From: Pseudomonas mendocina
Lineage (GTDB): Bacteria > Pseudomonadota > Gammaproteobacteria > Pseudomonadales > Pseudomonadaceae
DNA length: 64,000 nt
Direction: 5' to 3'
Assembly: GCF_900636545.1 (NCBI RefSeq)
Contig: NZ_LR134290.1
Coordinates: forward strand, 1,736,001-1,800,000
In this document: positions 1 through 64,000 of the stretch, piece by piece
Position numbering within the stretch: position 1 is the first letter of the stretch
How the letters are laid out: each line of letters begins with the position of its first letter
Position numbers and translations under genes: made by a program
The notes under the pieces: generated by a model
Seen by the model: only the letters and a program-made list of their open reading frames with translations
Databases searched by the model: none
Told to the model about the DNA's origin: nothing

Positions 1-2
1 TG

Positions 3-764
3 CTGCACAACAGCCTGTTTTTGATCGCCCACTTCCACAACGTGATCATCGGCGGTGCGGTGTTCGGCTACCTGGCCGGCATCATCTACTGGTTCCCGAA
101 AGCCTTCGGCTTCAAGTTGCTCGACCGCTTCGGCCGCTACTCCTTCTGGTGCTGGCTGATCGGCTTCTACTTCGCCTTCATGCCGCTGTACGTGCTGGGC
201 TTCATGGGCATGACCCGTCGCCTCAACCACTTCGACAACCCGGCCTGGGTGCCGTGGGTGCAGGTGGCCGTGGTCGGCGCAGTGCTGATCGGTATCGGCA
301 TCGTCTTCACCGTGGTGCAGTTCGTCACCAGCTACATCAAGCGCAAGGAAAACGTCGACGTGAGCGGCGACCCCTGGGACGGCCGCACCCTGGAGTGGGC
401 GACGTCCTCGCCGCCACCGTTCTACAACTTCGCGGTCATCCCGACGGCGGACAAGATCGACGCCTTCTATGAGGCGAAGAAGAACGGTGTCGAGCTGATG
501 CCTGCGCCAGAGCACTACGAGCCGATCCACATGCCGAAGAACACCGGCAACGGCCTGGTGGTGTCGGCGTTCGTCATCGCCTTCGGCTTCGCCATGATCT
601 GGCACATCTGGTGGCTCGCCATCGCCGGCCTGGTCGGCGCCGTGGTCAGCTTCATCGTGCGTTCCTACGACGAAGACATCGACTACTACGTGCAGCCCGA
701 AGAGATCGCGCGGATCGAGCAGGCGCACCACCAAACCAAAGCCAACGCAGTCGTACAGGCCTAA
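3..764 (+). CDS. cyoB: Cytochrome bo3 ubiquinol oxidase subunit I, 3' end (partial)
   Basis: The reading frame is open from the first bases of the window, so only the last ~253 residues of CyoB (usually ~660 aa) are present. CyoB is the catalytic subunit of the proton-pumping quinol oxidase in the inner membrane. Seen: the motif HFHNVIIGG near the start, whose two histidines are known haem ligands of this family, followed by several hydrophobic helices and a charged C-terminal tail. cyoC starts 2 nt after the stop, so the genes are one operon. Nothing suggests disruption; the gene is cut only by the window edge. Confidence 0.95.
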
Positions 765-766
765 CC

Positions 767-1393
767 ATGACCGCTTACGAACCCCATTTTCCACATGACG
801 CTCATGGCCACTGCCATGAGCACCACCACGACACCAGTGGTATCAAGCTGTTCGGCTTCTGGGTCTACCTGATGACCGACTTGCTGATCTTCGCCACGGT
901 GTTCGCCACCTTCGCGGTACTCAGCAACTCCTTCGCGGGTGGCCCCACCGCCAAGGAAATGCTCAGCCCGGGCCTGCACCTGGTGCTGGTGGAAACCTTC
1001 GCGCTGCTGTTCTCCAGCATCACCTACGGCATGGCCATGCTCGCCACCTACCGTGGCGACAAGGGCGCGGTGCTGCGCTGGCTGGGCATCACCTTCCTGT
1101 TCGGTGCGGCCTTCATCAGCATCGAGCTGTACGAGTTCCGCCACCTGATCCATGAAGGTGCCGGGCCGCAGGTCAGCGCCTACTGGTCGGCGTTCTTCAC
1201 CCTGGTCGGCACCCACGGCCTGCACGTCAGTGCCGGTCTGCTGTGGATGCTGGTGCTGATGTTCCAGGTCGGCAGCCGTGGCCTGACCGACACCAACAAG
1301 ACCCGCGTGGGGCTGCTCAGCCTGTTCTGGCACTTCCTCGACGTGGTGTGGATCTGCGTGTTTACCGTCGTCTACCTGATGGGGGTGCTGTAA
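767..1393 (+). CDS. cyoC: Cytochrome bo3 ubiquinol oxidase subunit III
   Basis: 208 aa haem-copper oxidase subunit III, a membrane protein supporting the CyoB core. I place the start at the ATG 2 nt after cyoB stops. The frame is open further upstream, but that part overlaps cyoB and is out of family. The N-terminus is strikingly histidine rich ([13 protein letters not shown]), followed by five predicted membrane helices, matching the family length of ~204 aa. cyoD starts on the base after its stop. Cofactor-free in known homologues, so the histidines are not needed for haem; they may bind metal, which is a guess. Confidence 0.95.
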
Positions 1394-1729
1394 ATGGCTC
1401 ACCAAGACCATCACGCCGCCCATGCCGTGGGCTTCAAGGACTACCTGACCGGTTTCATCCTGTCGGTGATCCTCACCGTGATCCCTTTCATGCTGGTCAT
1501 GCACCCTGAAGTGCTGGGCCTGAGCCGTGGCGCGACCCTGATCACCGTGGTGCTCTTCGGCCTGGCGCAGGTGCTCGTCCACCTCGTGTACTTCCTGCAC
1601 ATGAAGACCGACGCAGAAGGCCGCTGGAACGTCGTTTCGATGATCTTCACCGTGCTGATCATCGCGTTCGTGGTCGGCCTGTCGGTCTGGATCATGTGGA
1701 GCATGCACTATCACATGATGATCAACTGA
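1394..1729 (+). CDS. cyoD: Cytochrome bo3 ubiquinol oxidase subunit IV
   Basis: 111 aa, the usual CyoD length. Seen: a short His-rich N-terminus (HQDHHAAH), then three hydrophobic helices with the family-typical HLVYFLHM stretch in the second. Known role: small subunit that helps assemble the CuB site of the oxidase in the inner membrane. It directly abuts cyoC and its TGA overlaps the cyoE ATG by one base (TGATG), implying translational coupling. Confidence 0.93.
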
Positions 1730-2685
1730 TGCTGGCGCTCCTGAAGCAGTACCTCAACCTCGCCAAGCCGGGCATCGTCTTCGGGAATCTGATTTCCGTG
1801 ACGGGCGGTTTCTTCCTGGCTTCGCGTGGCGATATCGATATGGCGCTGTACTTAGCGACAGCGCTGGGGGTTTCCCTGGTGATCGCCTCAGGCTGCGTGT
1901 TCAACAACTACATCGATAGGGACATCGACCAGAAGATGGAGCGCACGCGTAATCGCGTCCTGGCGCAGGGGCTGGTTTCACCTGCGCACGCCATCGTCTA
2001 TGCCTGCGTGCTCGGGGTAGCGGGGGTGGCGTTGCTGTATGCCGCCACCAATACCCTGGCCGTGATGCTGGTGCTGATGGGCTTCGTGGTCTACGTCGGC
2101 CTCTACAGCCTGTGGCTCAAGCGTGGCTCGGTGTACGGCACCCTGGTCGGCAGCCTGTCCGGGGCGGCTCCGCCCGTGGTCGGCTACTGCGCGGTGAGCA
2201 ACGAGTTCGACGCTGGCGCCGCCATCCTGTTGTTGATCTTCAGCCTGTGGCAGATGCCGCATTCCTATGCCATCGCCATCTTCCGTTTCAATGACTACCA
2301 GGCCGCGAACATCCCGGTGCTGCCCGTCATCAAGGGGATCTCGGCTGCCAAGCGGCAGATCGTGCTGTACATCGCTGCCTTCGTGGTCGCGACCCTGATG
2401 CTGACGCTCAGCGGCTACGCCGGCTACAGCTACTTCGTGGTCGCCGCGCTGAGCGGTGCCTACTGGCTGTGGATGGGCGTGTCGGGCTACAAGGCCGTCG
2501 ATGATCGCGTGTGGGCGCGCAAGCTGTTCACCTTCTCCATCATCAGCATCACCATGCTCAGTGTGATGATGTCGGTGGATTTCATCTCCTCGCCCGAGCA
2601 GGTATTGGTGACTTCCATCAATCACCTGTGCAGCCAGTTCGCCGGCAGCGCGCAGGGTATCTGCGCGGTGGTGGCGGGTATCTGA
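1729..2685 (+). CDS. cyoE: Protoheme IX farnesyltransferase (haem O synthase)
   Basis: 318 aa UbiA-type prenyltransferase that farnesylates haem B to haem O for the CyoB active site. Seen: an Asp-rich substrate motif (NNYIDRDID), a second conserved loop ([13 protein letters not shown]) and about nine hydrophobic helices. I chose the ATG overlapping the cyoD stop; an in-frame start 33 nt upstream lies inside cyoD. The C-terminal ~20 residues (ending CAVVAGI) extend a little past the usual family end. Last gene of the cyo operon, followed by a REP-like palindrome. Confidence 0.94.
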
Positions 2686-2695
2686 TCCTGGCTCC

Positions 2696-2742
2696 GTGGG
2701 AGGGGCTTCAGCCGCGACTGTCGCCGCTGAAGCGCCTCTCAC
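2696..2742. repeat. REP-like palindromic repeat
   Basis: Two ~22-nt arms that are reverse complements with three mismatches, built on GGGGCTTCAGCCGCGA and its partner, separated by 3 nt. The same motif recurs at 4402, 37935 and 55464 in this window. It can fold as a hairpin after cyoE. REP elements of this composition are typical of Pseudomonas intergenic DNA. Confidence 0.75.
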
Positions 2743-2783
2743 GGGTTTCTGTCGCAGGTTGGCGGTCGCTCTTTACATCCACC

Positions 2784-3338
2784 CTAAGGCAGCACCTTAA
2801 GCTTCGGCCAAGTCGCCAGCCAGTTCTTGTCGCGCAGTCTTTGCTGGTAAATCGGCTGCTTTTCATCCTTGAATCTCCCCGCCGGTCGCACCACGAGGTC
2901 GAACAGGTCATCGAGGCCCAGCGGTGCAGCGACCTCCAGCCTGTCCTGGCCATCGAGCCTGACGGCGACCGCAGTCGCGGTCTCCGGCCAGTACCGCATC
3001 GCCTCGGTCGCCGAGGCGTAAGGCGCATCATCATTGCGCAGATGCATGCGTGCCTGATTCTTCACCGACCACTGCAGCGATTCGTCCTGTTGGCGCAGGA
3101 TCGTCTCCAGCTCAGCATCGCGAGCAGGGCAGAGCTGGCTGCGGTCGAACCAGATCACGTCGATATCTTCTGGTAGCGGCGAGGGCGTGTATTGGTGCAG
3201 GTGATCCCAGACTGCGCTGCGCACGAAACCGGCGGCTACCCAGCAATCGGGCAAGTCGAGCCCGCGCACCTGCTGCAGGATGCGAAGGCGCCGAGGGTCG
3301 TTGGCAATCAGGGTCTGGAGGCGAGCAACGAAGTTCAT
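2784..3338 (-). CDS. Nucleotidyltransferase-like protein (DUF925/NTP_transf_6 type)
   Basis: 184 aa soluble protein. Seen: an N-terminal stretch with GFVRSAVWDHLH and an acidic active-site-like motif PEDIDVIWFD that fits a nucleotidyltransferase fold, then a C-terminal YQQRL..NW region seen in the COG3575 family. The substrate of this family is unknown. It stands alone on the minus strand, convergent with the cyo operon and divergent from the small ORF pair at 3564. Family assignment is from remembered sequence pattern; function is not inferred further. Confidence 0.75.
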   Translation of the reverse strand: MNFVARLQTLIANDPRRLRILQQVRGLDLPDCWVAAGFVRSAVWDHLHQYTPSPLPEDIDVIWFDRSQLCPARDAELETILRQQDESLQWSVKNQARMHLRNDDAPYASATEAMRYWPETATAVAVRLDGQDRLEVAAPLGLDDLFDLVVRPAGRFKDEKQPIYQQRLRDKNWLATWPKLKVLP

Positions 3339-3563
3339 GCGCCCAGCCTATCAGCCATGTTCGTTGGCTGCCTGCTCTGTTGATGAGGCTTTGGAGGTGT
3401 TTCCAGATAACGCAGTTTGTTGAGCGTATGGCACCAATACCCGCGCGAAAGGTCTCAAGCGCTTAGCCGCTCGGGAGTGCCTGTTTGTGTGCTTGTTCAT
3501 GGCAAGGCGGGCCGCATTGCTCCAAGCTCAGCGGCTGATTCACCTCTACATAAGGAACATGTA

Positions 3564-4031
3564 ATGGAAATGAAGATCCTGGCCAGCGGCGTCGGCGCGG
3601 CCATCCCCAAGACCAGCATTGGCTTCAACCTGTTCAGTGGCGTCTACATCCAGATCAGGCGTTCGAGCGCCGAGAAACCGCAGGTATTCGGTATCGCTAC
3701 CGGGCCTGAGATCGGTGGTAACAGCGGCACGCTGATCGCAGGCCATATCGATACCTCCTGGATGAAGATCGACGCGGGCAAGCACGCCTGGCTGTGCAGC
3801 CGTTCATCGCTGGTCGGCAAGCTGGGGGAAATCGAGCTCAAGGGGACGTTGCTGTTCAGTGGCAGCGTGGACGTCACCTTCACCCTATATGACGCCGACA
3901 ACGAGGCCAGCTTTTCGCTGAGCCGCGTGAAGGTCGAGTCGAGTGGCGGGCAGTTGGCCGACACCAAGGTGCGTGGGGTGATCAAGGATATGATGGGGCA
4001 GACCCAGAATGGGAGCATGCTCTGTGGCTAA
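3564..4031 (+). CDS. Conserved hypothetical protein, possibly VapA-like beta-barrel
   Basis: 155 aa, no signal peptide or membrane helix. Start chosen at the ATG preceded by AAGGAAC (about 8 nt upstream); the open frame extends further upstream without a good ribosome site. The body is rich in alternating hydrophobic/Gly/Ser residues, suggesting an all-beta fold. The pattern GFNLFSGVYIQI and later GTLLFSG loosely recalls the VapA/VapB barrel of actinobacterial virulence-associated proteins, but this is a weak resemblance. Overlaps the next gene, so the two are probably co-expressed. Function unknown. Confidence 0.6.
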   Translation: MEMKILASGVGAAIPKTSIGFNLFSGVYIQIRRSSAEKPQVFGIATGPEIGGNSGTLIAGHIDTSWMKIDAGKHAWLCSRSSLVGKLGEIELKGTLLFSGSVDVTFTLYDADNEASFSLSRVKVESSGGQLADTKVRGVIKDMMGQTQNGSMLCG

Positions 4032-4386
4032 CCGTGATCGAGGCCGTTTTCCGCGCTTGAAGACGCTGTGCAATCTGGCATTGCTCCTGCTGCAGTTGAT
4101 CACCTTGGCCGCCTACTGGGGCATGGTCAGCGCCAGGCCCAGCTACATGGCCATCAGTCAGGAGTTCTACCCGAGCAGCGAGCGACTGATGAACAGCTGG
4201 CTGGCCGACACGCTGGTCTCCATGCCGGCCATGCTCGTGGTAGGCGCCATCTTCGTGTTGAGCGTCGCCAAGGAGTTTGCCGGCCTGAGCAAGGTCCGGC
4301 GAATTCAACTCAATGCGCTGATCCTGGGCGTGCTACTGGTGGCGCTGTACCTGGCGGCCTCGCCGCTCTACGTCGCGGCTGCCTGA
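4009..4386 (+). CDS. Small integral membrane protein of unknown function
   Basis: 125 aa from the ATG at 4009, or 120 aa from a GTG at 4024; either overlaps the end of the preceding gene. Three hydrophobic segments are visible (around residues 20-40, 65-85 and 98-120), with a periplasmic or cytoplasmic loop containing QEFYPSSERLMNSW between the first two. Not recognised. The tight overlap suggests it partners the beta-rich protein encoded upstream. A hairpin with a short T-run follows at 4412-4444. Confidence 0.6.
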   Translation: MGACSVANRDRGRFPRLKTLCNLALLLLQLITLAAYWGMVSARPSYMAISQEFYPSSERLMNSWLADTLVSMPAMLVVGAIFVLSVAKEFAGLSKVRRIQLNALILGVLLVALYLAASPLYVAAA

Positions 4387-4401
4387 TCAGCCTGCAAGTC
4401 C

Positions 4402-4444
4402 GTGGGAGCGGCTTGAGCCGCGATTGCCGCGGCTCAAGCGTTTT
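4402..4444 (+). terminator. REP-like hairpin acting as terminator between convergent genes
   Basis: Begins GTGGGAGCGGCTTGAGCCG (the REP-like motif) and contains a perfect 11-bp stem, CTTGAGCCGCG with its complement, loop ATTGC, followed by a short run of T. It sits between the ends of the plus-strand membrane gene and the minus-strand arsH, where a terminator is expected. Confidence 0.6.
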
Positions 4445-5133
4445 CAGATGCTGCGCTGATTGACCCGCTGCGACAGCGCCTCGGCCGATTCCTTGCGTTC
4501 GGAGTAGCGGTCCACCAGCTCGGGGTGGTCGCGCAGTAGCCAGGTGAAGCGCACCAGCTCTTCCATCACGTCCACCAGGCGGTCGTAGTACGGCGACGGC
4601 TGCATGCGGTCGTCATCGCCGAATTCGAGAAAGGCCTTGGGTACCGACGACTGGTTGGGGATGGTGAACATGCGCATCCAGCGGCCGAGTACGCGCAACT
4701 GATTGACCACGTTGAACGACTGCGAGCCGCCGCAGACCTGCATCACCGCCAGGGTCTTGCCCTGGGTCGGGCGCACCGCGCCCATGGCCAGCGGCACCCA
4801 GTCGATCTGCGCCTTGAACACCGCCGACAGGGCACCGTGGCGTTCCGGCGAGCACCACACCTGGCCTTCCGACCACTGCATCAGCTCGCGCAGCTCCTGC
4901 ACCTTTGGATGCTCGACCGGGGCATCGTCCGGCAGGGGCAGGCCGGACGGATCGAAGATGCGCGTCTCGCAACCCAGGTGCTGCAGCAGGCGCGCCGCTT
5001 CCTGCACCAGCAGGCGGCTGAACGAGCGCGGCCGGGTGGAGCCGTACAGCAGCAGGATGCGCGGCGCCGGGGCCGCGTCGCTGGGTTGGGCTGGCAACAG
5101 GCCTAGGTCGAGATTGGGCAGGTCGTCGTTCAT
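4444..5133 (-). CDS. arsH: Arsenical resistance protein ArsH (NADPH-dependent FMN reductase)
   Basis: 229 aa flavodoxin-fold protein. Seen: FMN phosphate-binding loop [10 protein letters not shown] (residues 31-40), the conserved [18 protein letters not shown] segment and the [20 protein letters not shown] region diagnostic of ArsH. Known activity: NADPH oxidase/quinone reductase; some members oxidise trivalent methyl-arsenicals to less toxic pentavalent forms. It is the last gene of the arsR-arsB-arsC-arsH operon, 10 nt after arsC. Confidence 0.94.
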
Positions 5134-5143
5134 GCGTGTGTCC

Positions 5144-5614
5144 TCACTCCTGGCCGATACGGTTGAGCGCCTGCTGCAACTCGTCGCGGCTCATGTCCGC
5201 CAGGGGCAGGGCGAGGAAGGCGCGGCAGCGTCGTTCGATATGCGCCAGGGTGGCCTGGAACGCGGCGTCGATGTTGGCCTCGTCGCCTTCCACGTGGGAC
5301 GGATCTTCCAGGCCCCAGTGGGCTTTCAGCGACGGGCCGAAGTGCACTGGGCAGGCTTCGCCGGCCGCCTTGTCGCAGACGGTGATAACGATATCCGGCG
5401 GGCAGCCTTCGAAGGCGTCGTTGCCCTTGCTGCTCAGGCCGTCGGTGGCGATGCCGACTTCACGCAGGGTCAGCAGGGTGCGCGGCAGCACCTCACCGCG
5501 CGGGAAGCTGCCCGAGCTCACCGCCTGGTGCTCGCTGGGCGCCAGGTGGTTGAACATGGCTTCGGAGAGGATGCTGCGGCAGCTGTTGGCCGTGCACATG
5601 AACAGGACTTTCAT
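5144..5614 (-). CDS. arsC: Arsenate reductase, thioredoxin-coupled (LMW-phosphatase type)
   Basis: 156 aa cytoplasmic enzyme reducing arsenate to arsenite for export by ArsB. Seen: the P-loop CTANSCRS with Cys7, Cys12 and Arg13, and the redox pair Cys80 and Cys88 in [11 protein letters not shown], the three-cysteine relay expected of this class. The usual second P-loop residue glycine is alanine here (CTAN rather than CTGN). Length is slightly more than the S. aureus enzyme (~131 aa) owing to a C-terminal helical extension. It lies between arsB and arsH. Confidence 0.94.
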
Positions 5615-5629
5615 CGTGATGACTCCAGA

Positions 5630-6913
5630 TCAGAGGCTCAGGCGCAGGGCCAGGGCCGAAAGGGTGAGCAGCAGCACCGGCAGGGTGAGCAATATGCCGA
5701 CCTTGAAGTAGTAACCCCAGGTCACGCGGATTCCCTTGCGTGCCAGTACGTGCAGCCAGAGCAGGGTGGCCAGGCTGCCGATGGGGGTGATCTTCGGCCC
5801 CAGGTCGCAGCCGATCACGTTGGCGTAGATCATCGCCTCACGCACTGCGCCGCTGGCCTGGCTGGCGTCGATGGCCAGCGCGCCGATCAGCACGCTGGGC
5901 ATGTTGTTCATCAAGGACGACAGCAGCGCGCTGAGCAGGCCGGTGCCCAGCGCCGCGCCCCAGATGCCGTAGCCGGCGAAGGCGTCGAGCAGGCGCGTCA
6001 GTTCGGCGGTCAGGCCGGCATTACTCAGGCCGTAGACCACCAGGTACATGCCGAGGGAGAAGATCACCACCTGCCAGGGCGCCTCGCGTAGCACCTTGCC
6101 GGTGGCGATGCGCTTGCCACGCGCGGCGACCGCGAACAGCAGGGCGGCGCAGGCTGCGGCCACCGCGCTAATGGGGATGCCCAGTGGCTCCAGGGCGAAC
6201 AGCCCGACCAGCAACGCCAGCAGCACCGCCCAACCGACCTTGAAGGTGCTGAGGTCGCGGATCGCCTGGCTCGGCGCCTGCAACGCCTCCACCTCGTAGC
6301 GCGCCGGAATGTCGCGGTGGAAGAACAGCCACAGCACCAGCAGGGTGGCGGCGACGCTGACCAGGTTCACCGGCACCATCACTGCGGCGTAGGCGCCGAA
6401 GCCGATACCGAAGTAGTCAGCCGAGACGATGTTGACCAGGTTCGACACCACCAGCGGCAGGCTGGCGGTGTCGGCGATAAAGCCGGCGGCCATGACGAAG
6501 GCCAGGGTCGAAGCCGGCGAGAAACGCAGCGCCAGCAGCATGGAAATCACGATAGGGGTGAGGATCAGCGCCGCGCCGTCATTGGCGAACAGCGCCGACA
6601 CCGCCGCACCGAGCAGGATGCTGAAGGCGAACAGGCGCGCGCCGCTGCCGCTCGCCCAGCGCGCCACGTGCAGCGCCGCCCACTCGAAGAAGCCGGCTTC
6701 ATCGAGCAGCAGGCTGATGATGATCACGGCGATAAAGGTCGCCGTGGCGTTCCACACGATATTCCACACGGTAGGGATGTCGGCCAGGCTGACCACGCCG
6801 GCGGCCAGGGCCAGCACGGCGCCGAGCGAGGCGCTCCAGCCAACGCCGAGGCCTCTGGGTTGCCAGATGACCAGGATCAGGGTGAACAGGAAGATGGCAA
6901 CGGCGATCAGCAT
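5630..6913 (-). CDS. arsB: Arsenite efflux permease ArsB
   Basis: 427 aa, matching the ~429 aa of classical ArsB. About 11-12 hydrophobic helices; recognisable family stretches include [14 protein letters not shown] and [14 protein letters not shown]. Known role: antiport of arsenite/antimonite across the inner membrane driven by the proton gradient. Sits 9 nt after arsR and 15 nt before arsC in one operon. No arsA ATPase gene is present, so the pump is expected to work as a secondary transporter. Confidence 0.95.
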
Positions 6914-6922
6914 GCGGTGTTC

Positions 6923-7279
6923 TCAGCAGCAGGTGGCGAGGCGGGCAGGGCGGTCGCCCATATTGGCGAGGCGGCTGGTGTCCTGCTCCAGCCAGGTGCG
7001 GTTGGCGGCCAGGGTGGCGGCCAGCACGTCGCGCACCCATTGCGGCAGATCGGGCGCCAGGCGGTAGTACACCCATTGGCCCTGGCGACGATCCTGCAGT
7101 AGGCCGCTGGCGCGCAGTTGCGCCAGGTGGCGGGAAATCTTCGGTTGGCTGTCGCCCAGCGCGCAGACCAGCTCGCATACGCACAGCTCGCCCTGCTCGG
7201 CGATTAGCAGCACGGCGCGGGCGCGGGTTTCGTCGGCCAGGGATTTGAACAACGCGGGCGGGGAGAGGTGGTCGGACAT
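6923..7279 (-). CDS. arsR: Arsenic-responsive transcriptional repressor ArsR
   Basis: 118 aa winged-helix repressor. The frame is open upstream, but MSDHLSPPALFKSLADETRA is the normal family start. Seen: metal-binding motif ELCVCEL (Cys33, Cys35) in the alpha-3 helix, the recognition helix SQPKISRHLAQLRASGLL, and a terminal Cys-Cys. Known mechanism: arsenite binding to the cysteines releases the protein from the ars promoter. First gene of the operon; a candidate operator lies ~30 nt upstream. Confidence 0.94.
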   Translation of the reverse strand: MSDHLSPPALFKSLADETRARAVLLIAEQGELCVCELVCALGDSQPKISRHLAQLRASGLLQDRRQGQWVYYRLAPDLPQWVRDVLAATLAANRTWLEQDTSRLANMGDRPARLATCC

Positions 7280-7309
7280 TGGGTAAGTCCCTATATGCGG
7301 GTTGGCGAA

Positions 7310-7327
7310 TATACGGAAATCCATATG
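7310..7327 (-). promoter_or_regulatory. Candidate ArsR operator
   Basis: Read on the minus strand, CATATGGATTTCCGTATA is an imperfect inverted repeat (two mismatches across 8-nt arms around a central TT/AT), 30 nt upstream of the arsR start. AT-rich dyads in this position are typical ArsR binding sites. Position and symmetry are seen; binding is inferred. Confidence 0.5.
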
Positions 7328-7430
7328 TTTTAGGCAAGCTGGTGGTGATTCGGGGCGGCTTTGCACTACAGTCCCCAAGCCGAACGCCGGGACGGTTTTT
7401 CCCGGCCAGAGATTTCGAGGGAGGCGCTGG

Positions 7431-8879
7431 ATGCGTTTACCGCGCATGCGCAACGTGATGGCCTGGACGCTGGTAGTGCTGTTGTTGATCGTGGTGGCCT
7501 TGCTCGGCATTCGTATCGCCGGGCTATCGTCGTTGCCCGAACTGGAACCCTGGCACCGCCTGGTGCCGCAGGAGCTGGACGCAGACGAGCTGGACGCGAG
7601 CGACTGGCAGGCCTACCTGAGCGCCGAGGCAGCCTTGTTCGAGCGCCTGCAGCGTGAGCTGATCGAGCCGGTCACGGCTTCCGGCGCGGCGCCGTACAGC
7701 CGTTACGCCAGCGACAGCCCGGTTTACCCCGGCAATCTGCCGCGCGACTGGAACCGTTCCTTCATCCTGCCGCCACCGGGAACCGCGCGCGGTGTGGTGG
7801 TGTTGCTGCACGGCCTGACCGACTCGCCCTACAGCCTTCGCCACATCGCCCAGCACCTGAGCGAGCAGGGCCTGCTCGCCGTGGTGCCGCGCATGCCTGG
7901 TCATGGCACGGTTCCGGCGGCGCTTACCGCTGCGCATTGGGAGCAATGGCTGGCTACCACGCGCCTGGCTGTACGCGAAGCGCGGCGCCAGGTGCCGGAC
8001 GGGCCGCTGTATATGGTCGGCTATTCCAATGGCGGGGCGTTGGCGCTGCGCTACAGCCTGGCGGCGTTGGAAGATGAGCGCCTGGCCATGCCGCAACGCC
8101 TGGTGCTGATCTCGCCGATGATCGGCGTCACCAGCTACGCCCGTTACGCCGGGCTGGCGGCCCTGCCCGCGGTGCTGCCGGCGTTCGCCAAGTCGGCCTG
8201 GATGAACGTGCTGCCGGAGTTCAACCCGTTCAAGTACAACTCCTTCCCGGTGCACGCGGCGCGGCAGACCTACGAGCTGACCCGTGAGGTGCAGAACGCC
8301 TTCGACGCTGCCGAGGCCGATGGTCGTCTGTCGCGACTGCCACCGGTACTGGCCTTCCAGTCGCTGGCCGACAGCACCGTGAGTACACCGGCCGTGGTGC
8401 ACCAACTGTTCGAGCGTCTGCCGGCCAACGGCAGCGAACTGGTCATCTTCGACATCAATCGCTCGCGGGCGGCTGGCTCGCTGTTGCGAAACGATATGAG
8501 CGGGTTGCTGGAGCAACTGCTCCCACCCGTCGAGCGTGATTTTGACCTGACCGTGGTTGGTGTGGCCGCCGAGCAGGGGAGGGAGGTCGAGACCAGGCGC
8601 ATCGCCGCAGGCAGCCAGCAGATGCAGCGTCAGTCGCTGGGCGTGGATTATCCGAGCCAGCTGTTCTCGCTGTCGCATGTGGCCTTGCCGTTCCCGCCCA
8701 ACGACCCGCTGTATGGCAGTGATCCCACTCCGGACGAGAACTACGGCGTGGCGCTGGGTACGCTGGCGCCGCGCGGTGAGCACGGCGTGCTGGTGGTGGG
8801 GTTGGACAGCCTGCAGCGGGCGACGTCCAACCCCTTCTACGATTACCTGCTGCAGCGCATCGACGAGGATCTGCGCTGA
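7431..8879 (+). CDS. Membrane-anchored alpha/beta hydrolase
   Basis: 482 aa. A single N-terminal hydrophobic segment (about residues 10-31) anchors or exports it. The catalytic-type features are HG at 127-128 (oxyanion), nucleophile elbow GYSNGG at 197-202 with Ser199, and probable acid/His in the C-terminal third. The N-terminal ~100 residues before the hydrolase core are Glu/Asp rich. The start is the ATG behind GAGGGAGG; the open frame continues upstream into the arsR promoter without support. Serine esterase/lipase-like; substrate unknown. Divergent from arsR and convergent with the chemoreceptor gene. Confidence 0.8.
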   Translation: MRLPRMRNVMAWTLVVLLLIVVALLGIRIAGLSSLPELEPWHRLVPQELDADELDASDWQAYLSAEAALFERLQRELIEPVTASGAAPYSRYASDSPVYPGNLPRDWNRSFILPPPGTARGVVVLLHGLTDSPYSLRHIAQHLSEQGLLAVVPRMPGHGTVPAALTAAHWEQWLATTRLAVREARRQVPDGPLYMVGYSNGGALALRYSLAALEDERLAMPQRLVLISPMIGVTSYARYAGLAALPAVLPAFAKSAWMNVLPEFNPFKYNSFPVHAARQTYELTREVQNAFDAAEADGRLSRLPPVLAFQSLADSTVSTPAVVHQLFERLPANGSELVIFDINRSRAAGSLLRNDMSGLLEQLLPPVERDFDLTVVGVAAEQGREVETRRIAAGSQQMQRQSLGVDYPSQLFSLSHVALPFPPNDPLYGSDPTPDENYGVALGTLAPRGEHGVLVVGLDSLQRATSNPFYDYLLQRIDEDLR

Positions 8880-8882
8880 ACC

Positions 8883-10529
8883 TCAGAGGCGGAAGCGACC
8901 TACCAGCCCGTCCAGTTGCGTCGACAGCGCCTGCAGGTCGCTGCTGGCCTGGTTGAGCTGGTCGGCGATATGGGTGGTGCCGACGGTCAGCTCGTTGATG
9001 TCGACGATATTGCGGTTGATGTCTTCCACCACGCTGGACTGCTCCTCGGTGGCGGTGGCGACCTGGATGTTCTGGTCGCTGATCTGGCCGATATGGCTGT
9101 TGATCTGCTCCAGCGCCGCCGACGCCTTGCTCGCGTACTCCACCACCAGCGCGCTCTGCCGTTGGCCCTTGGCCATGGCTTCGACCGCCGAGCGTGATTC
9201 GTTCTGCAGACGGTTGATGACCTGCTGGATTTCCTCGGTGGAGGCGCCGGAACGGCTGGCCAGGGTACGAACCTCGTCCGCCACCACAGCGAAACCACGG
9301 CCCTGTTCGCCAGCACGCGCAGCCTCGATGGCAGCGTTGAGGGCGAGCAGGTTGGTCTGTTCGGAAATACTGCGAATGGTGTTGAGCGTGGTGCTGATGG
9401 CGTCTGTCTGCGCGGCCAGTGCCTCGATCACTTTGGCGGCCTGCTCCAGTTCGCCGTTGAGGGCATCGACCTGCTGCTGTGCCTGGCTGACCACGGCGCT
9501 GCCGTCGCTGGCGTGCTGGGTCGCTTCGCGGGCGACTTCTGCGGCATTCTCGGCGTTGCGCGCGATCTCGTTAACGGTCGAGCCCAGTTCGTTGATCGCG
9601 GTCGCTACCTGCACCGTGCGGTCGCTCTGGGCGGTGCAGTTGCTCTGGGTCAGGCGTGCGCGCTCGGCGACGTCGCGCGCCATGCCCGAGAGCTGGCGCG
9701 AGTTGTCGGCGAGCTGGCGCATGGCGCCGTGCACCTTGTCGATGAACTGGTTGAAACTGCGCGCGATCTCGCTCAGCTCGTCCTGGCCGGGCAGGTCGAT
9801 GCGGGTGTCCAGCGCCAGGTTGTCGGCGGCCTGGCCGAGGCTGTTTTGTAGCACGGCGACGCGGCGGCGCAGCTGGATGACGATCAGCCAGGAGATGATG
9901 ATCGACACCAGCAGGCCGGTAGCGATGATGGCGATCTGGCGGGTCAGGCCTTCATCGTAGCTTTGTGCACTGTGCAGATTTTGCTGCTCGGCCTGCTTGA
10001 GCAGGGCATCGAGCAGGTCGTTGGCGCCCTGGCGCATCACACCGTAGGTCTTGGCGTACTGGTCGCGGTAGATCTGCTGCGCCTTGGCCATGTCGCCCGC
10101 ATCGAAGGCAGCGAGCATCGGGTTCAGCTCGTTGCTGACCATGGCTTCGAACTGGTCGAGCAGTTGCTGCGCCTGCGCCTTGCGCTCCGGGTTGACCTGC
10201 GCTGCCACGGCCTGGCGCATGGCTTCGCGCATTTCCGGGATGTCCTCGTTGCGCGCATCCTGCACGCGGGATTTCACGCCGCGTTCGTCGCGCAGCGGGG
10301 TTTCCTGCAGGAGCATCATGTCGAGACCGACGCGCATGCGCGGGATGCGTGAGGCCACCTCGGCCATGGCGCGCATCGGTGCGGCCGTATTGAGATAGAG
10401 GACCTCCGTGTCCCGGTGCATGCTGGACATGCTGCTCAGGCTGGTCAGCGCCACCAGTAGCAGGGCGATGCAGGGGATCGCTACCGCAATGATCAGGCGG
10501 GTTTTCAAAGAGAGGGCGTCGAGACGCAT
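8883..10529 (-). CDS. Methyl-accepting chemotaxis protein
   Basis: 548 aa transmembrane chemoreceptor. Layout: TM1 (about 11-32), a ~160-residue helical periplasmic sensor of the four-helix-bundle type with conserved R-x-x-x-R and Asp/Glu-rich helices, TM2 (about 198-219), a HAMP linker, then a cytoplasmic coiled coil with the invariant hairpin tip segment [20 protein letters not shown]. Known role: signals ligand state to CheA/CheW. The four-helix sensor often binds organic acids or amino acids, but the ligand here cannot be told. Monocistronic. Confidence 0.93.
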
Positions 10530-10693
10530 GGGGTGACTCCATTTCGAGATAGGGCGCAGGGGCGACGTTCAGCCTACCGGGCTGATGTTGCCGCTCTTGT
10601 ATCGGCCGCGAGGGCCCGCAGCATGAGGGCAGAGGCGAGCGCTTTGGCGAAAAGGAGTAGGCCGGCAGTTGCGCCGGCGACCTGCAGGTAGGT

Positions 10694-10713
10694 GGCCGGC
10701 CATGAGGCCGGCC
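10694..10713. repeat. GC-rich inverted repeat
   Basis: Perfect 8-bp arms GGCCGGCC around ATGA just past the stop of grxC. Could act as a hairpin at the end of the grxC transcript, but no T-run follows on either strand. Confidence 0.4.
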
Positions 10714-10721
10714 GTCAACAT

Positions 10722-10976
10722 TCAGGCTTGCAGCAATGCATCCAGCTTGCCGCCACGCTCCAGTGCGGCGAGATCATCGAAGCCACCGACATGCTGCTCG
10801 CCGATGAAGATCTGCGGCACGCTGCGGCGCTTGCTGCGCTGTAGCATCTCCGCCATCCGCTCGGGCGAGCGACTCACGTCGATTTCCTCGTAGGTCACGC
10901 CCTTGCGTGTCAGCAGCGCCTTGGCGTTGATGCAGTAAGGGCAGTACGCGGTGGTGTAGAGGGTGACGGCTTGCAT
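10722..10976 (-). CDS. grxC: Glutaredoxin 3
   Basis: 84 aa, the normal size. Seen: redox motif CPYC (Cys12-Cys15), the cis-proline loop SVPQIFIG and the GSH-binding GGFDDL. Known role: glutathione-dependent disulfide reduction in the cytoplasm. Eighteen nt downstream of the AhpD-like gene on the same strand, so probably co-transcribed with it as a thiol-redox pair. Confidence 0.94.
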   Translation of the reverse strand: MQAVTLYTTAYCPYCINAKALLTRKGVTYEEIDVSRSPERMAEMLQRSKRRSVPQIFIGEQHVGGFDDLAALERGGKLDALLQA

Positions 10977-10994
10977 GATGAACCTCCGGCGTCG

Positions 10995-11513
10995 TCAGAC
11001 GGCTACTGGTGGAAAGTCGACAACGGTTTCGGCCAGGTTGTTGAGGTAATTGGTCAGGGTCATCAGGGCGACGTTGGCTACGACCTCGACGATGGCGGTG
11101 TCACTCAGCCCGGCCTCGCGTGCAGCCTGCAACTGCGCATCGCTGATGCGGCCGCTGCTGTCGATGATCTGCCGGGTCAGGCGCGCCACGGCATCGAACT
11201 CGCCGTCGCGGGCGCTGCGAATGTCCGCCTCGCTCAAACCGGCCTTGCCGGCGAACAGGGTGTGCGCTGCCAGGCAGTATTCGCAGCCGTTGACCTGCGA
11301 GCTGGCCAGCGCCACCACTTCGCGCGCCTTGGCATTCAGCGTGCCCTTGCCGAGGGCCTGGGACAGCGCCAGGTAGCCGCTCAGCGCGGCCGGGGCATTG
11401 GCCAGGGTAGCGAAGGTGTTGGGGATGAAACCGAGGCCCTTGCGGATACCTTCCAGTTGCGCCTGGGCGCTGGCAGCGGTTTGTTCGAAGGGCAGTGCGG
11501 CGATGCGAGTCAT
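10995..11513 (-). CDS. AhpD-like carboxymuconolactone decarboxylase family protein
   Basis: 172 aa all-helical protein. Start chosen at MTRIAALPFEQ, preceded by GGAG; a longer frame exists without support. Seen: CEYCLAAHT (Cys77, Cys80, His84), the active-site signature of alkylhydroperoxidase AhpD-type enzymes with a preceding acidic residue. Known family activity: peroxide reduction or thiol-disulfide exchange. Next to grxC and divergent from an AraC-type regulator that may control it. Confidence 0.85.
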   Translation of the reverse strand: MTRIAALPFEQTAASAQAQLEGIRKGLGFIPNTFATLANAPAALSGYLALSQALGKGTLNAKAREVVALASSQVNGCEYCLAAHTLFAGKAGLSEADIRSARDGEFDAVARLTRQIIDSSGRISDAQLQAAREAGLSDTAIVEVVANVALMTLTNYLNNLAETVVDFPPVAV

Positions 11514-11635
11514 GGTGATTCTCCAGTCTTGGGTGGGAAGCTTGTCGTTCAAGCCTGGAGCCAGATTAGTGAAACGAGCTGGCCTTTCGGATTCAGATCG
11601 TCGATGTTATGCGACAGATCGTCCAAGAGTGCGAA

Positions 11636-12463
11636 ATGACCATGGATCGCCTGTCCAGCCTGTTGCATCACTTCAACTTGCACGCCAGCACCTTTCACCG
11701 CGGTGGGTTTTGCGGAACCAGCAGCCATGGCGAGCATGAGCCGCATGGTTACATCCACCTGCTGCGTGCCGGGTGCATGAGCTTTCGTGAGGGCGATGGC
11801 CGTGAGATGCGCCTGGAAGAGCCGAGCCTGATGCTGTTGGCCAGGCCGCGTCTGCATCAGATGACAGCCAGCGAGGCCGACGGCGCCGAGCTGGTCTGCG
11901 CCACCCTGGCCTTCGATGGCGGCATCGACAATCCGCTGTCGCGGGCATTGCCCGGCGCCATCGTCAAACCTCTGCGTGAACTGCCAAGCCTGAGCGGCTG
12001 CCTGGACTGGCTGTTCGCCGAAGCGGCGGGGGAGGATTGCGGGCGCGAACTGGTGCTCAACCGCCTGTTCGAGCTGATGGTAATCCAGTTGCTGCGCCAT
12101 CTGATGAACAGCCGCGAGCTGGCCTCGGGGATGATGGCCGGCCTGGCCGAACCGCGCCTGGCCCGCGCGCTCAATCAGCTGCACGAGAAACCGCAGCACG
12201 GCTGGTCGGTGGCCGAATTGGCGGCGCTGGCAGGTATGTCGCGGGCCAGTTTCGCTGCGCATTTTCACCAGGTGGTGGGCGCTACGCCGGCCGATTATCT
12301 GGTGGGCTGGCGTGTCAGCCTGGCGCAGAAGCGCTTGCGAGAAGGCCGGCCCATGGCGCTGATCGCCGATGAGGTCGGTTACGAAAGCCCTTCGGCGCTG
12401 GCGCGCGCGTTTCGCCGCAAGGTGGGAACGAGCCCCAGTGAGTGGCTGAAGCAGGGCGGTTGA
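11636..12463 (+). CDS. AraC family transcriptional regulator, cupin-type N-domain
   Basis: 275 aa. N-terminal ~135 residues resemble the cupin_6 ligand domain (HASTFHRGGFCGT ... HLLRAGCMSFREG), C-terminal ~100 residues hold two helix-turn-helix motifs (VAELAALAGMSRASFAAHF and IADEVGYESPSALARAF). In-frame ATGs at 11609, 11636 and 11642 are possible; 11636 has AGAG upstream. Divergent from the AhpD/grxC pair with ~120 nt between starts, so it probably regulates them. Proteins of this subfamily often answer to redox or metal signals; the ligand is unknown here. Confidence 0.85.
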   Translation: MTMDRLSSLLHHFNLHASTFHRGGFCGTSSHGEHEPHGYIHLLRAGCMSFREGDGREMRLEEPSLMLLARPRLHQMTASEADGAELVCATLAFDGGIDNPLSRALPGAIVKPLRELPSLSGCLDWLFAEAAGEDCGRELVLNRLFELMVIQLLRHLMNSRELASGMMAGLAEPRLARALNQLHEKPQHGWSVAELAALAGMSRASFAAHFHQVVGATPADYLVGWRVSLAQKRLREGRPMALIADEVGYESPSALARAFRRKVGTSPSEWLKQGG

Positions 12464-12574
12464 GTATCACGCGGCAGCTTTGATCTGCGGCAATCGTGCT
12501 GTTGATCGGGCTCGACCCCAGTGCCCCGATAGTGCATGGTGGCGCCCCACGCTGCCTGCTTCGAGAGTCGCGCC

Positions 12575-13099
12575 ATGTTCGAAATCCAAGCCATCGACCC
12601 CGCCTATTACCGCCAGCAGACACGCCGCAGTACGGCGGTGATCGCCGTTATCTTCGTGGCACTGGCCATGCTCTGCGCCACGCTGAGTACGCAGGTGTTC
12701 GGTACGCCCGGTGGCGACAACTTCAAGTGGAATCTGCTCGGCGTGGTGGCGGGCCTCGTATTGACCATCGCTCTGGTACGCCAGCAATTATGGTCGCGGC
12801 CGTTCATGGCGCCTGCCGTTTACGGTTGGCGGCTCAAGCGCAGCCTGATGCGCATCACCAATGTCATGCATCACGTCAAGGCAGGTGTGGCGCAGGGGGA
12901 TGACGGCGCGATGAAGTTGCTGCGTTTCTATCATTTGGGGGTAACCCAGATGCACCAGCTCGACGGCAACTCCAGCGAGCTGAGCCAGATGGTGCGCGAG
13001 ATCGACGACCACCGCGATGCGATGGAGCAGCGAGGGCTGGATATCGAGCAGACGCGGCTCGATCCGGTCTGGTTGGAGCGGGTGAAGGCCTTTAGCTGA
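12575..13099 (+). CDS. DUF3087 family membrane protein
   Basis: 174 aa. Two transmembrane helices (about residues 20-38 and 53-69) separated by a short Gly-rich loop, followed by a ~100-residue charged cytoplasmic domain. Start taken at MFEIQAIDPAYYRQQTRR; the frame opens 39 nt earlier without support. The opening and overall layout match the DUF3087 family as I remember it, whose function is unknown. Monocistronic; no functional hint from neighbours. Confidence 0.75.
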   Translation: MFEIQAIDPAYYRQQTRRSTAVIAVIFVALAMLCATLSTQVFGTPGGDNFKWNLLGVVAGLVLTIALVRQQLWSRPFMAPAVYGWRLKRSLMRITNVMHHVKAGVAQGDDGAMKLLRFYHLGVTQMHQLDGNSSELSQMVREIDDHRDAMEQRGLDIEQTRLDPVWLERVKAFS

Positions 13100-13123
13100 A
13101 CCCCGTCATCATTTCTGCGGGCT

Positions 13124-13158
13124 AAGTCACAATGACCTTTTTGCTGTCATTGTGACTT
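13124..13158. promoter_or_regulatory. Perfect 13-bp inverted repeat, candidate operator
   Basis: AAGTCACAATGAC and its exact complement flank a 9-nt spacer. The inner part, TTTGCTGTCATT, is repeated once more as a direct repeat at 13165-13176. This lies ~120-150 nt upstream of the small exported glycine-zipper protein, where a regulator site would sit. No T-run follows, which argues against a simple terminator. Confidence 0.45.
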
Positions 13159-13275
13159 GTAAAGTTTGCTGTCATTAGTACCTGTGCTTTTCTATCTATT
13201 TGTTTTTTATATAGAAAATATCTGGCACAAAATCTGACTGTCTCCGGGTGCAATGCCCATTACAGGAGAAATCAG

Positions 13276-13623
13276 ATGAAATCCATTGCCTTGCTCACTC
13301 TTTCCCTCAGCCTTCTGGCCAGCAGCGTTCTGCAGGCTGCCGAAGTGCTCGCCGAGCGTGATGAAAACTCGGTCGGTGCCGGTTTCGGCGGTCTGTCCGG
13401 GCTGATGCTGGGCGCCGCTGCGGGCGGTCCGGTCGGTGCATTGGTCGGTGCGGCTGCCGGAGTCTGGACCGGTGCTCAGGTTCAGGCTGCCAGCGGCAAC
13501 AGCGGTACTGCCTATGTCGTGCGTCATGCCGATGGCCGTGAGCAGTGGGTGCGCTCACCCGGAGAGCGTTTCGAGGTGGGCCAACAGGTCGAGATGAACG
13601 GCATCCGTCTGCTGGCGCAGTAA
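13276..13623 (+). CDS. Small exported glycine-zipper protein
   Basis: 115 aa. N-terminal signal peptide (hydrophobic residues 4-18, cleavage near SSVLQAA), then a glycine/alanine-rich segment at about 34-66 with GxxxG spacing (GLSGLMLGAAAGGPVGALVG), a glycine-zipper hairpin typical of outer-membrane or periplasmic stress proteins. A compact C-terminal domain (YVVRHADGREQWV) follows. Ribosome site AGGAGAA 7 nt upstream. Probably envelope associated; precise role unknown. Confidence 0.75.
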   Translation: MKSIALLTLSLSLLASSVLQAAEVLAERDENSVGAGFGGLSGLMLGAAAGGPVGALVGAAAGVWTGAQVQAASGNSGTAYVVRHADGREQWVRSPGERFEVGQQVEMNGIRLLAQ

Positions 13624-13683
13624 ATCCATTGACCTGTGGCTTTTTCAGCCATCGCATCCACGTCTTTCGCTTCGAGGAACTTC

Positions 13684-14427
13684 ATGAGTACGAATTTTCA
13701 GGGCCGTCTCGCGGTCGTGACGGGCGCCAGCTCGGGTATCGGGCTGGCCGTATGTGATCTGTTGTTGCAGCGCGGTGTGCAGGTTTTGGCGTTCTCGCGA
13801 CGCCTTGGCGCACTGGAGGCGCTGCAGGCTCGCAACCCCGAGCAACTGCACTGGTGCGCAGGCGATGTGACTGATATCGATGCCCTGCACGCGCTGGCCG
13901 AGCGGGCAGGGCGACTCGGCGCCGTCGATTACTTGGTGCCCAATGCCGGGATTGCACGGTTGGCGCCGGGCTGCGACATGCAGGCATTCGAGCAGCAGTG
14001 GCGGGTCAATGGCGCCGGTGCGGTGAATACCTTCGAGGTGCTCAAGCCGCATCTGGCACGACCGGCTTCGGTGGTGTTCATCAGCACGTTCCTGCGCCAG
14101 CTCGGTTTTGCCGGGCTCGGTGGCTACATCGCCAGCAAGGCGGCGCTCTCGGCATTGGTACGCAGCCTGGCGCTGGAGCATGCCGGCGAAGGACTGCGGC
14201 TCAATCTGGTTTCGCCGGGGCCGACGGCAACGCCGATCTGGAACAGCCTGGGCCTGGCCGAGGAGATGTTGGCGGGTGTCGCCAGTGAAGTGAACAAGCG
14301 CCTGGTCGATGGTGAATTTCTCGATCCGCTGGCAATCGCCGAAGTGGTGCTGTTCCAGCTGAGCAACGGTGCACGTGGCGTCTACGGCCAGGATTGGGTG
14401 GTCGACAAGGGCTACACCCTGCAGTGA
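13684..14427 (+). CDS. Short-chain dehydrogenase/reductase
   Basis: 247 aa classical SDR. Seen: cofactor motif TGASSGIG (13-20), the NAG motif as PNAGIA, catalytic Ser in FISTF and YxxxK as YIASK, and the family PG motif SPGPTATPIW. Start at MSTNFQG behind GAGGAAC. Arg residues after beta-2 (SRRLGAL) suggest NADP use. Substrate unknown. Stands 60 nt after the glycine-zipper gene and is closed by a strong hairpin. Confidence 0.88.
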   Translation: MSTNFQGRLAVVTGASSGIGLAVCDLLLQRGVQVLAFSRRLGALEALQARNPEQLHWCAGDVTDIDALHALAERAGRLGAVDYLVPNAGIARLAPGCDMQAFEQQWRVNGAGAVNTFEVLKPHLARPASVVFISTFLRQLGFAGLGGYIASKAALSALVRSLALEHAGEGLRLNLVSPGPTATPIWNSLGLAEEMLAGVASEVNKRLVDGEFLDPLAIAEVVLFQLSNGARGVYGQDWVVDKGYTLQ

Positions 14428-14434
14428 GCAAGGT

Positions 14435-14458
14435 CGGGGCGGCATGCCTGCCGCCCCG
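14435..14458 (+). terminator. Hairpin after the SDR gene
   Basis: Perfect 10-bp stem CGGGGCGGCA with loop TGCC, 7 nt after the SDR stop. Position suggests a terminator, though no clear T-run follows. Confidence 0.55.
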
Positions 14459-14586
14459 ATGGCGCGACATATCCCCTGACATTTGCCCTGACTCGTGGTC
14501 AAGGCTTAAAGGTTTTTGAAAGGTTCGCCTCTTAGCCTCCGCACGCGCCTTTCGCGTGCTTTACAAGAAAAAGAGGAGAAAGCGGT

Positions 14587-15897
14587 TTGTTGACCCTGAT
14601 TGGCCTGTTGACCATCTGCAGCCTGGTTGTGCTGCTGCTTATCGGGCGCATGTCGCCTGTTCTGCCATTGATCGTGGTGCCGCTGCTGGGCGCCCTGGCT
14701 GCGGGTTCTGGCCCGGAGGCGATTTCCGGTTTCTTCACCGATGGCATCGGCCGCGTGACGGCGATTGCCACTATGTTCGTGTTTGCCATCACCTTTTTCG
14801 GCGTGCTGCAGGACACAGGCCTGTTTAGGCCCCTGATCAATGGCATGGTGCGCCTGACCCGCGGCAATGTAATCGCGGTAACCGTCGCCACGGCGGTGAT
14901 CGGCATGCTGGCGCACCTCGACGGCGCTGGTGCCACCACCTTCCTGCTTACCGTTCCCGCCTTGCTGCCGCTGTACAAGCAGTTGCGCATGAGCCCGTAC
15001 CTGATGCTGCTGTTGCTGGCGATCGGCGCCGGTATCTTCAACATGCTGCCCTGGGCCGGTCCGCTGGGCCGTGCCTCGGCCGTGACCGGCATCGAGGTTA
15101 CCGAACTGTGGCGTCCGCTGATTGCCGTGCAGGGCATCGGTGTGGTGCTGCTGGTGGCCCTGGCGGCGCTGCTGGGCTGGCGTGAGCAACGTCGCATCGC
15201 CGCCGGCAGGAGCGGGGATGAAGGTGTACTGGTGGAAACCAGTACTGACTTGCATGAGCCAAGCGCCGAGGAGCGCGAGTTGGAGCGCCCGCGTCTGCTC
15301 TGGGCCAACTCCGCACTGTTCCTGGCGGTGCTGGTATCGCTGTTCTCAGGCGTGCTGCCGGCCGGCTACATCTTCATGATCGGCCTGTGCCTGGCGCTGC
15401 TGATCAACTACCCCGGTGGCAAGGCGCAGATGCAGCGTATCTCCGCCCACGCCCCGGCGGCGCTGAGCATGGGCATGATCATCCTGGCGGCAGGTTCGAT
15501 GCTCGGTATCTTCACCGGCACCGGCATGCTCACGTCCATTGCCCAGGACCTGGCGCAGGTACTGCCGGCGCCGCTGGTAGGGCAGATGCACATCGTGCTC
15601 GGCCTGTTCGGCCTGCCGATGGAGCTGATGCTGAGCACCGACGCCTACTACTTCGGTCTGCTGCCGGTAACGCTGGAGGTGGTCGGTGCCCAGGGCGTCG
15701 AGCCGGCCAGCGTGGTCTATGCGCTGACCATCGGCAACATCATCGGCACCTTCATCAGTCCATTCTCGCCGGCGCTGTGGCTGGCACTGGGCCTGGCCGG
15801 GCTGGATCTGGGCCGGCACATCCGCTACTCGCTGTGGTGGATGTGGGGTTTCTCGCTGGTGCTGTTCGGTGCGGCCTGGGCGCTCGGGTTGTTCTAG
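14587..15897 (+). CDS. CitMHS-family citrate/organic acid:H+ symporter
   Basis: 436 aa inner-membrane transporter with about 11-12 helices. TTG start chosen because AGAGGAG lies 6-12 nt upstream and the hydrophobic N-terminus begins there. Family features: LAHLDGAGATTFLL in the first half and STDAYYFGLLPV plus IGTFISPFSPALWL in the second, matching CitM/CitH transporters of metal-citrate complexes. A ~35-residue charged loop in the middle (ETSTDLHEPSAEERELERP) separates the halves. The GntR regulator gene follows in the opposite direction, so co-regulation is possible. Confidence 0.85.
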   Translation: MLTLIGLLTICSLVVLLLIGRMSPVLPLIVVPLLGALAAGSGPEAISGFFTDGIGRVTAIATMFVFAITFFGVLQDTGLFRPLINGMVRLTRGNVIAVTVATAVIGMLAHLDGAGATTFLLTVPALLPLYKQLRMSPYLMLLLLAIGAGIFNMLPWAGPLGRASAVTGIEVTELWRPLIAVQGIGVVLLVALAALLGWREQRRIAAGRSGDEGVLVETSTDLHEPSAEERELERPRLLWANSALFLAVLVSLFSGVLPAGYIFMIGLCLALLINYPGGKAQMQRISAHAPAALSMGMIILAAGSMLGIFTGTGMLTSIAQDLAQVLPAPLVGQMHIVLGLFGLPMELMLSTDAYYFGLLPVTLEVVGAQGVEPASVVYALTIGNIIGTFISPFSPALWLALGLAGLDLGRHIRYSLWWMWGFSLVLFGAAWALGLF

Positions 15898-15963
15898 ACC
15901 ACGCCCAGCATGTACCGCACACGCCCGGGCTTGCCCGGGCGTGTTGCATCTGGATAGAGGCGT

Positions 15964-16701
15964 TTAGCTGATTTCCACCTGGTAGCGGAAGTTTTCCGCG
16001 GCCGCGCGCGACAGGCGATATTCCAGCGGGGTGCGGTCATAGCCCTGTGCGGTTCGTTCGATCACCACGCTCGGGCTGGCTTCAGCCACATCGAGCATGG
16101 CCGCAAGCTCGGCGTCGACGGCGGAAACCGTCAGGGTTTCCTTCGCTGACGCGATGCGCTGACCACAGTGCTGCTCGTAGAAGGGGTAGAGCAACTGTGG
16201 AAAATCGTCCGGCGCGAGCTCCAGCAGGGCGCCGAAGCGTGAGGCGGGCAGCCAGATGCGCTCGTGAAACAGCGGGCGGCCGTCGACCAGGCGCAGGCGC
16301 TGGAGGAATACACAGCGCTCGCCCTCAGCCAGCTGCAGTGCCTGGCGTGCTGCCGCATCAGCCGGTTCGAGGCGGCATTCGAGGATGCGGCTTTGCGGCA
16401 CCTGCGACTGGCCGCTGGCGCTGACCTGGCGGAAGAAGCGAAACAGCGAGCCATCGAAGTTCGGCCGCCGCACGAAGGTGCCGCGCCCCTGGGCACGCAG
16501 CAGCAGGCCTTCTGCAACCAGGGTTTCCACCGCCTTGCGCACCGTTCCCACGGCCACGCCGTACTGGCGGGTCAGCTCCGCTTCGGTAGGGATGGCTTCG
16601 CCGGGCAGCCATTCGCCCGCGGCGATCTTGCCCAGCATTTCGTCCCGTAACCGCTGGTACAGCGGCAGGCGTTCGTCCTGTCCGAGAGCCGTGGTGCTCA
16701 T
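15964..16701 (-). CDS. GntR/HutC family transcriptional regulator with UTRA domain
   Basis: 245 aa. N-terminal winged helix (LPLYQRLRDEMLGKIAAGEW ... TEAELTRQYGVAVGTVRKA) and a C-terminal UTRA effector domain (about residues 95-240). Start chosen at MSTTALGQDERLPLYQ; the upstream frame lies in the promoter. Divergent from the amidohydrolase/MatC-like transporter genes with a near-perfect 28-bp palindrome between them, its likely operator. Effector unknown; expected to be the substrate of the neighbouring pathway. Confidence 0.9.
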   Translation of the reverse strand: MSTTALGQDERLPLYQRLRDEMLGKIAAGEWLPGEAIPTEAELTRQYGVAVGTVRKAVETLVAEGLLLRAQGRGTFVRRPNFDGSLFRFFRQVSASGQSQVPQSRILECRLEPADAAARQALQLAEGERCVFLQRLRLVDGRPLFHERIWLPASRFGALLELAPDDFPQLLYPFYEQHCGQRIASAKETLTVSAVDAELAAMLDVAEASPSVVIERTAQGYDRTPLEYRLSRAAAENFRYQVEIS

Positions 16702-16782
16702 AAACCTCACATCCAAAAGTCGACCGGCCGTCACTTTACCACCGGCCTGTAGATTGACAGCACTCGATCTCTGTAGATACAG

Positions 16783-16810
16783 TCATATAAACATATATAT
16801 GAATATATGA
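16783..16810. promoter_or_regulatory. 28-bp palindrome, candidate GntR operator
   Basis: The segment starts TCATATAAAC and ends GAATATATGA and is its own reverse complement except at two symmetric positions. It lies in the 170-nt space between the divergent GntR regulator and amidohydrolase genes. A symmetric AT-rich site is the expected target of a dimeric HutC-type repressor; binding is inferred. Confidence 0.6.
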
Positions 16811-16871
16811 ATTACAAGAAGCAGTCGCTAGTACCGGCGGCTCGTACAAGAATCGACAGAGGTATTGCTTC

Positions 16872-17702
16872 GTGACGCCCATGCCTTATGCCGCAATCGC
16901 CGGCATCGACACTCACGCGCACATCTTTCGCCAGAACCTGCCCATGGTTCCCGGCCGCCGCTACAGCCCCAGCTATGACGCCACCGTGGAGCAATACCTG
17001 AACCACCTGGACGCCTGCGGCCTGTCCCATGGCGTACTTATCCAGCCGAGCTTTCTCGGCACCGACAACCACTACATGGTCGAGGCGTTGCAACGCTTCC
17101 CTGAGCGTTTGCGCGGTGTTGCGGTGGTGGAGGCGCAGGTCAGCGATGCCGAGCTGGACGAATTGGCCGCTGCCGGCGTGGTGGGCGTGCGCCTGAACCT
17201 GATCGGCAAGGCGCTGGAGGATTACACCGGCGCGGCCTGGAATGGTTTGTTCCGACGTCTGGCGCAACGCGGTTGGCAGGTGGAGATTCAGCGCGGTTTC
17301 GATGACCTGGCGCTGATCGTGCCGGCGATTCTCGAGTCCGGCGTCACCGTGGTGATCGATCACTTCGGCCTGCCAGCGCCGAGTGTGCAACTGGATGCTG
17401 CGCAGCACCACGCCTTCTTCGATCTGCTGGGCCAGGCTCCGGTGTGGATCAAGCTGTCCGCTGCCTACCGCAGCCAATCCGACCTGGCCCGCGCCCGGGC
17501 CATCGAGGCGCGTCTGCGCGAGGCCTGTGGCGGCGTTGGTCGCTTCCTCTGGGGCAGCGATTGGCCCAACACCCAGTTCGAGTCGCAGACCCGCTACGAT
17601 CAGCAGTTCGCGCTGCTCGAGGCTCTGCTGCCCAATCCCGAGGAGCGCCGTCGCGTTCTGGTGGACAACCCCGCAACCCTGTTCGGTTTCGCCTCGGCGT
17701 AA
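16872..17702 (+). CDS. Amidohydrolase family protein (2-pyrone-4,6-dicarboxylate lactonase-like)
   Basis: 276 aa TIM-barrel hydrolase of the amidohydrolase-2 group. GTG start preceded by AGAGG at 9 nt; an ATG at 16881 is the alternative. Seen: metal motif DTHAHIF (residues 13-19), a central DHFGLPAP, and the C-terminal WGSDWPNTQFE with the catalytic-type Asp. This layout matches lactonases such as LigI and related dicarboxylate hydrolases. It is followed 40 nt later by a MatC-like transporter, so the pair probably imports and opens or hydrolyses a cyclic or dicarboxylic acid. Confidence 0.82.
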   Translation: MTPMPYAAIAGIDTHAHIFRQNLPMVPGRRYSPSYDATVEQYLNHLDACGLSHGVLIQPSFLGTDNHYMVEALQRFPERLRGVAVVEAQVSDAELDELAAAGVVGVRLNLIGKALEDYTGAAWNGLFRRLAQRGWQVEIQRGFDDLALIVPAILESGVTVVIDHFGLPAPSVQLDAAQHHAFFDLLGQAPVWIKLSAAYRSQSDLARARAIEARLREACGGVGRFLWGSDWPNTQFESQTRYDQQFALLEALLPNPEERRRVLVDNPATLFGFASA

Positions 17703-17742
17703 CCACTGCTCACATCAGAACAACAAAAGGAGTCAAACCATC

Positions 17743-19044
17743 ATGATGAGCTTGCTCGTCGTCGCCGCGATCGTCCTCGCCGTCGCGCTGGGTTACACCA
17801 CCAAGATCAACATCGGCCTGTTCGCCATCGCCTTCGCCTATCTGCTGGGCTGCTTCGGCATGGGCATGAGCCCGGGCGACATCATCAACATGTGGCCGCT
17901 GAAGATCTTCTTCGTGATCTTCTCGGTTTGCCTGTTCTATAGCTTCGCTACCGTCAACGGCACCCTGGAAAAACTCGCTGGGCATCTGCTGTATCGCTGT
18001 CGTGGCGTGCCGCACCTGCTGCCCTATGCCATTTTGCTGACCTCGGGGGTGATCGCTGCCATGGGCGCCGGTTACTACACCGTGCTGGCCTTCATGGCGC
18101 CGCTGACCCTGCTGCTGTGCCAGCGCACCGGTATGAGCCTGATTCTCGGAGGCATGGCAGTGAACTATGGTGCGCTGGCCGGGGCGAACTTCGTCTCCAG
18201 CCAGAGTGGCATCATCTTCCGCGGCCTGATGACCGGCGCCGGCATGCCCGAGAGCGAAGCCTTCGTGAATGCCCTGGCGATCTTCGCGAGCACGGCGATC
18301 ATCCCGGTGCTGGTGATTTCCGCGTTCGTCTTCCTCGGCGGCCATGGCCGCAACCTGAAGAATGCGGTGCTCGCCGCCGACCTGCCGGAGGCCTTCAACC
18401 GCGAGCAGAAGCTGACCCTGCTGCTGACCGTGCTGATGATGGTGCTGGTGCTTGCTGCACCGCTGGCGCTGCTGGCCTTCCCGGACAATGCCACGATCAA
18501 GTTCATCAACAGCAAGGTGGACATCGGCCTGATCGCCAGCGTGTTCTCGGTGATCGCCCTGCTGCTCAAGCTGGGTGACGAGCGCAAGGCCATCGCCTCG
18601 GTGCCCTGGGCCACGCTGATCATGATCTGCGGTGTCGGCATGCTGATTACCGTCGCGATCAAGGCCGGCACCATCGACGCCCTGGCGTCCTGGATCGGCG
18701 GCAATATCCCGCCGTTGATGATCCCGGTGGCCTTCGGCGTGGTGGCGGCGCTGATGTCGATCTTCGCCAGTACCCTGGGGGTGGTGACGCCGGCACTGTT
18801 CCCCATGGTGCTGCCGCTGTCGGCGTCGATGTCGATCGATCCGATGATCCTTTTCATCGCCATCGTGGTCGGTGCCCAGGCCACCTCGATCTCGCCGTTC
18901 TCCTCCGGTGGCAGCCTGCTGCTGGGTTCCTGCACCGATGACAAGGTGCGCTCGACCCTGTTCTCGCAGCTGCTGCTGCGTGCCGCACCTATTGGTTTCG
19001 TCGCCGCCATGCTGTTCAACCTGGCGCTGACGTTCCTGTTCTGA
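17743..19044 (+). CDS. MatC-like dicarboxylate transporter (SLC13/ion-transporter superfamily)
   Basis: 433 aa with about 12 hydrophobic helices. Start at the first of two ATGs behind AAAGGAG. The N-terminal stretch GYTTKINIGLFAIAFAYLLG resembles the MatC (malonate/dicarboxylate carrier) N-terminal domain, and conserved loops (VSSQSGIIFRGLM, ATSISPFSSGGSLLLGSC) fit a substrate/cation site of this superfamily. Downstream of the amidohydrolase gene and probably in its operon, under the divergent GntR regulator. Substrate inferred only as a small carboxylate. Confidence 0.82.
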   Translation: MMSLLVVAAIVLAVALGYTTKINIGLFAIAFAYLLGCFGMGMSPGDIINMWPLKIFFVIFSVCLFYSFATVNGTLEKLAGHLLYRCRGVPHLLPYAILLTSGVIAAMGAGYYTVLAFMAPLTLLLCQRTGMSLILGGMAVNYGALAGANFVSSQSGIIFRGLMTGAGMPESEAFVNALAIFASTAIIPVLVISAFVFLGGHGRNLKNAVLAADLPEAFNREQKLTLLLTVLMMVLVLAAPLALLAFPDNATIKFINSKVDIGLIASVFSVIALLLKLGDERKAIASVPWATLIMICGVGMLITVAIKAGTIDALASWIGGNIPPLMIPVAFGVVAALMSIFASTLGVVTPALFPMVLPLSASMSIDPMILFIAIVVGAQATSISPFSSGGSLLLGSCTDDKVRSTLFSQLLLRAAPIGFVAAMLFNLALTFLF

Positions 19045-19158
19045 TGGAAAAAGGTTTTTCGCATAGTTTGGGGGAAGTGCGAGGTGACACTGGACTGGCA
19101 ATAAGGTGCTAGCTGTCTAGGACTTGGCACTCTCCATTAACACGCCGTCTGATCTGCT

Positions 19159-19213
19159 GGGTTTCGCCCCTTACGGGCGAGTCAAGGTGTGGCGCCCGTA
19201 AGGGGCGCAACCC
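19159..19213. repeat. Long inverted repeat
   Basis: Two 21-nt arms, reverse complements with one mismatch, built on CGCCCCTTACGGGCG, with a 13-nt loop. This composition resembles a dispersed Pseudomonas intergenic repeat. In the 325-nt gene-free interval 19045-19369 the only other recognisable element is the terminator at 19318; the remainder shows no feature. Confidence 0.65.
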
Positions 19214-19317
19214 AAACACTCAGCGCATGCGGTAACGGATAGTGCTGAGTCAGTAAGCGATACGCACACAAGCTTGCCAGCCTGGCGTCATGCGTATCCC
19301 GAGAATGCGAAGAACCT

Positions 19318-19351
19318 AAAAAAGCCGGCATCGCGCGATGCCGGGCTTTTT
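19318..19351. terminator. Bidirectional intrinsic terminator
   Basis: Stem GGCATCGC/GCGATGCC extended by AAAGCC/GGCTTT with one bulged G; flanked by A-run on one side and T-run on the other, so it can serve both the MatC-like transporter transcript (plus) and the ClpP-fold gene (minus). Confidence 0.8.
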
Positions 19352-19369
19352 CCCCGCAAGTTCGTATCG

Positions 19370-19927
19370 CTATTTCAGCCGATAGCGTCGCAAATCGTCC
19401 TGGCTCAGCAGGCGCAGGCTGCCAGGTGCGACCTGGTAGATGTCTTCCGCCAGGCGCACATCGACGCCCATGTCACGAAAGTACTTGGCCGGGCTGAACG
19501 GTTGGCGGCCATGGGCAGCCTGAGCCAGTGCCGAGTCGCCAGCAGGGAAGGGTGGGCGGCGCAGGGCAACGTGGCCATTGACCGTGCGTTTGTTGCCAGC
19601 CGCCAGCAAGTAGATGCAACTGCCCTGGCACATGCCGCCGGAAGGGATCAGCGCCTCGAAGCCGGTTTCGCGCAGCAGGCGACCCATGCGAATGGCCTCC
19701 GGCGCGCTGCCGCCGATGCTGTCGAGCAGGACGATCTTGCGTTTGTGCTGGCCTGGATTGGCACGCAAACCCTGCAGCAGTTTTTCGTAGTCGCCTGGAA
19801 CGATCTCTTCGGAAATCTTTGCCGCCAGCATGCCGGCATTGGCTTCGACTTCCACCTGTGCGTGGGCGTTCAGGGCGGTGAACAAGGTGGTCGCGATCAG
19901 GGCGAAGCGTAAACGCTGAACAATCAT
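19370..19927 (-). CDS. Exported ClpP-fold (COG3904-like) protein
   Basis: 185 aa. Signal peptide with cleavage after NAHA (residue 23). The core resembles ClpP/crotonase-type periplasmic proteins: LLDSIGGSAPEAIRMGRLLR (residues 67-86, oxyanion-loop-like) and GMCQGSCIYLLAAG (98-111), where Ser103 occupies the nucleophile position of the CASSC-type motif; two cysteines (100, 104) could form a disulfide. Catalytic His/Asp are not obvious, so protease activity is uncertain. Monocistronic, closed by the terminator at 19318. Confidence 0.7.
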   Translation of the reverse strand: MIVQRLRFALIATTLFTALNAHAQVEVEANAGMLAAKISEEIVPGDYEKLLQGLRANPGQHKRKIVLLDSIGGSAPEAIRMGRLLRETGFEALIPSGGMCQGSCIYLLAAGNKRTVNGHVALRRPPFPAGDSALAQAAHGRQPFSPAKYFRDMGVDVRLAEDIYQVAPGSLRLLSQDDLRRYRLK

Positions 19928-19992
19928 CGGGCGGGTTCGTTGGTGGCTCGGGAGGTAGAAGATACCTTGCCCGAGTCACCTCACGCACCTGT

Positions 19993-21192
19993 TCAGATCG
20001 CTGCGTTTCTCTGCTGCACCTGCCACGCCCAGACGAACAACAGCAGGCCGCCGATGGCGGTGGCGGCGCCGATATAGCCGGTCACCGTCCAGCCCATGCC
20101 GGCGCTGATGGCCATGCCACCGAGCCAGGGGCCGAGGGCGTTGGCGATGTTGAAGGCGGCATGGTTGGAGGCGGCCGCCAGGGTTTGCGCGCCAGTGGCG
20201 ACGTCCATCAGATGGGTCTGCAGTGCCGGGCCGAGGGCGATCATGGTGCCAAGGGCGAAGATCGCCGGCAGGATCGTCCACAGGCTGTGCGCGGCGAAGG
20301 GGAAGACCAGCAGTACCAGTGTGCTCCAGGCCAGAATCCAGGCCACGGCGCGCAGGCGCAGGCGGTCGAACAGCCAGCCGCCGGCGCTGTTGCCGACGAT
20401 GCAGCCGGCACCGAACACGCCCATGGCCAGGGGAATCCAGCCAGGGCTGACCTGGGTGACGTGAAGCAGGGTCGGCGCCATGTAGCTGAACACGCAGAAC
20501 ATTCCGGCGAAGCCGATCGAGCCGATGCCCAGCGCCAGCCAGATCGGCGCGCGGTTGAAGGCGCGCAGCTCGCCCGAGGGGCTGCTGCGCTGCTCGTGCG
20601 GGTCGGCCGGGAGGAAGATCGCCACCATGGCGATGGTGGTGATGGCGATGATGCCGACCAGGGCGAAGGCGTAGCGCCAGCTCATGAACTGGCCGAGCCA
20701 GGTGGCCAGCGGGTTGCCGATCAGGATGGCCACGGTCAGGCCGGCCAGTACCCGGCTCACCGCCTTGGCGCGCTTGTGCGGCGGAGCCATGGACGCCGCC
20801 ACCAGCATGGCAATGCCGAAGTACGCGCCGTGTGGCAGGCCGGCGATGAAGCGGAAGATCAGCAGCGGCTCGTAGCTCGGCGCCAGGGCGCTGGCGAAGT
20901 TGCCGAGGGCGAAGCAGCCCATCAGCAGCAGAAGCAGGATGCGCCGTGGCAGGCGCGCACCGAGCAGGGCCAGCACCGGTGCACCGACCACCACGCCGAG
21001 GGCGTAGGCGCTGATCACGTGGCCGACTTGCGGCTCGCTGACGCCAAGGTCGGCGGCGACATTGGGCATCAGGCCCATGATGGCGAACTCGCCGGTGCCG
21101 ATGGCGAAGCCGCCGAGGGCCAGGGCGAGTTGAATGAGAAGGATCGCGCCCGGCGACAGATGCGTCGCAGCGCTGGGGGAAGACGTGTTCAT
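19993..21192 (-). CDS. MFS transporter, AraJ/drug-efflux type (DHA1 family)
   Basis: 399 aa, 12 helices. Start at the ATG of MNTSSPSAATHLSPG; a TTG 27 nt upstream is possible but less likely. Family marks: GTGEFAIMGLMPNVAADL in helix 1, a motif-A-like GARLPRR after helix 2, and SRVLAGLTVAILIGNPLATWLGQ (motif C region), which together fit arabinose-polymer/chloramphenicol-type efflux proteins. Divergent spacing to the LysR gene is absent (both run on the minus strand; LysR gene is upstream by ~75 nt), so the regulator could control it. Confidence 0.88.
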   Translation of the reverse strand: MNTSSPSAATHLSPGAILLIQLALALGGFAIGTGEFAIMGLMPNVAADLGVSEPQVGHVISAYALGVVVGAPVLALLGARLPRRILLLLLMGCFALGNFASALAPSYEPLLIFRFIAGLPHGAYFGIAMLVAASMAPPHKRAKAVSRVLAGLTVAILIGNPLATWLGQFMSWRYAFALVGIIAITTIAMVAIFLPADPHEQRSSPSGELRAFNRAPIWLALGIGSIGFAGMFCVFSYMAPTLLHVTQVSPGWIPLAMGVFGAGCIVGNSAGGWLFDRLRLRAVAWILAWSTLVLLVFPFAAHSLWTILPAIFALGTMIALGPALQTHLMDVATGAQTLAAASNHAAFNIANALGPWLGGMAISAGMGWTVTGYIGAATAIGGLLLFVWAWQVQQRNAAI

Positions 21193-21268
21193 GAGTGACC
21201 TGGAAGGGGGGGAAAGCAAGCGCGGAATTATAATCTCCCAGCGCCTTGCTTGGGTATTGGCGACCGCT

Positions 21269-22192
21269 CTATGTCGGGCTTTGAGACGAATGGTCGGCGT
21301 TGTTCAGGGCTTTCACGTAGTCGACGAAGGCGCGTAGCGGCGCCGGCACGTTGCGCCTGCTGTGGTAGTAGAGATAGGGCCCCTCGAAGTGTTGCCACCA
21401 GTCGTGCAGGATGGGTTGCAACTGGCCGCTGGCAAGATGCGCCGCGATGTACTCCTCGAAGGTATAGAGAATGCCGTGGCCGGCGCAGGCCGCGGCGATC
21501 AGCAGATCCTGCGATGAGCTGACCAATCTGCCCTCCGGGGCGATGCGCAAGGTGCGTCCATCCTGCTCGAATTCCCAGACTCCGAGCTTGCCACTGGCGA
21601 AGCGGTAGCCGAGCAGGCGGTGCTCGTTCAGTTCGCCGGGATGCTGTGGCGTACCGTGGCGCTGCAGATAGCTGGGCGCGGCGACGGCCATGAAGCACTG
21701 CCGACGCGGCCCGATGGGGATGGCGATCATGTCCTTGGCCAGGCTTTCCTCGTAGCGAATGCCGGCGTCGTAACCGGCGCCGATGACGTCGATGAAGGTG
21801 TTGTCCATGTTCACCTCCAGCGCGATGCCGGGGTAACGCGCAAGGAAGCCATCGAGCAAGGCCGGCAGGATGTGCCGGGCGATTACGCCGGGCACATGCA
21901 GGCGCAGCGAGCCGACCGGATGCTCCGGGTCTTCCTGCAGATCATTGAGTGCGGTGTTGATCTCGTCCAACGCCGGGCGCAGCCGCTGCAGCAGGCGCGC
22001 ACCGATCTCCGTCGGCGTCAGGCCGCGCGTGGTGCGATTGAGCAGGCGCACGCCCAGCTCCTTTTCCAGGCGGCGTATGCAGTCGCTGAGTGACGACGCC
22101 GATGTGCCGCGACGCTGCGCGGCGGCACGAAAACCACCGGCCTCGACCACGGCGGCGAACAGGGCGATATCGGACAGATTCGGTTGGCGCAT
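21269..22192 (-). CDS. LysR family transcriptional regulator
   Basis: 307 aa. Start at MRQPNLSDIALFAAVVEAGG, the usual LysR beginning; the much longer open frame upstream covers a repeat and is not credible. N-terminal winged helix with AAAQRRGTSASSLSDCIRRLEKELG and the characteristic LLNRTTRGLTPTE, then a periplasmic-binding-like effector domain from about residue 90. Target unknown; it is followed by the MFS gene on the same strand and backs onto the Tat-exported SDR gene. Confidence 0.9.
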   Translation of the reverse strand: MRQPNLSDIALFAAVVEAGGFRAAAQRRGTSASSLSDCIRRLEKELGVRLLNRTTRGLTPTEIGARLLQRLRPALDEINTALNDLQEDPEHPVGSLRLHVPGVIARHILPALLDGFLARYPGIALEVNMDNTFIDVIGAGYDAGIRYEESLAKDMIAIPIGPRRQCFMAVAAPSYLQRHGTPQHPGELNEHRLLGYRFASGKLGVWEFEQDGRTLRIAPEGRLVSSSQDLLIAAACAGHGILYTFEEYIAAHLASGQLQPILHDWWQHFEGPYLYYHSRRNVPAPLRAFVDYVKALNNADHSSQSPT

Positions 22193-22272
22193 GGGCGTCC
22201 GGCTGGGAAATGACGGAGGTCCGATAATGCGGCGCAGCGCCCGCTTTGCCAATCCTGGGGGGAAGCAGGGAT

Positions 22273-22330
22273 GTAGCCCGGATGAAATCCGGGAAGGCAT
22301 ACCAACGGCCCCGGATTGCATCCGGGCTAC
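22273..22330. repeat. GTAGCCCGGAT-type palindromic repeat
   Basis: Arms of ~21 nt beginning GTAGCCCGGATG and ending CATCCGGGCTAC, with internal self-complementarity (CCCGGAT / ATCCGGG). A related single arm lies at 38071-38091. This occupies most of the informative part of the ~290-nt interval between the LysR and SDR genes; no other element is evident there. Confidence 0.7.
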
Positions 22331-22485
22331 GCTTCGCACCTTTGAAACACCAGGTAACTGTCCGCCTGGGCGTATGCGCTGTTCGGCTTTGGACGGCTTA
22401 TCGTACGCGCTCTCTGCCCGCACCCTATGTCCTGTAACTGCGCCTGCTCTGGCGCATCGAGTCAACGGACACGAGGAATCAGCCG

Positions 22486-23535
22486 ATGGACAAGAAGCAT
22501 GCTGTGGGGCGAGGCCATACGCGTCGTGATGCCCTGAAACTGTTTGGCGTGGTAGGCGGCAGTCTTGCCTTGCAAGGTGTGTTGGGTGGTGTGCCGACCT
22601 TCGCCTGGGCCAGTAGCGCTCCGGGCTGGCAGGTGAGCGACATGCCGTCGTTGAGCGGCAAGCGCATGCTGGTCACCGGCGGTACCAGTGGTATGGGTTT
22701 CGAGGATGCCCTGGCGCTGAGCCGGGCCGGTGCGCAGGTGATCATCGCCGCGCGTAATGGACAGCGCGGCGCCGAGAGTATCGAACGTATTCGAGCCCAG
22801 GTGCCGGATGCGCGTCTGCGCTTCGAACAATTGGACCTGGCCGACCTGGCCTCGGTGCGCAGCCTGGCCCAGCGCCTGAATGCCGAGGGCGAGGTGCTGG
22901 ATGTGCTGATCAACAACGCGGCGATCATGGCGCCGCCGCAGCGCGGCGAGTCTCGCGATGGTTTCGAGATGCAGCTGGCGACCAACTTTCTCGGTCATTT
23001 CGCCCTGACCGGCCTGCTCCTGCCATCGCTGCTCAAGTCGTCCGACCCGCGGGTGGTGACGTTGTCGAGCATTGCGGCGAATCGCGGCCGTATCAACTTC
23101 GATGACCTGCAGTCCGAGCGCGACTACAACCCTTATGCTGCCTACGCCCAGTCGAAGCTGGCCTGCCTGATGATGGCGTTTGAGCTGCAACGGCGCGGCC
23201 AGGCCAATGACTGGGGCGTGCGCAGCGTGGCTGCGCATCCGGGTGTGGCCGTCACCGAACTGGTCGAGCGCGGGCCAGGACTGCAAAGTGAGTTCGCTCA
23301 GCAGTGGGCGAAGGATCGCGATGTCTATCACTCGGCGGCGCAGGGCGCGCTGTCGTCGCTGTTCGCGGCAACGGCTGCCGAGGCCGAGGGCGGCCGCTAC
23401 TACGGCCCCACCGGCGAAGAGGAAAAGCGCGGCCCGCTGGGTCTGGCCAAGGTGCCGGAGGCTGCGGTGGACGCCGATGATGCGACGCGCCTGTGGTCGG
23501 TAGCCGAGCGCCTGACGGGCGTGAAGTACGGCTGA
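22486..23535 (+). CDS. Short-chain dehydrogenase with Tat-type signal peptide
   Basis: 349 aa. The N-terminus has a twin-arginine motif (HTRRDALKLF, Arg13-Arg14) followed by a hydrophobic stretch (FGVVGGSLALQGVLGG) and a possible cleavage site near TFAWASS. After that comes a full SDR domain: TGGTSGMG (64-71), INNAAIM, and YAQSK as the catalytic Tyr/Lys. Resembles retinol dehydrogenase/WW-oxidoreductase-type SDRs. Folded export with a bound nicotinamide cofactor would explain Tat use. Probably in an operon with the following membrane protein (46 nt gap). Confidence 0.8.
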   Translation: MDKKHAVGRGHTRRDALKLFGVVGGSLALQGVLGGVPTFAWASSAPGWQVSDMPSLSGKRMLVTGGTSGMGFEDALALSRAGAQVIIAARNGQRGAESIERIRAQVPDARLRFEQLDLADLASVRSLAQRLNAEGEVLDVLINNAAIMAPPQRGESRDGFEMQLATNFLGHFALTGLLLPSLLKSSDPRVVTLSSIAANRGRINFDDLQSERDYNPYAAYAQSKLACLMMAFELQRRGQANDWGVRSVAAHPGVAVTELVERGPGLQSEFAQQWAKDRDVYHSAAQGALSSLFAATAAEAEGGRYYGPTGEEEKRGPLGLAKVPEAAVDADDATRLWSVAERLTGVKYG

Positions 23536-23581
23536 GCCATGCCGGCGCGCCGTGCAGGCGCGCCCCTTCGAGGAATTTGCC

Positions 23582-24886
23582 ATGTCATCGTCAACGATGG
23601 CGCAGCGCGTGGCCGTGGCCATCAATGCGCAGCGCAACGAGCTGTGGCCGGCTCTGGCCGGTTTTGCCTTGTTCTTCTGTCTGTTCTCGGGCTACTTCAT
23701 GCTGCGGCCGATCCGCGAGGCCATGGGCATCGTCTCCGGCGTGGAAAACCTGCAGTGGCTGTTCACTGCCACCTTCGTGGTGATGCTGATCGCGGTGCCG
23801 CTGTTCGCCTGGTTGAGTTCGCGGGTGCCGCGGATCCATTTCATCGATTGGGTGTATGGCTTCTTCACCCTGAACCTGGCGCTGTTCGCCCTGTTTTTCT
23901 TCCGTGCGGATGAAAGCGTGTGGCTGGCGCGCAGCTTCTACGTGTGGATTTCGGTCTACAACCTGTTCGTCGTCTCGGTGGCCTGGAGCCTAATGGCCGA
24001 CGTGTTCGACAGCGAACAGGCCAAGCGCCTGTTCGCCTTCATTGCCGCCGGTGCCAGTGTCGGCGGCCTGGTCGGCCCGGCGCTGAGTGCCCTGTTGGTG
24101 AGCACGCTAGGGCAGAGCGGGCTGATCCTGCTGGCTGCGGTGCTGCTGGCCGTGGCGCTGTCGCTCAAGCAGGTGCTGATGCGCTGGCGCGAGCTGGGCG
24201 GCGCAGGGCGTGCCGGTGCCGTGCGGGCGGAAAGCCCACGGCGGCCGGTGCCGGGCAATCCCTTTAGTGGCCTGATGCGTGTGCTGACTTCGCCGTACCT
24301 GCTGGGCATCGCCGGGTTCGTGATCCTGCTGGCCACTGCCAGTACCTTTCTCTACTTCGAGCAGGCCCGCCTGGTGGCCGAGCTGTTCCCGGATCGCGCC
24401 GCACAGGTGCGGGTGTTCGGTGTGATCGACTTCGTGGTGCAGGCCGGTGCGCTGGTCTCCCAGCTGTTCATCACCGGGCGTATCGCGCGGCGTCTGGGTG
24501 TGCGCGTGTTGCTGGCCTGTGTGCCGCTGCTGGTATGCGTCGGTTTCCTCGGCCTGGCGTTGATGCCGACTTTCGCCATGCTGGCGGCACTGATGATCGT
24601 GCGCCGTATCGGTGAGTACGCCTTCGTGCGGCCAGGGCGGGAGATGCTCTTCGCGCCGCTGGACGCCGAGAGCAAATACAAGGCGAAGAACTTTATCGAC
24701 ACCGTGGTCTATCGCGCCGGCGATGCCATCAGTGGTTGGCTCAAGAGCCTGCTGGACATGCTCGCCCAGGGCGCCTGGCTGGTGGCGCTGGTGGGCGCGG
24801 CCAGCGCGGCGCTGTGGGGGCTGCTCGGCTGGTACCTGGGAACCCAGGCGGATCGCAAGGCAGCCGAGCAGAAGCGGGTGACATAG
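23582..24886 (+). CDS. MFS/ATP-ADP-translocase-like membrane protein
   Basis: 434 aa with about 12 hydrophobic helices and a basic mid-loop (MRWRELGGAGRAG). ATG behind GAGGAA. Recognisable stretches: GYFMLRPIREAMGIVSGVENLQWLFTAT (split here as GYFMLRPIREAMG and NLQWLFTAT) and YAFVRPGREMLFAPLDAESKYKAKN, a pattern shared by bacterial members related to nucleotide translocases (TLC) and by uncharacterised MFS proteins. Substrate unknown. Follows the Tat-exported SDR gene; ends at a strong hairpin. Confidence 0.75.
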   Translation: MSSSTMAQRVAVAINAQRNELWPALAGFALFFCLFSGYFMLRPIREAMGIVSGVENLQWLFTATFVVMLIAVPLFAWLSSRVPRIHFIDWVYGFFTLNLALFALFFFRADESVWLARSFYVWISVYNLFVVSVAWSLMADVFDSEQAKRLFAFIAAGASVGGLVGPALSALLVSTLGQSGLILLAAVLLAVALSLKQVLMRWRELGGAGRAGAVRAESPRRPVPGNPFSGLMRVLTSPYLLGIAGFVILLATASTFLYFEQARLVAELFPDRAAQVRVFGVIDFVVQAGALVSQLFITGRIARRLGVRVLLACVPLLVCVGFLGLALMPTFAMLAALMIVRRIGEYAFVRPGREMLFAPLDAESKYKAKNFIDTVVYRAGDAISGWLKSLLDMLAQGAWLVALVGAASAALWGLLGWYLGTQADRKAAEQKRVT

Positions 24887-24896
24887 ACTGGGTTAT

Positions 24897-24922
24897 GCGG
24901 GAGCCGCTGGCACGGCTCCCGC
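24897..24922. terminator. Hairpin between convergent genes
   Basis: Perfect 10-bp stem GCGGGAGCCG with loop CTGGCA, placed between the end of the TLC-like gene and the end of the GST gene. Likely shared terminator although T-runs are weak. Confidence 0.65.
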
Positions 24923-24929
24923 AAGGTGG

Positions 24930-25631
24930 TCAGCCGCGCGCGGGGATATTCAGGCCACGCTGCACGGCCGGGCGAGCGAGGAAGGCATCGAGTACACGGC
25001 GCACGTTGGCGAAGCGCTCGAACTGCACCAGATCACCGGCCTCGTAGAAACCCACCAGGTTGCGAATCCAGGGGAACACGGCGATGTCGGCGATGCTGTA
25101 CTCGCCGGCAATCCAGTTACGCCCCTGCAGGTGCTGGTCGAGCACGCCGAGCAAGCGAGCGGATTCGGCGACGTAGCGATCACGCGGGCGCTTGTCTTCG
25201 TACTGGCTGCCGGCAAATTTGTGGAAGAAGCCGAGCTGGCCGAACATCGGCCCCAGGCCGCCCATCTGCCACATCAGCCATTGAATGGTCTCGTAGCGGG
25301 CTGCGGCGTCCTGTGGCAGCAGTTTGCCGGTCTTCTCCGCCAGGTAGATCAGAATCGCCCCTGACTCGAACAGCGGCAGCGGGTGGCCATTCGGTCCGTC
25401 GGGATCGAGGATCGCCGGAATCTTGTTGTTCGGCGCCAGTGAGAGGAACTCGGGGCTGAACTGGTCGTTGCTGTCGAAGCTGACCAGGTGCGGCTCATAG
25501 GGCAGGCCGATCTCCTCCAGCATGATCGAGACCTTGACGCCGTTGGGCGTGGGCAGCGAATAGAGCTGCAGGCGCTCGGGATGCTGCGCGGGCCATTTGC
25601 GGGTGATATGGAACGGGCTGAGGTCAGTCAT
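24930..25631 (-). CDS. Glutathione S-transferase, Nu class (YfcG/YghU type)
   Basis: 233 aa. N-terminal thioredoxin-fold with SLPTPNGVKVSIMLEE, where Thr28 and Asn30 match the catalytic TPN residues of YfcG/YghU; ESGAILIYLAEK is the GSH gamma-glutamyl site. A helical C-terminal domain follows (MWQMGGLGPMFGQLGFF). Known for this class: disulfide-bond reductase activity using two glutathiones. Slightly longer N-terminus than YfcG (about 17 extra residues). Monocistronic. Confidence 0.9.
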   Translation of the reverse strand: MTDLSPFHITRKWPAQHPERLQLYSLPTPNGVKVSIMLEEIGLPYEPHLVSFDSNDQFSPEFLSLAPNNKIPAILDPDGPNGHPLPLFESGAILIYLAEKTGKLLPQDAAARYETIQWLMWQMGGLGPMFGQLGFFHKFAGSQYEDKRPRDRYVAESARLLGVLDQHLQGRNWIAGEYSIADIAVFPWIRNLVGFYEAGDLVQFERFANVRRVLDAFLARPAVQRGLNIPARG

Positions 25632-25807
25632 GTGAATTCCAGGTCGAATGGGTCGAAGAAGTGGCGATCAGAACACGAGTGGCAGGTACGCAGGAAATCG
25701 ATCCAGCTGCTAGTAGTCATCGACTCGGGCGATCCTGCCTGGTTCCCTGTGCGCGACCGAGGCGGTATGGTGCGGGTTTTCATCCACCCGGCACGGAGCC
25801 CATCGGC

Positions 25808-26245
25808 ATGAGCCTGCACGGTACCTACGATTCCCAGAACATCTTCGCCCAGATCATTCGTGGCGACCTGCCTTGCTACAAACTCTACGAGGACGACGAT
25901 GTGCTGGCGTTCCTCGATCTGTTTCCACAGTCCAAGGGCCACAGCCTGGTCATTCCCAAGCGCGCAGCCGCCCGCAATATCCTGGAAATCGACGAAACCA
26001 GCCTGGCCAAGGTCATGGCCGTGGTGAAGAAGGTCGCCCAGGCGGTGGTCGACGAACTGCAGCCGGCTGGCGTGCAGGTTGCGCAGTTCAATGGCGCCCC
26101 TGCCGGGCAGACGGTGTTTCATATCCACATGCATGTGATCCCGCGCTTCGAGGGGGAAGGCCTGGGCATTCACGCGGCCAACAAGGCCGATCCGGCCGAG
26201 CTGGAAGCGCTGCAGGCACGCCTGGTCAAACGTCTGCAAGGCTGA
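25808..26245 (+). CDS. HIT family nucleotide hydrolase
   Basis: 145 aa. The histidine triad is seen as HIHMHVIPRF, with N-terminal IFAQIIRGDLPCYKLYEDD typical of the HinT-like branch. Known activity: hydrolysis of adenosine phosphoramidates or other nucleotide conjugates in the cytoplasm. ATG chosen; ~175 nt upstream region shared with the divergent GST gene holds their promoters. Terminated by a 14-bp hairpin. Confidence 0.92.
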   Translation: MSLHGTYDSQNIFAQIIRGDLPCYKLYEDDDVLAFLDLFPQSKGHSLVIPKRAAARNILEIDETSLAKVMAVVKKVAQAVVDELQPAGVQVAQFNGAPAGQTVFHIHMHVIPRFEGEGLGIHAANKADPAELEALQARLVKRLQG

Positions 26246-26250
26246 AGCGA

Positions 26251-26285
26251 CAGTGCCCCGGTCGCGTGATACGACCGGGGCACTG
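26251..26285 (+). terminator. Strong hairpin after the HIT gene
   Basis: Perfect 14-bp stem CAGTGCCCCGGTCG with 7-nt loop, 5 nt after the stop. Stem strength and position indicate a terminator; it is followed by a T-poor stretch. Confidence 0.75.
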
Positions 26286-26370
26286 CTGTAGTTCGTTTCG
26301 GTTGACTGGTCGGTGGGCTGAAGCGAAGTATCGCCTGGCAGCCGACGCGCAGCAGGCGTTCAACGGATGC

Positions 26371-26637
26371 TTAGCCGTTCTGGCTGCTCAGCCCGCCCCA
26401 CTCCATGAACCGCACGGCGTGCACTTCACCCTGGCTGTCGCGGTAGACCAGAACGCTCGGTACCACACCGCTCTTGCGGCTGTTGTCGGTGCGCTGCAGG
26501 ACCTGGTCGATATCCAGCTGCATGCCGTACTGGTATTCCTGCACTTCGACCTTGGGAGTGGCAGGTGCTTTCTCGCTGGCGATGGCCAAGGGGGCCAGAA
26601 CGGCGAGGAGGGTGGCGTTGAAGGCTGCGAATTTCAT
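26371..26637 (-). CDS. DUF2790 family small exported protein
   Basis: 88 aa. Start taken at MKFAAFNATLLAVLAPLAIA, a clean signal peptide with cleavage near AIAS; the open frame extends 132 nt upstream without support. The mature part (VEVQEYQYGMQLDIDQVL ... VPSVLVYRDSQGEVHAVRF) matches the Pseudomonas-restricted DUF2790 family, periplasmic proteins of unknown function often induced by metals or stress. Divergent from the lipoprotein gene. Confidence 0.82.
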   Translation of the reverse strand: MKFAAFNATLLAVLAPLAIASEKAPATPKVEVQEYQYGMQLDIDQVLQRTDNSRKSGVVPSVLVYRDSQGEVHAVRFMEWGGLSSQNG

Positions 26638-26822
26638 CTTGCGTATCTCCGATCTGTGGCGCCTGGAAAGGTTGGCGCCGGGTTCGGAAGAGATGAAAAC
26701 ACTGCGCCCTTCATTGCAGAAATCGATGCTTCTGCTAGCGAAAATCGCTGCCATCGATACCTTGCTCACAGGCGCGCCAAGCCCAATACTCAGCCGGCAC
26801 TCATCTGCCCATGGAGGGCTTC

Positions 26823-27248
26823 ATGCGTTCGATCCTCATCGCTCTACCCTTGGTGTTGCTGGCTGGCTGTTCGTCGTTTCGAGGTAACCCCGAGGATATC
26901 AAGCCGGTACCGGAGGACCGCCTGCTGGCCTTTCAGGAGGCGCAGGAAAATGGCGCGCAGATCGTGGTCAACCGCGATTTCGGCATGATGGGCGGCGGCT
27001 GCTACGTGGCCATCGAAGTGGATCGCAAGGTCGCCGCGCGCATCGGCGTCGGTGAGGTCGCAACCTTCCAGGTACGCCCGGGCACCCGCGTGGTCGGCAT
27101 CACCCCTGATCGTATGGACGACACCCTGTGTGGCATGGGCCGCCTGCTGCGCGAAGTGGCGGTGCCGGTGAAAAGCGGGGAAGTCCAGCACCTGCGCATC
27201 GTCAGCCAGAACAAGGGCGGATTCGATATCCGCCCGGACAAACCCTGA
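26823..27248 (+). CDS. Lipoprotein of unknown function
   Basis: 141 aa. Lipobox LLAGC with lipidated Cys16; GGAGG lies 7 nt before this ATG, favouring it over an in-frame ATG 12 nt earlier. The mature domain holds a small beta-sandwich-like pattern (CYVAIEVDRKVAARIGVGE ... TFQVRPGTRVVGI) reminiscent of DUF2846-type proteins. No Asp at +2 (Ser follows Cys), so outer-membrane sorting is expected. No functional context. Confidence 0.78.
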   Translation: MRSILIALPLVLLAGCSSFRGNPEDIKPVPEDRLLAFQEAQENGAQIVVNRDFGMMGGGCYVAIEVDRKVAARIGVGEVATFQVRPGTRVVGITPDRMDDTLCGMGRLLREVAVPVKSGEVQHLRIVSQNKGGFDIRPDKP

Positions 27249-27273
27249 ACATCGGGCTGGCTGAGGATGTTTA

Positions 27274-27843
27274 TCAGTGCACTTTGCCTGTTCGCTGCGG
27301 GTCCTCGGCCCACCAGATGCGCTCGACGCGACCGATCAGGTTGGTTCGCGGCACGCTGCCCCAGAGTCGGCTGTCAGCGGAGTTGTGGCGATTGTCGCCG
27401 AGCATGAACAACTCGCCATCGGCGATAGGTGTTTCGCTTAGGTCGCCATAGTTCCGATCCGGCACGTTTTGGGCTGGGGCAGGCTGGAGGTAGGGCTCGT
27501 CCAGCAACTGGCCGTTTATGTAGACACGATGATCACGCATCGCCAGGCGGTCGCCGGGAACGCCGATGATGCGCTTGACGTAGACGATGTCATTTACCGG
27601 GCTCACGAAGACCACCACATCACCACGTTCCGGCTCGCTGCCGACATAGGCCCAGACATTGCTGAGAATGTAGTCACCGGTTTGCAGGGTAGGTGCCATC
27701 GAGTTGGCCGGCACCTGGTAGGGCACGTAGCCCGCGATGCGTGCCCGCGGATCGAGAGTGGCTGGGCCCAGCGGATTGAGCAGATAGAAGCCGAGTATCA
27801 GCAGGGCTAGCGCGATGAAGCCTGTCCAGAAATTCCAGCGCAT
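27274..27843 (-). CDS. lepB: Signal peptidase I, short form
   Basis: 189 aa, much shorter than the ~284-324 aa housekeeping LepB, with only one N-terminal membrane helix (about 7-23). Catalytic dyad present: Ser48 in VPANSMAPTL and Lys90 in VYVKRIIGVPGD; the conserved GDNRHNSADSR box is present near the C-terminus. So it should be an active type I leader peptidase with the catalytic domain in the periplasm. It is not next to lepA or rnc, so it is likely a second, specialised paralogue. Confidence 0.88.
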   Translation of the reverse strand: MRWNFWTGFIALALLILGFYLLNPLGPATLDPRARIAGYVPYQVPANSMAPTLQTGDYILSNVWAYVGSEPERGDVVVFVSPVNDIVYVKRIIGVPGDRLAMRDHRVYINGQLLDEPYLQPAPAQNVPDRNYGDLSETPIADGELFMLGDNRHNSADSRLWGSVPRTNLIGRVERIWWAEDPQRTGKVH

Positions 27844-27987
27844 GGTCGATCCTTGTACCGATGGAGTGCGACACCATAGGTGAGCGAGCGACGCGCCTGC
27901 AAGCCATGTCGTTCAAGTGCGTACCGGATCAAGCGCAGCCCGGGGGTATCGCGTTTAGAATCGCCGTGTCGAAGAGGGAGAGTAGTT

Positions 27988-29271
27988 GTGAATGGATTGC
28001 CAATCGCAATAGTAGGAGCGGGGACCGCCGGCCTCGCCACTGCCATATTCCTTGCCCGTCAGGGCTATGCGGTGCGACTGCTGGAGCGGGTCGAACGGCT
28101 GCAACCAGTGGGCGCCGGTATCCTCTTGCAGCCTTCCGGCCTGGCCGTCTTGCAGCGCCTGGGCCTGCTGGCCGAATGCACCGCACTCGGCGCACCGGTC
28201 AGCCGACTGTTCGGTACCAGCTGCCAGGGGCGGGTGATCCTCGATACCCGCTATCACGACTGGCAGCCCGGCAGCTTTGGCCTTGGCATTCATCGCGGTG
28301 TGTTGATGACGGCGCTGCTCAATGCGGCGCAGCGCATTGGCGTGCAGGTGCAAACCGGGGTGAGCGTCAGCCGTTTCGAACAGGCAGGCGGTCATGTCCG
28401 CCTGCTGCATCAGGACGAAGAGGGTGTTGAGCAACCTCTGGGGGATTTCGCCGCGCTGATCCTGGCCGATGGTACGCGTTCGACCCTGCGCGCGCAGATG
28501 CAGGTGCGCCAATGGGCGCGGCCTTATCCCTGGGGCGCTCTGTGGAGCATGTTGCCGACTGCGGCATCGACCGAGAGCGGCGAGCTGCGCCAGTGGTATC
28601 GCGGCTGCCGGGAAATGTTCGGGCTGATGCCCACCGGTTGCACCCATCAGGCACGCGATCTGCCTCTGACCAGCCTGTTCTGGAGCCTGCCGCTCAGTGA
28701 GCACGAGAGTTGGCGAACGAGTGGCCTGGATGCCTGGAAAACCCGTGTGCGCAACCTGGCTGGCGAAGCGTCGGAGGCCTATCTGCAGCAGATCGATGAT
28801 CCCGCGCAATTAACCCTGGCGGCCTATGCCGACGTGCGCATGCAGCACTGGAGCGATGGTCGCGTCCTGGCCATCGGAGACTGTGCCCACGCCATGAGCC
28901 CGCAATTGGGCCAGGGTGCCAACATGGCGCTGGTGGATGCCGCCGCGCTCGCCGATGCGCTCGGCAATGCGGGTGACGAACAACAGCATGCGCTCGACTG
29001 GAGCGCCATCTTCGCCCGCTATGGCGAAGCTCGGCGTGACCATCTGCGTTACTACCGCCAGGCCAGCCGGCTGTTGACGCCGCTGTTCCAGTCCAACAGT
29101 AACACCCTCGCCGTGCTGCGCGATATTGCCCTGATGCTCGCCCGGCATAACCGCTTCGGGCGCCGGCATGCGGTCAGCACCCTGGTCGGTGCGCGCAGCG
29201 GCTGGCTATGGTCCGGCGCGCAGAAGCGCGAGCTGCATGCCTGGACGGGGGAGCGGGAGGCGTGGGAATAA
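27988..29271 (+). CDS. FAD-dependent aromatic-ring monooxygenase
   Basis: 427 aa. GTG start preceded by AGAGGGAGAG; the longer frame upstream is unsupported. Class A flavoprotein layout: GAGTAG (residues 10-15) for ADP binding, an internal DG motif (LILADGTRSTLR) and the second FAD motif GDCAHAMSPQLGQGANMAL. Similar to salicylate hydroxylase/UbiH-type enzymes. Substrate unknown; no ring-cleavage genes adjoin it. Convergent with the TPR gene. Confidence 0.88.
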   Translation: MNGLPIAIVGAGTAGLATAIFLARQGYAVRLLERVERLQPVGAGILLQPSGLAVLQRLGLLAECTALGAPVSRLFGTSCQGRVILDTRYHDWQPGSFGLGIHRGVLMTALLNAAQRIGVQVQTGVSVSRFEQAGGHVRLLHQDEEGVEQPLGDFAALILADGTRSTLRAQMQVRQWARPYPWGALWSMLPTAASTESGELRQWYRGCREMFGLMPTGCTHQARDLPLTSLFWSLPLSEHESWRTSGLDAWKTRVRNLAGEASEAYLQQIDDPAQLTLAAYADVRMQHWSDGRVLAIGDCAHAMSPQLGQGANMALVDAAALADALGNAGDEQQHALDWSAIFARYGEARRDHLRYYRQASRLLTPLFQSNSNTLAVLRDIALMLARHNRFGRRHAVSTLVGARSGWLWSGAQKRELHAWTGEREAWE

Positions 29272-29282
29272 CCTGACGCCGT

Positions 29283-30035
29283 TCAACTGCGCTGCAGGTC
29301 GAGCAGCGCCTTCTGGCTCAGATCCAGCCACTCCTTGTGCAGAACCCGGTAATGCCGGGCGGAGCGGCGGGCGTGGGTATGGATCTGTTGCAACAGTTCG
29401 ATGGCTTCGCGCTGGCGCCCCAGCCGGCGCAGCAGCAGGGCATAGCGGTAATTGGCTTCCGGGCTGGCGCTGTAGCTGCCAAGCGTGCGGTATTCCTCCT
29501 CGGCCTTGAGGTCGTTGCCCTGGCCTTCCAGCGCACGGGCATACAGCAGGTGACCCTCGGTGGAGCGGAAGTCGGGATTGTGGGCGATCAGTTGGTCGAG
29601 GCTTGCCTGGCAACCGGCGAAATCGCCCAGGGCGAAACGCGCCCTGGCCAGGCCGAGGAGGATGTCCGGGGCATCGCTGTGGATACCCCGCAGAGCCGCC
29701 TGATAGTGCTGGGCCGCTTCTTCGGCCTGCCCCATGCGCAGCAGCTCGTCGGCCAGGTTGACGCGGGTATCGCGCGTGTCGCGGATTTCCAGCTCATCGC
29801 GCAGGGTGCGCAGATGGCGCTGCGGGTCGATGCTGTCGTGCAGGCGGTTGAGCGTGCTACGCCCGCGGCGACTGCCGAGCAGCTCAGGCAGCATGATGCC
29901 GAGAAAGTAGATCAGGCAGCCAAGGCCCGGCAGGGCGATGATCAGGTACAGCCAGTAGCGATCCTGGCCACTGCGAACCACATGCAGGCCGCAGGTGACT
30001 TGGCAGGCGATGACGAGGAGGGCGAGCAGGGGCAT
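29283..30035 (-). CDS. Membrane-anchored TPR-repeat protein
   Basis: 250 aa. Start at MPLLALLVIACQV; the longer open frame upstream lacks support. Two hydrophobic segments at the N-terminus (about 2-15 and 29-49) place the rest in one compartment. From residue ~75 onward helical repeats typical of tetratricopeptides (ELLRMGQAEEAAQHYQAAL, LLGLARARFALGDFAGCQ, LLRRLGRQREAIELLQQI). Likely a scaffold at the inner membrane; partner unknown. Confidence 0.8.
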   Translation of the reverse strand: MPLLALLVIACQVTCGLHVVRSGQDRYWLYLIIALPGLGCLIYFLGIMLPELLGSRRGRSTLNRLHDSIDPQRHLRTLRDELEIRDTRDTRVNLADELLRMGQAEEAAQHYQAALRGIHSDAPDILLGLARARFALGDFAGCQASLDQLIAHNPDFRSTEGHLLYARALEGQGNDLKAEEEYRTLGSYSASPEANYRYALLLRRLGRQREAIELLQQIHTHARRSARHYRVLHKEWLDLSQKALLDLQRS

Positions 30036-30175
30036 GGTGCGGTCCAGTCCTTTGGAGTGCGAAGGGCGCCCATGAGAGCACGGATCGGCCTGCTTGTCAG
30101 GTGAGCCATGCACGGCTGTGGCATGCGTCACGTGATAGGCTGCGCGGCTGATTCCATGTCCATAAGGATGCGTGC

Positions 30176-30742
30176 ATGCCATCGTCGCTGGAGATATTCG
30201 CCAACCTTTTCTACCTGGTTTCGGTGCTGCTGGCGGCGCGCAACTCGGTGCATACCTGGGCGGTCGGGCTGGTCGGTTGCGTGCTGTTCGGCTGGCTGTT
30301 CTTCAGCGTGCAGCTGTATGCCGACGTGACCCTGCAGGGCTTCTTCATCCTGACCAGTCTGATCGGCTGGTGGAGCTGGATGCGTGGCCGTGGCGGCGAC
30401 GCCATGCCGATCAGCCGTACGGCCTGGCCAGGGTTGTCCCTGGCGCTCGCCTTGGCGGTATTGGTGGCACTGGCCTATGGGGCCTTGCTGCATTACTTCA
30501 CCGATGCCTACGCGCCCTTCATCGACTCGCTGGTGCTGACCTTCAGCGTACTGGCGCAGCTACTGCTGATGCGCCGCAAGCTGGAAACCTGGTACGGCTG
30601 GCTGCTGGTCAACACCCTCGCGGTGCCGCTGTTCGCCTCGCGTGAGTTGTACCTGACCGCCTTCATCTACCTGCTGTTCTGGTGCAATGCCTGGTATGGC
30701 CTGTACCGCTGGCGCTGGGAACTGAAGGCTGAGATGGCCTGA
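30176..30742 (+). CDS. pnuC: Nicotinamide riboside transporter
   Basis: 188 aa with about seven hydrophobic helices. Start behind AAGGA. Family hallmarks: LEIFANLFYLVSVLLAARNS at the start, GWWSWMRG (WxxW substrate region) and FWCNAWYGLYRW at the end. Known role: facilitated diffusion of nicotinamide riboside, trapped by phosphorylation. One base separates it from the nadR-like kinase gene, which supplies that phosphorylation. Confidence 0.93.
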   Translation: MPSSLEIFANLFYLVSVLLAARNSVHTWAVGLVGCVLFGWLFFSVQLYADVTLQGFFILTSLIGWWSWMRGRGGDAMPISRTAWPGLSLALALAVLVALAYGALLHYFTDAYAPFIDSLVLTFSVLAQLLLMRRKLETWYGWLLVNTLAVPLFASRELYLTAFIYLLFWCNAWYGLYRWRWELKAEMA

Positions 30743-30743
30743 C

Positions 30744-31781
30744 ATGAGCAAGCGATTCGCCGTTGGTCTGGTGGTGGGCAAGTTCGCGCCGTTGCATCTG
30801 GGTCATGAATGGCTGATCCAGCAGGCTCAGGCCCAGTGCGAGCAAGTGGTGCTGCTCAGTTGGGCGCGCCCCGAACTGGCAGGTTGTGAGCCTGAACGGC
30901 GGGCGAACTGGTTGCGGCTGCGCTTTCCCGAACTGCGCAGCTGGGTGGTGACGCCCGAATGGGTGATTGCCCAACGGCAGGCAGGTCTGAGGCTGCCGGA
31001 ACTGCCCCACGAGTCCGAGGCGGATGCCGCGCAGCGCGAATTCGTCGCCGCGTTCTGCCTCGCCGTGCTGGGCCAACCGGTGGATGCGGTATTCACCAGC
31101 GAGGCCTATGGCGACGGTTTCGCTGCGCACCTGACGGCGTGCTTCCAGCGGCCTGTGGCGCATGTCGAAGTGGACCGGGCGCGCCAGCAGGTGCCTATCT
31201 CGGCTACACGCCTGCGCGCCGATATCCATGGCCTGCGTCACTACCTGGCGCCTGCGGTTTACGGCGATTTCGTCGAGCGCATCGCCCTGCTCGGCGGCGA
31301 GTCCACCGGCAAGAGCAGCCTCGCCCTGGCGCTGGGCGAGGCACTGGACACGCGACATGCCGCGGAATACGGCCGCGAACTCTGGGAAGAGCAGGGCGGT
31401 GTGCTCGCCTATGACGATCTGCTGCGCATCGGCCGTACCCAGGTCGCACGTGAGCAGGCGTTGGCCGGGCAGTGCCGGCGCTACCTGGTTTGCGACACCA
31501 CGCCGCTGACCACGCTGTTCTACTGTCGCGAGCTGTTCGGCCGGGCCGAGACCGAGCTGGAACAGTTGGCCGAGCGGCGTTATCACCACCTGTTCCTGTG
31601 CGCCGATGACTTCCCCTTCGTGCAGGACGGCACCCGCCAGGACGAGACCTTTCGCCGCCGGCAGAACCAGTGGTACGAGCAGGAACTGCTGAGGCGCGGC
31701 TGGGGCTTCACCCGCCTGACCGGCTCGCTGCAGCAGCGCGTCGATCAGGTGCGGAGTTATCTGGCCCGTCGCCGGTTTTAA
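30744..31781 (+). CDS. nadR: Bifunctional NMN adenylyltransferase / nicotinamide riboside kinase (NadR-like)
   Basis: 345 aa, two domains. N-terminal nucleotidyltransferase: GKFAPLHLGH (12-21, HxGH) and ISATRLR (152-158). C-terminal kinase: P-loop GGESTGKSS (184-192), a conserved VCDTTPLTTLFY and LCADDFPFVQDGTR. Together they convert imported nicotinamide riboside to NMN and then NAD. The N-terminal DNA-binding domain of enterobacterial NadR is absent, so no repressor role is expected. Forms an operon with pnuC; its 3' end overlaps the convergent gene by 4 nt. Confidence 0.92.
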   Translation: MSKRFAVGLVVGKFAPLHLGHEWLIQQAQAQCEQVVLLSWARPELAGCEPERRANWLRLRFPELRSWVVTPEWVIAQRQAGLRLPELPHESEADAAQREFVAAFCLAVLGQPVDAVFTSEAYGDGFAAHLTACFQRPVAHVEVDRARQQVPISATRLRADIHGLRHYLAPAVYGDFVERIALLGGESTGKSSLALALGEALDTRHAAEYGRELWEEQGGVLAYDDLLRIGRTQVAREQALAGQCRRYLVCDTTPLTTLFYCRELFGRAETELEQLAERRYHHLFLCADDFPFVQDGTRQDETFRRRQNQWYEQELLRRGWGFTRLTGSLQQRVDQVRSYLARRRF

Positions 31782-33388
31782 GCCGGTGCCGGCTCGAAAC
31801 TGTCGGCGCGGGCCATCTGCCACATGCGCTGGTAGAACTCGCCGCTGATCTCACCGCTGAGCAGTTCCCCCGGTGCGAGGAACACATGCTGCTGGGCGAA
31901 CAATTTGATTTCGGTCGCCGACATGCGCTGCACCAGATGCTTGGCGTCGATCTGCGACGGATGATCGAGGCCGGCGGCGGCGAGCATCTCGGCCAGTGCC
32001 TTGAGCGTGTTGCGGTGGAAGTTGTAGACGCGCTGGGCCTTGTCCTCGACCACCAGTGCGCGCTGGCGCAGTGGGTCCTGGGTCGCCACACCGGTCGGGC
32101 ACTTGTTGGTGTGGCACGACTGCGACTGGATGCAGCCGATGGCGAACATGAAGCCGCGCGCCGAATTGGCCCAGTCGGCGCCGATGGCCAATACCCGGGC
32201 GATATCGAAGGCACTGACGATCTTGCCGCTGGCGCCGAGTTTGATCTTGTCGCGCAGGTTGCTGCCGACCAGGGTGTTGTGCACGAACAGCAGCCCTTCG
32301 CGCAGCGGCACGCCGAGGTGATCGGTGAACTCCAGCGGCGCTGCGCCGGTACCGCCTTCCTTGCCATCAACGACTATGAAGTCTGGCAGGATGCCAGTCT
32401 CCAGCATGGCCTTGACGATACCCATGAACTCCCAGGGGTGACCCAGGCAGAACTTGAACCCCACCGGCTTGCCGCCTGAAAGCTCACGCAACTGGGCGAT
32501 GAACTGCAGCAGCTCGGTCGGCGTGGAGAAGGCGCTATGGCGTGACGGCGAGATGCAGTCCTCGCCCATGGGCACGCCACGGGTGTTGGCGATTTCCTCG
32601 GTGACCTTGTGCTTGGGCAGGATGCCGCCGTGGCCCGGCTTGGCGCCCTGGCTGAGCTTGATCTCGATCATCTTCACCTGCGGGCTGGCTGCCTGCGCGG
32701 CGAAACGCTCGGGGTCGAAGCGGCCGTCCGAGGCGCGGCAGCCGAAGTAGCCGCTGCCCAGTTCCCACACCAGATCTCCGCCGTGCTCGCGATGGTAAGG
32801 GCTGATGCTGCCCTCTCCGGTGTCATGGTAGAACTCGCCGAGCTTCGCCCCTTCGTTGAGGGCGCGAATCGCATTGGCACTGAGTGAGCCAAAGCTCATC
32901 GCCGAGATGTTGAACAGAGAGGCCGAGTACGGCTGGCTGCATTGCGGCCCGCCGATCTCCACGCGGAAACTGCACGGGTCGGTCAGCGGCGCCGGGCGCA
33001 TGGAATGGCTGATGAACTCGAAACCGTTCTGGTACACGTCGCTCAGGGTGCCGAAGGGTTTGTCCGAACCTTCGTTCTTGGCGCGGGCGTAGACCAGCGA
33101 GCGCTGGGCGCGGGAGAAGGGCAGCTGTTCGGCATCGCCTTCGAGCAGGTACTGGCGAATCTCCGGGCGGATGCCTTCGACCAGATAGCGGATATTGCCC
33201 AGGATCGGGTAGTTGCGGCGCACCGCATGGCGGGTCTGCAACAGATCGCCGATACCGATCAGGCTGAGCACGACGCCGAGCAGGGTGAACGGCCATATCC
33301 ATTCATGAGCGAGGAAGGGCAGGCTGGCCAGGGTGAACAGCACGCAGAACGCAAAAAATGCATAGCGGCTGAGCAGAGAAAGGTTCAT
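31778..33388 (-). CDS. FMN-binding glutamate-synthase-family protein (GltB-like), membrane anchored
   Basis: 536 aa. Two N-terminal hydrophobic helices (about 9-45), then a glutamate synthase alpha/FMN barrel domain: SFGSLSANAIRALNEGA, IKLSQGAKPGHGG, DGKEGGTGAAPLEF, and the cluster-binding CIQSQSCHTNKCPTG (C-x5-C-x4-C as in the 3Fe-4S site of glutamate synthase). Glutaminase and ammonia-tunnel domains are absent, so it is not a full glutamate synthase. Reaction unknown. Monocistronic, convergent with nadR. Confidence 0.88.
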   Translation of the reverse strand: MNLSLLSRYAFFAFCVLFTLASLPFLAHEWIWPFTLLGVVLSLIGIGDLLQTRHAVRRNYPILGNIRYLVEGIRPEIRQYLLEGDAEQLPFSRAQRSLVYARAKNEGSDKPFGTLSDVYQNGFEFISHSMRPAPLTDPCSFRVEIGGPQCSQPYSASLFNISAMSFGSLSANAIRALNEGAKLGEFYHDTGEGSISPYHREHGGDLVWELGSGYFGCRASDGRFDPERFAAQAASPQVKMIEIKLSQGAKPGHGGILPKHKVTEEIANTRGVPMGEDCISPSRHSAFSTPTELLQFIAQLRELSGGKPVGFKFCLGHPWEFMGIVKAMLETGILPDFIVVDGKEGGTGAAPLEFTDHLGVPLREGLLFVHNTLVGSNLRDKIKLGASGKIVSAFDIARVLAIGADWANSARGFMFAIGCIQSQSCHTNKCPTGVATQDPLRQRALVVEDKAQRVYNFHRNTLKALAEMLAAAGLDHPSQIDAKHLVQRMSATEIKLFAQQHVFLAPGELLSGEISGEFYQRMWQMARADSFEPAPA

Positions 33389-33619
33389 TCAAGCTCCAGG
33401 TAGGTAGATCGAGATAAGACTTTAGACCAAACGGCTATATCGGGTCATGTTCTGTCCATATAGACACTCGTGAGGGCTGAGGACGAACCCCATTGCCCTG
33501 TGGCACACTCAGTGGCCCGGAGCCAACCATCGTCAGAGCTTGGCCCTAGTCCCCCGATTTTCGGCCGGTGCCATTGTCGCCGGCCTACTGCCTGAGGCCG
33601 CCAGCGGCCAAGAAGAGGA

Positions 33620-34747
33620 ATGACCGTGCATAACGTCGTGATCAGTGGTACCGGCCTGTATACCCCGGCCAACAGCATTTCCAACGACGAGCTGGTGGCG
33701 TCCTTCAATGCCTACGTGCAGCAGTTCAACGCCGACAACGCCGAGGCCATCGCCCGTGGCGAGGTCGAGGCGCTGAGCGAATCCAGCAGTGGTTTCATCG
33801 AGAAGGCCTCCGGCATCAAGAGCCGCTTCGTCATTGACAAGGACGGCATCCTCGACCCGCAGCGCATGGTGCCGCGCATTCCCGAACGTGATAACGAGCA
33901 GTGGGGCATCCTCTGCGAGATGGCTGTCGGCGCCGCCAAGCAGGCGCTGGAGCGTGCCGGTAAGACCGTCGCCGATATCGACGGGGTGATCGTCGCTTGC
34001 TCGAATCTGCAGCGCGCCTACCCGGCGGTGGCCATCGAAGTGCAGGCTGCGCTGGGCATTCAGGGCTGGGGCTACGACATGAACGTGGCCTGCTCCTCGG
34101 CCACCTTCGGTATCCAGGCTGCAACCACCGCGATCCAGACTGGCCAGGCCCGCGCCATCCTGATGGTCAACCCGGAAATCTGCACCGGCCACCTCAACTT
34201 CCGTGACCGCGACAGCCACTTCATCTTCGGTGACGCCGCCACTGCGGTGATCATCGAGCGTGCCGACCAGGCCACCTCCAAGCACGAGTTCGATGTAGTT
34301 GGCACCAAGCTGCTGACCCAGTTCTCCAACAACATCCGCAACAACTTCGGCTTCCTCAACCGCGCGGCGGAAGAGGGCGTGGGCGCGCGCGACAAGCTGT
34401 TCGTCCAGGAAGGCCGCAAGGTGTTCAAGGATGTCTGCCCGATGGTCGCCGAGCTGATCGCCGCACACCTGGCGGAAAACCAGCTCAACGTCGCAGATGT
34501 GAAGCGCTTCTGGCTGCACCAGGCCAACCTCAACATGAACCTGCTGATCGCGCGCAAGCTGCTAGGCCGCGACGCCGAGCCGCACGAGGCGCCGGTGATT
34601 CTCGACACCTACGCCAACACCAGCTCGGCCGGCTCGGTGATCGCCCTGCACAAGAATCAGGACGACCTGCCGGCGGGCAGCCTGGGTGTTCTAAGCTCCT
34701 TTGGCGCCGGTTATTCGATCGGCAGTGTAATTTTGCGCAAGCGTTGA
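33620..34747 (+). CDS. Beta-ketoacyl-ACP synthase III-like enzyme (PA3286 type)
   Basis: 375 aa. Catalytic triad seen: Cys158 in [10 protein letters not shown], His300 in [11 protein letters not shown], Asn333 in [11 protein letters not shown]. Longer than E. coli FabH (317 aa) with an inserted acidic helix around residues 35-55. Closely resembles P. aeruginosa PA3286, reported to condense medium-chain acyl-CoA from beta-oxidation with malonyl-ACP, feeding fatty-acid synthesis. Upstream 230-nt region holds its promoter; the ECF sigma gene follows 72 nt later. Confidence 0.9.
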
Positions 34748-34819
34748 ACTCTCTGTAGGAATGCCTGAGACGCACGGGAGTGTTCACACCTGTGCGCAGG
34801 CATCACCTATGGGAGTGCT

Positions 34820-35422
34820 ATGTCCGATTCCGATCTCTTGGGCCGCCTGCTCGCCGGTGAGCAGAAGGCCTACCGCGAGCTGGTCGCGCGTTACCAGGGC
34901 GCGATGCGCGCGGTGGCCTACGCCATCGTCGGTAGCCGCCACGCCGACGAGGTGGTGCAGGATGCCTGGCTCGCCGTGGTGCGCAGCCTGGCAGGTTTTC
35001 AAGGCCGCGCCAGCCTCAAGACCTGGCTGCTGACCATCACCGCCAACACCGCCAAGACCCGCCTCAAACACAACCGCCGCGAGCTGCTGCTTGACGACCT
35101 GCCCGCGCCCCACGGCACGGTGGGTGACGAGCGCTTCGCCGATGACGGCCACTGGCTGCTGGCACCCCATGCCTGGCATCAGGACAGCCCCGAAGCCCTG
35201 CTCACCGAGGACGAACTGCGCCAGTGTCTGGAACACACGCTGGCCAGCCTGTCCGAGCTGCAGGCCAGCGTGCTGGTGCTGCGTGAGCGTCAGGGGCTGG
35301 AGTTGGAGGCGATCTGTAATCTTCTCGACATCTCCCTCTCCAATGCCCGTGTGCTGCTGCACCGGGCACGCCTGAAAGTCTTCGCCACCCTGGAACATTT
35401 CGAGGAGACAGGCCAATGCTGA
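34820..35422 (+). CDS. ECF-type RNA polymerase sigma factor
   Basis: 200 aa. Region 2 (KAYRELVARYQGAMRAVAYA ... HADEVVQDAWLAVVRSL) and region 4 (LASLSELQASVLVLRERQGL then LDISLSNARVLLHRARLKV) are clear, joined by a ~50-residue linker containing DDLPAPHG. Overlaps the zinc-finger gene by 7 nt. Synteny with PA3285, as I recall it, places it upstream of the DUF692/hvf genes in P. aeruginosa, suggesting it controls that metal-peptide operon. Confidence 0.92.
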   Translation: MSDSDLLGRLLAGEQKAYRELVARYQGAMRAVAYAIVGSRHADEVVQDAWLAVVRSLAGFQGRASLKTWLLTITANTAKTRLKHNRRELLLDDLPAPHGTVGDERFADDGHWLLAPHAWHQDSPEALLTEDELRQCLEHTLASLSELQASVLVLRERQGLELEAICNLLDISLSNARVLLHRARLKVFATLEHFEETGQC

Positions 35423-35649
35423 CCTGCAAGGAACTGGTCGCTCACTCCAGCGATTATCTCGACGGCCAACTGACCCTGCGCCAGCGCCTGGCCGTACGCG
35501 CGCACCTGGCCATGTGCGGCAACTGCCGACGTTTTATCCGCCAGATGAAACTGACCCAGGCGGTGATCCGGCAGATGCCGGATGAGGAGTTACCCGAACT
35601 CGACGCCCTGGCCGAGCGCCTGGCGCAAGACCGGCGTAATCAGGGGTGA
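35416..35649 (+). CDS. Zinc-finger putative anti-sigma factor
   Basis: 77 aa soluble protein. Seen: H-x3-C-x2-C (His30, Cys34, Cys37) in RAHLAMCGNCRRF, the ZAS/zf-HC2 signature, plus Cys4. No membrane helix, so it would be a cytoplasmic anti-sigma that senses directly, for example redox or metal through the cysteines. Overlapping start with the ECF gene supports translational coupling and partner function. Confidence 0.85.
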   Translation: MLTCKELVAHSSDYLDGQLTLRQRLAVRAHLAMCGNCRRFIRQMKLTQAVIRQMPDEELPELDALAERLAQDRRNQG

Positions 35650-35729
35650 GCCGTGTGCTTGCTGGGATGGCTCGGCGTCGCCCTCCTGGCAAGTCACTGC
35701 GTAGGGTGGATCGGGGCGCGTAGCCGACA

Positions 35730-35769
35730 CTTTTTTCATCCACCGTTTGTGGTGGTTGTTCAGGCTACT
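35730..35769. repeat. Left copy of the direct repeat flanking the cassette island
   Basis: Begins with CTTTTTTCATCCACCGTTTG, an exact 20-nt match to 37881-37900, and continues with weaker similarity to give 34/40 identity. Upstream, GGTGGAT at 35705 can pair with ATCCACC at 35738, as in other dispersed Pseudomonas intergenic elements. It marks the outer edge of the foreign AT-rich block. Confidence 0.65.
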
Positions 35770-35776
35770 TGTTAGT

Positions 35777-35858
35777 GTTTCAACGCTGGTGCGCACGATA
35801 TGACAGGACGGGGTATAGGGTGCCAAATGAACTAGCTAAGCCGACTGCCGGGTTAGAC
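35777..35858 (-). other. Possible degenerate third attC site
   Basis: Directly after the stop of the 82-aa cassette gene the minus strand reads GTCTAAC, a perfect attC R'' core (RYYYAAC). A weak partner, GTTGAAA, occurs 75 nt further on. The central arms do not show the pattern of the other two sites, so the site may be truncated or the 3' edge of the array. Confidence 0.35.
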
Positions 35859-35860
35859 TT

Positions 35861-36109
35861 TTATTTTTCAATGATGAATCCGATTCCGTTACTCAACGTC
35901 ATAACCCATTCATGATCTGACCGAATTTCTTCGTTTCCCATGACCGGATATCTGCTGCACCAAGGTTCCGGTTTGATGCCCATGACTTGGCACAAATCAT
36001 GGGCTCTCGCTCGGAGCGAGCTGGGATCACCGGAAGTCATTTCAACTTCATTGGTGTAAATGTTCTCTCCATCTTCACCTCTTGTTGGGGTGGATTTTAT
36101 TAATTTCAT
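35861..36109 (-). CDS. Hypothetical protein, cassette ORF 3
   Basis: 82 aa, no recognised domain. Starts 8 nt after the GTTAG end of the attC at 36116-36191 and stops just before another core-like GTCTAAC. Sequence is soluble and charged (MKLIKSTPTRGEDGEN ... WVMTLSNGIGFIIEK) with two cysteines. Lacks its own evident promoter, as is normal for integron cassettes, relying on upstream transcription. Confidence 0.6.
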   Translation of the reverse strand: MKLIKSTPTRGEDGENIYTNEVEMTSGDPSSLRARAHDLCQVMGIKPEPWCSRYPVMGNEEIRSDHEWVMTLSNGIGFIIEK

Positions 36110-36115
36110 CTGTGC

Positions 36116-36191
36116 CTCTAACGTTTGGGTTGGGGGCGGGCTTTAGCCCGTCCCAGTAAGCGAAGCGAACGATTTGAACCACATGTTAGCC
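36116..36191 (-). other. attC recombination site 2 of the cassette array
   Basis: 76 nt. On the plus strand CTCTAAC at one end and GTTAGCC at the other are the core sites. The inner stem GGGGCGGGCT/AGCCCGTCCC has one mismatch, and the flank GCGAAGCGAACGATTTGAAC matches the usual attC half. The TAA stop of the 291-aa ORF lies within the GTTAG core. About three-quarters identical to the site at 37079. Confidence 0.72.
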
Positions 36192-37061
36192 ATTCGGTCC
36201 GTCATATTTTTGATCGAAAATCATGAATATTCGAGTATTTACTCTTTCGATCCAATCAAGAACGTTGGCCATGTTTTCATCCAAGCAATCAATTCGTTCC
36301 AGCCAGAGGCGGTACGACTCATTGCAGAATTTGAGCGTTGGACATATATACCTCACATCAGTCTCATGGTAAAACGGGTATACGGAAAATGTAGAGTCTT
36401 CGTTCTTTTGAAGGCACCAATCCATGGATTCGTTCCATGATCCATGTATGGATTCTGACATTAGTCCATAAGTGTATTTGTATAGATCCTCGTCTGTAAT
36501 TTCCTTGAATATGTCAAAGAACGTCTTACCTTGAAGCCTCCAGCGATTTCTCTTTTGTTCTGTGAAGTCGTCTTCTGAGAAGTCCTCTAGATCCATCTTT
36601 TCTTGTACGGATTTAAGCAGTCGCTTCCCGGCTTTTGTCTCAAAGAATCTAGAGCCTTCTTTTAGTTCGCGTAGTATCCTCAATCTGTCTTTGTACGAGC
36701 ACTTTCTGTAATCTTCAATTACTGCTGAACCGCTCTTTAGTAGATACTCTGCTGTTACAGCGGCCTCTATTAATGGTCGTTCGAGAATGCTTATGATTTC
36801 AGCATTATCTTTCTCATAATAAGTTACGATCTCTTTGAGGAGCTTCCATATCCTGGTTAGCAACCCCAAAATTGGAGCATCTTCCAAATTGAATCCGGTA
36901 GGATTTCGATCAAGATTCCGTATTCTAGTGATGCAGTCATAAATCTCTGCCACATCCCTAACGAAAGTGCCAGTAAATCTATTTAAATCATCAAGCGATC
37001 GTAGGCTTTTCTCTACATATGCCTCATCGTATCGACTTATGACTTTCTCTATTTCGTCCAT
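36186..37061 (-). CDS. Hypothetical protein (DUF5677-like), cassette ORF 2
   Basis: 291 aa, all-helical by composition, no signal peptide or membrane helix. The stretch IERPLIEAAVTAEYLL (as LERPLIEAAVTAEYLLKSG) and later YKYTYGLMSESIHGSW recall DUF5677, a family of unknown function often found in mobile elements and integron cassettes. Starts 18 nt after the GTTAG core of the 37079 attC and ends inside the next attC. AT-rich codon use unlike its neighbours. Function unknown; a protective or phage-related role is only speculation. Confidence 0.65.
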   Translation of the reverse strand: MDEIEKVISRYDEAYVEKSLRSLDDLNRFTGTFVRDVAEIYDCITRIRNLDRNPTGFNLEDAPILGLLTRIWKLLKEIVTYYEKDNAEIISILERPLIEAAVTAEYLLKSGSAVIEDYRKCSYKDRLRILRELKEGSRFFETKAGKRLLKSVQEKMDLEDFSEDDFTEQKRNRWRLQGKTFFDIFKEITDEDLYKYTYGLMSESIHGSWNESMDWCLQKNEDSTFSVYPFYHETDVRYICPTLKFCNESYRLWLERIDCLDENMANVLDWIERVNTRIFMIFDQKYDGPNG

Positions 37062-37078
37062 GCTTCGTACTTTTGTAT

Positions 37079-37152
37079 GGCTAACGTTTGGTTAAGGGGG
37101 CGGGCTTTATCCCGTTCCAGTGAGCGCAGCGAGCGATTTGAATTTGTTAGGG
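37079..37152 (-). other. attC recombination site 1 of the cassette array
   Basis: 74 nt between core sites GGCTAAC and GTTAGGG (plus-strand reading). Contains GGGGGCGGGCTTTATCCCG inner dyad and the flank AGCGCAGCGAGCGATTTGAA, matching the site at 36116. The TAA stop of the 174-aa ORF is inside the GTTAG core, the compact layout expected of integron cassettes. Confidence 0.73.
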
Positions 37153-37671
37153 TTGCTCACACGAGCGTATTAGCTTGTTTAGCTCTTCAATGTGTTCTGC
37201 ACATAGGTCGCAGATGGAATTTTGAGCGCTGTCAGTAGAGAAATAAAAGCTTCCGGGGCCAAAATTGAAGTTAATAGGCTCTCCAGCTTTTGGTGGGATA
37301 TAGGGTTTAGTTTCTCTAAAGCGAAAAATTACATTGTTACCAGGCGGAGGAAAATAGCCTTCATGTGCTGGATTAACTGGCTTGTAGTGAGCGGCGATTG
37401 TACGCCATCCGCCATCTGGGCCGGACTCGTAAAATTCAGGATGACTTTTCCTAAATTTTTTGACGCTCGATATTGATTCTGAATTTTGCTTGAGGTGCTC
37501 GCCGCAACTGTAGCAGGCATTAAGAAATGCACTTAACAAATAAGAAAATTCTTGCTCTGTTGCACGCCCTTCAGTTAATGGACTGCGTCCGATTTCGATT
37601 TTATCCATTAGTTTTAAGTAGAAGCATGCCTCGTCAAGCTTTTGCCTTGCATTGAGCGCGAAATTTTCCAT
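37147..37671 (-). CDS. Hypothetical protein, cassette ORF 1
   Basis: 174 aa, soluble. Helical N-terminal half (LDEACFYLKLMDKIEIGR ... SYLLSAFLNACYSCGEHL) and a C-terminal half rich in Pro/Gly/Phe, ending with CDLCAEHIEELNKLI. Cysteines are spaced like a possible metal or redox site (CYSC, CDLC). No family recognised. Its ATG lies 5 nt after a GTTAGGG core (37677-37683) that should be the R' site of an upstream attI or attC; the stop is inside attC 1. First cassette in the transcription direction. Confidence 0.62.
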   Translation of the reverse strand: MENFALNARQKLDEACFYLKLMDKIEIGRSPLTEGRATEQEFSYLLSAFLNACYSCGEHLKQNSESISSVKKFRKSHPEFYESGPDGGWRTIAAHYKPVNPAHEGYFPPPGNNVIFRFRETKPYIPPKAGEPINFNFGPGSFYFSTDSAQNSICDLCAEHIEELNKLIRSCEQP

Positions 37672-37683
37672 ACTTACCCTAAC

Positions 37684-37880
37684 AGTGATTAGATAGATGG
37701 CGGTACTAATCCGATAGTAGAGCCTTACATCTAACTCCGCACCATCTCGCTTCGCTTCGCACTAGAAAGCCTTTCCAATCATAGCCTTACCGCTGTGCCC
37801 CGGGACTCCGCTGTATTCGCTTGGCCTCCTCTTTCTGCTCCAGCATTAGGCCTGGCACACCACGCGTAGTGTCGATGACG
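37684..37880. other. Upstream flank of the cassette array, possible att remnant
   Basis: Within the 521-nt gene-free interval 37672-38192. Reading on the minus strand, a second GTTAGAT core (plus-strand ATCTAAC near 37729) with GAAGCGAAGCGAGATGG beside it suggests a degraded att site, and ATTAGGC near 37846 could be its partner. No ORF in this stretch looks real. Low-confidence interpretation. Confidence 0.35.
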
Positions 37881-37920
37881 CTTTTTTCATCCACCGTTTG
37901 CTCTGGCTGTTCGCGCTACT
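37881..37920. repeat. Right copy of the direct repeat flanking the cassette island
   Basis: Exact 20-nt match CTTTTTTCATCCACCGTTTG to the left copy at 35730, then imperfect similarity through GCTACT (34/40 overall). Same orientation as the left copy. Confidence 0.65.
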
Positions 37921-37934
37921 GGCTATCGAAAGCT

Positions 37935-37956
37935 TCGCCGCTGAAGCGCCTCCCAC
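37935..37956. repeat. REP-like half element
   Basis: TCGCCGCTGAAGCGCCTCCC matches the right arm of the REP-like element at 2696-2742. Only one arm is recognisable. Confidence 0.6.
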
Positions 37957-38070
37957 GGTGCGGTGAATGTTCCTGTGCCTGTGGGTGGCGCTCTCGGCTC
38001 TGGCATCCTGATACGCTCTACATCCTGCATCCATGCAGTCGTAGCCGCGACTGGTAGCGGGCAAAGCGCC

Positions 38071-38091
38071 CCCGGATTTCATCCGGGCTAC
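38071..38091. repeat. GTAGCCCGGAT-type repeat, single copy
   Basis: Ends CATCCGGGCTAC and contains the CCCGGAT/ATCCGGG dyad, the same family as 22273-22330. Confidence 0.6.
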
Positions 38092-38111
38092 GAAAAACTT
38101 TTTTCGCCTGC

Positions 38112-38137
38112 TGTAACGCCCGCATCCCTGCCTCGTC
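38112..38137 (+). promoter_or_regulatory. Candidate ECF-type promoter of the hvf operon
   Basis: TGTAAC, 16 nt, then CGTC, about 55 nt upstream of the hvfA start. AAC-containing -35 and CGTC/CGTA -10 elements at this spacing are typical of ECF sigma factors, and the metal-responsive SigF regulon of Caulobacter uses a GTAACC-type -35. Inferred target of the ECF factor encoded at 34820. Confidence 0.35.
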
Positions 38138-38192
38138 CATTGCTGCGAGGGCGCCAATCCGGCGTCGTATTCGAAACTGATGGAGAGATGCC

Positions 38193-38486
38193 ATGAAACA
38201 ACTCAATACCCTGACCGCTACCCTGGGCGCTGCGCTGCTGACTTCCATGGCGTTCACTGCCCATGCCGCGAGCAACCCGTTCGCTGCGCAGGAACTGGCC
38301 AGCGGCTATAGCCTGGCCGCTGCCGAGAAAGCGCAGGAAGGTTCCTGTGGCGAAGGCAAATGCGGTGGCGAGATGAAAGCCGACGCAGAGGGCAAGTGTG
38401 GCGAGGGCAAGTGTGGTGGCGAGAAAAAAGCCGATGCCGAGGGTAAATGCGGCGAAGGCAAGTGCGGCGGCGAGAAGAGCGAGTAA
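38193..38486 (+). CDS. hvfA: HvfA/bufferin-type RiPP metallophore precursor
   Basis: 97 aa. Sec signal peptide with cleavage after TAHA (residue 25). The mature part has a short leader-like segment (ASNPFAAQELASGYSLAAAE), then a 17-residue repeat present 2.7 times, with six Cys (52, 57, 69, 74, 86, 91) in EGKCG/EGSCG contexts. EGKCG-containing precursors next to DUF692 genes are converted by MNIO enzymes, the cysteines becoming oxazolone/thioamide or thiooxazole groups that bind copper. Precedes hvfBCX as an operon. Modification of this peptide is inferred from family and neighbours. Confidence 0.85.
   Translation: MKQLNTLTATLGAALLTSMAFTAHAASNPFAAQELASGYSLAAAEKAQEGSCGEGKCGGEMKADAEGKCGEGKCGGEKKADAEGKCGEGKCGGEKSE
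38343..38485 (+). repeat. 51-bp in-frame tandem repeat in hvfA
   Basis: Almost three units of 51 nt encode the 17-residue Cys-rich repeat (CGEGKCGGE + K/M-KADAEGK). Units differ at only a few positions, including synonymous ones, so the array may change copy number and thereby the number of modified cysteines. Confidence 0.75.
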
Positions 38487-38506
38487 GGGCGAGGGGAGGA
38501 CGGATC

Positions 38507-39349
38507 ATGCACCTCGCAAACTTCATCGGCGCCGGTCTCGGCCTGCGGCGCGGGCTGCTCGCTGAGCTGATCGGCGATGACGCCAGCGGCGCCGACTTTC
38601 TCGAAGTGGCGCCGGAGAACTGGATCGGTGTCGGTGGCCGGTTGGGCAAGCAGTTGCGCGCCCTGAGCGAGCGCCGGCCGTTGCTGTGCCATGGTCTGTC
38701 CCTCAACCTCGGCGGCTTCGCGCCGCTGAACCTGGAGTTGCTGCACGCCATCAAGGGTTTTCTCGACGCGCATGGCGTGCTGGCCTACAGCGAGCATCTG
38801 TCGGCCTGTGCTGACGACGGCCAGCTGTATGACCTGATGCCGCTGCCGTTTTCCGAGGAGTCGGTGGCGCGAATTGCCGAGCGCGTGCGCGTCGTTCAGG
38901 ACGTACTGGAGCGGCCGCTGATCATCGAGAACGTCTCGGCCTATGCGCGCCTGCCCGGTGAGCTGGACGAGGCGGATTTTGTTCGCGCGGTGCTGGAGCG
39001 TGCTGATTGCCAGTTGCTGCTCGACGTCAACAACGTCTACGTCAACAGCCTGAACTTCGGCTTCGATGCCGAGGCCTACATCGCCGCGATGCCCAGCGAG
39101 CGCATCGCCTATTTGCACGTCGCCGGTCACTACGACCAGGCGGCAGACCTGAAGATCGATACCCACGGTGCGCCGGTTATCGACCCGGTGTGGGCACTGC
39201 TAAGCAGCGCTTACGCGCAGCATGGCGTGCGCCCGACGCTGCTGGAGCGTGACTTCAACTTCCCGCCGCTGGCCGAGCTGTATGCCGAGCTGGCGCATAT
39301 CCGCAGCCTGCAACAGGCTGTGCAACCGCTGAGTAGGTACGGCACATGA
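38507..39349 (+). CDS. hvfB: MNIO-type RiPP maturase (DUF692 family)
   Basis: 280 aa TIM-barrel enzyme of the multinuclear non-haem iron oxidative family (MbnB/TglH relatives). Start behind GGGGAGGA. Seen likely iron ligands: EVAPENW near residue 29, CHGLSLNLGG, YSEHLSAC, IIENVSAY, LLDVNNVYVN, LHVAGHYDQ and LERDFNF, the His/Asp/Glu set expected of DUF692. Known reaction: oxygen-dependent oxidation of cysteine in a precursor peptide. Lies 20 nt after hvfA and overlaps hvfC by 4 nt. Confidence 0.9.
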   Translation: MHLANFIGAGLGLRRGLLAELIGDDASGADFLEVAPENWIGVGGRLGKQLRALSERRPLLCHGLSLNLGGFAPLNLELLHAIKGFLDAHGVLAYSEHLSACADDGQLYDLMPLPFSEESVARIAERVRVVQDVLERPLIIENVSAYARLPGELDEADFVRAVLERADCQLLLDVNNVYVNSLNFGFDAEAYIAAMPSERIAYLHVAGHYDQAADLKIDTHGAPVIDPVWALLSSAYAQHGVRPTLLERDFNFPPLAELYAELAHIRSLQQAVQPLSRYGT

Positions 39350-40056
39350 ACGGCGTGCAATTGCAGCGCGACTTCGCTGCGCGTATTCGCCAGCCTGAGG
39401 CGCAGGCGCTATTGCCGGGCATCAGCGACGAGCGCATGGCGGTCTACGAGTCGCTGTTCTTCAACAATGTCGCCAGCCTGGTTGGCGGTGCTTTCCCCGT
39501 GCTGCGCGGGGTTCTCGGGGGCGAGCGCTGGCAGCGGCTGCTGCGCGCGTTCTTTGCCGAGCATCGGGCGAGCACGCCGTACTTTCTTGAGATCAGTCAG
39601 GAGTTCATTGCCTGGCTGCAGCAGGGCTATCGCGCCGAGCCTGACTACCCTGCGTTCATGCTGGAGCTGGCGCATTACGAGTGGGTTGAGCTGGCGCTGG
39701 ATGTCAGCGATGCGCAGTTGCCCGAGCGCGGCTGGTCGCCACTGGCCTGGCCGTTGGCCTATCGCTGGCCGGTGCAGATGATCGGTGTCGATCACTGCCC
39801 CACGCAGCCGCCGGCCGAGCCGACCTGCCTGCTGGTCTGGCGTGATCGCCAGGATCAGGTGCGCTTCATGCAGTTGGCGCCGTTCGCCTATCAGTTGGCG
39901 TTGCGCCTGCAGGCTGGTGAGCCGCCCATGCAGGCGCTGCTTGGGTTGGCCTCCGCCCATGGTCTGGCTGCCGATAGCAGCTATTTCGACAACGCTCGCG
40001 CGCTGCTGGATGACTGGCAGGAGCGCGATATCTGGTTTCCCCATTCCGAGGACTGA
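39346..40056 (+). CDS. hvfC: RiPP maturation partner protein (DUF2063 family)
   Basis: 236 aa. N-terminal domain of DUF2063 (QLQRDFAARIRQPEAQ ... RMAVYESLFFNNVASLVGGA), as found in partner proteins of DUF692 maturases such as MbnC, with a C-terminal domain of less conserved sequence. Known for partners: recognises the precursor leader and presents it to the MNIO enzyme. ATGA overlap with hvfB implies coupled translation and complex formation. Confidence 0.88.
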   Translation: MNGVQLQRDFAARIRQPEAQALLPGISDERMAVYESLFFNNVASLVGGAFPVLRGVLGGERWQRLLRAFFAEHRASTPYFLEISQEFIAWLQQGYRAEPDYPAFMLELAHYEWVELALDVSDAQLPERGWSPLAWPLAYRWPVQMIGVDHCPTQPPAEPTCLLVWRDRQDQVRFMQLAPFAYQLALRLQAGEPPMQALLGLASAHGLAADSSYFDNARALLDDWQERDIWFPHSED

Positions 40057-40061
40057 CCGCC

Positions 40062-40661
40062 ATGATCGCTTTGCTAAATCGCTTCCAGGACGCGCTGGAG
40101 GCCACCCAGCGCCTGGATTTTCTCGGCCCGCTCTTGCTGCGCCTGTATCTGGTGCCGGTGTTCTGGATGGCCGGTATGCAGAAACTGTCCGATATCGACG
40201 CCACTGCCGCCTGGTTCGGCAACCCGGACTGGGGCCTGGGCCTGCCGTTTCCCGAACTGCTGGCCTGGGCGGCGGCGCTGACCGAGGCTGGTGGCGCTAT
40301 TCTGCTGCTGTTCGGCTTTGCTGTGCGCTGGATCAGCATTCCGCTGATCGTCACCATGCTGGTGGCGATTTTCGCTGTGCACTGGCCCTATGGCTGGCAA
40401 GCAATTGCCGACCCATCGGCACCCTTTGCCAACGAGCGCGTGCTGGCGGCGGCGGAGAAGATCGAACGGGCGCGGGCGATTCTGCGCGAGCACGGCAATT
40501 ACGACTGGCTGACCGGCAGTGGCAAGTTCGTGGTGTTGAACAACGGTATTGAGTTCGCCGCCACCTACCTGGTGATGCTGGTGGCGTTGTTCTTCAGCGG
40601 GGCAGGGCGCTGGTTGAGCGTCGATTACTGGCTGGCGCGACGCTTCAGAATTTCCCGCTAA
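40062..40661 (+). CDS. hvfX: DoxX-family membrane protein of the hvf operon
   Basis: 199 aa with four predicted helices. DoxX signature FWMAGMQKLSDIDATAAWF near the N-terminus, followed by EAGGAILLLFGFAVRW and IAVHWPYGW-type stretches (seen as FAVHWPYGW). A ~45-residue loop (NERVLAAAEKIERARAIL) is inserted before the last helix. DoxX proteins accompany hvfABC operons and are thought to assist maturation or redox/copper handling in the inner membrane. Five nt after hvfC; convergent with the AraC gene with a 4-nt overlap. Confidence 0.86.
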   Translation: MIALLNRFQDALEATQRLDFLGPLLLRLYLVPVFWMAGMQKLSDIDATAAWFGNPDWGLGLPFPELLAWAAALTEAGGAILLLFGFAVRWISIPLIVTMLVAIFAVHWPYGWQAIADPSAPFANERVLAAAEKIERARAILREHGNYDWLTGSGKFVVLNNGIEFAATYLVMLVALFFSGAGRWLSVDYWLARRFRISR

Positions 40662-41692
40662 CCCAGCGGGTTATCCCGGCGCCGGCTTTCGCGAAACTCG
40701 CCCGGCGTCTGCCCGGTCCAGCTCTTGAAACTGCGGTGGAACGAGCGTGATTCGGTGAAGCCCAGGTAGCAGGCGATGTCCTGGATCGCCAGGTCGCTGC
40801 GCAGCAGGTAATGCTCGGCCAGCTCCTGGCGCAGCTCGTCGAGAATCTGCTGGTAGCTGGTGCCGGCCTGTTGCAGGTGGCGCTGCAGGGTGCGCACGGT
40901 CATGTCGAACTTCTCTGCCACCCGTTCCTTGCGCGGCAGGCCGTCCTTGAGCAGCAGGCGCAGGGCGTTCTTCACCCGGCGCGGCAGTGGCTCGTTATCG
41001 TCCAGCCCGGCCATCAGGGTCAGGGCATGTTCTTCCAGCGTGCGCAGCAGGTTGGCATCGGCCTGGCGCAGCGGCACGCCGAGGTAATCCAGCGGCACCA
41101 GCAGGGCGTTGCAGGGTTGTTCGAACAGTACCGGGCAGCCGAACAGCTGCTGGTATTCGGCCAGGTCGGTGTCGGCCGGTTGCGCATGCTCGAACCACAC
41201 TTCGCGCGGCGAATGCTCGGAGTCGGCGATCCAGCGGGCGTACAGCAGCCAGGAGGCGAGCACGTTCTCGACCATATGGCGGCGTACGTCCGGCGCCTGA
41301 TGACGGCAACTCCAGATCAGCCGCACGTGATCCTCGGCGGCTTCGAGACGGCTGGTGCCCATGTCGCCCACCAGTTTCTCGTACGGCACGATGCGGCCCA
41401 TGGCCTCACCCAGGGTGGCGCAGTTCATTGCGATGTAACCGAGCACGCTCCACGAGCCGGGCTGCACGAAACGCGCTGAGTGCAGGCCGAATAAGGGATC
41501 ACCGGAAACCTCGATCAGATGCGCCAGCAGGCGCTCATGCACCTCGCTGGGCATGCGCTTGCCGTTATCGGCCAGGTCCTGCGCGCCAATCCCGGCGGCG
41601 GCCAGCGCACGGTCGATATCCAGACCGAGCTGTTCGGCCTGGCGCAGGTATTTGAGCAGGGCTGGAACCGAGGTATAGCCGAGGTTTTCCAT
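40658..41692 (-). CDS. AraC family regulator with arabinose-binding-type N-domain
   Basis: 344 aa. N-terminal ~200 residues match the Arabinose_bd/PF12625 ligand region (ALAAAGIGAQDLADNGKRM ... PGSWSVLGYIAMNCATLGEA), C-terminal AraC domain shows VAEKFDMTVRTLQRHLQQAG and IACYLGFTESRSFHRSFKSW. Divergent from the AGPS/GlpD/FGGY operon with about 120 nt between starts, so it most likely activates that operon. Members of this subfamily respond to fatty or hydroxy acids and amino acids; ligand unknown here. Confidence 0.88.
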   Translation of the reverse strand: MENLGYTSVPALLKYLRQAEQLGLDIDRALAAAGIGAQDLADNGKRMPSEVHERLLAHLIEVSGDPLFGLHSARFVQPGSWSVLGYIAMNCATLGEAMGRIVPYEKLVGDMGTSRLEAAEDHVRLIWSCRHQAPDVRRHMVENVLASWLLYARWIADSEHSPREVWFEHAQPADTDLAEYQQLFGCPVLFEQPCNALLVPLDYLGVPLRQADANLLRTLEEHALTLMAGLDDNEPLPRRVKNALRLLLKDGLPRKERVAEKFDMTVRTLQRHLQQAGTSYQQILDELRQELAEHYLLRSDLAIQDIACYLGFTESRSFHRSFKSWTGQTPGEFRESRRRDNPLG

Positions 41693-41712
41693 GGATTCTT
41701 CTTGTTCTGGGT

Positions 41713-41747
41713 GCCTGTCTTGATTGGCGATAGCGCCTGTCCCGATT
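41713..41747. promoter_or_regulatory. Direct-repeat candidate AraC operator
   Basis: GCCTGTCTTGATT and GCCTGTCCCGATT (11 of 13 identical) are spaced exactly 22 nt apart, two helical turns, between the divergent AraC regulator and the AGPS operon. This is the usual arrangement of AraC activator half-sites. Confidence 0.5.
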
Positions 41748-41816
41748 CGACAGTGACGGAAATCGGCGGCTGGCTAGTATAGGCAGCCATAAGTGCTGAT
41801 CGGAATGGGGGATGCG

Positions 41817-43412
41817 ATGCGACGCTGGAACGGATGGGGTGACGAGGCGACCGAAGTGGAACTGCCGGCCCATGGCGAGGCATTTCTCGCCGAACTGGTC
41901 GGGCCGGGGCAACGTTTGGCCGATGCCAGCCTGCAGGATGTGCTGGCGCGCGTGCCGGCGTCGCGTCTGGCGCCGCATCCACTGATCAGCGTTGATGCCG
42001 AAGTGCGCGTGCGCCACGCCCGCGGCCAGAGTCTGCCGGACTGGCTGGCGATGCGCTCCGGTGACTTCGGCCTGTTTCCCGATGGCGTCGCCTGCCCGGA
42101 AAGTGCCGAACAAATTCGTGATCTACTGGCCTGGGTGCAACAACATGACGTCACCCTGATTCCTTACGGTGGCGGGACTTCGGTGGCCGGCCATATCAAC
42201 CCGCAGGCCGGCCAGCGCCCGGTGCTGACCCTGTCGCTGGAGCGCATGACGCGCCTGCTGGATATCGATGAGGACAGCCTGATCGCCACCTTCGGCCCCG
42301 GCGCCAATGGCCCGCAGGTGGAAAGTCAACTGCGCGCCCGTGGCTACACCCTGGGGCATTTCCCGCAGTCCTGGGAACTGTCGACCCTCGGTGGCTGGGT
42401 CGCCAGCCGCTCCAGCGGCCAGCAGTCGTTGCGTTACGGGCGGATCGAGCAATTGTTCGCCGGCGGCAAGCTGGAAACCTTCGCCGGCACCCTGGAGATT
42501 CCCACCTTCCCGGCATCGGCCGCCGGCCCCGATCTGCGCGAGCTGGTGATGGGCTCGGAAGGGCGCTTCGGGGTGATCTCCGAAGTACGCGTGCGCATCA
42601 GTCGCCTGGCCGAACAGGAGCGTTTCTACGCGGTGTTCCTGCCCAACTGGCAGCAGGCGCTGAGCGCCATTCGTAGTCTGGCCCAGGCGCGCGTGCCGCT
42701 GTCCATGCTGCGCCTGTCCAACGCCATCGAAACCCGTACCCAGCTGGCTCTGGCCGGTCACCCGCAGCAGATCGCGCTGCTGGAGAAATACCTGGCCCTG
42801 CGCGGCGCCCGCGACGGCAAGTGCATGCTGACCTTCGGCGTCACCGGCAGCCGGGTGCAGAACGCCGCCTCGCTGAAACAGGCGCGGCGCTTGCTGAAAG
42901 GCTTTGGCGGCGTGTTCACCGGCACCCTGCTGGGCAAGAAGTGGGAGCAGAACCGCTTTCGCTTCCCTTACCTGCGCCATGGCCTGTGGGAGCGCGGTTA
43001 CCTGGTCGACACCCTGGAAACCGCCACCGACTGGTCCAACGTCGACAACCTGCTGAACAAGGTCGAGGCCAGCCTGCGTGACGAGCTGACCGGAGAGGGC
43101 GAGCGGGTGCATGTGTTCACCCACCTGTCGCACGTCTATGGCGAAGGCTCGAGCATCTACACCACCTACGTATTTCGTCCCGGCAGCGACTACGCCGAGG
43201 CCATGGCGCGCTGGCAGCGCTTGAAAGCTGCGGCCAGCCGCACCATCGCCGAGAATCGCGGCACCATCAGCCACCAGCACGGCGTCGGTCGTGACCACGC
43301 ACCTTATCTGGCGGCGGAGAAGGGCGAGCTGGGCATGGCCACACTGCGCAGCCTGGCCATGCATTTCGACCCCGACCAGCGCCTGGCGCCTGGCGTGTTG
43401 CTGCAGGACTGA
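41817..43412 (+). CDS. FAD-binding oxidase, alkyldihydroxyacetonephosphate synthase-like
   Basis: 531 aa from the ATG at 41817; a GTG at 41793 and ATG at 41805 are in frame. FAD_binding_4 domain with LIPYGGGTSVAGHI (FAD pyrophosphate loop) and the conserved HFPQSWELSTLGGWVASRSSGQQS, then FAD-oxidase C-terminal domain with THLSHVYGEG and HQHGVGRDH, which match the active-site histidines of AGPS. AGPS replaces the acyl of acyl-DHAP by an alkyl group in ether-lipid synthesis; bacterial relatives may have other roles. First gene of a three-gene operon. Confidence 0.82.
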   Translation: MRRWNGWGDEATEVELPAHGEAFLAELVGPGQRLADASLQDVLARVPASRLAPHPLISVDAEVRVRHARGQSLPDWLAMRSGDFGLFPDGVACPESAEQIRDLLAWVQQHDVTLIPYGGGTSVAGHINPQAGQRPVLTLSLERMTRLLDIDEDSLIATFGPGANGPQVESQLRARGYTLGHFPQSWELSTLGGWVASRSSGQQSLRYGRIEQLFAGGKLETFAGTLEIPTFPASAAGPDLRELVMGSEGRFGVISEVRVRISRLAEQERFYAVFLPNWQQALSAIRSLAQARVPLSMLRLSNAIETRTQLALAGHPQQIALLEKYLALRGARDGKCMLTFGVTGSRVQNAASLKQARRLLKGFGGVFTGTLLGKKWEQNRFRFPYLRHGLWERGYLVDTLETATDWSNVDNLLNKVEASLRDELTGEGERVHVFTHLSHVYGEGSSIYTTYVFRPGSDYAEAMARWQRLKAAASRTIAENRGTISHQHGVGRDHAPYLAAEKGELGMATLRSLAMHFDPDQRLAPGVLLQD

Positions 43413-43414
43413 GC

Positions 43415-44998
43415 ATGGATGCCTGGAACGCCGCCTGGCGCACGCGCGCGCTGCCTGAACTGGCCGCGCGCGACTGGGATCTGCTGGTGATCGGCGGCGG
43501 CATATGCGGCGCCGGCATCCTGCGTGAGGCGGCGCGGCGTGGCTGGCGCTGCCTGCTGCTGGAACAGCGCGACTTCGCCTGGGGCACTTCCAGTCGCTCG
43601 TCGAAGATGGTGCACGGTGGCCTGCGCTATGTCGCCAAGGGCCAACTGGGGCTGACCCGCGACTCGGTGCGCGAGCGCCAGCGCCTGCTCGGCGAGGCGC
43701 CAGGTTTGGTGGAGCCGTTGAGCTTCGTTATGCCGCACTACCGCGGCGGCTTTCCCGGGTCGAAGGTGTTTGGCGGCCTGCTCAGCCTTTACGACGCCCT
43801 GGCCGGCAAACGCAATCATCTGTTCTACCCGCTGCAGCAACTGCGTTACCTGGCGCCGGGCATCCGCGAAGATGGCCTGCTCGGTGGCACGCGCTTCTTC
43901 GATGCGGTAACCGACGATGCCCGCCTGGTGCAGCGCGTGCTGGGCGAGGCGCGCGCCGAAGGCGGCGAGGCGCTCAATGGCATGCGCGTGGTCGAGTTGC
44001 TGCGTGAGGCGGGGCAGGTGGTTGGTGTGCTCGCCGAGGATGTGGAAACGGGCACTCAGTACCGCCTGCGCAGCCGCGCCGTGGCGCAAGCCACCGGTGC
44101 CTGGGCCGATCGTCTGCGCCAGCCTGGCAATGGTCGCATCCGTCCGCTGCGTGGCAGCCATCTGCTACTGCCAAGCTGGCGCCTGCCGGTGGCACATGCA
44201 TTCAGCTTTATGCACGCGGCCGATGGCCGACCGGTATTTGTCTTCCCCTGGGAAGGTGCGACGGTGATTGGCACCACCGATCTGGATCATACTGACGAGC
44301 TCGATCATGAAGCCGCCATCAGCGCCGAGGAGGTCGATTACCTGCTGGCCGCCTGTGCCCAGCAGTTCCCGGCTGCGCAGGTGAGCCGCGCCGACGTGCT
44401 GTCGACCTGGGCTGGCGTGCGTCCGGTAGTGAGCGATGGCAATGCCGGGCTGAAACCCTCGGACGAGAAACGCGAGCATGCGCTGTGGATCGAGCCGGGT
44501 AGCGTGACCCTGGCTGGCGGCAAGCTGACCACCTTCCGCCTGCTGGCGCTGGAAGTGCTTCGTGCCTGTGCCGGATTCGTCGGCAAAGCGGTGGATGATC
44601 AGGGCGGTGCGGTCTTCGCTTCCAGTAAGCCGACACCGATGCCGGCGTTGAGCCCGGCGCAGCAACGCCGTCTGGCTGGCCGCCATGGTCGTCAGCTGGG
44701 TGAGGTACTGCGTTTGATCGATGAAATCGGCGCTGATTGCGTCGCCGGTACCGACACCTTGTGGGCCGAACTGGCCTGGGCTGCCGAAGGAGAGCTGGTG
44801 CTGCACCTGGACGACCTGCTGCTGCGCCGTACGCGCCTGGGCCTGTTGCTGGCAGAAGGCGGTCGCGCAGAGCTGCCGCGTATTCGCACGCTGTGCCAAC
44901 CGCACCTGGGCTGGAACGATGCGCGCTGGCAGCAGGAAGAGACGGATTACCTGGCGTTGTGGCAACGCTGTTACAGCCTGCCGCAGGGCGATTACTAG
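43415..44998 (+). CDS. Glycerol-3-phosphate dehydrogenase/oxidase family flavoprotein (GlpD-like)
   Basis: 527 aa. N-terminal FAD motif GGGICGAG (27-34), SRSSKMVHGGLRYV typical of GlpA/GlpD, and a C-terminal DAO_C helical domain. Conserved GTTDLDH and TTFRLLA loops are present. Not the standard glpD of Pseudomonas by context, since it lies between the AGPS-like and FGGY genes rather than in glpFKRD. Expected to oxidise glycerol-3-phosphate or an alkyl derivative to the DHAP form at the membrane. Begins 2 nt after the AGPS-like gene. Confidence 0.84.
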   Translation: MDAWNAAWRTRALPELAARDWDLLVIGGGICGAGILREAARRGWRCLLLEQRDFAWGTSSRSSKMVHGGLRYVAKGQLGLTRDSVRERQRLLGEAPGLVEPLSFVMPHYRGGFPGSKVFGGLLSLYDALAGKRNHLFYPLQQLRYLAPGIREDGLLGGTRFFDAVTDDARLVQRVLGEARAEGGEALNGMRVVELLREAGQVVGVLAEDVETGTQYRLRSRAVAQATGAWADRLRQPGNGRIRPLRGSHLLLPSWRLPVAHAFSFMHAADGRPVFVFPWEGATVIGTTDLDHTDELDHEAAISAEEVDYLLAACAQQFPAAQVSRADVLSTWAGVRPVVSDGNAGLKPSDEKREHALWIEPGSVTLAGGKLTTFRLLALEVLRACAGFVGKAVDDQGGAVFASSKPTPMPALSPAQQRRLAGRHGRQLGEVLRLIDEIGADCVAGTDTLWAELAWAAEGELVLHLDDLLLRRTRLGLLLAEGGRAELPRIRTLCQPHLGWNDARWQQEETDYLALWQRCYSLPQGDY

Positions 44999-45020
44999 AT
45001 TGCGGCACCTCCGATCAGCT

Positions 45021-45044
45021 CCCTCTCCCGCTTGCGGGAGAGGG
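45021..45044. repeat. CCCTCTCCCGC palindrome
   Basis: Perfect 11-bp arms CCCTCTCCCGC separated by TT, in the 83-nt gap between the GlpD-like and FGGY genes. Such CTCTCCC hairpins are dispersed repeats in many proteobacteria; here it may slow transcription within the operon. Confidence 0.65.
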
Positions 45045-45081
45045 TTGGGGAGAGGGGAGACATAACAAAAAGGACAAAACC

Positions 45082-46641
45082 TTGAGCGAACCAAGCTACC
45101 TGCTGAGCATCGACAACGGCACCCAGAGCGTCCGAGCGCTGCTGTTCGATACCAACGGCAACCTGCTCGCCAAGGGCAAGGTCGAGCTCGACCCCTATTT
45201 CTCCAGTCAGCCTGGTTGGGCCGAGCAGGACCCCGAGTACTACTGGGCCAGTCTCGGCGAGGCCTGCCGCCTGCTGTGGCAGCAGGTGGATATCGACCGT
45301 AACCAGATCAAGGGCGTTGCCGTCACCACCCAGCGCGGCAGCATCATTCATGTCGACGAGCAGGGCACGCCGCTGCGCCCGGCGATTCTCTGGCTCGATC
45401 AGCGTCGTGCCGAGGTGGTAGGGCGGATCAAGGGCCTGTGGGGCTGGCTGTTCAAACTGGTGCGCGCGGAGGAGGCGGTCGATCACTTTCGTGGCCAGGC
45501 CGAGGTCAACTGGGTTGCCCAGCATCAGCCGGACATTGCGGCACGCACGCATAAGGTGCTGTTGCTCTCGGGCTTTCTCACCCATCGCCTGTGCGGTCGC
45601 TTCGTCGATTCCACCAGCAGTTGCGTGGCCTACCTGCCGTTCGATTACAAGCGCCTGCGCTGGGCCGCGCCCGGCGACTGGAAGTGGCAGGCGCTGAAGG
45701 TACGCCGGGAGCAGCTGCCCGAGTTGTTCAAGCCGGGGGCGCGACTGGGCCAGATCAGCGCCGAGGCCAGCCGCCACACCGGTATTCCCGAGGGCTTGCC
45801 ACTGATCGCCGCCGGCGCCGACAAGGCGTGCGAAGTGCTGGGCTCCGGTGCATTGGAGGCCAGTACGGCTTGCCTGTCCTATGGCACCACCGCGACCATC
45901 AACACCACTCGCAGTCGTTATCTGGAAACCGTTCGCCTGATTCCGCCCTATCCGGCGGCGCTGCCGGATCACTTCAACACCGAGGTGATGATCTATCGCG
46001 GCTTCTGGATGGTCAGCTGGTTCAAGCGTGAATTCGGCCTGCGCGAAATGCAGCGCGCCGAGGCCTTGGGTGTGCCACCCGAGGCGCTGTTCGACGAGTT
46101 GGTCAACGCCGTGCCGCCGGGTTCCATGGGCCTGATGCTGCAGCCGTACTGGACACCGGGCATCCGCGAGCCGGGGTTGGAGGCCAAGGGCTCGATCATC
46201 GGTTTTGGTGATGTACACACCCGCGCGCATATCTATCGCGCCATTCTCGAAGGTTTGGCCTATGCGCTGCGTCAGGGCAAGGAACGTATCGAAACACGCT
46301 CCGGCACCCGTATCGAGCGCCTGCGCGTATCCGGTGGCGGTTCGCAGAGCGATGCGGCGATGCAACTGACGGCCGATATCTTCGGCTTGCCGGCCGAGCG
46401 ACCGCACCTCTACGAAACCAGCGGGCTGGGGGCTGCGATCAACTGCGCAGTGGGCTTGGGGCTGCATGCGGACTATCCGACGGCCATCGCCGCCATGACC
46501 CGCGTTGGCCAGGTATTCCAGCCGAACCCGGAGGCACAGCGCGTTTACCAGCAGCTCTACGGGCAGGTCTATCAGCGCATGTATCGTCAGCTCAAGCCGC
46601 TGTACCAGCGCATTCGCAAGATCACCGGCTATCCGGCGTAG
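45082..46641 (+). CDS. FGGY-family carbohydrate kinase
   Basis: 519 aa. TTG start chosen: AAAAAGGA lies ~8 nt upstream and the protein begins SEPSYLLSIDNGTQSVRALLFD, the N-terminal phosphate loop of the family. ATP-site features GADKACEVLGSGALEAST and SGGGSQSDAAMQLTADIF are present. Substrates of this subfamily (distinct from GlpK) are uncertain; glycerol-like polyols fit the operon. Third gene after the AGPS- and GlpD-like genes. Confidence 0.85.
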   Translation: MSEPSYLLSIDNGTQSVRALLFDTNGNLLAKGKVELDPYFSSQPGWAEQDPEYYWASLGEACRLLWQQVDIDRNQIKGVAVTTQRGSIIHVDEQGTPLRPAILWLDQRRAEVVGRIKGLWGWLFKLVRAEEAVDHFRGQAEVNWVAQHQPDIAARTHKVLLLSGFLTHRLCGRFVDSTSSCVAYLPFDYKRLRWAAPGDWKWQALKVRREQLPELFKPGARLGQISAEASRHTGIPEGLPLIAAGADKACEVLGSGALEASTACLSYGTTATINTTRSRYLETVRLIPPYPAALPDHFNTEVMIYRGFWMVSWFKREFGLREMQRAEALGVPPEALFDELVNAVPPGSMGLMLQPYWTPGIREPGLEAKGSIIGFGDVHTRAHIYRAILEGLAYALRQGKERIETRSGTRIERLRVSGGGSQSDAAMQLTADIFGLPAERPHLYETSGLGAAINCAVGLGLHADYPTAIAAMTRVGQVFQPNPEAQRVYQQLYGQVYQRMYRQLKPLYQRIRKITGYPA

Positions 46642-46670
46642 AGCATGCGGTGGGCGTAGGGAGGTAGGGA

Positions 46671-46763
46671 CGTAGGGCGGACTCAGGAGCGAAGCGAACA
46701 GTCCGCCGCTCCTCGGTGTTACACAAATCCAGCGGCGTACTGCTTCGCGAGTACGCCCTACGC
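46671..46763. repeat. CGTAGGGCGGA-type composite repeat
   Basis: Nested inverted repeats: GGCGGACT/AGTCCGCC (46676, 46700) and GGCGTACT/AGTACGCC (46734, 46750), outer GTAGGGCG/CGCCCTAC. A dispersed Pseudomonas element filling the ~150-nt gap between the kinase and pirin genes; may terminate both convergent transcripts. Confidence 0.65.
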
Positions 46764-46791
46764 TATTTCTACTTGCCGCTTGAGGCTGCCG

Positions 46792-47490
46792 TCAGGCGAC
46801 ATCCACCAGCACGATCTCGCTGTCTTCCTGCGCTTCGACGTGGATCACCTCGACATCCGCAACGGCCACGCCGTCACGTGCCTTGGCTGCCACACCGTTG
46901 ACGCTGAAGGCTCCGGTAGCGCCTACCAGATAGGCCTTGCGACCCGGCTGCAGGCGGTATTCGGCGCTTTCTCCTGCCTTGATCGTGGCCGCGACCAGTC
47001 GTGCATCGGTGCGGATGCGCAATGCATCGACATCCTCCTCATAACCGCTGGCCAGGGTGACGAACGATCCCGAGCGGTCGCCTTTGGGGAAAGGCTTGGC
47101 GCCCCAGGAGGGCGGCAGGCCGGCCTGGTTCGGTTGAATCCAGATCTGGAAGATCTTGGTGGTTTCATCCTCCAGGTTGTACTCGCTGTGGGCGATGCCG
47201 GTGCCGGCACTCATCACCTGCACGTCGCCAGCCTCGGTACGGCCCTTGTTGCCTAGGTTGTCCTCATGGCTGATGGCGCCTTCACGAACGTAGGTGATGA
47301 TCTCCATGTCGCGGTGCGGGTGCGGCGGGAATCCCGAGTGCGGTGCGATCTCGTCGTCATTCCAGACGCGCAGGCGGCCCCAGTTCATCCGCTCGGCGTC
47401 GTAGTATTCGGCGAAGGAAAAGTGGTGACGGGCGTTGAGCCAGCCGTGATGAGCACCACCGAGTTGTTCGAACGGACGTACATCGATCAT
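46792..47490 (-). CDS. Pirin family protein (YhhW-type)
   Basis: 232 aa bicupin. Start at MIDVRPFEQLGGAHHGWLN; the longer frame covers the AT-rich promoter. N-terminal cupin carries metal ligands HPHRDMEIITYV and H...E in SAGTGIAHSEYN, matching YhhW/pirin quercetin 2,3-dioxygenase-like proteins. Known activities: quercetinase or redox sensing; physiological role in Pseudomonas uncertain. AT-rich upstream region (47520-47640) holds divergent promoters shared with the lipid kinase gene. Confidence 0.9.
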   Translation of the reverse strand: MIDVRPFEQLGGAHHGWLNARHHFSFAEYYDAERMNWGRLRVWNDDEIAPHSGFPPHPHRDMEIITYVREGAISHEDNLGNKGRTEAGDVQVMSAGTGIAHSEYNLEDETTKIFQIWIQPNQAGLPPSWGAKPFPKGDRSGSFVTLASGYEEDVDALRIRTDARLVAATIKAGESAEYRLQPGRKAYLVGATGAFSVNGVAAKARDGVAVADVEVIHVEAQEDSEIVLVDVA

Positions 47491-47667
47491 GGTCAATCCT
47501 CCAGTCGTGCACGGGCTTAGTCCCATGCAGCGTCGATGGGGTAATGATCTATTTGGATTGATCGATTTAAAAGCGCAATATTTACGGAATAAATATCTAT
47601 TTATTTGATTAATTTTCGCGAGAGCCACGCACTAGGCTTTCGTTGATCCGTTTCAAGGAGGACTGCG

Positions 47668-48585
47668 ATGCGTGAGCGCAAGGCCTGGCTGATTCTGCAT
47701 GGCAAGCAGGCGTTGAACGAAGAGGTAAGGGCGGCAGTGAACGGCCTGCGTGAGCGTGGCTGGGATCTCGCGGTGCGCCTGACCTGGGAAGGCGGTGATG
47801 CCGAACGTCTGGTACACGAAGGGCTGGCGGCCGGTTATCCGACTCTGATCGCTGGCGGCGGCGATGGCACCTTGCGCGATGTGGTCGAGGCGTTGGTCAA
47901 GGCGCGCGGGGATGCCAGCCTGGCGCTGTTGCCACTGGGCACGGCCAACGACTTTGCCCACGCAGCCGGAGTACCGCTGACGCCAGCTGCAGCACTGGCA
48001 CTGCTGGAAGTGGAACCCGTGACGGTGGACGTCGGCATGGCCGACGAGCGCGCCTTCCTCAACATGGCCACCGGCGGCTTCGGCTCCAATGTCACGGCCA
48101 ATACCTCGGAGGAGCTTAAGAAAGTCCTGGGTGGCGCCGCCTATCTGCTTACCGGGCTTAGCCGCTTTTCCGAAGTACGTGCCGCCGCGGGACGTTTCCA
48201 CGGGCCCGACTTCGAATGGCAAGGTGAATTTCTCGCCCTCGGTATCGGCAATGGCCGCCAGGCCGGCGGCGGGCACCTGCTTTGCCCGGATGCGACCATT
48301 GACGATGGTCTGCTGGATGTCAGCATCGTGCCAGCGGCGCAGGACGTGGTGAGCACGCTCGGTACGCTGCTAACGGGTGGCATGCACGGTTTGCAGAGTG
48401 TGGCGATCAGCGCGCGGCTACCCTGGCTGGAAGTTGAGGCACTGGAAGGCTTGGACCTGAACCTCGACGGCGAGCCCATGGAAAGCAAGCGTTTACGCTT
48501 CAGCGCCCAACCTGGTGCCTTGCGTCTGCACCTGCCCGGGCATTCGCCGCTGCTCGCTGGTCAGGCGCCTGGGCCTGAGGCATGA
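47668..48585 (+). CDS. Lipid kinase, YegS/diacylglycerol kinase-like
   Basis: 305 aa. DAGK catalytic motif GGGDGT (63-68) with following PLGTANDFA (89-97) and TGGFGSNVTANT; the C-terminal beta domain contains LDLNLDGEPMESKRLRF. Resembles E. coli YegS, which phosphorylates phosphatidylglycerol in vitro. Start behind AAGGAGG. It is close to the AGPS/GlpD/FGGY operon, adding to a glycerolipid theme, but separated by the pirin gene on the other strand. Confidence 0.87.
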   Translation: MRERKAWLILHGKQALNEEVRAAVNGLRERGWDLAVRLTWEGGDAERLVHEGLAAGYPTLIAGGGDGTLRDVVEALVKARGDASLALLPLGTANDFAHAAGVPLTPAAALALLEVEPVTVDVGMADERAFLNMATGGFGSNVTANTSEELKKVLGGAAYLLTGLSRFSEVRAAAGRFHGPDFEWQGEFLALGIGNGRQAGGGHLLCPDATIDDGLLDVSIVPAAQDVVSTLGTLLTGGMHGLQSVAISARLPWLEVEALEGLDLNLDGEPMESKRLRFSAQPGALRLHLPGHSPLLAGQAPGPEA

Positions 48586-48608
48586 TGGCTGGGCGCCAGC
48601 AACGCTTC

Positions 48609-48647
48609 AGTCTGCCGGCAGTCCGCCGATAACCCGAACGGCAGACT
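48609..48647. promoter_or_regulatory. Inverted repeat upstream of cheV
   Basis: AGTCTGCCG and CGGCAGACT, exact complements 21 nt apart, in the 90-nt gap between the lipid kinase and cheV. Could be an operator for cheV or a weak terminator of the kinase gene. Confidence 0.35.
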
Positions 48648-48677
48648 AGACTTACCTTATATACCTTGGAGCGCATG

Positions 48678-49610
48678 ATGGCCGGCATTCTCGATTCAGT
48701 GGATCAACGCACGCAACTGGTCGGCGAGAACCGTCTGGAAATTCTCATGTTCCGCCTGGCCGGTCGGCAGTTGTTCGCCATCAACGTGTTCAAGGTGCAG
48801 GAAGTCCTGCAGATGCCCAAGCTGACGCTGATGCCGCAACGCCACCGTTTCGTCTGCGGCGTGGTCAACCTGCGCGGTCAGACCCTGCCGGTGATCGACC
48901 TGTCGCAGGCCATCGGCATGCGCCCGCTGGTGCCGGATGAGCGCAGCACCATCATCGTCACCGAGTACAACCGTTCGGTGCAGGCTTTCCTGGTTGGTAG
49001 CGTGGATCGCATCCTCAACCTCAACTGGGAGTCGATCCAGCCGCCGCCCGGTGGCGCGGGTCGTCAGCATTACCTGACCGCCATCACCAAGGTCGACGAG
49101 CAGATCGTCGAGGTCATCGACGTGGAGAAGGTGTTGGCCGAGATCGTGCCGATGAGCACCAAGGTCTCCGAGGAAAAACTCGCCGATCCGCTGCTGGAAA
49201 AGGCGCGCGGTCGCGAAGTGCTGCTGGTGGACGACTCCAGCGTCGCCCTTAGCCAATTGCGCGATACCCTCACGCAACTGGGCATGCGTCTGCACATGGC
49301 GGGCGACGGCCTCAAAGCCCTGAATCTGCTGAAGAAGTGGGCTGACACCGGTGAAGTGATGACCGACAAGCTGCTGATGATCTTCACCGATGCCGAAATG
49401 CCGGAAATGGACGGTTACCGCCTGACCAGCGAGATTCGCAACGACCCGCGCCTCAAGGATCTCTATGTGGTACTGCACACTTCGTTGTCCGGTAGCTTCA
49501 ACGAGGCGATGGTGAAGAAGGTCGGTTGCGACAACTTCCTCTCCAAGTTCCAGCCCGACAAGCTCGTTGACGTGGTTCGTCAACGTCTCGAACTGGACGA
49601 GCCACGCTAG
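48678..49610 (+). CDS. cheV: Chemotaxis protein CheV
   Basis: 310 aa. N-terminal CheW-like domain (residues ~20-160, with FVCGVVNLRGQTLPVIDL) and C-terminal receiver domain: DD at 185-186, phospho-acceptor Asp238 in IFTDAEMPEMDGY. Known role: couples chemoreceptors to CheA and tunes adaptation through phosphorylation. ATG at 48675 or 48678; TTGGAG spacing favours the second. Monocistronic; followed by a GGCGGGT hairpin. Confidence 0.93.
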   Translation: MAGILDSVDQRTQLVGENRLEILMFRLAGRQLFAINVFKVQEVLQMPKLTLMPQRHRFVCGVVNLRGQTLPVIDLSQAIGMRPLVPDERSTIIVTEYNRSVQAFLVGSVDRILNLNWESIQPPPGGAGRQHYLTAITKVDEQIVEVIDVEKVLAEIVPMSTKVSEEKLADPLLEKARGREVLLVDDSSVALSQLRDTLTQLGMRLHMAGDGLKALNLLKKWADTGEVMTDKLLMIFTDAEMPEMDGYRLTSEIRNDPRLKDLYVVLHTSLSGSFNEAMVKKVGCDNFLSKFQPDKLVDVVRQRLELDEPR

Positions 49611-49621
49611 CATTGGCGTAG

Positions 49622-49638
49622 GGCGGGTGAAACCCGCC
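49622..49638 (+). terminator. Hairpin after cheV
   Basis: GGCGGGT-GAA-ACCCGCC, 12 nt after the cheV stop, within a GTAGGGCGG repeat motif. Likely terminator by position; no T-run. Confidence 0.45.
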
Positions 49639-49761
49639 GAGCGTCGATGGCCGCTGGTGCCCGAGCGAGCTTTACTGATCTGCAAAATTTCCCGAGTTTT
49701 GTTGCTTGTGAGCATCGCCGTCACCTCGTATAACGGCGTTTTGCCAACAGGAACCTGACCC

Positions 49762-50568
49762 ATGCTGAGTCTCTCGGGGTTATACCGTTACCCGCTCAAG
49801 TCCGGCCGCGGCGAGGCCTTGCAGCGCAGCGCGGTCGACGGCCTTGGCCTGCATGGCGATCGGCGCTGGATGCTGGTCGACGCCGACAACGGCCGCTTCA
49901 TCACCCAACGCCTGCTACCGCAAATGAGTCAGCTGAGTGCTCTGTACGATGCGCGCGGCGGCCTTACCCTGAGTGCGCCGGGGCGTGACGATCTGTCCGT
50001 TGCCTTGCCTGATCCCGAGCAGGATCTGCGTGGCGTTATCGTCTGGCGTGACAGCCTGCGCGTACCGGATGCTGGTGATGCAGCGGCCGCTTGGCTCAGC
50101 GACTTGCTGGGTAAATCCTGCCGTCTGGTGCAGGTGCCGGAAGGACGTACCCGCCAGGTCGATACCGCCTATGCCCAGCCGGGTGACCATGTGGCTTTTG
50201 CCGATGGGTTTCCGCTGCTGCTGATCGGTCAGGCCTCGCTGGAGGATCTGTCCCAGCGTGTCGGCCAGCCACTCTCGATGCTGCGCTTCCGTCCCAATCT
50301 GGTCGTCACCGGCAGCGAGCCCTACGCCGAAGACAGCTGGAAGCGCATCCGCATTGGCGAGGTGGAGTTCGACGTGGCCAAGGGCTGCTCGCGCTGCATT
50401 CTCACCACCATCGACCCTCAGACTGGCGAGCGTAACGCCCAGCGTGAGCCGCTGGCCACGCTCAAGACCTATCGTGAGCGCGACGGTGACGTGTTCTTCG
50501 GGCAGAATCTGTTGCCGCGCGGTGTCGGCGAACTGCAGTTGGGCATGACGGTGGAAGTGCTGGAATAG
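49762..50568 (+). CDS. MOSC domain protein (YcbX-like)
   Basis: 268 aa. N-terminal beta-barrel MOSC_N domain (LSLSGLYRYPLKSGRGEAL) and C-terminal MOSC domain with the conserved cysteine segment DVAKGCSRCILTTID and FGQNLLPRGVGEL. Known relatives use a molybdenum cofactor to reduce N-hydroxylated compounds such as 6-hydroxylaminopurine. Lacks the ferredoxin domain of E. coli YcbX, so electrons must come from a partner. Followed by a strong terminator. Confidence 0.88.
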   Translation: MLSLSGLYRYPLKSGRGEALQRSAVDGLGLHGDRRWMLVDADNGRFITQRLLPQMSQLSALYDARGGLTLSAPGRDDLSVALPDPEQDLRGVIVWRDSLRVPDAGDAAAAWLSDLLGKSCRLVQVPEGRTRQVDTAYAQPGDHVAFADGFPLLLIGQASLEDLSQRVGQPLSMLRFRPNLVVTGSEPYAEDSWKRIRIGEVEFDVAKGCSRCILTTIDPQTGERNAQREPLATLKTYRERDGDVFFGQNLLPRGVGELQLGMTVEVLE

Positions 50569-50586
50569 CAGGGCAGGTGTCATAAC

Positions 50587-50625
50587 AAGCCCCGATCAGA
50601 TGTTGTCTGATCGGGGCTTTCTTTT
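50587..50625 (+). terminator. Intrinsic terminator after the MOSC gene
   Basis: 14-bp stem AAGCCCCGATCAGA, loop TGTTG, then TTTCTTTT. Classical rho-independent structure; stands between convergent MOSC and slt genes. Confidence 0.9.
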
Positions 50626-52552
50626 ACTGATCGTCGAAGAAGCGCTCGTTCCACGCCACCAGTGGGTGCGGCGCGTTGAGTTTCTGACCGTAGATCACCG
50701 AGTAGGACAGCACGTTCTGCACGTACTGGCGGGTCTCGTCGAAGGGAATGTTCTCCACCCAGACGTCGTAGCTCAGGTGATTGGCGCCGCGCAGCCATTG
50801 ACGTACGCGGCCCGGCCCGGCGTTGTAGGCGGCCGAGGCGAGTACGCGGTTGCCGTTGAACTGGCCGTACACCTGGCTCAGGTAGGCAGCGCCCAGCTGG
50901 ATGTTGGTGTCCGGGTTGAGCGCCTGCTGTGGTGATGCCAGGGGGATGCCGAACTTGCGCGCGGTTTCCTTTGCCGTCCCCGGCATCAGTTGCATCAGAC
51001 CCATGGCGCCTGCGTGGGAGCGGGCATCGGCCATGAAGGCGCTTTCCTGGCGGGTGATGGCGAACACCCAGCTCGAGTGCAGATCACGGCGCCTGGCTTC
51101 ACGGACCAATTCGTCGCGATGGGCCATGGGGAAGCGCACTTCCAGGTCGTCCCAGTACTGGGCCTGGCTGATGGTGCGGATGGCCGGGAAGTACCATTCC
51201 ATTTCGTAGGCCAGGCGTGCCTGGGCGACCAGTTCATCACGACTGAACAGACGGCTGACGTGATACCACTCGCGACGCCCGTCGACGATCTGGCCGCGCG
51301 CGTGAAACTCCATGGCGCGCCGGATGCCGGCGGTGTTGCGCACTTTCTGTACGACCTTGGGATCGAGCGCCAGCGGCTGGTTGTTCAAGGCGTAAGGCGC
51401 CTTGACCTGGTCCGCTGCCATGAAACCGTAGAAATCACGCTCCTTGGCCAGGGCCTGGAACAGCACCGCTGGTTGTTGGCTGTTGGGTTGCGCCAGTTGC
51501 AGGCTGCGCGCGTTCCAGTAGCGCCAGCGGTTGCTGCTGGCCAGATCGGACGGCATCTTCTGCGTCAACTGATAGGCCTCTTCCCAACGGCCGTGGCGCA
51601 GCAGCAGGCGTGCACGCCACTCGCTGACAGTGTTGTCACGCAACTGTGGATCGTACTTGGTCATCACCTGCAGGCCGCGCAGGTCGAAGCGTTGCGCCAG
51701 GCGTAGACCGATCTGGCGGGCAATGGCGACCTGTTCATCCGAGGAGAACTTCATTCGCTGGGCATAGCCGTCGAGCAGGGCCAGGGCGTCTTCGGGATTC
51801 TGCCGGGCCAGGCGGCGCAGGCCGAGGCCGACCACATCGCTCATGGCGTCATCGGCGGGGGCGAAGCGTGCGGTGTTCTTCAGCAGTTGCGGCTTCTGCG
51901 CCACTTCGACCATCAGCTTGCCGCGCTCGCCGAGTGTCGGCATGCCTTTGATCAGGAAGTTGGCCAGCCCGTAGTTGCCGCTTTCCACCGCCAGCTTGGC
52001 GCGCTGCCAGCGGCGTTGCTCGGTGAGCTGGCCATTGGCAGCCCAGCGTTCGAACAGCGGGTCGCAGGCGTTGGGCTGGGACTTGCCAACCAGCCAGAGT
52101 TTCTCGGCGGTGGCGTTGCCTTCTGCGGTCAGGCCGTGGCTCAGCTGGTATTGGCCGTACAGGCAATCCAGCTCGGTGAAGTTGAGGGCCGGGTCGTAGT
52201 GATCGAGGAAGGGCTTCCAGTCACCACGTTCGGCCAGCCAGCGCAACCAGCGCAGCTTCATCCAGTTGGCTTGGGGCAGGTCACCGTGCTCGGCGAGAAA
52301 TTTCTCGATCTCGGCATTGCTCGCCGATTTTAGGCGGTTGGTCAGCTCGTCGTAGGCCAGGTACGGTGTCAGCGGGTAATCGCGCAGTGTGCTGGCGTAC
52401 TGGCGATAGGGGCCGCTGTCGCCCTTGGCCAGGGCGCGCTTGGCTTCATCGTAGTACTGGCGCTGCTGGGAGAGGCTGGCGGCTTCGACACTGGCGATAC
52501 CAGTGGCGGTAAGAATCAGACAGGAAACTACAGAGAGAAAGCGACTGCGCAT
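50624..52552 (-). CDS. slt: Soluble lytic murein transglycosylase
   Basis: 642 aa periplasmic enzyme, matching Slt70. Start at MRSRFLSVVSCLILTATG, a signal peptide with cleavage near SVEAA; the upstream frame is not credible. Long alpha-superhelical U domain, then the catalytic lysozyme-like domain with ITRQESAF (catalytic Glu), AMGLMQLMPGTA and NIQLGAAYL. Cleaves the MurNAc-GlcNAc bond forming 1,6-anhydro ends in peptidoglycan turnover. Divergent from uup, as in P. aeruginosa. Confidence 0.95.
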   Translation of the reverse strand: MRSRFLSVVSCLILTATGIASVEAASLSQQRQYYDEAKRALAKGDSGPYRQYASTLRDYPLTPYLAYDELTNRLKSASNAEIEKFLAEHGDLPQANWMKLRWLRWLAERGDWKPFLDHYDPALNFTELDCLYGQYQLSHGLTAEGNATAEKLWLVGKSQPNACDPLFERWAANGQLTEQRRWQRAKLAVESGNYGLANFLIKGMPTLGERGKLMVEVAQKPQLLKNTARFAPADDAMSDVVGLGLRRLARQNPEDALALLDGYAQRMKFSSDEQVAIARQIGLRLAQRFDLRGLQVMTKYDPQLRDNTVSEWRARLLLRHGRWEEAYQLTQKMPSDLASSNRWRYWNARSLQLAQPNSQQPAVLFQALAKERDFYGFMAADQVKAPYALNNQPLALDPKVVQKVRNTAGIRRAMEFHARGQIVDGRREWYHVSRLFSRDELVAQARLAYEMEWYFPAIRTISQAQYWDDLEVRFPMAHRDELVREARRRDLHSSWVFAITRQESAFMADARSHAGAMGLMQLMPGTAKETARKFGIPLASPQQALNPDTNIQLGAAYLSQVYGQFNGNRVLASAAYNAGPGRVRQWLRGANHLSYDVWVENIPFDETRQYVQNVLSYSVIYGQKLNAPHPLVAWNERFFDDQ

Positions 52553-52778
52553 GGCATTTCCAGGGGGAAGCAGAGGTATGGGGCAACACGATCCGTGTCG
52601 TTGCATACCTCTAGCTTAGCGTTTCATCGGGGCGCGGTGAATGCCGCCGGGCCGGATGGACACATACAGAAAAAATGCGCCAGGAGGACTGTCGACGTCC
52701 TGCCTGTCACCTCGGTGGAAACGGCAACAGCCGGCTGGCAACTCGGGTAGAATGCGCCGCCTGTTTCTGGAGATGCCC

Positions 52779-54704
<1,926 letters not shown>

Positions 54705-54722
54705 CGAAGGAACGAACGGGCA

Positions 54723-55409
54723 ATGGCCATCGAGTACCGCATTACTCTCGACGACAATCATCAGTTCAGCTACCGGATCGAGCTGAATCGCGAATATGAT
54801 CCTGCGCAGGCGCAACAGGCACCTGCCTGGACCCGCCTCGGGCATCAGCAGTGCAGCAATTGCCCACTCAGTCGCGAGCAGTTCAGTCATTGCCCGGCTG
54901 CAGTCGATTTGCATCGGGTGATCGAGGACTTTCGTGGCTTGCCGGCGTTCAAGAAGGCCAGCGTCTGGGTGCGTACGCCAGAGCGTGAGTACACCAAGCA
55001 TGTCGGGCTGGAAGAGGGCCTGCGGGCGCTGCTTGGAGTGATCATGGCCACCAGCGCCTGCCCGGTGCTGGCGCGCCTGAAGCCAATGGCGCAGCACCAT
55101 CTGCCGTTTGCCAACAATCAGGAGTTCATCCTGCGTGCGGTATCGCTGTACCTGTCGCGGCAATACTTCAATATGCGTGAGGGGCGCCTGGCCGATTGGG
55201 AGCTGAAGGGGCTGGTGCGTCTGTTCCAGCAGCTCAAGCTGGTCAATCAGGCCTTCTGGCAGCGTATTCACGACACCTGTGAAGGCGACTCCAATCTCAA
55301 GGCCTTCCTGACCTTCTTCTCGATGTCATCGAGCATGACGGTGTCGCTGGAAACCCAGTTGCAGAAGATCCGCCCGCTGGTCATGAGTGCGGGCGAGTCG
55401 CTCGAGTAG
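54723..55409 (+). CDS. Conserved hypothetical protein with Cys cluster (PA3018-like)
   Basis: 228 aa soluble protein, 18 nt after uup and so likely co-transcribed. N-terminal region contains C-x2-C-x9-C (CSNCPLSREQFSHC) that could bind metal; the rest is helical with ATSACPVLARLKPMAQHH. It occupies the PA3018 position next to uup. Function unknown; expression with uup suggests a link to translation or nucleic-acid stress, which is inference. Confidence 0.8.
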   Translation: MAIEYRITLDDNHQFSYRIELNREYDPAQAQQAPAWTRLGHQQCSNCPLSREQFSHCPAAVDLHRVIEDFRGLPAFKKASVWVRTPEREYTKHVGLEEGLRALLGVIMATSACPVLARLKPMAQHHLPFANNQEFILRAVSLYLSRQYFNMREGRLADWELKGLVRLFQQLKLVNQAFWQRIHDTCEGDSNLKAFLTFFSMSSSMTVSLETQLQKIRPLVMSAGESLE

Positions 55410-55463
55410 GCCGAAGCCAACAAGTTCGCCACCTCCCACGGGTAAAGCCAACGCAGCTACTGT

Positions 55464-55485
55464 GTGGGAGGGGCTTTAGCCGCGA
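55464..55485. repeat. REP-like repeat
   Basis: GTGGGAGGGGCTTTAGCCGC, the same motif as at 2696 and 4402, with CCTCCCAC at 55432 as a partner arm, between convergent genes. Confidence 0.7.
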
Positions 55486-55492
55486 CGCGACC

Positions 55493-55942
55493 TCAAGCGC
55501 CTTTTTCGCCTTTCTTCAGACGCACTGCGAGCACATCGCAGGGCGCGCCGTGTAGCACGTCATTTGCGGTGGAGCCCAGTAGCAGGGCCAGGCCGTGGCG
55601 TCCATGGCTGCCGACCACGATCAGATCGCAACCCTGCTCTTCGGCCAGGCGGTGAATTTCCTGGCGTGGCTGGCCGTAAGCCAGGTGACGTTGGTCAGCG
55701 GTGAGTTCCGGGTACTTGCCGGTAAAACTGTCCAGGCGCTCGCGTGCCTGCTCGAATTGCTGCTGTTGCAGCATCGACAGGTCCATCGGCACGTCGCCGC
55801 CAAAGGCCATGGCCATTGGTTCGACGATGTGCACCAGTGACATCTTGGCACCGCTGGCCTGGGCCAGCTTCTGCGCACGGACCACTACAGGGTCGCATTC
55901 CTCGGTCAGGTCTACTGCGACCAGAATGTGCTGGTAGGGCAT
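55493..55942 (-). CDS. Universal stress protein (UspA family)
   Basis: 149 aa. MPYQHILVAVDLTEE start; ATP-binding motif G-x2-G-x9-G-S/T seen in VGSHGRHGLALLLGSTAN followed by VLHGAPCDVLAVR. Known role: survival under stress and anaerobiosis in Pseudomonas USPs. Position matches PA3017. Monocistronic with AGGAG upstream. Confidence 0.93.
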   Translation of the reverse strand: MPYQHILVAVDLTEECDPVVVRAQKLAQASGAKMSLVHIVEPMAMAFGGDVPMDLSMLQQQQFEQARERLDSFTGKYPELTADQRHLAYGQPRQEIHRLAEEQGCDLIVVGSHGRHGLALLLGSTANDVLHGAPCDVLAVRLKKGEKGA

Positions 55943-56060
55943 GGTGAACTCCTCCTTAAGGAAGCAAATGGCTCTGGCTCAAGTATGGCCCCATTGTGGG
56001 CGATAGGGCGACTGGCATGAACGGGCAATGGGTGGCCAGGCAGGCCGGAAATAAGGGGCA

Positions 56061-56882
56061 TCAATGCTGGCCGGCAGCGTACTGGGCGGCAACGCCTTCC
56101 AGGCCTTCGATGATGCTGTCGGAGTATTTGCTGATCAGAAACGGTACGGTGTTCTCGTTGTAGTTGCGCAGGGATTTCTCGATATAACGCCACTTGGTGC
56201 CGATGGAGTTCAGCGCTGCGTTGATCTCCGGGGTGTTCTGCTGGGCGCTACTGAGATTATCCAGCTTGCTGGCGAACTCGCCGGCAAGCTCGTCGATGGC
56301 GCGTTCTTCGCCGCCGCCGAAGAAGCTGGCGCCAACCGAGGCACTGCGTGAAGCATAGTCCAGTGCGATGTTCTGCATCAGCAGGCTTTGCTCGCGGCTC
56401 TTCTGGGTCAGCGACGGTACGCTGAAGCCGCTTTCTTGCTGAATCTTCTGATACAGCTCCTGACTAATGGCCATGAGACGCTGGTTGTTGTCGGCCAGGT
56501 CGGCGACGGGCTGCAGGTCGGTAAAGCCCTGGTTGCGCATGGCTTCCATCAGGGCCTGTAGGCCGCTGCGATAACTTTGCCAGTTGGTTTGCAGCTGTTC
56601 TCTCAGCGCTTTGCTCGCCTCGCCGGGCATTTCGCCCAGACCATCCAGGTGAGCCTGGCCCTCCTGCAGGGACTCGGCAATCATCCGGGCATAGCGCTGG
56701 TCACCTTCCATGCCGTTGTACATGTAGAAATCGCCCAGGCTCTTTTGCGTCGCCAGGCGCAACTGATGCAGGCGTAGCAGGTCATCGGCCGGTGCGGCGC
56801 TGAGCAGGGGAGGGGATAGCAGCGTGAAGAGAAAAACGAGCAGGGTGCTCAGGGGAAATGCAAGCGAACGGCGGCTCGACAT
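56061..56882 (-). CDS. Exported helical protein of unknown function (PA3016-like)
   Basis: 273 aa. Start at MSSRRSLAFPLSTLLVFLF, preceded by GGAG; signal peptide with cleavage near LLSAAPA. The mature protein is almost entirely helical, with segments such as QLRLATQKSLGDFYMYNG and SREQSLLMQNIALDYASRSA that recall type-IV-pilus chemoreceptor-like N-terminal domains. No catalytic motif. Position next to USP and fadB is conserved with P. aeruginosa. Function unknown. Confidence 0.78.
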   Translation of the reverse strand: MSSRRSLAFPLSTLLVFLFTLLSPPLLSAAPADDLLRLHQLRLATQKSLGDFYMYNGMEGDQRYARMIAESLQEGQAHLDGLGEMPGEASKALREQLQTNWQSYRSGLQALMEAMRNQGFTDLQPVADLADNNQRLMAISQELYQKIQQESGFSVPSLTQKSREQSLLMQNIALDYASRSASVGASFFGGGEERAIDELAGEFASKLDNLSSAQQNTPEINAALNSIGTKWRYIEKSLRNYNENTVPFLISKYSDSIIEGLEGVAAQYAAGQH

Positions 56883-57173
56883 TGGCGACTCCGTGTGGCC
56901 CATCATGGGGCTCGATTTGTTTTTGTATTGCTCACGGATGGCCCTGTGCCAGCCGAAAGTGAGACGACTGTACCCGGAGCCTGGGCGTTTGGCTAGGCGC
57001 TCGGGTGTGCCTGCAACGGACGGGAAAACGCGGGCAATGGTGCGATATTGACGCGGTTTATCGATATCCCGTGAAGCCCGCGAATGACCAGGGTTATAGA
57101 AAACGTTCGGAAAACGACGAAAACAGGCCAATTGACAAGCGCAGGCTTTTCCCTGAAGGTGTGCACACCCAAA

Positions 57174-57189
57174 TCAAACGGGCGTATGA
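57174..57189. promoter_or_regulatory. Candidate PsrA-type operator upstream of fadBA
   Basis: TCAAAC-GGGC-GTATGA is a 6-bp dyad with one mismatch, resembling the PsrA consensus (CAAAC, 2-4 nt, GTTTG). PsrA is known to repress fadBA5 in P. aeruginosa. The 468-nt interval 56883-57350 otherwise contains no gene I can support. Confidence 0.4.
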
Positions 57190-57350
57190 ATTGAGCGTTT
57201 GCCTGGTCAGGCGCGCCGTTTACAGCCCGAATATCGCGTCGGTGGGTGTGTCGTACCGATTGGAGCTATGCTCGACGGCTGTGCCGTGAGCTGGCCTGCC
57301 GGTTGGCTCCGATGTGTACTGTTCAGCTTCCATACCGTGGAGATCAGTTG

Positions 57351-59498
57351 ATGATTTACGAAGGTAAAGCCATCACGGTTAAGGCTCTTGAGAGCGGCAT
57401 CGTCGAATTGAATTTCGACCTCAAGGGTGAGTCCGTCAACAAATTCAACCGTCTTACCCTCAACGAGCTGCGCGCTTCCGTCGACGCGATCAAGGCTGAC
57501 GGTTCGATCAAGGGCGTGATTGTCACCAGTGGCAAGGACGTGTTCATCGTCGGTGCCGATATCACCGAGTTCGTCGACAACTTCAAACTGCCCGACGAAG
57601 AGCTGGTGGCTGGCAACCTGGAAGCCAACAAGATCTTCAGTGATTTCGAAGACCTCGCCGTGCCGACCGTCGTCGCCATCAACGGCATCGCCCTGGGTGG
57701 CGGCTTCGAGATGTGCCTGGCCGGTGACTACCGCGTAATGAGCGAGACCGCCAAGATCGGTCTGCCCGAAGTCAAGCTGGGTATCTACCCGGGCTTTGGC
57801 GGTACTGTGCGTCTGCCGCGCGTGATCGGTACCGACAACGCTGTCGAGTGGATCGCCTCCGGTAAGGAAAACCGCGCGGAAGACGCGCTGAAAGTCGGCG
57901 CCGTCGATGCGGTGGTCGCTCCCGCCAAGCTCAAGGATGCCGCTCTGGATCTGGTCAAGCGTGCCATCTCCGGCGAGCTGGACTACAAGGCCAAACGTCA
58001 GCCCAAGCTGGAAAAACTCAAGCTCAACGCCATCGAACAGATGATGTGCTTCGAGACCGCCAAGGGCTTCGTCGCCGGTCAAGCCGGTCCGAACTACCCG
58101 GCGCCGGTCGAGGCGATCAAGACCATTCAGAAAGCTGCCAACTTCGGCCGCGACAAGGCGCTGGAAGTCGAGGCTGCCGGCTTCGTTAAGCTGGCCAAGA
58201 CTTCGGTTGCCGAGAGCCTGATCGGCCTGTTCCTGAACGATCAGGAACTGAAGAAGAAGGCCAAGCACCACGACGAAATCGCTCGTGACGTGAAACTGGC
58301 TGCCGTACTCGGCGCCGGCATCATGGGCGGTGGTATCGCCTACCAGTCGGCCTCCAAGGGCACGCCGATCCTGATGAAGGATATCCGTGAAGAGGGTATC
58401 CAGATGGGCTTGAACGAGGCCTCCAAGCTGCTCGGCAAGCGCGTCGAGAAGGGTCGCATGACCCCGGCGAAGATGGCCGAAGCCCTCAACGCCATCCGTC
58501 CGACCATGTCCTACGGTGATTTCGGCAACGTCGACATCGTCGTCGAAGCCGTGGTCGAGAACCCCAAGGTCAAGCAGATTGTGCTGGCCGAGGTGGAAGC
58601 TGTGGTGCGTGAAGACGCCATCCTGGCTTCCAACACCTCGACCATCTCCATCAGTCTGCTGGCCCAGGCGCTCAAGCGTCCGGAAAACTTCGTCGGCATG
58701 CACTTCTTCAACCCGGTGCACATGATGCCGTTGGTGGAAGTGATCCGTGGCGAGAAGTCCAGTGAAGTGGCCGTGGCCACCACCGTGGCCTACGCCAAGA
58801 AAATGGGCAAGAACCCGATCGTGGTCAACGACTGCCCCGGCTTCCTGGTCAACCGCGTGCTGTTCCCGTACTTCGGCGGCTTCTCCAAGCTGCTGGGTTT
58901 CGGCGTCGACTTCGTGCGCATCGACAAGGTGATGGAGAAGTTCGGCTGGCCCATGGGCCCGGCTTATCTCTCCGACGTGGTTGGCATCGACACCGGCCAC
59001 CATGGCCGTGACGTGATGGCCGAGGGTTTCCCGGATCGTATGGCCGTAGAAGGCAAGACTGCCGTCGACGTGATGTACGAGGCCAACCGCCTGGGCCAGA
59101 AGAATGGCAAGGGCTTCTACGCCTACGAGACCGACAAGCGCGGCAAGCCGAAGAAGGTCTCCGACCCGGCTGCTTACGAGCTGCTCAAGTCCATCGTGGT
59201 CGAAGAGCGTGAAGTGACCGACGAGGACATCATCAACTTCATGATGATTCCGCTGTGCCTGGAAACTGTTCGTTGCCTGGAAGACGGCATCGTCGATACC
59301 GCAGCCGAGGCCGACATGGGCCTGATCTACGGTATCGGCTTCCCTCCCTTCCGTGGCGGTGCGCTGCGCTATATCGATTCCATCGGTGTAGCTGAATTCG
59401 TCGCCCTGGCTGACAAATATGCCGAGCTGGGCGCCCTGTACCACCCGACCGCAAAACTTCGTGAAATGGCCGCCAAGGGCCAGAAGTTCTTCGGTTAA
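57351..59498 (+). CDS. fadB: Fatty acid oxidation complex subunit alpha
   Basis: 715 aa, exactly the family length. N-terminal enoyl-CoA hydratase/isomerase domain ([26 protein letters not shown]) and C-terminal 3-hydroxyacyl-CoA dehydrogenase ([42 protein letters not shown]). Catalyses hydration, dehydrogenation and isomerase steps of beta-oxidation in a complex with FadA. Also called faoA in pseudomonads. fadA follows after 30 nt. Likely repressed by PsrA. Confidence 0.96.
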
Positions 59499-60704
<1,206 letters not shown>

Positions 60705-60719
60705 GCGTTAGTGGACAAG

Positions 60720-60752
60720 AACCGGGGCCCAGTGCCCCGGTTTTGCTTTTTA
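60720..60752 (+). terminator. Intrinsic terminator after fadA
   Basis: 9-bp GC stem AACCGGGGC, loop CCAGT, then TTTTGCTTTTT. Clear rho-independent terminator of fadBA. Confidence 0.9.
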
Positions 60753-60777
60753 CGGCTTTTTATTTCGGGAACCGCTC

Positions 60778-61020
60778 ATGCAGTTGCAGCCAGGACTCTA
60801 TCGTCACTACAAAGGCCCGCAGTACCGTGTATTCGGTGTGGCACGTCATTCCGAGAATGAGGAAGAGGTGGTGGTCTACCAGGCGTTGTATGGCGAGTTT
60901 GGCTTGTGGGTACGACCGCTGAGCATGTTCTGCGAAGAGATCGAGGTGGACGGCAAGCGCGTTCCACGCTTTGCTTTGATTCAGGCTGAAGTCAGCCCTA
61001 TCGGCAGTTTGGAAGTCTGA
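60778..61020 (+). CDS. DUF1653 family small protein
   Basis: 80 aa. PGLYRHYKGPQYRVFGVARH and the terminal FALIQ fit DUF1653, a widespread small beta-barrel of unknown function. Position between fadA and topA matches PA3012. ATG start; a weak ribosome site GGGAACC lies upstream. Confidence 0.85.
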   Translation: MQLQPGLYRHYKGPQYRVFGVARHSENEEEVVVYQALYGEFGLWVRPLSMFCEEIEVDGKRVPRFALIQAEVSPIGSLEV

Positions 61021-61078
61021 CTGCGCATCCCCTGCGCTTGACCTTCGCTCGGTCGCCACTATATATAGCGGGGCCTTA

Positions 61079-61218
61079 GAACCTGTTCACGATCTGTTGC
61101 GCGTCGGCGCTACTGCGTAAAAAACAAGCTCGGAATGCTCATTTACCACTCGTAAACTCCGCTTCCTCGCTTGTTTTTGCCTTGTATCACTCTAGCTCAC
61201 GAGCTCGTGAGCAGGCTC
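61079..61218. repeat. ~140-bp imperfect palindromic element
   Basis: Outer arms GAACCTGTTCACGATCT (61079) and AGCTCGTGAGCAGGCTC (61202) are complements with three mismatches; inner arms around AAAAACAAGC and GCTTGTTTTT pair over ~25 nt. A perfect 18-bp palindrome GCTCACGAGCTCGTGAGC lies at 61195-61212. I recall this as a dispersed Pseudomonas intergenic element. It sits directly upstream of topA, filling the 247-nt gap, so it could affect topA transcription. Confidence 0.65.
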
Positions 61219-61267
61219 ATATGGCTTCCAGCCTTCTATATTTCGCAATTCAGGAATTTTCTGATCC

Positions 61268-63877
61268 ATGGGCAAATCGCTGGTCATCGTGGAATCCCCG
61301 GCCAAGGCCAAGACCATCAACAAGTATCTGGGCAGCCAGTACGTGGTGAAGTCGAGCATCGGCCACATCCGTGACCTGCCTACCAGCGGCTCGGCAAGCG
61401 CTACCAAGGAGCCGGCCAAGCGCGGCAAGGCCGCCGCTGGTGAAGCGCCTGCGCTGTCGCCCAAGGAAAAGGCCAAGCGTCAGCTGTTCGCTCGCATGGG
61501 CGTCGATCCCGAGCACGGCTGGAAGGCGAAGTACGAGATCCTGCCTGGCAAGGAAAAGGTGATCGAGGAACTGCGCCGCCTGGCCAAGGATGCCGACACC
61601 ATCTATCTCGCAACCGACTTGGATCGCGAAGGGGAAGCCATCGCCTGGCACCTGCGCGAGTCCATTGGCGGCGATGACAGCCGCTACAAGCGCGTGGTGT
61701 TCAACGAGATCACCAAGAAGGCCATTCAGGAGGCCTTCTCCAAGCCCGGCGAACTGGACATCAACCGCGTCAACGCCCAGCAGGCGCGCCGCTTCCTCGA
61801 CCGTGTGGTCGGCTACATGGTTTCGCCGCTGTTGTGGGCCAAGATAGCCCGTGGCCTGTCCGCCGGCCGTGTGCAGTCGGTGGCGGTGAAGCTGGTCGTT
61901 GCGCGTGAAAAAGAAATCCGTGCCTTCGTGCCGGAAGAATACTGGGAAGTACATGCTGATCTCGGTACCGCGAAGAACGCCAAGGTGCGCTTCGAGGTTG
62001 TGCGCGAGGGCGGTGCTGCCTTCAAGCCGGTCAATGAAGCCCAGGCCATGGCTGCGCTGGAGAAGCTCAAGGCCTCCAGCTACAGCGTGGTCAAGCGTGA
62101 AGACCGCCCGACCAGCAGCAAGCCGTCGGCGCCTTTCATCACCTCCACCCTGCAGCAGGCCGCGAGCAACCGCCTGGGCTTCGGTGTGAAGAAGACCATG
62201 ATGATGGCCCAGCGTCTCTACGAGGCCGGCTACATCACCTATATGCGTACCGACTCGACCAACCTGTCCAACGACGCGGTAGAGATGGTGCGTGGCTTCA
62301 TCGGCAGCGAGTACGGCGACAAGTACCTGCCGGGCAAGCCCAACCTGTATTCGAGCAAGGAAGGCGCTCAGGAGGCGCACGAAGCGATTCGCCCGTCCGA
62401 CGTCAATCTGCGCCCGACCCAGCTGTCCGGTATGGAACGTGATGCCGAGCGTTTGTATGACCTGATCTGGCGCCAGTTCGTCGCCTGCCAGATGCCGCCG
62501 GCCGAATACCTGTCCACCAGCGTCACCGTGGCCGCCGGCGATTTCGAGCTGCGCGCCAAGGGCCGTATCCTCAAGTTCGACGGTTACACCCGTGTGCTGC
62601 CGCAGCAGAGCAAGCCGGGCGAGGACGATGTCCTGCCGGAAATGAAGGAAGGCGAGGGCCTCAAGCTAATCCAGCTCGACCCCAGCCAGCACTTCACCAA
62701 GCCGCCGGCACGCTACTCCGAAGCCAGCCTGGTCAAGGAGCTGGAAAAGCGCGGTATCGGTCGTCCGTCCACCTATGCGGCAATCATTTCCACCATTCAG
62801 GATCGTGGCTACGTGACGGTGCACAACCGTCGTTTCTATGCCGAGAAGATGGGCGACATCGTCACCGAGCGTCTCGACGAGAGTTTCGCCAACCTGATGG
62901 ATTACAGCTTCACCGCCACCATGGAAGAGCACCTCGACGATGTGGCCCAGGGTGAGCGCGAGTGGAAGAACCTGCTCGACGAGTTCTACGGCGACTTCAA
63001 GAAGAAGCTCGAAGCGGCCGAAGCGGGCGAGGGCGGCATGCGTGCCAACCAGCCGACCCTGACCGACATCCCGTGCCGTGAGTGCGGCCGGCCGATGATG
63101 ATTCGTACCGCCTCCACTGGTGTGTTCCTCGGCTGCTCCGGCTATGCGCTGCCGCCGAAAGAGCGCTGCAAGGCCACCATCAACCTGGTGCCGGGCGACG
63201 AGATTGCCGCGGATGACGAGGGCGAGTCCGAGTCCCGTGTGTTGCTCGGCAAGCATCGCTGCCCGATCTGCTCCACAGCCATGGATGCCTACCTGCTGGA
63301 TGAAACCCGCAAGCTGCACATCTGCGGTAACAACCCGGATTGCACGGGCTACGAGATCGAGCAGGGTCAGTACCGCATCAAGGGCTACGAAGGGCCAAGC
63401 CTGGAGTGCGACAAGTGCGGCAGCGAGATGCAGCTCAAGACCGGCCGTTTCGGCAAGTTCTTCGGCTGTACCAACCCGAGCTGCAAGAACACCCGCAAGC
63501 TGCTGAAGAATGGCGAAGCCGCGCCGCCGAAGATGGACAAGGTGGAAATGCCCGAGCTCAAGTGCGAGAAGGTGGATGACACCTACGTGCTACGCGACGG
63601 CGCATCCGGTCTGTTCCTCGCTGCCAGCCAGTTCCCCAAGAATCGTGAAACGCGTGCGCCGCTGGTGCTGGAAATTGTCCCGCACAAGCATGAGATCGAT
63701 CCGAAGTACCACTTCCTTTGCGATGCTCCGCAGAAGGATCCGGACGGTCGTCCGGCGGTGATTCGCTACAGCCGCAAGACCAAGGAACAGTACGTACAGT
63801 CCGAGGTCGACGGCAAGCCGACCGGCTGGCGTGCGTTCTACGACGGCGGTAAGTGGAAGGTCGAGGACAAGCGCTAG
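61268..63877 (+). CDS. topA: DNA topoisomerase I
   Basis: 869 aa, the length of Pseudomonas TopA. N-terminal Toprim domain ([17 protein letters not shown] ... [10 protein letters not shown]), catalytic region with active Tyr in [11 protein letters not shown], and C-terminal zinc-ribbon-like domains seen as CRECGRPM...[13 protein letters not shown]...CGNNPDC and CDKCGSEM...GCTNPSC. Relaxes negative supercoils behind RNA polymerase. ATG preceded by weak ribosome site. Terminated by a GCGCCTGG hairpin. Confidence 0.97.
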
Positions 63878-63901
63878 GGCCCGGCTCATGAGCTTCCGGG
63901 G

Positions 63902-63926
63902 GCGCCTGGTATTTGTATCCAGGCGC
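63902..63926 (+). terminator. Hairpin after topA
   Basis: GCGCCTGG with its complement around a 9-nt AT-rich loop, 25 nt after the topA stop. Beyond it, 63930-64000 holds only a GATACGCG/CGCGTATC dyad (63962, 63990), presumably promoter DNA of the next gene outside the window. Confidence 0.55.
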
Positions 63927-64000
63927 TAGCCCGCAAGATTGAAAGCCCTGAAATGCTGACGAGATACGCGTTTGGCTACGGGTCGACGCGCGTATCATGA

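Follow-up and report, generated by a model that had tools for sequence, protein, structure and literature searches.

Operons of this kind are already known, under the names oxazolin, Buf_EGKCG and captophorin, and the operon described here is one of very many. It has been reported, in the accessible part of PMC13419390, that HvfA of Haemophilus influenzae carries three AEGKCGEGKCG motifs with six modified cysteines, and that changes of N175, D242 and H244 in H. influenzae HvfB abolished activity. A 17-residue unit with two EGKCG motifs is the described first type of precursor repeat, and EF-hand fusions of EGKCG precursors have also been described (PMC12452194, available portion).

The control of such genes has likewise been addressed. 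In H. influenzae under HOCl, all four genes of a doxX / COG3220 / DUF2063 cluster were strongly dependent on RpoE2, and RpoE2 is inhibited by the 67-aa protein HrsE, which conserves the ZAS residues (PMC7907618, sections available). In Caulobacter, 5' RACE supports a sigma-F promoter, GTAACC-N16-CGAA, before a DUF2282-DUF692-DUF2063-DoxX operon (PMC3511200, in part). In a zinc-starved znuA mutant of Pseudomonas aeruginosa, PA3282-PA3284 were up 4.1- to 5.0-fold, and the accessible part of that source lists no Zur site (PMC4542158); PA3282 and PA3283 were lower in a mexT mutant (PMC12607905, in part). Taken together, these precedents from Haemophilus, Caulobacter and P. aeruginosa make control of the operon by an extracytoplasmic function (ECF) sigma factor likely, and not new in principle. 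Gene order and numbering suggest that PA3282-PA3284 are the hvf genes. What the present locus adds is a regulatory prediction: the putative promoter is conserved and implicates a sigma factor encoded nearby, on which little work has been done.

The hvf operon and its precursor peptide

We analyzed a window of 64,000 nucleotides from Pseudomonas mendocina, positions 1736001-1800000 of a genome assembled as one contig of 5,192,837 bases. Within it, hvfA, hvfB, hvfC and hvfX follow one another on the plus strand as a single tight operon with outer limits at 38193 and 40661. The first gene, hvfA (38193..38486, +), encodes a precursor peptide of 97 aa; its stop is separated by 20 nt (38487-38506) from the ATG of hvfB, which is preceded by GAGGGGAGG. 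hvfB (38507..39349, +; 280 aa) encodes an MNIO (DUF692) enzyme, for which we took the ATG at 38507 as the start, the ORF list placing it at 38447. It overlaps by 4 nt with hvfC (39346..40056, +; 236 aa), which encodes a DUF2063 / RRE partner protein, and a gap of 5 nt leads to hvfX (40062..40661, +; 199 aa), the gene of a DoxX-family membrane protein. Genes, order, coordinates and domain matches thus agree with the first-pass annotation, which had read an exported Cys-repeat peptide, a DUF692 enzyme, a DUF2063 partner and a DoxX protein here as one operon. A search by consensus found no sigma-70 promoter, and the count of terminator-like sites is uninformative because two were found against 3.4 in shuffles. 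Two further ideas were set aside. Control by the convergent AraC-type gene has nothing in its favour, and that gene is the equivalog GliR (669.7 bits against a cut-off of 570). As for a mobile operon, only one plasmid record out of 72,556 gave a match, at 77.4% identity across 74% of the query.

HvfB matched Pfam PF05114 (MbnB_TglH_ChrH, E 4e-97) and NCBIfam NF003818 (405.2 bits, cut-off 360), and phmmer aligned it with the solved structures 3BWW (E 1.5e-64), 8HCI (1.6e-17) and MbnB 7DZ9 (4.1e-9). The motifs SEHLS, IENVS, DVNN, LHVAGH, DTHG and LERDFNF are all present, with metal-site residues H62, E96, H97, E141, D173, N175, N176, H204, H208, D218, H220, E247 and D249. These ligand motifs align with 3BWW, which answers the earlier concern that DUF692 metal ligands might prove absent by alignment. 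By motif rather than by direct alignment, DVNN and DTHG may be equated with N175, D242 and H244 of the H. influenzae enzyme, and R14-R15 and D249-F250 correspond to R15-R16 and D249-F250 of FonB, residues studied in the accessible part of PMC13097082. Across the whole genome, HvfB alone matched PF05114 (MNIO); a second MNIO was looked for and none was found. HvfC matched DUF2063 (PF09836, E 3.5e-23), NGO1945_C (PF22106) and NF050145 (266.6 bits, cut-off 142), as well as 3DEE (E 1.3e-12, phmmer), and HvfX matched DoxX (PF07681, E 3.8e-23) and NF050144 (234.2 bits, cut-off 80). Matches of this strength lie well outside what chance would give. Family models and MNIO motifs bear out the family call of an EGKCG precursor with its MNIO, DUF2063 partner and DoxX protein.

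HvfA passed the repeat-domain model NF050137 (KCGExKCG_twice; 68.6 bits, cut-off 19.5) and had no Pfam match. Against the HvfA equivalog model NF050188 it scored 60.5 bits across the full model length, under the cut-off of 95, and so we call it HvfA-like and not equivalog HvfA. A Sec-type signal peptide, judged by eye, spans residues 1-25 and ends in AHA. The six cysteines lie in three double motifs (EGSCG EGKCG / EGKCG EGKCG / EGKCG EGKCG), and the repeat unit, ADAEGKCGEGKCGGEKK, has 17 residues with two EGKCG motifs. The first-pass annotation had proposed a repeat architecture of its own for this peptide; instead, it matches the described 17-residue type, and H. influenzae HvfA likewise has three double motifs and six cysteines in the published material available (PMC13419390).

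We aligned the precursor with those of 16 close relatives, that is, genus genomes with HvfB identity of at least 75%. The signal region, typical by eye, was conserved in all 16, and the number of cysteines per precursor ranged from 4 to 7; in one relative, the signal peptide contains one of the six. Ser or Ala, never Lys, occupies the first site in all 16 (EGSCG in 14, EGACG and DGSCG in one each). At the Lys position of EGKCG, FonBC tolerated Ala, Arg and Thr while Phe and Glu were severely hampering, Ser not being named in the part of PMC13097082 available. A degenerate precursor, in a cluster that yields no mature metallophore, would fit the score under the equivalog cut-off, the EGSCG first site and the presence of only four EGKCG-type sites in some relatives. 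We regard this as very improbable, since the frame is open, the signal region and an NPFAAQEL-SGYSLA leader are conserved, most relatives retain the sites, and HvfB is the genome's only MNIO.

For a functional captophorin precursor, the family suggests the following course. In the cytoplasm, HvfC would deliver the peptide to HvfB, an iron enzyme, and HvfB would oxidise the Cys of EGKCG, perhaps also of EGSCG, to 5-thiooxazoles (-4 Da each). Sec would then export the peptide, which would bind copper in the periplasm, and HvfX would act in the membrane. By analogy, the product is likely to be an exported, copper-binding peptide with Cys converted to 5-thiooxazoles, and periplasmic copper buffering is the role that the family would predict.

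A conserved promoter-like box before hvfA

Searches of 199 genus genomes gave an HvfB match in at least 165 (E 0.001). Among the matches listed, 16 genomes fell at 75-100% identity, with groups near 57-62% and 41-48%. The Buf_EGKCG|EF-hand precursor was the commonest type among the loci read at 58-62% identity: by script, 11 of 14 such loci had an EF-hand-fused precursor, one had an unfused precursor, and none was found in two. In a later set of 80 named loci, which may omit records very near the window, the nearest HvfB proteins listed were those of Pseudomonas chengduensis (98%) and P. composti (97%).

When the 16 close relatives were aligned in their upstream DNA, one block was retained, consisting of TGTAAC, 16 free bases and CGTCYA or a near variant, and the rest had diverged. 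In the window this block is a predicted ECF-type promoter, TGTAAC-N16-CGTCCA (38112..38139, +), which starts 81 nt 5' of the hvfA ATG. It is the only match of the box pattern in the window (0.01 expected from shuffles) and in the genome, where a reversed control pattern had six. The exact box occurs in 52/199 genus genomes and is the hvf site in 10/16 close relatives. Because the reversed control is as frequent or more so per genome, the lone exact match is weak evidence, and the case rests on conservation.

We next consider that conservation across 85 loci, each searched over 500 nt. Allowing two changes in the -10, the box was found in 39/39 loci with HvfB at 67% or above and in 2/46 below; with at most one change, the figures were 37/39 and 1/46. 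Shuffled 500-nt regions gave about 0.2 box loci on average and at most two. The 67% split describes rather than tests this pattern, because the line was drawn after an earlier box count had been seen. A wider region of 1300 nt gave a borderline match in four of the 46 loci below the line. In the later 80-locus set, in which some species may coincide with earlier genomes, the box stood in 11/12 loci at HvfB identity of at least 75% and in 2/68 below, the upstream region being missing in four of these 68. The twelfth locus, of P. alcaligenes RU38D, has TGTAAT-N16-CGTCTA, with one changed base. Furthermore, none of the 17 EF-hand-fused loci that were read bears TGTAAC-N16-CGTCYA.

The -35 was invariant at all six positions in 21 non-redundant loci. 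Mean top counts there were 19.0/21 for the -10, 10.4 for the spacer and 12.6 for the next 40 bases. From the beginning of the box to the start codon, the distance is 76-87 nt in 35/39 loci; the shorter distances in the other four (44-58 nt) probably reflect upstream ATGs. As the 39 loci are related, box and neighbourhood may share one origin. Exact boxes were also tallied across the relatives examined, where six of 29 loci were the relatives' hvf promoter. Two further exact boxes stand 29 and 39 nt before genes for exported proteins, and the rest form no clear pattern.

Alternatively, the box could be no promoter but a site at which a different regulator binds, such as one that responds to copper. 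Conservation does run about 20 nt further downstream, and the promoter start is predicted from sequence alone. The arrangement itself is promoter-like, however, with two blocks that keep their 16-nt spacing in 39/39 loci around a spacer of free sequence, and a sigma-F promoter mapped by 5' RACE provides a precedent in Caulobacter (PMC3511200, accessible part). A binding site for another regulator is, in our view, improbable.

On the reading that the box is an ECF-type promoter, the predicted mRNA would begin with a possible hairpin (38145..38168, +). An unbulged stem of at least six pairs can form in 19/33 unique leaders, compared with 5.2 on average and at most 12 in 500 mononucleotide-shuffled leader sets, and at each position of the stem the type of base pair differs among leaders, with pairing kept in many of them. 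We hold the hairpin lightly, because by the same measure several leaders reach no more than three or four pairs and the sequences are related.

The neighbouring sigma factor and zf-HC2 genes

Upstream of the operon lies a gene for an ECF sigma factor of 200 aa (34820..35422, +), with Sigma70_r2 and Sigma70_r4_2 domains and a TIGR02937 superfamily match over the cut-off, which makes it a candidate regulator. The gene that follows (35416..35649, +) encodes a zf-HC2 protein of 77 aa (PF13490, 44.6 bits, cut-off 22.2), a candidate anti-sigma factor. Its motif, C4-X25-H30-X3-C34-X2-C37, falls under the ZAS definition of C/H-X23-26-H-X3-C-X2-C in a small protein encoded beside an ECF gene (PMC7907618, in the part available). 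A ZAS motif was found in the zf-HC2 protein of the window and in 13/13 relatives examined, five of them close. The single match in an Rfam search, P17, was below the gathering score and overlapped the zf-HC2 gene.

Between this pair and the operon is a low-G+C insert of about 2.1 kb (35771..37870, unstranded), its middle at 40-46% G+C, with two attC-like repeats (36112-36190 and 37075-37153). The cassette bodies (36190-37073) had no match in six relatives compared (blastn, E 1e-10), which have other DNA at the site or the ECF gene elsewhere. The repeats match 16 places, some partially, beside an integron integrase encoded elsewhere in this genome (3421669-3422610; 488.9 bits, cut-off 265). Cassettes of the integron type therefore seem to have a place here, at a distance from the main array, and to separate the sigma/zf-HC2 pair from the operon. 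Folded as single strands, the attC-like repeats gave no z-score beyond -1.44.

A beta-ketoacyl-ACP synthase III gene is also found upstream with the ECF and zf-HC2 genes. The P. aeruginosa plasmid pPALO11 carries, in order, the synthase, sigma factor, zf-HC2, hypothetical, DUF692, DUF2063, DoxX, porin and OprP genes; its hypothetical protein is HvfA-like by sequence, and the plasmid's hvfA is likewise preceded by the box. The PAO1 gene order presumably puts the ECF gene at PA3285. Together with pPALO11 and the accessible part of PMC8999054, this order suggests that the sigma factor is PA3285-like, which would place it in group ECF293. PA3285 appears without an assigned function or anti-sigma partner in the available portions of PMC3832394 (2013) and PMC8999054. 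In the open-licence literature, as far as its texts were accessible, we found no link of ECF293/PA3285 to DUF692, and nothing joining the zf-HC2/ECF pair, DUF692 and the TGTAAC box in Pseudomonas.

All 38 box-bearing genomes have an orthologue of the ECF gene (at least 71%), and in 29 of them it lies no more than 6 kb from hvfB. In the other nine it was at least 29 kb away in five and on another contig in four (three draft assemblies in the genus set and one in the family set). In the later set, it lay within the available upstream DNA in 8/12. Among 32 box-free genomes searched, six Pseudomonadaceae, all of the EF-hand type, have the gene; of the other 26, eight had only 38-44% matches and 18 had none at E 1e-30. 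The gene was found in 117/199 genus genomes (E 1e-40), mostly without an operon of this type, and being commoner than the operon it is not dedicated to it everywhere. The ECF gene itself has no box before it, the one match in the window being at hvfA.

GTAAC-like -35 and CGTC-like -10 elements are common to several ECF groups. Another ECF sigma factor might read the box of this captophorin operon, in which case the upstream ECF/zf-HC2 pair would be a long-standing neighbour that takes no part in its regulation. The abundance of the ECF gene in genomes mostly lacking this operon type, its distance from the operon in 9/38 box-bearing genomes and the exact boxes elsewhere in some relatives are all consistent with this possibility. 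Set against it are the presence of the gene in every box-bearing genome, adjacent in 29, its non-adjacent position in the six box-free Pseudomonadaceae that have it, and the Haemophilus precedent (PMC7907618, accessible sections). We consider a different sigma factor possible but unlikely.

It is highly probable, in our judgement, that the locus is an operon of the captophorin kind (oxazolin / Buf_EGKCG) with an ECF-type promoter, and that the upstream ECF sigma factor is the most likely one to use it. The conservation suggests that this factor would transcribe the operon from the box and that the ZAS protein would restrain it, releasing it on exposure to oxidant or on loss of zinc. As a signal, envelope stress (oxidant or zinc) is favoured by the regulatory evidence no less than copper is. 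A more specific proposal, for which we see about even chances, is that the orphan PA3285-kind ECF factor and the overlooked 77-aa zinc anti-sigma factor together switch the unfused captophorin operon on and off in this part of the Pseudomonadaceae. The sigma factor would read TGTAAC-N16-CGTCYA, giving an mRNA with a 5' hairpin. Zinc loss or oxidation of the anti-sigma factor would turn the operon on, so that the peptide would be part of the envelope stress response and not copper-only, and the rise of PA3282-PA3284 in the znuA mutant would reflect the same switch. For a PA3285-kind sigma factor, the locus supplies candidates for the anti-sigma partner and for the target operon, as well as a promoter predicted to the base; if the proposal is true, Haemophilus-type control of the operon by an ECF factor and a zinc anti-sigma factor would extend to Pseudomonas.

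Comparison with described systems

Among the described systems, as far as the sources were available, the H. influenzae oxazolin operon hvfABCX (PMC13419390, PMC13097082) has the same four genes, a Sec signal (here judged by eye), three double EGKCG motifs with six cysteines, and the MNIO site motifs, whereas here the first motif is EGSCG and HvfA is below the equivalog score. The equivalent H. influenzae cluster is under ECF/ZAS control (PMC7907618); an ECF/ZAS pair is also present here, known from its genes, but the sigma and anti-sigma genes lie beside the operon here and beside msrAB in H. influenzae. With the captophorins fontiphorin and gonophorin (PMC13097082, in part), the locus has in common the EGKCG repeats, the MNIO-PME1 pair and the FonB R-R and D-F residues; fontiphorin has seven modified sites and these systems belong to different organisms, the one here being known from genes alone. 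The Buf_EGKCG|EF-hand precursors (PMC12452194, available portion) have EGKCG motifs and the same MNIO family in common with it, but EF-hand domains are fused to them. Finally, the Caulobacter sigma-F bufferin operon (PMC3511200, accessible part) likewise has a GTAAC-N16 type promoter before precursor, DUF692, DUF2063 and DoxX genes, yet it differs in its DUF2282 precursor, its CGAA -10 and its negative regulator, which is of the DUF1109 kind with six TM segments and not a small zf-HC2 protein.

A probable integron-type insert between the zf-HC2 gene and hvfA

A low-G+C insert at 35771-37870, between the zf-HC2 gene and hvfA, carries an attC-like repeat in two copies together with genes of low G+C content, among them one for a DUF5677 protein. 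An integron integrase is encoded elsewhere in the same genome (region G000:C1:3414000-3432000, L131), and we found that 16 places next to it match the attC-like repeats of the window. Further copies of the repeat lie at the equivalent spot in two relatives (L036 and L037), and the spot between zf-HC2 and hvfA appears to be a cassette insertion hotspot.

The hvf transcript, its operon and the gene downstream

A possible hairpin, whose arm sequences vary among relatives, was found at the 5' terminus of the predicted hvf mRNA (38145-38168). At the other end of the operon, the last 4 nt of hvfX overlap with the end of a convergent AraC-type gene, gliR (40658-41692; NCBIfam GliR, 669.7 bits, cut-off 570). 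In one relative (L017, genome G194) the HvfB match contains a single in-frame TGA, and the operon of that genome may be broken.

Boxes in relatives and the sRNA family P17

The exact box, the predicted ECF-type promoter motif, also occurs near position 1500 of loci L057 (genome G042) and L069 (genome G041), 29 and 39 nt, respectively, upstream of genes for exported proteins, which we take to be MsrB-like and DUF1223-like. Both genomes hold an orthologue of the ECF sigma factor, and these genes are possible further members of the regulon.

The sole Rfam match, to the Pseudomonas sRNA P17 (35426-35660; 39.1 bits against a gathering threshold of 45, E-value 5.2e-7), overlies the coding sequence of the zf-HC2 protein. 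At least part of the P17 family may correspond to this small, overlooked gene and not to an sRNA.
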